In this document: piece by piece, positions 1 through 32,832 of the stretch
Layout: each line of letters starts with the position of its first letter
How positions within the stretch are numbered: the first letter of the stretch is position 1
Assembly: GCA_022865215.1 (NCBI GenBank)
Contig: JALIDP010000008.1
Coordinates: 1 to 32,832 of the forward strand
DNA from: Candidatus Nanohalarchaeota archaeon QJJ-7
GTDB lineage: Archaea; Nanohalarchaeota; Nanosalinia; Nanosalinales; Nanohalalkaliarchaeaceae
Length of the DNA: 32,832 nucleotides
Direction: 5' to 3'
Position numbers and translations under genes: made by a program
The notes under the pieces: generated by a model
Seen by the model: only the letters and a program-made list of their open reading frames with translations
What the model was told of the DNA's origin: nothing
The model's database searches: none

Positions 1-368
1 ATAGGCTCCTCAAAATCTTTCAATACCTCTTCCGGAACGTTGTACACGTCCCGGAGGACGTGCAGATGTTCTTCCTCCCCCTCCTGAAATCGTTTCAGTG
101 CACCGATGATAGGAGTACCTGTAACGTGCCAGGCCATGGGAAAGAGGACGTTGTAACCCTGCATCCGCTTGAAACGTGCGAAGACGTCGGGTAGCGCGAA
201 GGTTCTCACGTGCCCGATATGCATACCGCCGCTTGGATAAGGGTAGGCTACAGTGATGAAGAACTTGTCTTCATCCGAAGGGTCTGCTTGGAAGAGCTCT
301 TCCGAGCGCCACCGCTCCTGCCACCTCTCCTCCATCTCCTTCAGAGATTCGGCGAATTCCTCCGTCAT
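1..368 (-). CDS. leuS: Leucyl-tRNA synthetase, N-terminal part (truncated by window edge)
   Basis: Manual reverse-strand translation from ATG at 368: MTEEFAESLKEMEERWQERWRSEELFQADPSDEDKFFITVAYPYPSGGMHIGHVRTFALPDVFARFKRMQGYNVLFPMAWHVTGTPIIGALKRFQEGEEEHLHV...; class I HIGH motif in the PYPSGxxHIGHVRTF context typical of LeuRS. Not in ORF track because no stop lies in the window. Confidence 0.93.
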   Translation of the reverse strand, partial: MTEEFAESLKEMEERWQERWRSEELFQADPSDEDKFFITVAYPYPSGGMHIGHVRTFALPDVFARFKRMQGYNVLFPMAWHVTGTPIIGALKRFQEGEEEHLHVLRDVYNVPEEVLKDFEEP

Positions 369-440
369 AGGAACCTCCTTCTCTGGAATTTTTATGTAGC
401 TTTCCACAGGTTTAAATCTCTACGCTTCTAAACCGTTTTT

Positions 441-1118
441 ATGGCCGAGATAGAGCTTGAAGGTGTCCGGAAGCACTACCAGATGGGGGAGACCACAGTC
501 GAGGCTCTCCGCGGTTCTTCCATGACTGTAGATGACGGAGAGTTCATCGCCATCATGGGTCCTTCAGGTTCAGGGAAGTCGACCCTGATGAACATGGTCG
601 GTGCTCTCGACAAGCCGACCTCGGGGACAGTGGAGGTCGGAGGGACGGACGTTTCAGGTCTTTCGAGGTCGCAGCTGGCGATACTCAGGAGGAAGAAGGT
701 AGGGTTCGTTTTCCAGCAGTTCAACCTGATCTCCACGATGGATGCGGTTGAGAACGTCGCTCTTCCCCTGATATTCCAGGGGACTCCAAGCAAGGAGAGG
801 AAGAAGAGGGCAGTCGAATACCTGGAGAAAGTCGATTTAGGTGATCGCCTCCATCACCGACCTTCAGAGCTTTCAGGGGGCCAGAGGCAGAGGGTCTCTA
901 TCGCCCGCGCTCTTGTCAACAAACCGGATATAATCCTGGCCGACGAGCCGACAGGGAACGTGGACACTGAAACTGGAGATAAGATAATGGAGTTGCTCAT
1001 GGATTTAAAGGAAGAAGGTAAAACTATTGTTATGGTGACTCACGACCCGCACGATGCCGAGTTCGCTGATCGCGTTGTCGAGATAAGGGACGGCGTGACA
1101 GCACCTAAGGAGGACTGA
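441..1118 (+). CDS. ABC transporter ATP-binding protein (LolD/MacB-type)
   Basis: Walker [10 protein letters not shown], signature [15 protein letters not shown], Walker [13 protein letters not shown]-loop VMVTHD; followed by a FtsX-type permease gene. Confidence 0.96.
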
Positions 1119-1124
1119 TAACTG

Positions 1125-2324
1125 ATGAGAAAACTGATAACTATCCTGGCTCTGTTGGCGGTTATAATACCTGCAGCTTCTGCACAGGGAAACTCTGTGA
1201 ACGTTGACATGGAAGTTATAAAGACGGAGCCTGTCCCACTACAGACCTCGGAGTACGCAGAAGTATGGCTGAGAGTGAAGAACAACGGTTCCGCGACAGC
1301 CGAGAACCTTGAACTGGAGTATACCCCTACGTTCCCGTTTTCAGTTGACCCAGATGAGAAGACTAACTGGGATATCGATCGGCTTCTTCCCGGCCAGTCT
1401 CATCACGTCCATCTACAGGTCAGGGTGGACGAGAACGCGGTCCACGGCTCCAACGACCTGAAGTTCAGATGGAGTTCCGGATCCGGCGACATATGGATAG
1501 AGGAAAAAGTTTCTGTCGAGGTGAGGACAGATGATGCAGCTCTCGCGGTCCGTTCGGTAGATTTCCCGGAGAAGGTCGGTCCAGGCACCTCGAACCCGAT
1601 GACCCTGGAACTGGAGAACCTGGCCGATTCTCAACTGAAGAACATCGATATCTCTCTTGACCTTTCAGACCTGCCGTTCGCAGCCTCAGACACTACGCAG
1701 AAGAGAGTCCAGAAGCTGGGTTCTGGAGAAGTCTCGGAAACTTCCTTCAGTTTACAGGTCGACGAGTCTGCCGAGAACGGGGTCTACCGCGTCCCTGTGA
1801 CGCTGGAATACGAGAACGAGGCAGGGACCTCTTTCACGCGTGACCTGACGACAGGGGTGGTCGTGGGAGGAGATTCACAGCTGGAAGTGGGAGTGGAAGA
1901 AAGAGAGCTTATGGAGCCGGGAAACAGCGGCATAGTGACTCTGAGGATAGTCAATCGGGGCCAGGGACTGGCAAGGTTCGTGAGCATGGAACTGGAGGAG
2001 ACCCAGGATTACGAGGTGCTTTCTTCCCCGGATATCTACCTCGGGAATATGCAGCCGGACGATTACCAGACTGCCTCGTTCGATTTATACGCGGAGAGGG
2101 CCGCTTCTAGCCTTGAGATGCCTGTGAGACTGGAATACAAGGATGCGTCAGGTGTACAGAGAGAGGAGGTCCGGCAGGTATCACTGGAGCTCTACACCCA
2201 GGACGAGATGAAACGGTTCCAGCTCTCGGGAGGCGACAACATCATCCTCTACGCGGTCGCTGTCCTCGCGGTGCTGGCGGCTGCCGGATTATACTGGAGG
2301 AGAAGGAAGAGGAACCAGGTGTAG
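1125..2324 (+). CDS. Exported, membrane-anchored protein with CARDB/NEW3-like (COG1361-like) beta-sandwich repeats
   Basis: N-terminal signal peptide (MRKLITILALLAVIIPAASAQG), repeated 'VWLRVKNNGSATAENLELEY / LELENLADSQLKNIDISLDL / LRIVNRGQGLARFVSMELE' modules, C-terminal TM plus basic tail (ILYAVAVLAVLAAAGLYWRRRKRN). Lies between the ABC ATPase and permease. Confidence 0.8.
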   Translation: MRKLITILALLAVIIPAASAQGNSVNVDMEVIKTEPVPLQTSEYAEVWLRVKNNGSATAENLELEYTPTFPFSVDPDEKTNWDIDRLLPGQSHHVHLQVRVDENAVHGSNDLKFRWSSGSGDIWIEEKVSVEVRTDDAALAVRSVDFPEKVGPGTSNPMTLELENLADSQLKNIDISLDLSDLPFAASDTTQKRVQKLGSGEVSETSFSLQVDESAENGVYRVPVTLEYENEAGTSFTRDLTTGVVVGGDSQLEVGVEERELMEPGNSGIVTLRIVNRGQGLARFVSMELEETQDYEVLSSPDIYLGNMQPDDYQTASFDLYAERAASSLEMPVRLEYKDASGVQREEVRQVSLELYTQDEMKRFQLSGGDNIILYAVAVLAVLAAAGLYWRRRKRNQV

Positions 2325-2327
2325 ACG

Positions 2328-3536
2328 GTGAGAGCGGATCTGGCCGTTCTGGCAGTCAGGAACATACTAAACAGGAAGAGGAGGTCGTGGCTCACGGTTA
2401 TAGGCATCTTCATAGGGATCGCGGCGGTCGTTGCTTTGATCTCTCTTGGCCAGGGCTTGGATCAGGCTATAACTGGAGAGTTCGAGAGTATAGGGGCGGA
2501 CAAGGTCTTCGTCACTCCCGGGGGGGACCCCACGGGCAGCACCAGCTTCTCCCAGAGCTCTACAGTCATCCGTGACAGCGACCTGAGAGCTGTCCGGAGG
2601 GCTCGAGGTGTGGACGAGGCGGAAGGAGCGTTGATGCGTTCGACACGTCTAACCTATCAGGATTCGACAGCTTTCGCCAGCGTTGTTGGAATACCTTCAG
2701 GGAGCCAACTCCTGGAGGAGAGCTTCTCCTTCACCATAGATGAGGGCAGGATGATAAGAGGGACAGACCGTTCAGGGGTGGTTATCGGGAGCAGGGTCGC
2801 GGACGGGGTGTTCGAAGAGGATGTCGAACTCCGGAGGAAGGTGGGGTTCCAGAACAATGAATTCCGGGTTGTAGGTGTTCTTGAAGCTACAGGCGATCCT
2901 GGAGTAGATGCCGCAGTTATAATGCCTTACGATAGAGCACAGGAGATCTTCGATACCGGAGACGTCTATGACTACGTGGTCGCGCGGCAGCAGGCAGGCT
3001 TCGAGGCAGAACAGGTCAAGGAGAATATCGAGAGATCCCTGAGAAACGAGAGAGGTCTTGACGAGGGGGACGAGGACTTTACAGTTTCCACTCCCGCGGA
3101 TATTTTATCATCATTCCAGAGCGTTCTCGGGATAGTCCAGGCTATAGTGGTAGGGATCGCGTCCATATCTTTACTTGTAGGGGGTGTCGGTATAATGAAC
3201 ACGATGTACACCGCGGTGAAGGAGCGGACGCGGGAGATCGGGGTTATGAAGGCGGTAGGGGCGGAGGACCGCCAGATAATGATTCTTTTCCTGCTCGAAT
3301 CAGGTCTTATAGGTCTGGTAGGAGGTATTGTAGGTGTAACTGTAGGCCTGGGGATAAGCAAGGGGTTCGTGTTCGCGGCCCGTCAGTACTCCGCACTTCC
3401 GCTGGAGGCTGCGGTGTCCTGGGGGTTGATAGTAGGTGCGCTGCTGTTCGCGTTCCTTGTAGGAGCGCTTTCCGGGGTTCTACCGGCAAGGACAGCGGCC
3501 AAGCTCGAACCGGCCGACGCTCTGAGATATGAGTAG
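2328..3536 (+). CDS. ABC transporter permease, FtsX/MacB family
   Basis: GTG start; N-terminal NILNRKRRSWLTVIGIFIGIAAVVALISLGQG, C-terminal GGVGIMNTMYTAVKERTREIGVMKAVGAEDRQIMILFLLESGLIGLVGGIVG typical of MacB/FtsX. Confidence 0.95.
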   Translation: MRADLAVLAVRNILNRKRRSWLTVIGIFIGIAAVVALISLGQGLDQAITGEFESIGADKVFVTPGGDPTGSTSFSQSSTVIRDSDLRAVRRARGVDEAEGALMRSTRLTYQDSTAFASVVGIPSGSQLLEESFSFTIDEGRMIRGTDRSGVVIGSRVADGVFEEDVELRRKVGFQNNEFRVVGVLEATGDPGVDAAVIMPYDRAQEIFDTGDVYDYVVARQQAGFEAEQVKENIERSLRNERGLDEGDEDFTVSTPADILSSFQSVLGIVQAIVVGIASISLLVGGVGIMNTMYTAVKERTREIGVMKAVGAEDRQIMILFLLESGLIGLVGGIVGVTVGLGISKGFVFAARQYSALPLEAAVSWGLIVGALLFAFLVGALSGVLPARTAAKLEPADALRYE

Positions 3537-3586
3537 CGTCCGTTACCACCCACCAATATAAAAGACTTGCCGCCTATTTCGGGGGT

Positions 3587-4354
3587 ATGACCCGACTTAT
3601 CTGCGTTTCTAGTGGTAAGGGTGGTGTCGGGAAGACCACGGTTACTTCAAACCTCGGTTCTGCACTGACTGAGTTCGGTATGGACACTCTGGTCATGGAC
3701 ACCAACCTAACCAACCCCAATCTCGGCTTCCATCTCGGGATCCCCCTGTACCCGAACACCTTACACGATGTTCTGAGGGACGAGGCCCACATAACTGAGG
3801 CGACATATATCCATAATTCTGGTCTCCGAGTCGTTCCTGCAGGCCTGTCGGTCGATGACCTGAAGGACACGAACCCGGAGGAGCTTGGCGATGTTTTACT
3901 GGACGCGGTCGGAGAACCTGAGTTCGTTATACTGGACTCTGCTGCAGGTCTCGGTCAAGAATCAGTTAACTCGATAGAAGCATCGGACGAGCTTATCGTG
4001 GTTACAAACCCGAACCTTCCAGCAGTCACTGACGCGCTGAAGACCGCGAAGATCGCGGAGGATGCAGGAACTCACGTTCTTGGAGTGGTTCTGAACCGGA
4101 TGAAGGGGCACGACTCCGAACTTTCTGTAGGGGAAGTAGAGGATATGACCGGTTATCCTGTGGTCGCGGAAGTCCCTGAACACGACGTGGTCGACGAGGC
4201 GATAGCCAAAAAGTCGCCGGTGGTACATCATGCACCCGATCATCACGTATCGGAGAGGTTCAGGAAGCTGGCAGCAGACCTTGCAGGCATCGATTACGTG
4301 CCTGAAAGGAGGAGAGAAGGGATTTTCGACCGTATAAGGTCATTCTTCGGTTGA
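3587..4354 (+). CDS. minD: MinD/ParA-family P-loop ATPase
   Basis: Deviant Walker A SSGKGGVGKTTVTSNLGSAL; EFVILDSAAGLGQESVNSI; overall MinD-like. Confidence 0.9.
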   Translation: MTRLICVSSGKGGVGKTTVTSNLGSALTEFGMDTLVMDTNLTNPNLGFHLGIPLYPNTLHDVLRDEAHITEATYIHNSGLRVVPAGLSVDDLKDTNPEELGDVLLDAVGEPEFVILDSAAGLGQESVNSIEASDELIVVTNPNLPAVTDALKTAKIAEDAGTHVLGVVLNRMKGHDSELSVGEVEDMTGYPVVAEVPEHDVVDEAIAKKSPVVHHAPDHHVSERFRKLAADLAGIDYVPERRREGIFDRIRSFFG

Positions 4355-4381
4355 GTCTCCAGGAATAAGAGCGGAAAGACG

Positions 4382-6088
4382 CTACTTTACCGCATCCTGT
4401 AGAACGTCCACATATATCTCGAACGCTGCGACAGACACATCAAGACCCCAGCTATCTCTTACTTCCTCGTTTATCTCTCCTATTATACCTGCTTCCTCAC
4501 CGTCCAGAACGATATTGCCGCACCTCTTGTCCCTGAAGCTTCCATGAGAAAGTTCTTCAACCTCGAACTCTAAGCCGAGCTCCTTCGCGACTGACTGTAG
4601 AACCCCGCGGACCTCGGAGAAACCGGTTTCAGAACCTGCGGATACGTAGGCGAGCTGGTAGGAATCATCTGCTCCTGTATGCGAATGATCCTCTAGCTCC
4701 GAGACCTTGCCGACCTCGAACAACTTCTGAGGGTAACGGTTGTGCTGGTTGTTGCCAAGCACCTCCATAAGAGATGGGAGGACCCAGTTCCTGACCACGG
4801 TGTATTCCTCGGTCAGTGGGTTCGCCATCGAGACAACTTCTTCTTTCTCTTTATCCATCCTATCGAACAGCTTCTCGCGGTTGGACAGGATGAAGGTCAT
4901 CGTTTCCTGGGCTCCTGTACCGACCATAAGTTCGCGTAAACTGTCGCGGAAGACTGTCCTGTCGTCCTCTCCTCCGATGGTCGAGACCTCCGGGATCTCC
5001 TCCTCCACGTTACCGTATCCATAACCGATGACGACGTCCTCTATAACATCGTAAGGGTGCATGACGTCGGCCCTGTAGGCAGGAACCGTGACGAGGAGCT
5101 TGTCTCCTTCGATCTCCACACCGTAAAGCATCTTCTCCAGCTGCTCTTTGATACCTTCCTCTGAAAGGTTATCGAGCCCGGAAACTTCTCTCACGTATTC
5201 CGGGTCTATCTCTCTCAGGTCGCCGGTCATGTCTGGCATTCTCTCTCCCCCCACTTCCACCGATTCGATGGTTCCGCCGCGCTCGTGCAGCGCCGCAACA
5301 AGGATGTTCAGCGCGGTCTCCACCTCTCTTCTTGAAGTCCCTGTAACATCGAGGAAGATGTCGTCTGTGTCATCGTCCACTTCAGTCAGCTCGCCGTTTA
5401 TGATCGGGGGCATGGAAAGGACTTCTCCTTCAGAATCCTGCAGTAACGGATACCGTTCCTCGTCCTCCAGGATCCATCCGTACTTCTTCCCTTTATCGTG
5501 CTCCTCCAGGATATCTCCCAGATTCATCTCTTCATCTCTGCCGAGCGGTACGAACGAGTCTTCCGAAGGATCCGCACCCCTGTAGGTTATCGGGGGTTCC
5601 AGAGGTCCCAGGTCGTGAAGCCCTATCGCTATCTTCTTCCTCTTTCTACCGTAAGTCTCGGTCAGCTTCTCCTGAAGCTGTATTATACTGTTAAGCTCGT
5701 CCTCCTTCAGGTCCAGGTTCTTTATCCTGGCGCATGCGATATGCTTCCTGACGTTCTTCACGGAGCTATCCACTTCTACTTCGATATCTCCGGTCTCCAC
5801 AGGATAATCGACCGCACCGGTTTCAATCTCGAAGAAGCCGCGCAACGCACGGGCGATACCCTCGACGGATAGAAGGTCGGGCCGGTTAGGTTCGACTTCC
5901 ACCTCTATCTTGTCCTCTTCCGAGCTCGTGGAACCGGAGGTTCCATTCGATCGAGCGGAATCTCCCGATTCCGTCGAGTCTTCGAACAGGATTCCGAGCA
6001 TCGAACCTTCCTCTTCCAGCTTTTCCACGCCCAGTTCCTCCCCGACCAGTTCTTCCAGGTGAGGTTTCGATATCTCGACTACAGCCAT
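4382..6088 (-). CDS. pheT: Phenylalanyl-tRNA synthetase beta subunit (with 62-bp in-frame insertion at 5925-5986)
   Basis: B3/4-like region, EVEPNRPDLLSVEGIARALRGFF, VPAYRADVMHPYDVIEDVVIGYGYGNVE, PLTEEYTVVRNWVLPSLMEVLGNNQHN; 1 nt downstream of pheS. Confidence 0.96.
   Translation of the reverse strand: MAVVEISKPHLEELVGEELGVEKLEEEGSMLGILFEDSTESGDSARSNGTSGSTSSEEDKIEVEVEPNRPDLLSVEGIARALRGFFEIETGAVDYPVETGDIEVEVDSSVKNVRKHIACARIKNLDLKEDELNSIIQLQEKLTETYGRKRKKIAIGLHDLGPLEPPITYRGADPSEDSFVPLGRDEEMNLGDILEEHDKGKKYGWILEDEERYPLLQDSEGEVLSMPPIINGELTEVDDDTDDIFLDVTGTSRREVETALNILVAALHERGGTIESVEVGGERMPDMTGDLREIDPEYVREVSGLDNLSEEGIKEQLEKMLYGVEIEGDKLLVTVPAYRADVMHPYDVIEDVVIGYGYGNVEEEIPEVSTIGGEDDRTVFRDSLRELMVGTGAQETMTFILSNREKLFDRMDKEKEEVVSMANPLTEEYTVVRNWVLPSLMEVLGNNQHNRYPQKLFEVGKVSELEDHSHTGADDSYQLAYVSAGSETGFSEVRGVLQSVAKELGLEFEVEELSHGSFRDKRCGNIVLDGEEAGIIGEINEEVRDSWGLDVSVAAFEIYVDVLQDAVK
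5925..5986 (-). mobile_element. Candidate in-frame palindromic insertion element (copy A, in pheT)
   Basis: ctcgtggaaccggaggttccattcgatcgagcggaatctcccgattccgtcgagtcttcgaa; 51/62 identical without gaps to 31561-31622; perfect stems TGGAACC-gga-GGTTCCA and CGGAATC-tccc-GATTCCG; encodes FEDSTESGDSARSNGTSGSTS. Confidence 0.6.
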
Positions 6089-6089
6089 C

Positions 6090-7499
6090 CTATCTCACCC
6101 AGGCCTCCGCATCTCTCAGCAGTTCCAGGTCGTTACGGTAGAGTTCCCGGATGTTATCGATATCATGGTTTCTCATCACCATCCTGTCGACCCCCGGTCC
6201 CCATGCCAGTACAGGTACTTCGAAACCGAGTAGAGGTTTGACCACTTCCGGCCGGAACATGCCTGCGCCTCCGAGACCGATCCATTCCTCCCTCTTCTCA
6301 TCGTAAACATCCATCTCTATCGAGAGTTCTGTGTATGGGTAATAAGCGGGTCTGAAACGGACCTTGTCGAAACCGAGTTTAGAGAAGAACTGTTTGAGAT
6401 ATCCGAGAAGGTTCCTGAAGTTCGCGTCCTCCGCCACCACTATCCCTTCAGTCTGGAAGAACTCTGCGAGGTGCTTCCAGTCCACAGTTTCATTCCGGAA
6501 GTTCCTTCCGACAGCGAAGAACTTCGCAGGGAGGTCGTCCTCGGAAAGTTCCCAGAGAGTCTGTGCTGAGACAGAGGTTGTATGGGTCCTGAGAACGTTC
6601 TTCCTAGCCTCTTCGGCATTCCATGTATAGTCCCATCCGTCGCTCCCGGCCTCCCAGCCGTCCTCGTGCGTCTCTCTTATCCAGTCCACTGAGGAGCCGT
6701 AGTCCTCGATATCGGACTTCTCGGGTTCTTCCATGAAGAAGGTGTCGTGGAGTTCTCGAGCAGGATGATCCTGAGGAGTGTAAAGAGCATCGAAGTTGAG
6801 GAGCGAAGGAACGACTAGAGACCCGTTCATCTCCTGGAAACCCATCTCTACCCAGACACGCCTGATATAGTCATATACCTCGCGTGCGAAGTGTTTACGG
6901 CCGACGAGCGCATCCTTGGCAGGCAGCTCGACGTTGAACTCCTCTTCCACCTCTGAAAGGTCCAGATCCTCTCCCTTTTCGGTAATTATCAAGCGGCGGG
7001 AGACCGTTTCCTCCTCCTGTACCAAGCCCCGATCCCGAATCATGGATGCGATGTCATCCTCGATATGTTCTCCATCCTTGACCCTTTCAAGCGCCTCCAG
7101 TTCCTCGTGCTCCTCGCCCAGCATCTGCTCTCCTTTTTCAGTCAGGTACAGGACTCCTTCTTCTATCTCGATCAGGCCTTTTTCTCTGGCCTTACCTATA
7201 CCGAGCTCGGCGACTTCTCCCAGGCCCTGTATATCTTCGACTGAGGTCTCTCCTCCCTCGACCTTTTCCAGAACCTTCTCCTCTGGAAGCCCGTTTTTGA
7301 GAGTGTCTTTCCCCACTTCTGTGATCTTGTAAGAAACAGTTTTCTCCTCCTCTATCTCAACCAGTTCTTCCTCCTCCAGCCACTGCGCGGGCCGCATCAC
7401 GTTCGGAATCCCGGTCTCTTCCTCCAGTTCCTGAACTCCTCCTTCTCCCTGCTCCTTCAGCTCCATGAGAAGCTCCTGGGCCTGCGGGTGGAGTTCCAT
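6090..7499 (-). CDS. pheS: Phenylalanyl-tRNA synthetase alpha subunit (archaeal, N-terminal winged helices)
   Basis: Class II motifs: HPARELHDTFF, RTHTTSVSAQTLWEL, FFAVGRNFRNETVDWKHLAEFFQTEGIVV, GLGGAGMFRPEVVKPLLGFEVPVLAWGPGVDRMVM. Confidence 0.96.
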   Translation of the reverse strand: MELHPQAQELLMELKEQGEGGVQELEEETGIPNVMRPAQWLEEEELVEIEEEKTVSYKITEVGKDTLKNGLPEEKVLEKVEGGETSVEDIQGLGEVAELGIGKAREKGLIEIEEGVLYLTEKGEQMLGEEHEELEALERVKDGEHIEDDIASMIRDRGLVQEEETVSRRLIITEKGEDLDLSEVEEEFNVELPAKDALVGRKHFAREVYDYIRRVWVEMGFQEMNGSLVVPSLLNFDALYTPQDHPARELHDTFFMEEPEKSDIEDYGSSVDWIRETHEDGWEAGSDGWDYTWNAEEARKNVLRTHTTSVSAQTLWELSEDDLPAKFFAVGRNFRNETVDWKHLAEFFQTEGIVVAEDANFRNLLGYLKQFFSKLGFDKVRFRPAYYPYTELSIEMDVYDEKREEWIGLGGAGMFRPEVVKPLLGFEVPVLAWGPGVDRMVMRNHDIDNIRELYRNDLELLRDAEAWVR

Positions 7500-7585
7500 G
7501 CCTTTAACCGGTGTTGGAATGCTTTAATACCTGTCGAAGCGCCAGTTCTAAAAGGTGCTGTGACTCAATAAAGTCTGTGGATACG

Positions 7586-8488
7586 ATGAGAGACTCAGTA
7601 AGGGAATGGCTGGAGATCTATATCAAAGGCGTTGTGATGGGGGCAGCGGATACAGTCCCTGGAGTCTCTGGGGGGACTATGGCGCTGATAACCGGGATAT
7701 ACGAGAGGCTTGTGTCCGCTATAGTCAAGCTCAGGTTTCCTGAGTTGGGAGACCTGAGAAACGAGATGGAGGAGATGGACCTTCCTTTCCTTCTCGTTCT
7801 CGGTCTAGGTATAGGGACGGCGGTGGTGCTCCTCTCCCGGCTGATGCACTCCGCCATCGTGAACTACCCTGGACCGACCAACGCTCTCTTCTTCGGGCTT
7901 ATAGGGGCTTCAGCAGTAGTGCTCTACAGCGAGGTCTCCCTTGATAATTCGAAGAGGATCGCGTCCGGACTGACAGGTTTTCTCCTGGCGTTCTTCGTGA
8001 CTGGAGTCTCGGGGACGGGAGGTCTAGGGCACTCGTTACCTGTAGTGTTCGTTTCAGGGGTGGTGGCGAGCGCTGCGATGCTCTTGCCCGGGATATCAGG
8101 TGCTGCATTCCTGTACATCCTCGGCCAGTACGAGTTTATGACCGGGATTCTTGAACGGTTCGTGGACTCAGTTATCGGTATAGGTGGAGGTTCGACATTG
8201 ATAGCGGATGCTACAGTGATAGCGATATTCCTTGCAGGGATGGCTGCCGGCCTCCTCAGTATCGCGAGAGCAGTAAGGTTGTCGCTGGACCGGTATAGGG
8301 AAGCGACTCTGACCTTCCTCGTGAGCCTGATGGCGGGTTCACTGAGACTGCCGGTGGAGGAGATCCTTGTCTCGACAGAGGTCTGGAACTTTGCGGTCGT
8401 TTTCTCTCTCCTTTTACCTCTACTCACCGGGGCCGCACTGGTGATGGGACTGGATAGATACACCGATGAGCTGGATTATGGACCGTAG
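7586..8488 (+). CDS. DUF368 family polytopic membrane protein (PopT-type polyprenyl-phosphate translocase family)
   Basis: MRDSVREWLEIYIKGVVMGAADTVPGVSGGTMALITGIYERLV and LPGISGAAFLYILGQYEFM match DUF368. The ATG at 7586 is preferred over the track start 7511, whose N-terminus is not DUF368-like. Confidence 0.85.
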   Translation: MRDSVREWLEIYIKGVVMGAADTVPGVSGGTMALITGIYERLVSAIVKLRFPELGDLRNEMEEMDLPFLLVLGLGIGTAVVLLSRLMHSAIVNYPGPTNALFFGLIGASAVVLYSEVSLDNSKRIASGLTGFLLAFFVTGVSGTGGLGHSLPVVFVSGVVASAAMLLPGISGAAFLYILGQYEFMTGILERFVDSVIGIGGGSTLIADATVIAIFLAGMAAGLLSIARAVRLSLDRYREATLTFLVSLMAGSLRLPVEEILVSTEVWNFAVVFSLLLPLLTGAALVMGLDRYTDELDYGP

Positions 8489-8492
8489 CATA

Positions 8493-8498
8493 TTTATA
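8493..8498 (+). promoter_or_regulatory. Putative TATA box for the 8522 gene
   Basis: 'tttata' about 26 nt upstream of the ATG at 8522, consistent with a leaderless transcript. Confidence 0.4.
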
Positions 8499-8521
8499 CC
8501 GGATTACCGTGGATTATAACG

Positions 8522-9373
8522 ATGGGTGGGGGCCCAAACCACGTTAAGGATTATTCTCTGGGCCATTCCGCGGTCCGCACAGCTGATGGTCACCGGTTCC
8601 AGTTGGAGGACAAGGACCTTTACTGGAGAGAGGATGTAGAGAGCGAGATAATCAAACATATAGCAGAGAGACATGGCGCTGAACATCACTACAATACAGG
8701 GGATGAAGGAGGTAGTAGGGCTCTGGCGCACCTCCAGAATCTGGATTTCGATCTCACTTTTTTCGCACTTGGAAACCATGACTCCGTGGAACCGGAGGAC
8801 GTGGAGGAGGAAGATGTTATAGCGGGTGAGGTGATGGAGTGGGCGGTCGAAGAGGAAGGTAGGGAGTACCGGGTAGCCATGGCTCACTCTCCCGACGATT
8901 TCGGCATGAAACTGGGGACGGAAGAATACACGGGTAGAGAGCTCCTTTCGGAGGATGGAGACTTCTATGACCTTGTGATAACCGGCGACAGCCACTTGCC
9001 ATACCACCACCGTCTCAATCCGAAGACAGTGGCAGACAAGGCAGGTTCTATAAGTGAGACATATCCCCAGCGGGAGCACTCGGTAGAGCATTTCTTCCCG
9101 GACAGGAGGCTATTGGAGGAGTTCCCTGACCAGCTCCGTGATGAGATCCCTGTACCCGACCGTTCTTTCGCGGTCATAAGGTTCTGGAACGGGATAACGA
9201 TATACCGGTACGATGCGGAGGAACTCTCTGAGGCCTATCATTATGAAGATCGCGAGATGGAGGACGTAGAACCTGAGAGCGTGTTTTCATTCCCTTATAA
9301 TGATTTAATGGTCGAGATGAGGGAAGGAGAGATGATCTCCGGAGAGAAGGAAGCTCTTGCGATGAAAGACTGA
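8522..9373 (+). CDS. Calcineurin-like metallophosphoesterase (divergent)
   Basis: GD...LTFFALGNHDSVEP, VAMAHSPDDFG, LVITGDSHLPYHHRLNP resemble the GD / GNHD / H / GxxH metallophosphoesterase motifs. Confidence 0.65.
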   Translation: MGGGPNHVKDYSLGHSAVRTADGHRFQLEDKDLYWREDVESEIIKHIAERHGAEHHYNTGDEGGSRALAHLQNLDFDLTFFALGNHDSVEPEDVEEEDVIAGEVMEWAVEEEGREYRVAMAHSPDDFGMKLGTEEYTGRELLSEDGDFYDLVITGDSHLPYHHRLNPKTVADKAGSISETYPQREHSVEHFFPDRRLLEEFPDQLRDEIPVPDRSFAVIRFWNGITIYRYDAEELSEAYHYEDREMEDVEPESVFSFPYNDLMVEMREGEMISGEKEALAMKD

Positions 9374-9377
9374 TAAT

Positions 9378-10613
9378 ATGTCGATGGGGAAAGAGATCAG
9401 AGAAGAGATACCGAAGGAACAGGCGGTGAAAGTCGGAGACATTATCGGCCATCGTTTCTTCTTTGAGAGGCAGAATTACAAGGTCGATGATGCACTGGAG
9501 AGGTACGAGCGGGTGGACCTCCGACACCTCGACACCTACACGATAGATCCGGAAGGAGCCCATGAGCATGATGATGCTCTCTCCGTGGAGAAACACGAAA
9601 GAGGAGGTGAACTCGAAGGTTATACTGCCTGGGTGCACGTGGCTGATGTCCCGTCCATGGTCCCTAAAGGGAGTTTTATAGACCACCATGCCAGGGAGAA
9701 GTCGAGGACATTCTACTATTCGGATGGGACCGATGACATGCTACCTCCTGAAATTCTGGAGAGGGTAAGCCTCGAAGCCGGTGAGATAAGGCCGGCTAAC
9801 ACTATAGAGATGAGGTTCGATGAGGACGGTGATATGCAAGGCTGGAACATATACAGGTCGGTTATTAATATAGATTTCAATCTCTCCTATGGAGAATCGG
9901 TTAGATACATGTCGACTGTCCGGGCAGATGATGAGATGGACCGGAGGCTCCACAACACCGATGACCTGCCCTGGGATCTTTCTGAAAAATGGGGTGACTC
10001 TGATTTCTATGAAGATCTATCTGAAGAGGAGAAGACTGTTGTCGGGGATCTGGATGACCTGGAGTTTCTGGCGCATCATCTCGCGGATGAACGGAGGGAC
10101 TCCCTTGTAAACAGACAGGACCCGGCCATGATGACTGTGCAGGAGTTCATGGTGCAGGCCAACCGGGTCGCTGCCAGGGAGATGACGGAGAGAGGTGGAG
10201 GCCTGTACCGTGCCCATGGGACACCGGAGGGATGGGATGAACGTGTAGCCTCCTACCTGGAACAGTCCGGGATGGATGAAATTGCTGAGGAGTTGAGAGG
10301 TGCTGAAACGGTTGAAGAGGTTCTGGAAGAGGATATCGATATGCCTTTCCTGTTTAATGAGGACGCAGAGGACGACTTTCGGGCGTACTATTCGGTAGCG
10401 CCTCGGGGACATGAAGGCCTAGATTTCGAGGTCTACGCACCTTTAACCTCTCCCGCGCGACGGTACCCTGACAACGTCAACTGGAGGCTGATACACGGGG
10501 AATCTGATTACGACGATTCCGAACTTGCAAGGATAGCTACACGTATAAACAGTGAGATGATGCCGGGAGCTTTTACGGATGAGAAGGCGGAGTTCGAAGC
10601 TCTCGCTTCCTAG
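9378..10613 (+). CDS. RNase II/RNase R (RNB domain) family exoribonuclease
   Basis: LRHLDTYTIDPEGAHEHDDALSVE, AWVHVADVPSMV, RTFYYSDGTDDMLPPEILERVSLEAGEIRPANTIEM, and C-terminal APLTSPARRYPDNVNWRLIHGE are RNB-domain hallmarks. Confidence 0.88.
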   Translation: MSMGKEIREEIPKEQAVKVGDIIGHRFFFERQNYKVDDALERYERVDLRHLDTYTIDPEGAHEHDDALSVEKHERGGELEGYTAWVHVADVPSMVPKGSFIDHHAREKSRTFYYSDGTDDMLPPEILERVSLEAGEIRPANTIEMRFDEDGDMQGWNIYRSVINIDFNLSYGESVRYMSTVRADDEMDRRLHNTDDLPWDLSEKWGDSDFYEDLSEEEKTVVGDLDDLEFLAHHLADERRDSLVNRQDPAMMTVQEFMVQANRVAAREMTERGGGLYRAHGTPEGWDERVASYLEQSGMDEIAEELRGAETVEEVLEEDIDMPFLFNEDAEDDFRAYYSVAPRGHEGLDFEVYAPLTSPARRYPDNVNWRLIHGESDYDDSELARIATRINSEMMPGAFTDEKAEFEALAS

Positions 10614-11698
10614 TGAATGAACTCTTCGACCCGTTCGTCAGCCTCCTCAAGCCTTCTCTGGTGATGTTCCAGGAAGTCTCTCAGTTCCTCCTTCGCTATC
10701 TGTTTAAGCTCTCCCGAAAGCATCTCGCCTGAGGAGTACTTCTCGTGGATATCTCTTAGACGGTCATCGTCATCTATCAGGTGGAAGGCGAGGAGTTCGA
10801 AAACGGTGTCCTCTTCTATAACCGCGCCTTTCTTCCTCTGTTCCTCCTTCGACTGTCTACCCCCCGTCTTCGCCCGGTCTATCTTTTCGCATGCAGAATC
10901 AGGGCTTTCGGACAGGGCGATGTAGCTGTTCTCCTTGCTGGAGCTCATCTTCCCTCCCTGTAAGCCTCGCATGAACTTGTGGTACGTAGAGCTTGGTTTG
11001 ACGAACTCCTGGTGAGGGAACCGGGAGGCGATATCCCTCGTCAACCGGATGTGCGGGTCCTGGTCCGTTCCCACAGGCACCACGACAGGTTTCGGACCGC
11101 CGTTCTCGTCGAACTCAGGCTGCAATATGTCGGCTGCCTGGGTCAGTGCGGAGGTGACTTTGCCCGGGTTAACGTCTCCATAGACCGCTTCCACCTCGTT
11201 CTGGGTCACGTTCTTGGCGAAGAGCTTCGATATCGTGTTGTAGTGCGTCCCGCCCTCGCTCTGGAAGTAGAAGTTCACATTCTCCGGTTCCAGTCCGAGC
11301 GCTATGTAGTTCTTGAGGTATTCCTCGATAGCGATCTCTCTCGCCTGTTCCAGCGACATGTCGCGGGTCAGGTACGCTTCCACGTCCGCGACCGCGATGT
11401 ACAGCTCCGCACCCATCTCCTGGTACCAGACGAACTGGTCCGCGAGCATCTTGTGCCCGAAGTGGAAATTCCCTGAAGGCATGAGACCGGTCATCATGCT
11501 CCAATCGTTCCCTTCTTCCATCGCGTCCAGGACACGGCCGAAGTCCCTGTGGCCGTAGATTATATCTCTGCGGATGTACCGGTTCTTGTCCGGGATCCGG
11601 TCCTTGAGATCTTTGAGAGGCTCGATACCGAACTTTTCCATCGTCTCCTCGTAGTTCTCTATCTGGATGGAGCCCCAGGGATCTATCTGTTCTGCCAT
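10610..11698 (-). CDS. trpS: Tryptophanyl-tRNA synthetase
   Basis: GLMPSGNFHFGHKML (HIGH-like), VPVGTDQDPHIRLTRDIASRF, GLQGGKMSSSKENSYIAL (KMSKS-like), KIDRAKTGGRQSKEEQRKKG. Confidence 0.94.
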   Translation of the reverse strand: MAEQIDPWGSIQIENYEETMEKFGIEPLKDLKDRIPDKNRYIRRDIIYGHRDFGRVLDAMEEGNDWSMMTGLMPSGNFHFGHKMLADQFVWYQEMGAELYIAVADVEAYLTRDMSLEQAREIAIEEYLKNYIALGLEPENVNFYFQSEGGTHYNTISKLFAKNVTQNEVEAVYGDVNPGKVTSALTQAADILQPEFDENGGPKPVVVPVGTDQDPHIRLTRDIASRFPHQEFVKPSSTYHKFMRGLQGGKMSSSKENSYIALSESPDSACEKIDRAKTGGRQSKEEQRKKGAVIEEDTVFELLAFHLIDDDDRLRDIHEKYSSGEMLSGELKQIAKEELRDFLEHHQRRLEEADERVEEFIH

Positions 11699-12750
11699 CA
11701 GTATTCCTCCTGTTCCAGTACTTTCTCTAGTGAAGTAATAAACGCTTTGTTTTTTGACCGGTCCCGTACGCTGATTCTGATATGGTCTTTTTCCAGACCT
11801 CGGAAATGGCCGCCGTCCACGATTTTTACACCTTCTTTCTTCATCAAGGACACCAGATCGCTGGATTTCTTCTCGAAGCGAGTATCCTTGAGTGAGATAA
11901 GGAGAGGGAGAGATTCGGATTCGCTGTAAGAGATGCCTATGCGTTCCAGTCGGCCTTTGATGTAGGATAGCTCGTCTGATACTGTTTTATCCGTTCTTTC
12001 CAGGTAATCTTCGGATTCGACGGCCGCTCGTACCGCTTCCTGAGCCGCGGCGTTGATCTGGAATGGAGATCCTGATTTTCGGATCTGTTTTTTGTCGCCT
12101 CCTGCTATGTAACCCGCTCTGAGACCTGCTAGACCCAGGATTTTGGAGAAAGAACCTACGACGATAATGTCCTCATCCATTGTCAGAGGGGCATGGGTTC
12201 TGTACGGATGTTCGAGGGCTTCGTCGAGGATGATGGTTCCATTAAATTCTTGGACTAGGGTCTCGATTTCCTTGTTAGAGAATCTTTCTCCACTTGGATT
12301 CTGGGGGTTTGCTAATACCAGGTAATCGGAGCCACAGTCGGCCATCTCTTCGATAGAAGGGTGGAAATCAGACCCTTCAGACTCGATAAAGGTGATTGAT
12401 GAGCCCATCTTCCGGGCATGTGTTTCGTACCTGTGAAAGGAGGGAACAGGGATAGCGACATCTATATTTTTATCGAAATAGGTCAATGCGAGCTTTTCGA
12501 GAGCGCCATCACATCCGTTGGTGAGTATCAGAGCGTCCTGAGGTATATCTATGAGGTCAGCGACCGATCCACGCAGATCGTCTCCAGGATGCTGGTAATG
12601 GCATATTTTCTCCTCTGGAAGGTTTCTTACTGCCTGAACTGATGTTTCTGGTGGACCGAGAGGGTTAACGTTGAGCGACATATCCAGTTCTGCTTTTCCT
12701 TTCTCGGCGTACTCATCGGTCTCTAGTTCTTCGATCTCTCTGCGGACCAT
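11698..12750 (-). CDS. PLP-dependent aminotransferase, histidinol-phosphate aminotransferase-like (class I/II)
   Basis: LILTNGCDGALEKLALTYFD, VLANPQNPSGERFSNKEIETLV, IILDEALEHPY, VGSFSKILGLAGLRAGYIAG (PLP-Lys region). Confidence 0.85.
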   Translation of the reverse strand: MVRREIEELETDEYAEKGKAELDMSLNVNPLGPPETSVQAVRNLPEEKICHYQHPGDDLRGSVADLIDIPQDALILTNGCDGALEKLALTYFDKNIDVAIPVPSFHRYETHARKMGSSITFIESEGSDFHPSIEEMADCGSDYLVLANPQNPSGERFSNKEIETLVQEFNGTIILDEALEHPYRTHAPLTMDEDIIVVGSFSKILGLAGLRAGYIAGGDKKQIRKSGSPFQINAAAQEAVRAAVESEDYLERTDKTVSDELSYIKGRLERIGISYSESESLPLLISLKDTRFEKKSSDLVSLMKKEGVKIVDGGHFRGLEKDHIRISVRDRSKNKAFITSLEKVLEQEEY

Positions 12751-13007
12751 TATCGACCCCCTCCACTCACTTTCTCTGGAAAGACACCTGATGTACGTCT
12801 CGGGAACAAACTCTCGTTCCTAGGCGAGAAAAACCCAAAAACATCCACCCTGAGGAGCAGAACGACTCAAAGAATCATAGGCTGCGTCGAGACCAAAAAC
12901 ACTCACCGTTCTGCATGTGACCCCCTTATATGTCGGGATTTAAAAGAATTCCGAGGATATTCCTGCTGCTCGTCTTCGAGGAGTGGCGGACAATCGCTCC
13001 ATGTTTC

Positions 13008-13015
13008 TTTTTAAA
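13008..13015 (+). promoter_or_regulatory. Putative TATA box for glyS
   Basis: 'ttttaaat'-type box about 23-30 nt upstream of the ATG at 13038. Confidence 0.4.
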
Positions 13016-13037
13016 TTCTGCAGGCGAATGAGGCGCT

Positions 13038-14549
13038 ATGACCTCGGAAGACAACTTTTCGGAAGAGCTGGAAGCTCATTTGACCCGTAACGGGTTCATA
13101 TGGGGGCCGGAGCCGGAGATCTACGACTCCCTCGCCGGTTTCTACACCTACGGACCTATGGGCAAGCTTCTGAAGAACAAGCTGGAGGATAAGATGTCCC
13201 GAGTTTTCAAGCAGGAGAAGTTCTACGAGGTCGAAGCACCTATAATAATGCCGGAAGAGGTCTGGGACGCCTCGGGCCATCTCGAGACGTTCGTTGATCC
13301 GATGGTGCTCTGTTCGGAGTGCGAGGGGAGCTACAGGGCGGACAAGCTGATAGAGGAGGACTACGATGTTGTGGCGGACGGGTTCTCGGACGAGGAGCTG
13401 TTAGAGTTTATCGATGACCAGGATATAACCTGTCCTTCATGCGGTGGAGAGTTCGAACAGGATATCCACGACTACAACCTTATGATGGAGACTCGGGTAG
13501 CGGGTAGAGAGTCGTACTCGAGGCCTGAGACCGCCACTACAACGTATCTTCCGTTCAAGCGGTACTGGAGGTTCTTCCGGAAGAAGCTACCGATAAAGGT
13601 GTTCCAGATCGGGAAGGCGTTCAGGAACGAGATATCTCCGAGGCAGCACGTGTTGAGAGGAAGGGAGTTCACTCAGGCAGAGGGCCAGATATTCGTGACA
13701 GAGGAGATGAAGCACGACTGGGACGGGTACGACAGGATAAGGGATGAAGAAGTGAGGCTGTGGAGTGCGGAGGAGCAGGAGAAGGAAGGCTCTCCCGTAA
13801 CCATGTCGCTTGAGGAGGCTGTGGATTCTGGAGAGGTTACGAGCGAAGGGTATGCCTGGAGCCTGTATCTCGCATGGGAACTCTTCCGATCGGTCGGAAT
13901 ACCGGAGGACAGGATGCGTTTCAGAGAGCACCAGGAGGACGAGAAGGCGCACTACGCGGAGGACGCGTGGGACCTGGAAGTGGAACTGGATTCGTTCGGA
14001 TGGACGGAATGCTGTGGGGTACATGACCGGGGAGACTACGACCTGTCACAGCATACTGAACACTCGCCTGAAGACCTATCGTTCAAGGATAATCACGGGA
14101 AAGAGGTGATGCCTCACATCCTGGAGATAGCTTTCGGTACCGACAGGCCGACCTTCGCTCTACTCGACATCTTCTTCGATGAGGAAGAGGAACGGTTACA
14201 GATCCCGACGCATGTCGCTCCAGTGGACGTTGCGGTGTTCCCTCTGGTAACGAAGGACGGTCTACCTGATATTGCTGAGGAGGTGTACAGGCAGCTGCAC
14301 GAGAGGAGGTTCGACGTTGAGTACGATGATTCTGGTTCTATCGGTAAGCGGTACGCGAGGCAGGATGCGAAAGGAACCGCTCTCTGTGTGACTGTAGACT
14401 ACGATACGAAGGAGGACGACACCGTCACGTTGCGGGAGAGGGACACTTCGGACCAGGTGAGGCTGAATATAGAGGATCTGGACGGTGCCGTGCAAACTTA
14501 CCTGTACGGCGACGCGGAGCTACGAGAGCTCGGTGAGCCGGTGGAGTAG
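13038..14549 (+). CDS. glyS: Glycyl-tRNA synthetase (eukaryote/archaea dimeric type)
   Basis: NGFIWGPEPEIYDSLAGFYTYGPMGKLLKNKL, FYEVEAPIIMPEEVWDASGHLETFVDPMVLC, QIGKAFRNEISPRQHVLRGREFTQAEGQIF, PHILEIAFGTDRPTFALLD. Confidence 0.96.
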   Translation: MTSEDNFSEELEAHLTRNGFIWGPEPEIYDSLAGFYTYGPMGKLLKNKLEDKMSRVFKQEKFYEVEAPIIMPEEVWDASGHLETFVDPMVLCSECEGSYRADKLIEEDYDVVADGFSDEELLEFIDDQDITCPSCGGEFEQDIHDYNLMMETRVAGRESYSRPETATTTYLPFKRYWRFFRKKLPIKVFQIGKAFRNEISPRQHVLRGREFTQAEGQIFVTEEMKHDWDGYDRIRDEEVRLWSAEEQEKEGSPVTMSLEEAVDSGEVTSEGYAWSLYLAWELFRSVGIPEDRMRFREHQEDEKAHYAEDAWDLEVELDSFGWTECCGVHDRGDYDLSQHTEHSPEDLSFKDNHGKEVMPHILEIAFGTDRPTFALLDIFFDEEEERLQIPTHVAPVDVAVFPLVTKDGLPDIAEEVYRQLHERRFDVEYDDSGSIGKRYARQDAKGTALCVTVDYDTKEDDTVTLRERDTSDQVRLNIEDLDGAVQTYLYGDAELRELGEPVE

Positions 14550-14563
14550 ACAGGGTTACTGCG

Positions 14564-15424
14564 ATGCCTGAGTGTTCCGAGTGTGGAGAGACTGTATCGA
14601 TGCCATTCAAGTGCAAGTTCTGCGAGGAGTCGTTCTGTTCGCATCACAGGTTGCCGGAGAACCACGATTGCGAGGGTCTCAGGGAGTACAAGGACGAGCA
14701 GAGGGGTGAGGGTAAGATAGGTTACGATGTTATGAAGGACGAGAAGGGGGAGCGGACTCCTACTGTGGAGGTGGGGAAGGAGGAACGTTGGATCGATCGC
14801 CTGGAGGAGCTGGTGCCGACCAGCGTGACTTTCACCATCCTGGCCATCATGGCCGCGGTCTTCGTCATGGAGTACACCGTCCCGGGATTCTTCGAGATGT
14901 TCGCTCTCGATCCTGCCAAGGTCTTGCAGGAGCCGTGGAGACTTTTCACTTCTATATTCATGCATGCCGGTCTTGCACATCTACTGGTAAACTCGATAGT
15001 CCTCTGGTCGTTCGGCCGCCACCTGGAACAGGTGTTAGGGAAGAGAAAGTTCTTTAAGGTGCTCATAGTTGCGGCATTCGCTTCCTCTATAGGGTTCACG
15101 CTTTCAGGCCAGCTGTTCGGGATCGGACCTGCTGTAGGGATATCCGGAGGTCTATATGGACTTGTAACTCTACTAGCTGTGATAAGACCGGACGTGAAGG
15201 TCCTTGCGTTCTTCATAATCCCGCTCAGCATCAGGCATGCGGTCGTGTTATTTGCGATTATGGATGCCGTGAACGTGGCAGCGCACTCGATGGGTGTGAT
15301 GTTACCGGTGATAGGTGGTTTCGCCTCGGCAGGCCATCTATCCGGTCTCTTAGTCGGGCTATTCTACGGTTACAGGTGGATGGACCGGTTCAGCAGTAAC
15401 CGGCGGAGAAACATGTTTCAGTAG
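14564..15424 (+). CDS. Rhomboid-family intramembrane serine protease with N-terminal AN1-type zinc finger
   Basis: N-terminus MPECSECGETVSMPFKCKFCEESFCSHHRLPENHDC is AN1-like; rhomboid core with HAGLAHLLVN, catalytic GISGGLYG (GxSG) and AGHLSG (His). Confidence 0.9.
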   Translation: MPECSECGETVSMPFKCKFCEESFCSHHRLPENHDCEGLREYKDEQRGEGKIGYDVMKDEKGERTPTVEVGKEERWIDRLEELVPTSVTFTILAIMAAVFVMEYTVPGFFEMFALDPAKVLQEPWRLFTSIFMHAGLAHLLVNSIVLWSFGRHLEQVLGKRKFFKVLIVAAFASSIGFTLSGQLFGIGPAVGISGGLYGLVTLLAVIRPDVKVLAFFIIPLSIRHAVVLFAIMDAVNVAAHSMGVMLPVIGGFASAGHLSGLLVGLFYGYRWMDRFSSNRRRNMFQ

Positions 15425-16005
15425 ATCTCTGTGTCCTTCCATACCTGGCCGATGCTTTCGACCTCTAACCGGTAAAGGGCGGTGATCCTGCTCCGGGATG
15501 CGGTGAAGCTGTGGTCGAACTCTTCGCCTGAGGTGAAAGACATGTTGGCCCTGTACCGGGGTGAGACACCAGTGAAGGTATGGATACGGGCCTCACCGTG
15601 ATTCAGAGTACCGAGATCTTCTTCTGTACCGTCGACGGATACCAATGTTTCTTCCATATCTCTATTTCGGAAGTTCGCCACGACCGCCGAGACCCCGTTA
15701 CTGTTCGGGACGAGTATCATTGTGTGCGCGTAATCTGAGGAACCGTGTCTTCCCAGCATGTATCCCTGGAAGTTGAGATAGGACACTACCCTGTTCCGTA
15801 TCTGGAACGCGGAACTGTTAGTAGAGCCGAGGTTCACCGCTCGAGGGAACTCGTCCATACTTTTATCGAAGAGGAACTGCGGTGTTTCAGGACCGATGGA
15901 CGATATACCACCGCTCTGACTGAGGAAAACTATACCGACTATCAGAGTTATGAAGAGTAGTGTTCCTACAACGAATATCTGTCCTTCTCTGCCGATCATT
16001 GCCAT
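15418..16005 (-). CDS. Putative pilin-like / exported single-TM protein
   Basis: MAMIGREGQIFVVGTLLFITLIVGIVFLSQ: short basic N-terminus, then Gly-Gln and a ~20 aa hydrophobic helix (class III signal-like); extracytoplasmic beta-rich remainder; overlaps the next gene by 10 bp. Confidence 0.65.
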   Translation of the reverse strand: MAMIGREGQIFVVGTLLFITLIVGIVFLSQSGGISSIGPETPQFLFDKSMDEFPRAVNLGSTNSSAFQIRNRVVSYLNFQGYMLGRHGSSDYAHTMILVPNSNGVSAVVANFRNRDMEETLVSVDGTEEDLGTLNHGEARIHTFTGVSPRYRANMSFTSGEEFDHSFTASRSRITALYRLEVESIGQVWKDTEIY

Positions 16006-16661
16006 GCCTGGACTGACACCTCCACGGGTGCGAAAGAGACGTTGTAACCGCTGATAGGATAGGAGGCGGATATAACATCAGTATCCGAGGGCGGTTCTCC
16101 TGTGGTTCGATACTCGTATATATCGACGCTGTAGCTGACTTTTGATGCCGCAGCAGTTTCTATCTCCAGAGTGTTGTCTCCGTCAACAGTCTCATCGGAG
16201 ATATCCACTTTTTCGTACCCGTCCACGGTACCGGTATTCTGATAGACAGGATTCCCGTTTATGCTGGCGTTAGGGGCTTCAGTGCCTTCGAACCAGAGGT
16301 GGAGTACCTGTCGCTCAACTGCGGAGTTGTTGACTGTGAAAGTCTCAGTGTGTGTCCCGCTGAAGCTGACAGTATCCTGTGTTGTGTTGACGTGCAGAAG
16401 TGCTGCCTCGACGTTCAACGCGTTCAGGTGATCGTCAAGCCTGTCTCTGAGTATGGAGACGCTCTGGTTCTCTGCTGGAGGTCTGAGTTCCCCGGAAAGG
16501 TCAAGTGTTTCAAGAGCGTTCCTCTCACGGATCTTGATGTCTGGACCGATTTCACCGCCTACATCAACCTGCTGGGAAAGGGTTATTATCAGCATCAAGA
16601 AGATGATGGCTGCAAGGATTGACTCTATTGTATGTATAACTCCTTTCCTCTTCACTGCCAT
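15996..16661 (-). CDS. Putative pilin-like / exported single-TM protein
   Basis: MAVKRKGVIHTIESILAAIIFLMLIITLSQ: (K/R)KG, then a hydrophobic helix with early Glu, pilin-like; overlaps both neighbours by 10 bp. Confidence 0.68.
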   Translation of the reverse strand: MAVKRKGVIHTIESILAAIIFLMLIITLSQQVDVGGEIGPDIKIRERNALETLDLSGELRPPAENQSVSILRDRLDDHLNALNVEAALLHVNTTQDTVSFSGTHTETFTVNNSAVERQVLHLWFEGTEAPNASINGNPVYQNTGTVDGYEKVDISDETVDGDNTLEIETAAASKVSYSVDIYEYRTTGEPPSDTDVISASYPISGYNVSFAPVEVSVQAWQ

Positions 16662-17917
16662 ATACGCATCACCATATCCCTTTTGGACGCGTTCCCGAAC
16701 CTCTCTACCACAGGTACAGGGAACTCGAGGACGGTGACTGTCCGTCCTGTCGGGACATTTTTCCCGTGTTTGAAGGTGTCTTCGATGGATATGTTGTATT
16801 CTAGACCTGTCAGTCCCAGGAGTTCCTTCACATATTCGTAGTCCCCGGATTCGAGTTCGGCAGCTCTCTGCCTCGACACCCCTTCAACGGGTTCAGGCAC
16901 GCCTAGAGTGGTGTCATAAGGGCTGTAGAACTCCTGCTTCTGATCTGTGGCGTTGTTATAGTCGTCCTTGTGGGCGTAGAGGAGAAGGTCCTTCTTACCC
17001 CCAGTGTCGGAGAACGTGATTCTGACATCGAGCTCGGATGTTGGAGCGTCCCGGCTCACATTGACGTAGATGTTCTCTCCGATTATTGATAGTCCTTGAT
17101 CACTGTCATTGAAGTCGATCCAGTCAGTGGTTCCGGTATAGATACCTGTCCTCGATGTCTCAAGGTTGATGACTCCCTCGCCCGGTGTATAGGCAGTGTC
17201 GAATCTGCTGGTGAGGTTGAGTTCCCAGTCCCTCTCTCCTGTGAAGAACTCTCTGACACGGATCTGACCGGAGTCTTCGAAGAGCTTGATGTGCTTCCTT
17301 CCACTGCTGTAGGACGCGTTTACCTTCAGGAGGCCGTGATCGAAAAAGGGGTCGGAGCTTCCCGCGAGGTGAGCGTTGTCCTGTAGCAGGTCGGTATTTT
17401 CGAACTCCAGCTGTGAAAACCCGTTCGCGGTGAAGGTGACGTTTAACTGGTCGTTCCAGGCGCTTTCCCCCGAATGTTCCAGTCCTGAGGAGTAATTCCT
17501 ATCTTCAAGGTTCCCGGTCTTGGTGTAGACGATATCGAACCGATTCTTCCCTTCTCTAATATCTGTGACCATCACTGTATCGTTGGTCAGGAGATCGTGC
17601 TGGGATCGAAGTTCTTTACCGTCCTGCGTTACGAGAACTGAATTCTTCAATATATCCCTAGAGAAAGGGTAATCGATAGCGACAGGTTCGTTCTTGAGAG
17701 ACTGGCTCGAGCTAATTATAACCGGGTTCCTGTAGACAGTCCACCGGGTGCTTTCACGGAAATTGGATAGACCGGTGTCCGCAGCATCTTCCACCTGCTG
17801 GATGAAGCCTCCTTCAGGAACGAAGCTTGACTGTACGATATAGAAACCGGCGGCAATCATGATGATGAATATCGTCATCGCGGTCATGAAGTCAATGGAT
17901 ACAGCCTGTCCCTTCAT
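16652..17917 (-). CDS. Putative pilin-like / exported single-TM protein, large ectodomain
   Basis: ATG at 17917 gives MKGQAVSIDFMTAMTIFIIMIAAGFYIVQSSF, a KGQxxSxxF class III-type N-terminus. The track start (18001) adds 28 residues without such features and overlaps the upstream gene. Confidence 0.68.
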   Translation of the reverse strand: MKGQAVSIDFMTAMTIFIIMIAAGFYIVQSSFVPEGGFIQQVEDAADTGLSNFRESTRWTVYRNPVIISSSQSLKNEPVAIDYPFSRDILKNSVLVTQDGKELRSQHDLLTNDTVMVTDIREGKNRFDIVYTKTGNLEDRNYSSGLEHSGESAWNDQLNVTFTANGFSQLEFENTDLLQDNAHLAGSSDPFFDHGLLKVNASYSSGRKHIKLFEDSGQIRVREFFTGERDWELNLTSRFDTAYTPGEGVINLETSRTGIYTGTTDWIDFNDSDQGLSIIGENIYVNVSRDAPTSELDVRITFSDTGGKKDLLLYAHKDDYNNATDQKQEFYSPYDTTLGVPEPVEGVSRQRAAELESGDYEYVKELLGLTGLEYNISIEDTFKHGKNVPTGRTVTVLEFPVPVVERFGNASKRDMVMRIWQ

Positions 17918-17978
17918 ATCTTGGAGGTTGTATAGCCTACTATAAATGGTTGGACGAGAGCAGGATTTTAAGCGGGTC

Positions 17979-19871
17979 TTACTGGACGGCGATATTGACA
18001 TGAGTACTGCCGTCTTGAACCCCTCCGCTGCTTATAGTGAGGATGTATGTCCCTGGTGAGAGGGTGTCCCTGAAACCGTTGAGATCTATGTTGTCGTAAC
18101 TGAGTGAGACTCTTACGGTCTTGTCATCTGACATTTTGTCGGTGAAGGAAGGGCTGGGGAAACTCAGGAAGTTGCCTGATCCGAACAGGCCGCCCTGTAT
18201 CTTCTCTTCTCTATCCTCGATGACGTTATGTGTTCCCTCTGTGAACGGTAAGAACGTAGTTTCTTCCGACAGGGTGAGGTTGAACGTGTACATGCCGTTA
18301 CCGGAGTCGGCATAAAACCCTGAAGTGTCAAATGTACCTCCAGGTACAAGTCCCGCGACCGTCCCGTTGGCCTCTCCTACAGCGTACCCGAAGTCGATAC
18401 TGTCGCTTGTGTATACCCCCTCTCCACGTTGCTCGCCGTCTATGTACTTTTCATCGGTTGTGCGGTCGTCGATCACCATATCCAGTTCGTGGGTGGTGGT
18501 GTCGGCGGAACCGCTCGGACTCTCCAACAGAAGGAAATCCGAACCGCTTAAAAGATCGTAGTTGACCTCGTACGAGGTCCCTCCCGATGTCAGGTTGAGA
18601 GTGGTACTTCCCCGCCCCATTATACTTCCTGTGCTGGCCTCAGTGAATCCTGTTCCAGCTCTTGTGGATTCATCTCCGTTTATGAATGTGGAAAGAGATG
18701 CGTTGAGATCCTCACCGAGCTCCTTGTTACGGAGCTGGACCAGCATCCTGGACGTGTTGACGTACTTCTCGTCTCCCTCCTTCAGGTACAGCCACTCTAT
18801 CTCGTCCTCGGAGAGGGAACGGTTGTAGATCCGGACATCGTCTATGGTTCCGTCGAAAAATTTCTCAGGATTTGTGGAATCACGAGCCCCGATTAAGGTA
18901 CCTGTGTTGGGATTCCAGCCATCGTCAATATCCAGAGACTGTTTGACCCCGTCCAGGTATCCCTCCGAGATACTTCCATCGGGATTGATTGTCACGGCAA
19001 AATGATGCCATTCACCGTTACTTAGAGAAAGGGGAAAACCTTTTCTTGTGGGGTCAGGATCGGAGTTGCTCGTTGTAGAGAATATCATGTTGCCTGATGA
19101 AGTTCCTGCTGTGACCGGGATCTCATTGCTGTTGAATATGTTCCCGTCTGTCGTCCAATTGTCAGATGCAGCCCAGAAGGCCAACGTTCGGGGCTCCCCG
19201 CTAAAGCCGGATACCCCTGAGATATCCACGTAATCATAGCTGCCATCAAAATCCAGAGAACTGTTGTGGATCCCCGATGTCCACGTAGGATCACCGGATT
19301 CGGAAGCAGTTGAGCCTCCGAGCTTTCCGTTGTTGCCGTAAAGGGAGGAATCGTTCGCCCACTGGCCTGAACCCTCGTTTAACCTCCAGAACCCGACAAG
19401 GTTGTCGTGGTCGGAAGCATTGAACTCTTTCGGAACTTTCCTGATACAGGCCTTGATATGGTCGTTCTCCATCATGTAGCAAGTTGTACCGTTAACCTCG
19501 TCTTGTTGAACTGAGACATCGGTGTTAGACCTGATGAGTAGAGGGCCCTGCTGGAATGCTGAATGCGTGGATATGAAGCTGGAATCGGTTTCGATCTCGT
19601 AGTAAAGCTCTTCTGTCTCGTTATCGAAATGGTAAGAACCACTCTGGAACCGGAGAGACGGGGTTCTCGAGCTATACTTTCCTTCCGCTGCTACTTCCCG
19701 GATTTTCCCATCTATACGGGTGAGGTCATCGATACTGTTTTGGATCGCAGATGTTTCCTGCATCCGATCCACTATAGGCCCTCCAACGTTCAGAGCGATT
19801 GCTACAGATGTTACGATTATCCCGGTAGATATAACCAGAGATATCAGAGAGGACACACCTGATCGGTGCAT
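17979..19871 (-). CDS. Pilin-like exported protein with LamG/concanavalin A-like domain
   Basis: N-terminus MHRSGVSSLISLVISTGIIVTSVAIALNVG (archaeal pilin-like); LamG: DNLVGFWRLNEGSGQWANDSSLYGNNGKLGG...SSLDFDGSYDYVDISGVSGFSGEPRTLAFWA...WHHFAVTINPDGSISEGYLDGV...IDDVRIYNRSLSEDEI. Confidence 0.82.
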   Translation of the reverse strand: MHRSGVSSLISLVISTGIIVTSVAIALNVGGPIVDRMQETSAIQNSIDDLTRIDGKIREVAAEGKYSSRTPSLRFQSGSYHFDNETEELYYEIETDSSFISTHSAFQQGPLLIRSNTDVSVQQDEVNGTTCYMMENDHIKACIRKVPKEFNASDHDNLVGFWRLNEGSGQWANDSSLYGNNGKLGGSTASESGDPTWTSGIHNSSLDFDGSYDYVDISGVSGFSGEPRTLAFWAASDNWTTDGNIFNSNEIPVTAGTSSGNMIFSTTSNSDPDPTRKGFPLSLSNGEWHHFAVTINPDGSISEGYLDGVKQSLDIDDGWNPNTGTLIGARDSTNPEKFFDGTIDDVRIYNRSLSEDEIEWLYLKEGDEKYVNTSRMLVQLRNKELGEDLNASLSTFINGDESTRAGTGFTEASTGSIMGRGSTTLNLTSGGTSYEVNYDLLSGSDFLLLESPSGSADTTTHELDMVIDDRTTDEKYIDGEQRGEGVYTSDSIDFGYAVGEANGTVAGLVPGGTFDTSGFYADSGNGMYTFNLTLSEETTFLPFTEGTHNVIEDREEKIQGGLFGSGNFLSFPSPSFTDKMSDDKTVRVSLSYDNIDLNGFRDTLSPGTYILTISSGGVQDGSTHVNIAVQ

Positions 19872-20002
19872 ATTCTATCCTTTGATTTTACCCGTACATA
19901 ATTGTTTGCCTTTCCTAAGAGGGCATTTCAAGACCTGTTTGACGCGATGAGACAGTTTCAGGTTAACTTTGGAGAAAGAGAAGCTGATGTAAAAAACGTA
20001 TA

Positions 20003-20536
20003 TCAGGGTGTAACATGCTCCACCCGGTAGTAGGTGACCTCCTCTTCCGGGTCTACAACCCCCCAGAGCATCGTCGCCCTTATATTCTGGGCCAGCCTTA
20101 CAGCACGGGAGACGTCAGTATAGGTGAAATTCTCGTCCTGCGGCACCGCGTGCACCACCCACTGCGTGTGTTCCCGTTGTTCCTTCGGACCTTCCTTGTA
20201 CGGGTTCACACCTCTCGGGTACACGCGGAAGTGTGCACCGAACTTGAAACCTGACTTGACTATGTAGCCACGGTCTCTCAGGTCCGCGTAGACCGCATAC
20301 TTCTGCGGGAATTCCTCGTCCCGTTCCGTGAACCTCTCGTATAGTTCCTCAGGGGAAAGCTCTTCATCATCGTCCTCCACAGTTATTTCGTCCCGGTCCG
20401 CGAGATGCATCGCCTCCACCAGGGAAAGCTCGAGATAGTCTTCGAACTCCTTGCCGTAGTACAGGTCCTCGAAAACCTCGTCCCAGTCCTCGAAGATACG
20501 GACGCGGTTCTCCAGCAACTCACCTTTCACTACCAT
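20003..20536 (-). CDS. endA: tRNA-splicing endonuclease (EndA) subunit; catalytic Lys position is Ala
   Basis: ATG at 20536 (MVVKGELLENRVRIFED...). C-terminal domain YAVYADLRDRGYIVKSGFKFGAHFRVYPRG...HTQWVVHAVPQDENFTYTDVSRAVRLAQNIRATMLWGVVDPEEEVTYYRVEHVTP is EndA. The track start 20788 extends into a region antisense to PMM. Confidence 0.9.
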   Translation of the reverse strand: MVVKGELLENRVRIFEDWDEVFEDLYYGKEFEDYLELSLVEAMHLADRDEITVEDDDEELSPEELYERFTERDEEFPQKYAVYADLRDRGYIVKSGFKFGAHFRVYPRGVNPYKEGPKEQREHTQWVVHAVPQDENFTYTDVSRAVRLAQNIRATMLWGVVDPEEEVTYYRVEHVTP

Positions 20537-20588
20537 AAAAATAGGTAGATGCACGCAGTTTAATAAATCTGGCCGAGACCTCCTCAAT

Positions 20589-21938
20589 ATGGGTTTAGAG
20601 AGCATATTCAGAGCATATGATGTCAGAGGGGAGGTGCCAGGGGAGATCGATGCAGGAGTTATGGAGAGGATCGGTAAGGCTTTCGGAACAGTACTGAGAG
20701 ATAACGGAGAAGAGGAAGCGGTTATCGGGAGGGACGTGAGAGATTCCAGTCCCGAGCTCATGGAGGCTCTTATCCGCGGATTGGTCACGACCGGGGTGGA
20801 AGTGGAGAAGGTAGGCCTGGTTCCTTACGGCGCCTTGCTTTCCCACTCCCGCAAGGAAGAGAAAGCCTCTGCTTACGTTACCGCCTCCCATCTCAGCCCA
20901 GGGAACAACGGGGTCAAGTTCGCCCATCCTGACGGGACCGGTTACAAGGAGGAGGAGAATGCCCGGGTGGAAGAGGTTTTCAGGGAGGGAGAGTTCCTGG
21001 AAGGAGATGGAGGAGAAGTAGAGACCGATATCCTGGAAGACTACCGCCAGAACCTGCTCGGATATATAGATATCGGAGCTCTGGACGTTATCCTGGACCC
21101 GGGTAACGGCGCCGCCTCAGTCGCTGCCCCCGACATCTTCTGGGGTGCAGAGGTCACTCTCGAGGTGATGAACGGAGATCCGGACGGTTCGTTCCCGAAC
21201 CGCCTCTCCGATGTTACAGAAGAGAGCCTGAACGAGTTAAGGGAAGAGATGAGTGAGGGAGAACATGATGTCGGGTTCGCGTACGATGGGGACGCGGACC
21301 GGTTCGCGGTTATAGATGATGAAGGAAGACTGCTCTCAGCCGAAGAGACAGCTTACATAGCACTGGAACAGCTTTTGGATGAGGAAGAAGGGCCTGTAGT
21401 GGCGAACGTCGAGTGTTCTAGATTGATAGAAGATATTGCAGATGAACACGGGAGAGACGTCATAAGGACGCGTGTTGGCCACAGTTACGTCTTCAGTGAG
21501 GTGATAGAACGTGGGGCGGTCCTGGGAGTGGAGACCTCCAGGCACATGTGTATCGCCCCGATGAACCCTGTAGACGATGGCATAGCCGCCTCAGTGTACC
21601 TGGCTTCCGCGATATCTCAGATGGAGGACTCTCTTTCCGAGAAGGTCGACAGGATTCCGGGCTACACGAGGGACAGGACTTCCTTCCAGGTAGAGGAGGA
21701 GAGTAAGTTCGATGTCGTGGATAGGCTTCAGGAAGAACTTTCAGAACAGTACGAGGATACTAACACAAAGGACGGTATACGCGTCGAACTGGAGAAAGGA
21801 TGGGTTCTTATCCGCGCCTCCAACACCTCTCCTCTGGTACGGCTCACAGTCGAAGCGGAGACAGAAGAGGGCTTCGAGGATTTGAAAGAGGAGTTCTCCT
21901 CCGAGATAAGAGACAGGATCGACCAGATTTCCGATTAA
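20589..21938 (+). CDS. Phosphomannomutase/phosphoglucomutase family
   Basis: FRAYDVRGEVPGEID, VTASHLSPGNNGVKF (phosphoserine loop), AYDGDADRFAV (metal loop), RASNTSPLVRLTVEA (phosphate-binding loop). Confidence 0.92.
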   Translation: MGLESIFRAYDVRGEVPGEIDAGVMERIGKAFGTVLRDNGEEEAVIGRDVRDSSPELMEALIRGLVTTGVEVEKVGLVPYGALLSHSRKEEKASAYVTASHLSPGNNGVKFAHPDGTGYKEEENARVEEVFREGEFLEGDGGEVETDILEDYRQNLLGYIDIGALDVILDPGNGAASVAAPDIFWGAEVTLEVMNGDPDGSFPNRLSDVTEESLNELREEMSEGEHDVGFAYDGDADRFAVIDDEGRLLSAEETAYIALEQLLDEEEGPVVANVECSRLIEDIADEHGRDVIRTRVGHSYVFSEVIERGAVLGVETSRHMCIAPMNPVDDGIAASVYLASAISQMEDSLSEKVDRIPGYTRDRTSFQVEEESKFDVVDRLQEELSEQYEDTNTKDGIRVELEKGWVLIRASNTSPLVRLTVEAETEEGFEDLKEEFSSEIRDRIDQISD

Positions 21939-24205
21939 TCCCTGCTTTCCGCCTCAGCGACTTTTTCTATAGTCTCAAGAGCGACATCAGGAGTAACTGA
22001 TATCGAGTCGATGTCCTCTTCCACCAGGAACTCCGCATAGCCCTCGATCGTTGAAGGCGCATCCCCGCAGATCCCCACCTCGCAACCCGTATCCTCCGCA
22101 CCGTCTATCAGGTCATGGATAGAGCGCTTCACCGCCTCGTTCGACTCGTCAAAAAGGTAGGCAAGGTTCTTACTGTTGCGGTCCACTCCCAGAGTCAGTT
22201 GTGTAAGATCGTTCGAACCGATAGAGAAGCCGTCGAACAGTTCACCGAACCTGTCCGCGAGAACTATGTTGGACGGTACCTCCGCCATCACGTAGACATC
22301 CATCTCCTCGGTGTCCAGGCCGTTTTCCTCTATGAGTTCCAGCACCCTTTCTCCCTCCTCAGGCGTGCGGCAGAACGGGACCATCACCTTCACGTTGTCC
22401 AGACCCACATCCCTCCTCACCTGTTTTATCGCCTCGCACTCCAGTGCGAACGCTTCCCTGAAGTCCTCGTCATAGTAACGCGAGGCTCCGCGCCACCCAA
22501 GCATCGGGTTGGACTCCTCGGCCTCGTACTCCTCTCCTCCTTCCAGACCGCGGTACTCGTCCGTCTTGAAATCGCTGAACCGGACGATGACTGGTTCCGG
22601 GTAGAAAGCCGCGGCTATCCTGCCTAAACCTTCCTTCAGCGCCTTCACGAACTTGTCCTCCTCTCCCTTCTCTATCAGGTGTAGAGGATGCTCTCCCACG
22701 TTCGAAGCTATGACGAACTCTTCACGGGCGAGACCTACGCCGTCCACCGGCAGAGAAGCGTGTGAGAACGCGTGGTAAGGGTCTCCAAGGATAAGCATGA
22801 CGTCAGTATCAGTTTCAGGTATCTCCTCCAGCTCCCTCTCCTCGACCTCGAACTCCACCTCTCCATCCATAACCTCTCCTGAAGAACCGGTGCAGTCGAC
22901 AGTGACCTCCTGAGAGCCCCCCAAAACCTCTCTCGCTCCCGAAGCCCCCACCACAGCGGGAACCCCGAGCTCCCTGGAAACGATGGCGGCATGACTGGTC
23001 TTACCTCCTTTCTCAGTCACTATCGCCCCGGCCTGCTTCATTATCGGTTCCCAGTCCGGGTCAGTCATCTCCGTTACAAGTACTTCACCTTCCTCGAACC
23101 TCTCCATCTCTTCCGGAGATTCTAACAGCTTCGCCTTCCCGGCGCCTATCCTGTCACCTATCGCGACCCCTCTTGCCAGGACCTCTCCTTCCTCTTTCAA
23201 TCGGTATTCTTCTATGACGTTCTCCTTCTCCGCGGATCGAACTGTTTCAGGCCTTGCCTGGACTATAAACAGCTCTTCCAGGTCACCGTCCAGCAACCAC
23301 TCTACATCCATAGGCTTATCGTAATGCTCCTCTATGGTCTCAGCGTAAGAGGCCAGCTCCTTCACCTGTTCTTCCGTAAGCGAGTAACTGTTCCTCTCCC
23401 CTGCCGGGACTTCTTCCAGGACGTTCTCCCCTTCCCTGTCGACCATCCTCTCCTCTTTATCTCCCATCACCTTCTCTACTATACCGTTGGTAGGTTTGAA
23501 TACAACGAACTCGTCCGGGTTGACTTCACCCTGTACGACTACCTCTCCAAGGCCGTAGGAGGACTCTATAACTACAACGTCCTCGAAACCTGAGTCCGGG
23601 TCGATAGTGAACATAACTCCCGCGGAACCGTTGTCGGAGTGACCCATCTTCTGTACGATCGCAGAGAGCTTCACATCGAAGTGGTCGAACCCCTTGTCCT
23701 CCCTGTAACTTATCGCCCGGTCGGTGAAGAGGGAGGCGTAGCATTTCTTGACCGATTCCAGAAGTTCTTCTTCACCCTCCACGTTGAGGTAGGTCTCCTG
23801 CTGGCCTGCGAACGAAGCGGTAGGAAGGTCTTCAGCCGTAGCGGAACTCCTGACCGCCACTGCAGGCTCTTCTTCTCCCAGTTCGTCCGCCATCTCACTG
23901 TACTGGCGGATTATTTTTTCTCTCAGCTCCCCGGGCATCTCCGCATCGATGATGATCTCACGGATCTTCTCTCCAGCCTCCTGAAGTGCTTCAGTATCGT
24001 CAACATCCAGGCCCTCCAGTATCTTTCTTATCTCCTCCTCGATCCCTGTATCGCTGACGTATAGATCGTACGCGTCCGAGGTAGTGGTGAAACCTGGTAG
24101 AACCGGTATATCCATCCTCGCGAGCTCTCCAAGGTTGGCGCTTTTTCCCCCAACTTTTCCTGTATCTTCTTTCGAAAGGTCTTCAAGTCCCAGTACAAGA
24201 GTCAT
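21935..24205 (-). CDS. ppsA: Phosphoenolpyruvate synthase
   Basis: GGKSANLGEL, AVRSSATAEDLPTASFAGQQETYLNV, VTEKGGKTSHAAIVSRELGVPAVVG (phospho-His), C-terminal TIM barrel FSIGSNDLTQLTLGVDR. Confidence 0.95.
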   Translation of the reverse strand: MTLVLGLEDLSKEDTGKVGGKSANLGELARMDIPVLPGFTTTSDAYDLYVSDTGIEEEIRKILEGLDVDDTEALQEAGEKIREIIIDAEMPGELREKIIRQYSEMADELGEEEPAVAVRSSATAEDLPTASFAGQQETYLNVEGEEELLESVKKCYASLFTDRAISYREDKGFDHFDVKLSAIVQKMGHSDNGSAGVMFTIDPDSGFEDVVVIESSYGLGEVVVQGEVNPDEFVVFKPTNGIVEKVMGDKEERMVDREGENVLEEVPAGERNSYSLTEEQVKELASYAETIEEHYDKPMDVEWLLDGDLEELFIVQARPETVRSAEKENVIEEYRLKEEGEVLARGVAIGDRIGAGKAKLLESPEEMERFEEGEVLVTEMTDPDWEPIMKQAGAIVTEKGGKTSHAAIVSRELGVPAVVGASGAREVLGGSQEVTVDCTGSSGEVMDGEVEFEVEERELEEIPETDTDVMLILGDPYHAFSHASLPVDGVGLAREEFVIASNVGEHPLHLIEKGEEDKFVKALKEGLGRIAAAFYPEPVIVRFSDFKTDEYRGLEGGEEYEAEESNPMLGWRGASRYYDEDFREAFALECEAIKQVRRDVGLDNVKVMVPFCRTPEEGERVLELIEENGLDTEEMDVYVMAEVPSNIVLADRFGELFDGFSIGSNDLTQLTLGVDRNSKNLAYLFDESNEAVKRSIHDLIDGAEDTGCEVGICGDAPSTIEGYAEFLVEEDIDSISVTPDVALETIEKVAEAESRD

Positions 24206-24325
24206 GTTCCTTCACTCTGTTCTCCTGATTCAAATAGGTTTATCCGATACATTTCAGAAACTCTTTCTCGTTCTCTAGGACTCTCTGATAAAAACTTATT
24301 ATGATAGCAGCACCAATCACCTGGT

Positions 24326-25144
24326 ATGGTTGAGACGTCCGGGTTACCTGTAAGGGAGGCAGACGCGGTCAAGGGAGACAACGGCCACGTGCTGGTCGTT
24401 GCAGGTTCTGACAGGTACACCAACACGCCGGCTATAGTCTCTCTAGGGTCTCTCAGGACCGGGGTGGATCTCGTAACTGCCGCTCTACCGGGAAGGAGCT
24501 CTTCTATCACTCCCGGATTCGCGCTCAATATCATCAGCGAACCTTTGAGGGGTTCTTACCTGGAGGAGAAGCACACGGAGACCGTCTTGGAGCTTGCTGA
24601 AGATGTCGATGTTCTCGCCATCGGTCCAGGGTTAGGAAGGGAACCCGAGACTATGGCTGCTGTAAGATCGATCATGGAGGGATATGGAGGGAAGGTCGTG
24701 GTCGATGCGGATGCTATCCATGCGGTCGCAGAGGAACCTGAGGTCCTAGAGGAGGAAACAGTGATCACTCCTCACGTGGGCGAGTTCGAAGTTCTAACAG
24801 GAGGTCACCCCGGAGAAACGCTGGAAGGTAGGAAGGATGCTGTGAAGGAAGCAGCCAAGGATCTTGGCTGCACAATCTTGCTGAAGGGCGTGGAAGATAT
24901 TATTTCGGACAGGGATAACTTGGAGGTCAACACTACAGGGAACCCCTACATGGCCCGTGGCGGTACGGGTGACGTGCTTACCGGGATCACTGCGGGACTG
25001 CTGGCGCAAAGCATGGATCCGTTCCCGGCAGCAGTCACAGCTGCCGAGATTAACGGTGAAGCAGGTGAAAAGGCGCTCGAAGAGAACGGTCCGGGCTTCC
25101 TTCTAGAAGATATGCTGGAAGAAGTATCGGAACTACTCGGATGA
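24326..25144 (+). CDS. nnrD: ADP-dependent NAD(P)H-hydrate dehydratase (YjeF C-terminal / carbohydrate kinase fold)
   Basis: DNGHVLVVAGSDRYTNTPAIVSLGSLRTGVDLVTAALP, LAIGPGLGREPET, VVDADAIHAV, ITPHVGEFEVLTG, GNPYMARGGTGDVLTGITAGLLAQ. Confidence 0.9.
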   Translation: MVETSGLPVREADAVKGDNGHVLVVAGSDRYTNTPAIVSLGSLRTGVDLVTAALPGRSSSITPGFALNIISEPLRGSYLEEKHTETVLELAEDVDVLAIGPGLGREPETMAAVRSIMEGYGGKVVVDADAIHAVAEEPEVLEEETVITPHVGEFEVLTGGHPGETLEGRKDAVKEAAKDLGCTILLKGVEDIISDRDNLEVNTTGNPYMARGGTGDVLTGITAGLLAQSMDPFPAAVTAAEINGEAGEKALEENGPGFLLEDMLEEVSELLG

Positions 25145-25395
25145 GACAGGGGAGACACGGAGATCTTCTTCACAGGCATTAAGAACGTCAAAGGGAGGTC
25201 TGCGGCCGAAAGGTTTCTGGAGAAGTAGGAGGGTAAATGACCTATTGTTCGCAGGGAAAAATGCATGACTCTCCAGGGGCATGTACCTCCAGCAAGCACA
25301 CTGCAGGAGGCTTCATTAACGTTCTTAGACGTAAGTTTCAGGGTCCTGGAGTTGAAGCGGTAGTGGTCGAAGAGGCTGCCACGGGATGACCTGAA

Positions 25396-25403
25396 CCTAT
25401 AAA
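25396..25403 (+). promoter_or_regulatory. Putative TATA box for pncB-like gene
   Basis: 'cctataaat' about 26-33 nt upstream of the ATG at 25429. Confidence 0.4.
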
Positions 25404-25428
25404 TCGATTGGGAAAAACCCTTTCTACC

Positions 25429-26784
25429 ATGACTGATCCAGAATTCGGGTACGTGACTCGTGAGAACCTGTCTCTCTTCACCGATTTCTACGAGTTGACC
25501 ATGCTTCAGGGATACCATGAGTCGGGCCACAACCCGGACGCGGTGTTCGACCTCTTCTTCCGGCGCCTGCCTCCGGATCGAGGGTACATGATCACGGCCG
25601 GTCTTGAACAGGCGGTCTACTACATCGAGAACCTGGAGTTTTCCGACCGCGCACTGGAATACCTGAAAGAGAAAGGTTTCAGAGACAGCTTCCTGGACTA
25701 TCTCCAAGATTTCGAGTTCACCGGGGACGTGAGAGCTGTTCCTGAAGGAACTCCGGTATTCCCGGACGAACCTTTGATGGAGGTCGAAGCCCCGATAATG
25801 CAGGCGCAGCTGTTCGAGACGCTGCTGATAAACCAGGTCGCGTTTCAATCCCTGGTCGCGACGAAAGCTGCCCGGATGAAGGAGGGAGTTGAGAGGTACG
25901 GTGACGGCCAGAGCCTTGTGGACTTCGGCTCCCGGCGTTCTCATGGAACTGATGCAGGTATGAAGGCTGCAAGAGCTGCTTATATCGGAGGATTCTCTGG
26001 AACTTCGAACGTCGCAGCAGGGGAATCGTTCGGGCTCCCGGTCTACGGGACCATGGCCCACTCCTGGGTAGAGAGTTTTGATACAGAAGAAGAGGCTTTC
26101 GAGGCCTATATCGATGAATACGGAGAGGATTCGATTCTTCTCATCGATACCTATGATACAGTCGGGGGAGCGGAGACAGCATCCGAGGTGGCGGAGGAGA
26201 GAGGGGTGAACATCCGGGGAGTGAGAATAGATTCTGGGGACCTCGCTGGACTGTCGCAGAAGGTGAAGGATGTCGTCGATACAGGTGTTTTCGTTTCCTC
26301 AGGAGTGGATGAGTTCAAGATCCGCGAGTTCTTTGAGAGCGGAGGTGTCGCATCCGGGTTCGGTGTAGGGACGAAGCTAGTGACCAGCAGGGACGCTCCC
26401 GCCCTTGAAGGAGTCTATAAGCTGGTCGCCTCTCGAAGCAGGGGAGAGATGGAACCGAGGATGAAGCTATCCGAGAGGAAGGTCACATGGCCGGGCAGGA
26501 AATCTGTGGAGAGGATAGAAAGGGATGGAACGTACGAGAAGGATGTGCTTAGGATGGGGGGCGAGATTGGGGAAAGGGACCTACTGGTCCAGGTATTCAA
26601 GGATGGAGAACGAGTTTATGAACTTCCGGATCTTGAAGAGATAAAGGTGAGGGCCCAGGAAGAAAGAAGGAAGCTACCGGAGCGTGTCCGGAGCATAGAG
26701 AAGCCGGTAGAGTACCCGGTGGAGATCGGTGAGGGGCTGGAAAGGGCGGCTGAAAGGCTGCAGGATGAACTTTCAAAACTTTAA
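25429..26784 (+). CDS. pncB: Nicotinate phosphoribosyltransferase
   Basis: LFTDFYELTMLQGYHESG, FDLFFRRLPPDRGYMITAGLEQ, VDFGSRRSHGTDAGMKAARAAYIGGFSGTSNVAAG, GTMAHSWV, VRIDSGDL, FGVGTKLVTS. ATG at 25429 preferred over the track start 25408 (TTG). Confidence 0.93.
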   Translation: MTDPEFGYVTRENLSLFTDFYELTMLQGYHESGHNPDAVFDLFFRRLPPDRGYMITAGLEQAVYYIENLEFSDRALEYLKEKGFRDSFLDYLQDFEFTGDVRAVPEGTPVFPDEPLMEVEAPIMQAQLFETLLINQVAFQSLVATKAARMKEGVERYGDGQSLVDFGSRRSHGTDAGMKAARAAYIGGFSGTSNVAAGESFGLPVYGTMAHSWVESFDTEEEAFEAYIDEYGEDSILLIDTYDTVGGAETASEVAEERGVNIRGVRIDSGDLAGLSQKVKDVVDTGVFVSSGVDEFKIREFFESGGVASGFGVGTKLVTSRDAPALEGVYKLVASRSRGEMEPRMKLSERKVTWPGRKSVERIERDGTYEKDVLRMGGEIGERDLLVQVFKDGERVYELPDLEEIKVRAQEERRKLPERVRSIEKPVEYPVEIGEGLERAAERLQDELSKL

Positions 26785-26801
26785 GCTTCGCTGTGGTGTC
26801 C

Positions 26802-27524
26802 ATGACAGAACTCCTCTACCTTCCGGATAACGATGACAGGACAGATTTCGAGGCCGAAGTTGTCGGAACAGGCGAAGATTACTTGGTCCTCGACGGAACT
26901 TATTTCTATCCTGAAGGAGGTGGACAGCCAGCTGACCAGGGAAATCTTGAATGGAGCGGTGGAGAAGCAGAAGTAGTTGATGTCCAGAAGGATGGAGGCG
27001 ACGTTAAACACTTCGTGGAGAACGTTCAGGGAGAGCTTCCATCTGCCGGAGAAAAGATCACAGGGGTTATAGACCAGGAGATGAGGGATAAGCACAGACG
27101 TATGCATACTGCACAGCACGTGATGTCAAAAATAGTGCTGGATGAGTACAACGCGACGACGGCGGGGAACCAGATCCACGCGGAACGTTCACGGATCGAC
27201 TTCGAGCCCGCAGACTTTTCCCAGGAAGACGTTGAGTTCATCGAGGAAGAGACCAACAGGATCATAGATAAAGGTCTAGGGGTTGAAAAGGAGGAGTTAC
27301 CCCGCGAGGAAGTGGAAGAAAGGACTCCTGAAGGAAGGGTCAACCTCGGCCTTATACCGGATCACGTAGACCCCCTAAGAGCCGTTATAATCGAGGACTA
27401 TGACGTCTGTCCCTGCGGAGGCACCCATGTCGACTCTCTGGAGGAGATCGGGAAGGTCAACATACTCGAGAGGAGGTCTAAAGGTGAGGGCGTCGAACGG
27501 ATTGAGTTCGAGCTGGAGAACTAA
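26802..27524 (+). CDS. alaX: Alanyl-tRNA editing protein AlaX (trans-editing)
   Basis: YFYPEGGGQPADQG, RRMHTAQHVMSKIV (HxxxH), CPCGGTHVDSLEEIG (CxxxH) match the AlaRS editing/AlaX domain. ATG at 26802 chosen. Confidence 0.92.
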   Translation: MTELLYLPDNDDRTDFEAEVVGTGEDYLVLDGTYFYPEGGGQPADQGNLEWSGGEAEVVDVQKDGGDVKHFVENVQGELPSAGEKITGVIDQEMRDKHRRMHTAQHVMSKIVLDEYNATTAGNQIHAERSRIDFEPADFSQEDVEFIEEETNRIIDKGLGVEKEELPREEVEERTPEGRVNLGLIPDHVDPLRAVIIEDYDVCPCGGTHVDSLEEIGKVNILERRSKGEGVERIEFELEN

Positions 27525-27595
27525 GCTCTCTGTACAGGAATTCTCCTACATGCTACACTTTTATAAGACGGCTGCTCCTATAAGTGAACAGGTAG

Positions 27596-27943
27596 ATGGT
27601 CCAGACTATGGAGACAGTGGCGGTCGTTGTGATTCTTGCAGCTCTCGCTTACATCCTCTACATGTGGAACCGCAGGAAGGACCAGATCCACTGCCCTAAC
27701 TGCGGCGAGCGCATCGACCTCTACGCGGACGAATGTCCGCACTGTGGATACCAGAAGGGAGAAGTGCTCAAAGAACGTCTGGAAGGAGAGTTCGAAGAGG
27801 AATCTGAGGAGACAGGAGGAGATACAGGGGAAGATGCAGGAGGAGATACCGAGGGAGGGGATGGAGAGTTCGTCTGTGACGAGTGCGGCGATTCTTTCGA
27901 CTCGGATCAGGGTCTCAACATCCACAAAGGTATGAAGCACTGA
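27596..27943 (+). CDS. Small membrane-anchored protein with zinc ribbon and C2H2-type zinc finger
   Basis: N-terminal TM METVAVVVILAALAYILYMWNRR, IHCPNCGERIDLYADECPHCGY zinc ribbon, acidic linker, FVCDECGDSFDSDQGLNIHKGMKH C2H2 finger. Confidence 0.8.
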   Translation: MVQTMETVAVVVILAALAYILYMWNRRKDQIHCPNCGERIDLYADECPHCGYQKGEVLKERLEGEFEEESEETGGDTGEDAGGDTEGGDGEFVCDECGDSFDSDQGLNIHKGMKH

Positions 27944-27960
27944 GGTGCTTCTACACATCA

Positions 27961-28062
27961 CACTTCTTCGAAGAGCTCGGGTATGAAACACTGACGTGTT
28001 TCTGTTCCTCACACTTCTTCGAAGAGCTCGGGTATGAAACACTGACGTGTTTCTGTTCCTCA
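27961..28062 (+). repeat. Tandem direct repeat, two identical 51-bp units, with degenerate flanking units (about 27910-27960 and 28063-28113)
   Basis: 27961-28011 and 28012-28062 both read cacttcttcgaagagctcgggtatgaaacactgacgtgtttctgttcctca (51/51 identical). Partial similarity upstream (tatgaagcactgaggtgcttctacacatca) and downstream (aatctctgcgagaatttcgggtacgaaacattgg). Confidence 0.95.
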
Positions 28063-28150
28063 AATCTCTGCGAGAATTTCGGGTACGAAACATTGGATCT
28101 CTGGCAGGCTTCAGACAGGTTTTTATTCTTGCGAGCCACTCCAGTATTAT

Positions 28151-28873
28151 ATGAAGAACATCAGGTTCGGATCGGTAGAACGTGACCCCGACGTCCGGAT
28201 GCTGGACGAGATGCGCGATCTTTTACTGGACCAGGACTTTGCCCAGGACGCCGACAATCAACCTCTATACTACATGTACCGCGACCTTTACAGGGACGAG
28301 CACCTTGAGACCATAAGAGAGAACGATATCAGGTTCGATGTTACAGTGATGCCGCCCAAAAAGCTCGGACGGGAGCTGGTGAAGACGAAAGGCCACTACC
28401 ACCCGGAAGCGAGAAAGGGAGTTCCGTACCCGGAAATATACGAGGTGATGGCTGGAGAGGCTCATTACCTTCTACAGGAGAAGGATAGAGGCGGGGGCGT
28501 CTCTGACGTGGTCGTCGTGTCAGCTAACAGTGGGGATAAGGTGATAATCCCGCCAGGCTACGGCCACATAACCATAAATACCGGTAGAAAGAGGCTGAAG
28601 ATGGCGAACTGGGTCTCATCGCGTTTCGATTCGATCTACGGTGATATAGAGGAGAAGAAAGGGGGGGCGTACTACGAGACCATCGCGGGAGAGTTCATCC
28701 AGAACCAGAACTATTCAGACGTTCCGGAGCTGAGGCCGGTGGAGCCGGAAGAGGTGCCGGATCTCGGAATAGTGGAGGAGGAACCGATGTATAATATGAT
28801 AGAGTCTCCTGAAAACCTTGCGTTCCTGAACCGGCCTGAGAAATTTGAATGGGTCTTCGAAGACCTTTACTGA
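28151..28873 (+). CDS. pgiA: Glucose-6-phosphate isomerase, archaeal cupin type
   Basis: VTVMPPKKLGRELVKTKGHYHPE..YPEIYEVMAGEAHYLLQE...VIIPPGYGHITINTG cupin motifs (HxH...E...H) as in archaeal cPGI. Confidence 0.92.
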   Translation: MKNIRFGSVERDPDVRMLDEMRDLLLDQDFAQDADNQPLYYMYRDLYRDEHLETIRENDIRFDVTVMPPKKLGRELVKTKGHYHPEARKGVPYPEIYEVMAGEAHYLLQEKDRGGGVSDVVVVSANSGDKVIIPPGYGHITINTGRKRLKMANWVSSRFDSIYGDIEEKKGGAYYETIAGEFIQNQNYSDVPELRPVEPEEVPDLGIVEEEPMYNMIESPENLAFLNRPEKFEWVFEDLY

Positions 28874-28877
28874 TTCT

Positions 28878-29531
28878 CTAGATCCTCTCTGCCACAACCA
28901 TGATCTCGTCATCCATCTCCCCCAGGTGCTCCCCGATCTCCTCGAGAGGTACAGGGAGGATGATCTTCCGTACCTGGACATCCATCTTCTGGAGTAAGGT
29001 TACAGGGTCGAGACCGTCCACTATCCTGGAGAGGTCCACCATCACACCTATAGAGGGTGAATCGAGGTCGCGGAAGGCAGTGTTCACCATCTCAGGGTCT
29101 TTCATGAAACCGTCCATCAGGAAGCATAGCTCCAGGTCCGCCGACCTCGCGTAACTGTCAGCTTCCTCCATAAAATCCTGGAGGTCTTTCACCGTGTGGG
29201 ACTCGTTCACTTCCGCCCTCGGAGGCGCCACACTGATGACTTGACACCCTAGTTTTTCAGCTCTCTCCTTCACCTTCTCCAGTTGGCTCTCGAACAACTC
29301 CCACTCCTGCATGGAAACGTTCTCCGTCCTCCCGTAATGCAAACTCCGGACAGGTAGACTGCCTTTTTCCAGTTCTAAAGCCATCTCCCTGTACTCGTCC
29401 TCCCCCATATCGGTGATATCCAGCTCGATACCCGAGCTATGCCACGAAGCTTTTTCGAGAAAGTCGCCGAGTTCGTCCGTCTCTCTGAGCCGCACGAGCG
29501 TCTCCATCCTGTGGAGAGCTTTGGATTCCAC
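28878..29531 (-). CDS. TIM-barrel protein, xylose isomerase / AP endonuclease 2-like (sugar phosphate isomerase/epimerase-like)
   Basis: WHSSGIELDITDMGEDEYREMALELEKGSLPVRSLHYGR, ERAEKLGCQVISVAPPRAEV, SIGVMVDLSRIVDG; weak family-level pattern. Confidence 0.5.
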   Translation of the reverse strand: MESKALHRMETLVRLRETDELGDFLEKASWHSSGIELDITDMGEDEYREMALELEKGSLPVRSLHYGRTENVSMQEWELFESQLEKVKERAEKLGCQVISVAPPRAEVNESHTVKDLQDFMEEADSYARSADLELCFLMDGFMKDPEMVNTAFRDLDSPSIGVMVDLSRIVDGLDPVTLLQKMDVQVRKIILPVPLEEIGEHLGEMDDEIMVVAERI

Positions 29532-29561
29532 TTTTTTTAGGTTCAGCTGCCTGAAGAACGG

Positions 29562-31904
29562 TCACTTATCGCCCATGTAGTCCAGGATGTTCTCCTTATC
29601 GAACACGTTCTCCTGACCGACCTGCTCCTTCAGTTTCTCAGCCGTCCGCTTCCCGAGAAGGTTCTTCAGGTGGTTGAAAGAAGCGTTCCGGATGTCAGAA
29701 GCGCTTGTGATCCCGTCATCGTGAAGCCTCCTTGCCCTCACCCTCCCGATATCCCGGAACCTCACCAGCGACAGGAGCTCCTCTTTTATACCGTGCTTCA
29801 TGCGCGTCCTCAACCTCTTCACCTCTTCACGGGCGTCATCCCACTCCTCCAGAGTGCAGAGTTCAGCCGATGCGTACAGTAACCAGTCCGCCTGCTCCAC
29901 CTTGGAACGGATCCCTCCCGGGGTCACACCGTACCGGTCCATCAACTCGTCCTCCTCTTCCTCCTCTATCCATTCCTTCAGCATCATAGCAGTCTTCAGA
30001 CTCTTCAGGAACTGGTTGTATCCCATGTCCCATGGGTCCGGTGGCTCCTCGAAGAGTTCTTCCTCTACCTCGGCCAGCATATCCTCGACCTCTGCCTTCT
30101 CGTTCTTGCCGATCCTCAGTCGCGGCTTCATCTCCACGGTCTGGGACAGCGAGTGGAGGAAAGCGATGTCTTCAGCACCTTCTATATCAGCCTGTTCCAG
30201 GTCTTCCAGAAGGTGGTGAGCGGTATAGGGATCGATGTAGAGCTCTGCGACCCGCTTCCCGACCCCAGTCGGTTCCAGCTTGCCTTCATCTTCGTCCAGG
30301 AACCCGTACTCCTCCAGGTTCTCAACCACCTTCTCCAGCTTCTCCTCCACCTCAGACGAGTCCCCGTACTGGTGGGCGTAGAAGGTCTGTTCGAAGAAAC
30401 CAGTTAGTTCATCAAAACTGGACGCGAACCTTGTAGCCACCAGTCCTAGAGCGTGCATGCGAAGTACAGGTTCCACCGCCAGCTTAGAGTAGATGTTCTC
30501 CGTCTCTCCAAGAACGTAACGGTCCCGGATGTCCTCCTTGTTCCCTTTCTCCGAGGCGATGGATATGGCGTGTCCCTCATCGTGGTGCTCTGGTCTCCCA
30601 GCTCTCCCGACCATCTGCTTGTATTCCAGGGTTGGGATAAACTGCAGCCCGTTGTCTGTGTAACGCTTCACGTCCCTCACTATTATGCGGTAGGCAGGGA
30701 GGGAGACCCCCATAGCGAGCGTTGGAGTCGCAGAGATACCTTTTATCAACCCGTCTCTGAAGTTCTCCTCCAGGAGCTTTCTCTGCTCCGCAAGAAGACC
30801 GGCGTGGTGGAAGGCCGTTCCTTTCTCCACACAGTCCGCCAGCCTCCGGCACTGCTCCGTCGGAGAACCGAGAACGTTCCTCACCCTTGATGCGAGCTCC
30901 TCCAGCTCTTTCTCCTCATCACGCGAGAGCTCGTCCTCCACAACTTTGCCCGCCTTCTCGGCCTCTGATTCCGCGCTCTTCCTGCTCCTGACGAATGTTA
31001 TAGCTTGATGTCCGCGCGACAGCGTGTCATCCAGAACGTTCAGTGTTCCTCTCCCGTATCCCTGCGCGATGGAGACGTTCTCCGCACCCTCCTCTGATTC
31101 TTCCTCGCTCCGTTCCTCCTCCAGCTTATCCTTACCGGTCACGAAACCGTCGTTGTTCGTTCCATTTGAACTCTCATCTCCATCGTAGAACGTGATCTCG
31201 CCGTCCAGGTAGATCCCCTCCTTCAGGGTCACCGGTCGATAATCTGATTCGACAAGCGTCGAGTCGAGCCAGTCCGCCATCTCCTCCGAGTTGTTGATGG
31301 TCGCGGAGAGCCCGAGCAACTGGAAGTCCATCATCTCTCTCAGACGCGTCAGAGTGACTTCGAGGGTCGGACCTCTGCCCTCTGAGTTGAGGAGATGGAT
31401 CTCGTCCACCACAACGAGATCGACCTGTGATATCCAGGCAGGATTGTGCCGCAGGACCGCGTCCAGCTTCTCCACGGTCATGATTATCAGGTCCTTCGTC
31501 TCGAGATAGCCCGCGGAAGAATCCCGGTCACCTATCGACAGCGCCACCTCCGAGTCTGTACTCGTGGACCCTGAGGCTCCACTCGATCGATCGGACTCTT
31601 CCGAGTCCGCCGAGCCCTCGAAGAATTCCTGGTAGTCGCGGTACTTCTCAGAACCCAGAGCTTTCAGAGGGACGAGATAGAGTGCCTTCCTGTCGGTCTC
31701 CTCGAGAAGCCTGGAGATAGCCATGGATGCTATCAGGGTCTTTCCTGAGGCCGTGGGTGAGGAGATGACCATACTCTCACCTTCCAGCAATCCGTTCTCC
31801 ACCGCCTCGACCTGAGGCGGGTTCAGATCCTCTATACCTTTATCGAGAAACTTCTGGACCGCGTGGCCGGGAACTCCTTCCGATTCAAGTCCCTCGACTT
31901 TCAT
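29562..31904 (-). CDS. Ski2-like DNA/RNA helicase, Hel308-type (with 62-bp in-frame insertion at 31561-31622)
   Basis: SPTASGKTLIASMAI (motif I), VPLKALGSEKYRDY (Ia), VVDEIHLL (DEIH), LGLSATINNSEEMADWL, QMVGRAGRP (motif VI), C-terminal HhH-like FRDIGRVRARRLHDDGI. Confidence 0.93.
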   Translation of the reverse strand: MKVEGLESEGVPGHAVQKFLDKGIEDLNPPQVEAVENGLLEGESMVISSPTASGKTLIASMAISRLLEETDRKALYLVPLKALGSEKYRDYQEFFEGSADSEESDRSSGASGSTSTDSEVALSIGDRDSSAGYLETKDLIIMTVEKLDAVLRHNPAWISQVDLVVVDEIHLLNSEGRGPTLEVTLTRLREMMDFQLLGLSATINNSEEMADWLDSTLVESDYRPVTLKEGIYLDGEITFYDGDESSNGTNNDGFVTGKDKLEEERSEEESEEGAENVSIAQGYGRGTLNVLDDTLSRGHQAITFVRSRKSAESEAEKAGKVVEDELSRDEEKELEELASRVRNVLGSPTEQCRRLADCVEKGTAFHHAGLLAEQRKLLEENFRDGLIKGISATPTLAMGVSLPAYRIIVRDVKRYTDNGLQFIPTLEYKQMVGRAGRPEHHDEGHAISIASEKGNKEDIRDRYVLGETENIYSKLAVEPVLRMHALGLVATRFASSFDELTGFFEQTFYAHQYGDSSEVEEKLEKVVENLEEYGFLDEDEGKLEPTGVGKRVAELYIDPYTAHHLLEDLEQADIEGAEDIAFLHSLSQTVEMKPRLRIGKNEKAEVEDMLAEVEEELFEEPPDPWDMGYNQFLKSLKTAMMLKEWIEEEEEDELMDRYGVTPGGIRSKVEQADWLLYASAELCTLEEWDDAREEVKRLRTRMKHGIKEELLSLVRFRDIGRVRARRLHDDGITSASDIRNASFNHLKNLLGKRTAEKLKEQVGQENVFDKENILDYMGDK
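31561..31622 (-). mobile_element. Candidate in-frame palindromic insertion element (copy B, in hel308-like gene)
   Basis: ctcgtggaccctgaggctccactcgatcgatcggactcttccgagtccgccgagccctcgaa; same orientation and reading frame relative to host gene as copy A; stem CGGACTC-ttcc-GAGTCCG; encodes FEGSADSEESDRSSGASGSTS. Confidence 0.6.
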
Positions 31905-31974
31905 ACCCCAGGACCTGCTTCAACTGTTTTAACCATAGGCACGTTTTAAATTCTCCGCCCACGTGGAACTAATC

Positions 31975-32598
31975 ATGGATAGGGAAGGAAACCTTATCGT
32001 TATCGAAGGACTGGATTCTTCCGGTAAGGGTACACAGGCAAAGATACTGGTTGAGAGGCTTGAGGAGAGAGGAGAAGAAGCGCGTTACATCGAGTTCCCG
32101 ACCTACGACAGGACGAAGATCGGAGACCTGATAGAGGAGTACCTGGATGGCGACTACGAAGTACCGCACGAGGTACGCGCCCTCCTGTTCGCTGCTGACA
32201 GGTACCAGATGAAAGAAAGTTTTGAAGAGGATATGGAGAACGGTGGAGTTATAGTAGCAGATAGATACTCGCAGTCCAACTATACGTTCCAGAGCGGGGA
32301 TGGAGGCTGGGAGGAGAACGTTGAATGGATGCAGGAGGTCGAATCCAGGCTTCCGCAACCGGATATCGTGCTCCTGCTCGACATCCCTCCAGAGAAGGCC
32401 CGTCAACTGATGGAGAAGAGGGAGGAGAAGGACGTTCTGGAACAGGACCTCGAGTTCCAGAGGACGGTCGCGGAGAGGTACAGGAAACTGGCTGGGGAGA
32501 ACGACTGGGAGGTCATACAGGCGGTCGAGGACGGCGATATGAGGACAAGAGACGATATAGCTGAAGAGATCTGGGAGAAGGTCGAAAAGGTTCTCTAG
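31975..32598 (+). CDS. tmk: Thymidylate kinase
   Basis: LIVIEGLDSSGKGTQAKIL (P-loop), DRYSQSNYTFQSG, LLLDIPPEKARQLMEKR. ATG at 31975 or GTG at 31963; TATA-like 'ttttaaat' near 31944. Confidence 0.92.
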   Translation: MDREGNLIVIEGLDSSGKGTQAKILVERLEERGEEARYIEFPTYDRTKIGDLIEEYLDGDYEVPHEVRALLFAADRYQMKESFEEDMENGGVIVADRYSQSNYTFQSGDGGWEENVEWMQEVESRLPQPDIVLLLDIPPEKARQLMEKREEKDVLEQDLEFQRTVAERYRKLAGENDWEVIQAVEDGDMRTRDDIAEEIWEKVEKVL

Positions 32599-32832
32599 CG
32601 CTTCTCCGCTATCTCTGATTTTCCTGGAGGAAGTGCACGTACCACCGCGTCCAGGTCGAGACTGGAACCGGTGACCTCGTCCAGATGGCTCTTCACCTCC
32701 TTCGCCACGTCACTCGGCTTCTCTCTACCCTGTTTCAGGACGACGTAGTGGTCGCAGTGTTCCGCTATCGCTTCTTCAGGACCGCCCATGGGAACGTAAC
32801 TACCTTCGCGCTCGTACGCGCCTACCACGGCT
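32595..32832 (-). CDS. C-terminal fragment of an unidentified protein (open at window edge)
   Basis: Open frame to the right edge: VVGAYEREGSYVPMGGPEEAIAEHCDHYVVLKQGREKPSDVAKEVKSHLDEVTGSSLDLDAVVRALPPGKSEIAEKR*; family not recognised. Confidence 0.55.
   Translation of the reverse strand, partial: AVVGAYEREGSYVPMGGPEEAIAEHCDHYVVLKQGREKPSDVAKEVKSHLDEVTGSSLDLDAVVRALPPGKSEIAEKR

Follow-up and report, generated by a model that had tools for sequence, protein, structure and literature searches.

Palindromic 54-nt sequences within unrelated protein genes of nanohaloarchaea: a probable new family of small, mobile, translated elements

Rickettsia palindromic elements (RPEs) are short palindromic repeats of about 100-150 bp with long stem-loops, which have entered numerous unrelated conserved genes without disturbing the frame, at solvent-exposed loops of the encoded proteins, and are also found in intergenic regions and RNA genes; PheT itself is one rickettsial RPE host (PMC3767692; PMC2229807). 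Protein-coding palindromic repeats are also on record, in the descriptions given by citing papers, for Wolbachia, a small-genome symbiont (Wolbachia palindromic elements, as cited in PMC2996958), and for the archaeon Methanocaldococcus jannaschii (Suyama et al. 2005, as cited in PMC2229807 and PMC2996958). Archaeal and bacterial MITEs and REP sequences are likewise small, non-autonomous and dispersed, and have complementary ends (PMC10969869).

The current study concerns a window of 32,832 nt, which is contig 33 of the genome of Candidatus Nanohalarchaeota archaeon QJJ-7 (G000; 753 kb, 34 contigs, 78% complete). The strongest repeat in the self-comparison of the window (E 1.5e-10; runner-up 5e-4) joins two protein genes: minus-strand positions 5986..5925 and 31622..31561 are identical at 51 of 62 positions in a gap-free alignment, and this match, as an earlier note on the same DNA had claimed, lies in unrelated hosts, namely pheT (TIGR00471, 522 bits) and a gene encoding a Hel308-type helicase. 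The 62-bp unit proposed in that note holds as a repeat but not in its size. The mobile unit measures 54 nt (5925-5978 and 31561-31614), with boundaries set by trimming to the part that is missing in orthologs, and the remaining 8 nt upstream (TTYRANNN) are host sequence. The features of the two copies are as follows.

4382..6088, minus strand: pheT host gene, 568 aa, with the insert at about residues 37-55
5925..5978, minus strand: 54-nt element in pheT, CTCGACGGAATC..GATTCCG-CTCGATCGAA-TGGAACC..GGTTCCA-CGAG; covariance model (CM R1) score 81 bits; folding z as single-stranded DNA -4.5
5956..5973, minus strand: hairpin 1 of the pheT copy, CGGAATC GGGA GATTCCG; each of the 7 coding copies retains all 7 pairs
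5929..5945, minus strand: hairpin 2 of the pheT copy, TGGAACC TCC GGTTCCA
5979..5986, minus strand: host target TTCGAAGA directly upstream of the pheT element, Phe-Glu-Asp codons
29562..31904, minus strand: Hel308-type helicase host gene, 780 aa; insert absent in the G001 ortholog (same family, 68% identical) and in the other alignable orthologs
31561..31614, minus strand: 54-nt element in the hel308-like gene; CM R1 81.9 bits; folding z as single-stranded DNA -3.1
31615..31622, minus strand: host target TTCGAGGG of the hel308-like gene, Phe-Glu-Gly; the G007 ortholog reads TTT GAA GGA and has no insert

Elsewhere in the window, two 65-nt direct repeats (27929-27993 and 28031-28095; n=2, 74% identical) lie in or beside a minus-strand ORF at 27578-28093.

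A plain DNA search with the 62-mer as query was too insensitive for this genome, as it did not recover even the known hel308 copy; a covariance model was therefore built from four copies, and a second model from seven, with the proviso that copies too degenerate for such a model may be missed. The search for further copies, which had been set beforehand as a test capable of refuting the element, found them in the genome itself and in relatives. In G000, the first model matched copies on contigs 5, 4 and 1, and on contig 31 a partial relative; of the three additional 54-nt copies, msrB and nreA each hold one and the third is intergenic, which brings the canonical copies to a low total of five (pheT, hel308, msrB, nreA and intergenic) in a genome that is 78% complete. 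The intergenic copy, on contig 1, is the eighth 54-nt copy of our set and is flanked by putative rps24e and putative rps27ae genes, names that we presume from reading the sequence rather than from a family search. The seven coding copies comprise the four of G000, those in pheT and msrB of "Ca. Nanohalalkaliarchaeum" (G001, same family) and one in G003, a third nanohaloarchaeon, where the host gene is merA-like. Matches at E <= 1e-4 occur in only five of the 28 genomes of the order, mainly the two of this family, and the second model gave a similar picture over 80 genomes, with no match at E <= 0.001 in any of the 52 outside the order. An exact-pattern scan of 84,980 genomes returned 20 matches, three of them in Ca. 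Nanohalalkaliarchaeum and none in records titled Rickettsia; the others are scattered singles, which we take for chance (rough expectation about 4). The same scan of viral contigs found none.

Comparison with orthologs, which the earlier note had proposed, shows that distant relatives lack the segment in all five hosts checked (pheT, hel308, nreA, msrB and the merA-like gene), with a gap of 18-19 residues exactly at the insert. In MsrB, for instance, relatives read GHVF[DE]DGP.PTG, with TTY GAN at the target in their DNA, whereas the G000 protein reads GHVFED, then 18 residues, then GSDPTG; removal of the 54 nt gives back the ancestral protein. Joining of the flanks brings msrB, merA and pheT back to the length of their protein families, and hel308 and nreA close to it. 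The two genera have the inserts of pheT and msrB in common, with only the one same-family genome sharing them; the hel308, nreA and merA inserts are each confined to one genome, G001 carrying hel308 without the insert and nreA not being found in G001. The pheT insert occupies the same site in both family members, yet matches its ortholog at 41/54 positions, which is no closer than to other copies; going by the sequences, the site may have received either an old insertion or repeated insertions at one spot.

The 54-nt unit has the architecture CTCG-hairpin 1-CTCGATCGAG-hairpin 2-CGAG, in which the ends are short and complementary (CTCG...CGAG) and the linker between the two hairpins is itself palindromic. 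The seven clear coding copies, spread over five unrelated proteins, share a length of exactly 54 nt. In this set, pairing extends to 100% of the cells of hairpin 1 and to 84% of those of hairpin 2, and the proposed covariation test was positive: 8 of the 14 stem pairs show double-sided changes (18 cells), a score reached by 0 of 500 shuffles, and not one of the 90 paired cells is a G-U pair. The perfect stem with its compensatory pair, which had been read from the two window copies, is present, and both of these copies outperform shuffled sequences when folded as DNA (z -4.5 and -3.1), as do 8/8 of the 54-nt copies when folded as single-stranded DNA (z -2.8 to -5.4). The hairpins are also stable when folded as RNA.

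Each of the seven coding copies follows TTYRANNN, after codon position 2 and behind Phe-[Glu/Asp/Asn]. The 8 nt upstream are assigned to the host because orthologs with empty sites carry TTYGAN there, as seen in msrB, in many nreA genes and in one hel308. TTYRA stands at the target offset in 0.5% of coding positions in window genes, so that finding it at all five independent sites greatly exceeds what chance would give, though the motif was spotted post hoc. The codon phase is the same in both window copies, as claimed; it is shared among the coding copies because the target itself lies mostly in Phe phase (65 of the 88 TTYRA occurrences in the window). The claim of a common orientation stands less firmly, because the element is nearly symmetric: reverse complementation slightly improves the fit of the G001 pheT copy to several others. 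The used sense frame (+1) is open in 7/7 coding copies, and the other two sense frames contain stops in some; as 54 nt amount to 18 codons, the host proteins would therefore be made with an 18-residue loop. In the nreA and G001 pheT copies, the loop of hairpin 1 is 1 nt shorter, but 1 additional nt close to the 3' end makes up for it, and this retention of both 54 nt and frame argues for translation. In the same two copies the linker is read in another frame, as LDR rather than TRS; it is therefore the DNA, not the peptide, that is kept. No target-site duplication is visible by eye at the flanks of the seven coding copies.

The inserted peptides are 37% Ser, followed by Thr, Glu, Gly and Asp. 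An AlphaFold model of PheT (19 sequences, mean pLDDT 86) gives pLDDT < 50 at residues 38-58, between strands 33-36 and 60-65, and the PheT insert is thus predicted to be a disordered surface loop between two strands.

Weaker relatives occur within tRNA introns and beside tRNA genes. On contig 31, ARAGORN places a tRNA-Ser(TGA) with a 315-nt intron that holds a related double hairpin, and similar intron copies occur in tRNA-Thr of G001 and tRNA-Gly of G025; in G001 and G003, relatives with a single recognisable hairpin stand behind short duplicates of the 5' ends of tRNAs, immediately upstream of the tRNA genes. The loci L120 (2430-2625), L122 (2380-2640) and L124 (2450-2587) of G001 and L127 (2450-2720) of G003, which are located at tRNA genes or upstream of them, contain at least one copy of the initial ~15 nt of a tRNA, and every such copy is followed by an element-like hairpin and then by the complement of the tRNA fragment. 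Rfam gave no match, either in the window or at the tRNA-intron locus.

Several other palindromic sequences were observed. A second, longer and imperfect palindrome of ~75 nt (..TCGCTCCGCTC..GAGTCCA.ACGGATTCGAGCGAGTGAAACGAGCGAGAATGGA..) occurs at G000:C31:15300-15500 (L115), G000:C29:18664 (L166) and G000:C7:98 (L165), inside the same tRNA-Ser intron, elsewhere and, in part, directly behind the 3' end of a tRNA. In a PrpD-like gene of G001 (L121 562-720), a second double hairpin is apparently nested, in frame, in the linker of the element (~105 nt in total), and at L167 ~1500 (G000:C30:32172) hairpins are nested in the loop of a larger hairpin, which suggests repeated insertion of palindromes into palindromes. 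A degenerate copy in opposite sense lies in an RsmF/NSUN-like methyltransferase gene of G008. A weak element-like double hairpin at L117 2522-2579 (G000:C22:46121) stands at the start of a large ORF resembling the DNA polymerase II large subunit, of which it may form a new N-terminus, and L125 holds a weak model match in a gene resembling IleRS.

We propose, with considerable confidence, that these sequences form a new family of very short, non-autonomous, mobile and translated palindromic elements of nanohaloarchaea, which work like RPEs. From presence and absence among orthologs and from the dispersed sites, we infer that the element moves. The element would enter genes behind TTYRANNN, almost always at a Phe-Glu/Asp codon pair, after codon position 2, and would also settle in intergenic gaps and tRNA introns. 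Movement would take place at the DNA level, with a folded strand being excised or copied; the element would be translated in place, its 18-residue Ser/Thr/Asp/Glu-rich loop would be tolerated at the protein surface, and host selection would retain only the harmless sites. REPs are tied to Y1 (RAYT) transposases, and a Y1 (IS200/REP-type) transposase was considered as the mover and rejected, as a search for Y1_Tnp (PF01797) drew a blank in each of the order's 28 genomes, with control genomes positive. A tentative alternative, which we hold to be unlikely, is a self-templating hairpin element without any dedicated transposase: the folded single DNA strand would pair through its TCGA linker with TTCGA targets, its stem arms would be recopied from each other, and the tRNA introns and tRNA-flanking hairpins would serve as a reservoir. 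Such recopying of the arms would explain why only perfect Watson-Crick double changes, and no G-U pairs, are seen.

The hairpins could instead be kept for an action as RNA, as translation-slowing or RNase-processing signals in the mRNAs, with mobility being secondary. Double changes do preserve both hairpins in the coding copies, and the DNA of the msrB insert is more conserved than its flanks (synonymous codon changes 2/16 vs 39/82, Fisher p 0.012), a difference that fits either DNA constraint or an arrival younger than the split of the genes. However, the host genes share no common function or pathway, most orthologs lack the insertion, the same structure is present in non-coding copies, and the lack of G-U among the paired cells favours selection or copying at the DNA level, which makes this explanation very unlikely.

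A further possibility is that the 54 nt are archaeal introns, cut from the mRNA by the tRNA splicing endonuclease at a bulge-helix-bulge. Archaeal introns of this type are known from tRNAs and from the cbf5 pre-mRNA, and the presence of related hairpins inside tRNA introns, as well as the stability of the element's hairpins as RNA, would agree with it. We nevertheless consider it highly improbable: a bulge-helix-bulge at a constant offset from the element ends is absent in the seven coding copies, and matches to the motif are about as common there as in shuffled sequences, in a scan that caught only 1/3 of the tRNA-intron controls; the constant 54 nt, the open frame and the offsetting indels are not needed by a spliced intron, which requires neither a multiple of three nor an open frame; and in the tRNA introns the element is just a part of the intron. 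A protein loop of ancient common origin, or convergence on Ser-rich coding of low complexity, with no mobility, would suit the Ser content of the peptide and the insert at one place in both pheT genes of the family, but is left with next to no probability by the unrelated host proteins, in which DNA is more alike than peptide, by the covarying stems, by the 1-nt-shifted copies, which differ in their reading frame over one and the same linker DNA, by the copies that lie in an intergenic gap or in tRNA introns, and by the precise empty sites of orthologs lacking exactly these 18-19 residues.

Returning to the mobile, translated family that we favour, it shows three of the properties by which protein-coding palindromic elements are recognised, as it occurs in several unrelated genes of one genome, as a frame-keeping insertion relative to orthologs and, judged by the PheT model only, in an unstructured loop. 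The analogy to RPEs drawn in the earlier note is apt, since both insert in frame as palindromes into unrelated genes and include PheT among their hosts. By description, the nanohaloarchaeal element differs in having 54 nt, roughly half the RPE size, two short hairpins, a fixed length and phase, a TTYRANNN target and archaeal hosts, and by host range and architecture it is not a member of the RPE family. The accompanying statement that no archaeal equivalent was known is wrong, given the coding palindromic repeats that citing papers attribute to M. jannaschii; as those papers describe them, these are likewise archaeal, palindromic and fused into protein genes, and belong to another phylum. The Wolbachia elements, as cited, are bacterial, whereas those described here are archaeal. 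MITEs typically have transposon ends and target duplications, in contrast to the nanohaloarchaeal copies, at which no duplication is visible, and the REP system has a Y1 transposase as partner, which this order lacks. We found no report of the present 54-nt family in the literature searched; the family appears to be new and is unusually small.

The harmless entry of mobile DNA into essential genes is a rare route to new protein segments, described chiefly for symbiotic bacteria and on one occasion for a methanogen. The compact family reported here, whose hosts are symbiotic dwarf archaea, combines precise filled and empty sites with a single fixed length and a recognisable target, and offers a clean case for studying how such elements move, and a test ground for whether small symbiotic genomes favour them. 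It also warns against taking Ser-rich loops of nanohaloarchaeal proteins for salt adaptations, since they may instead be parasitic DNA.
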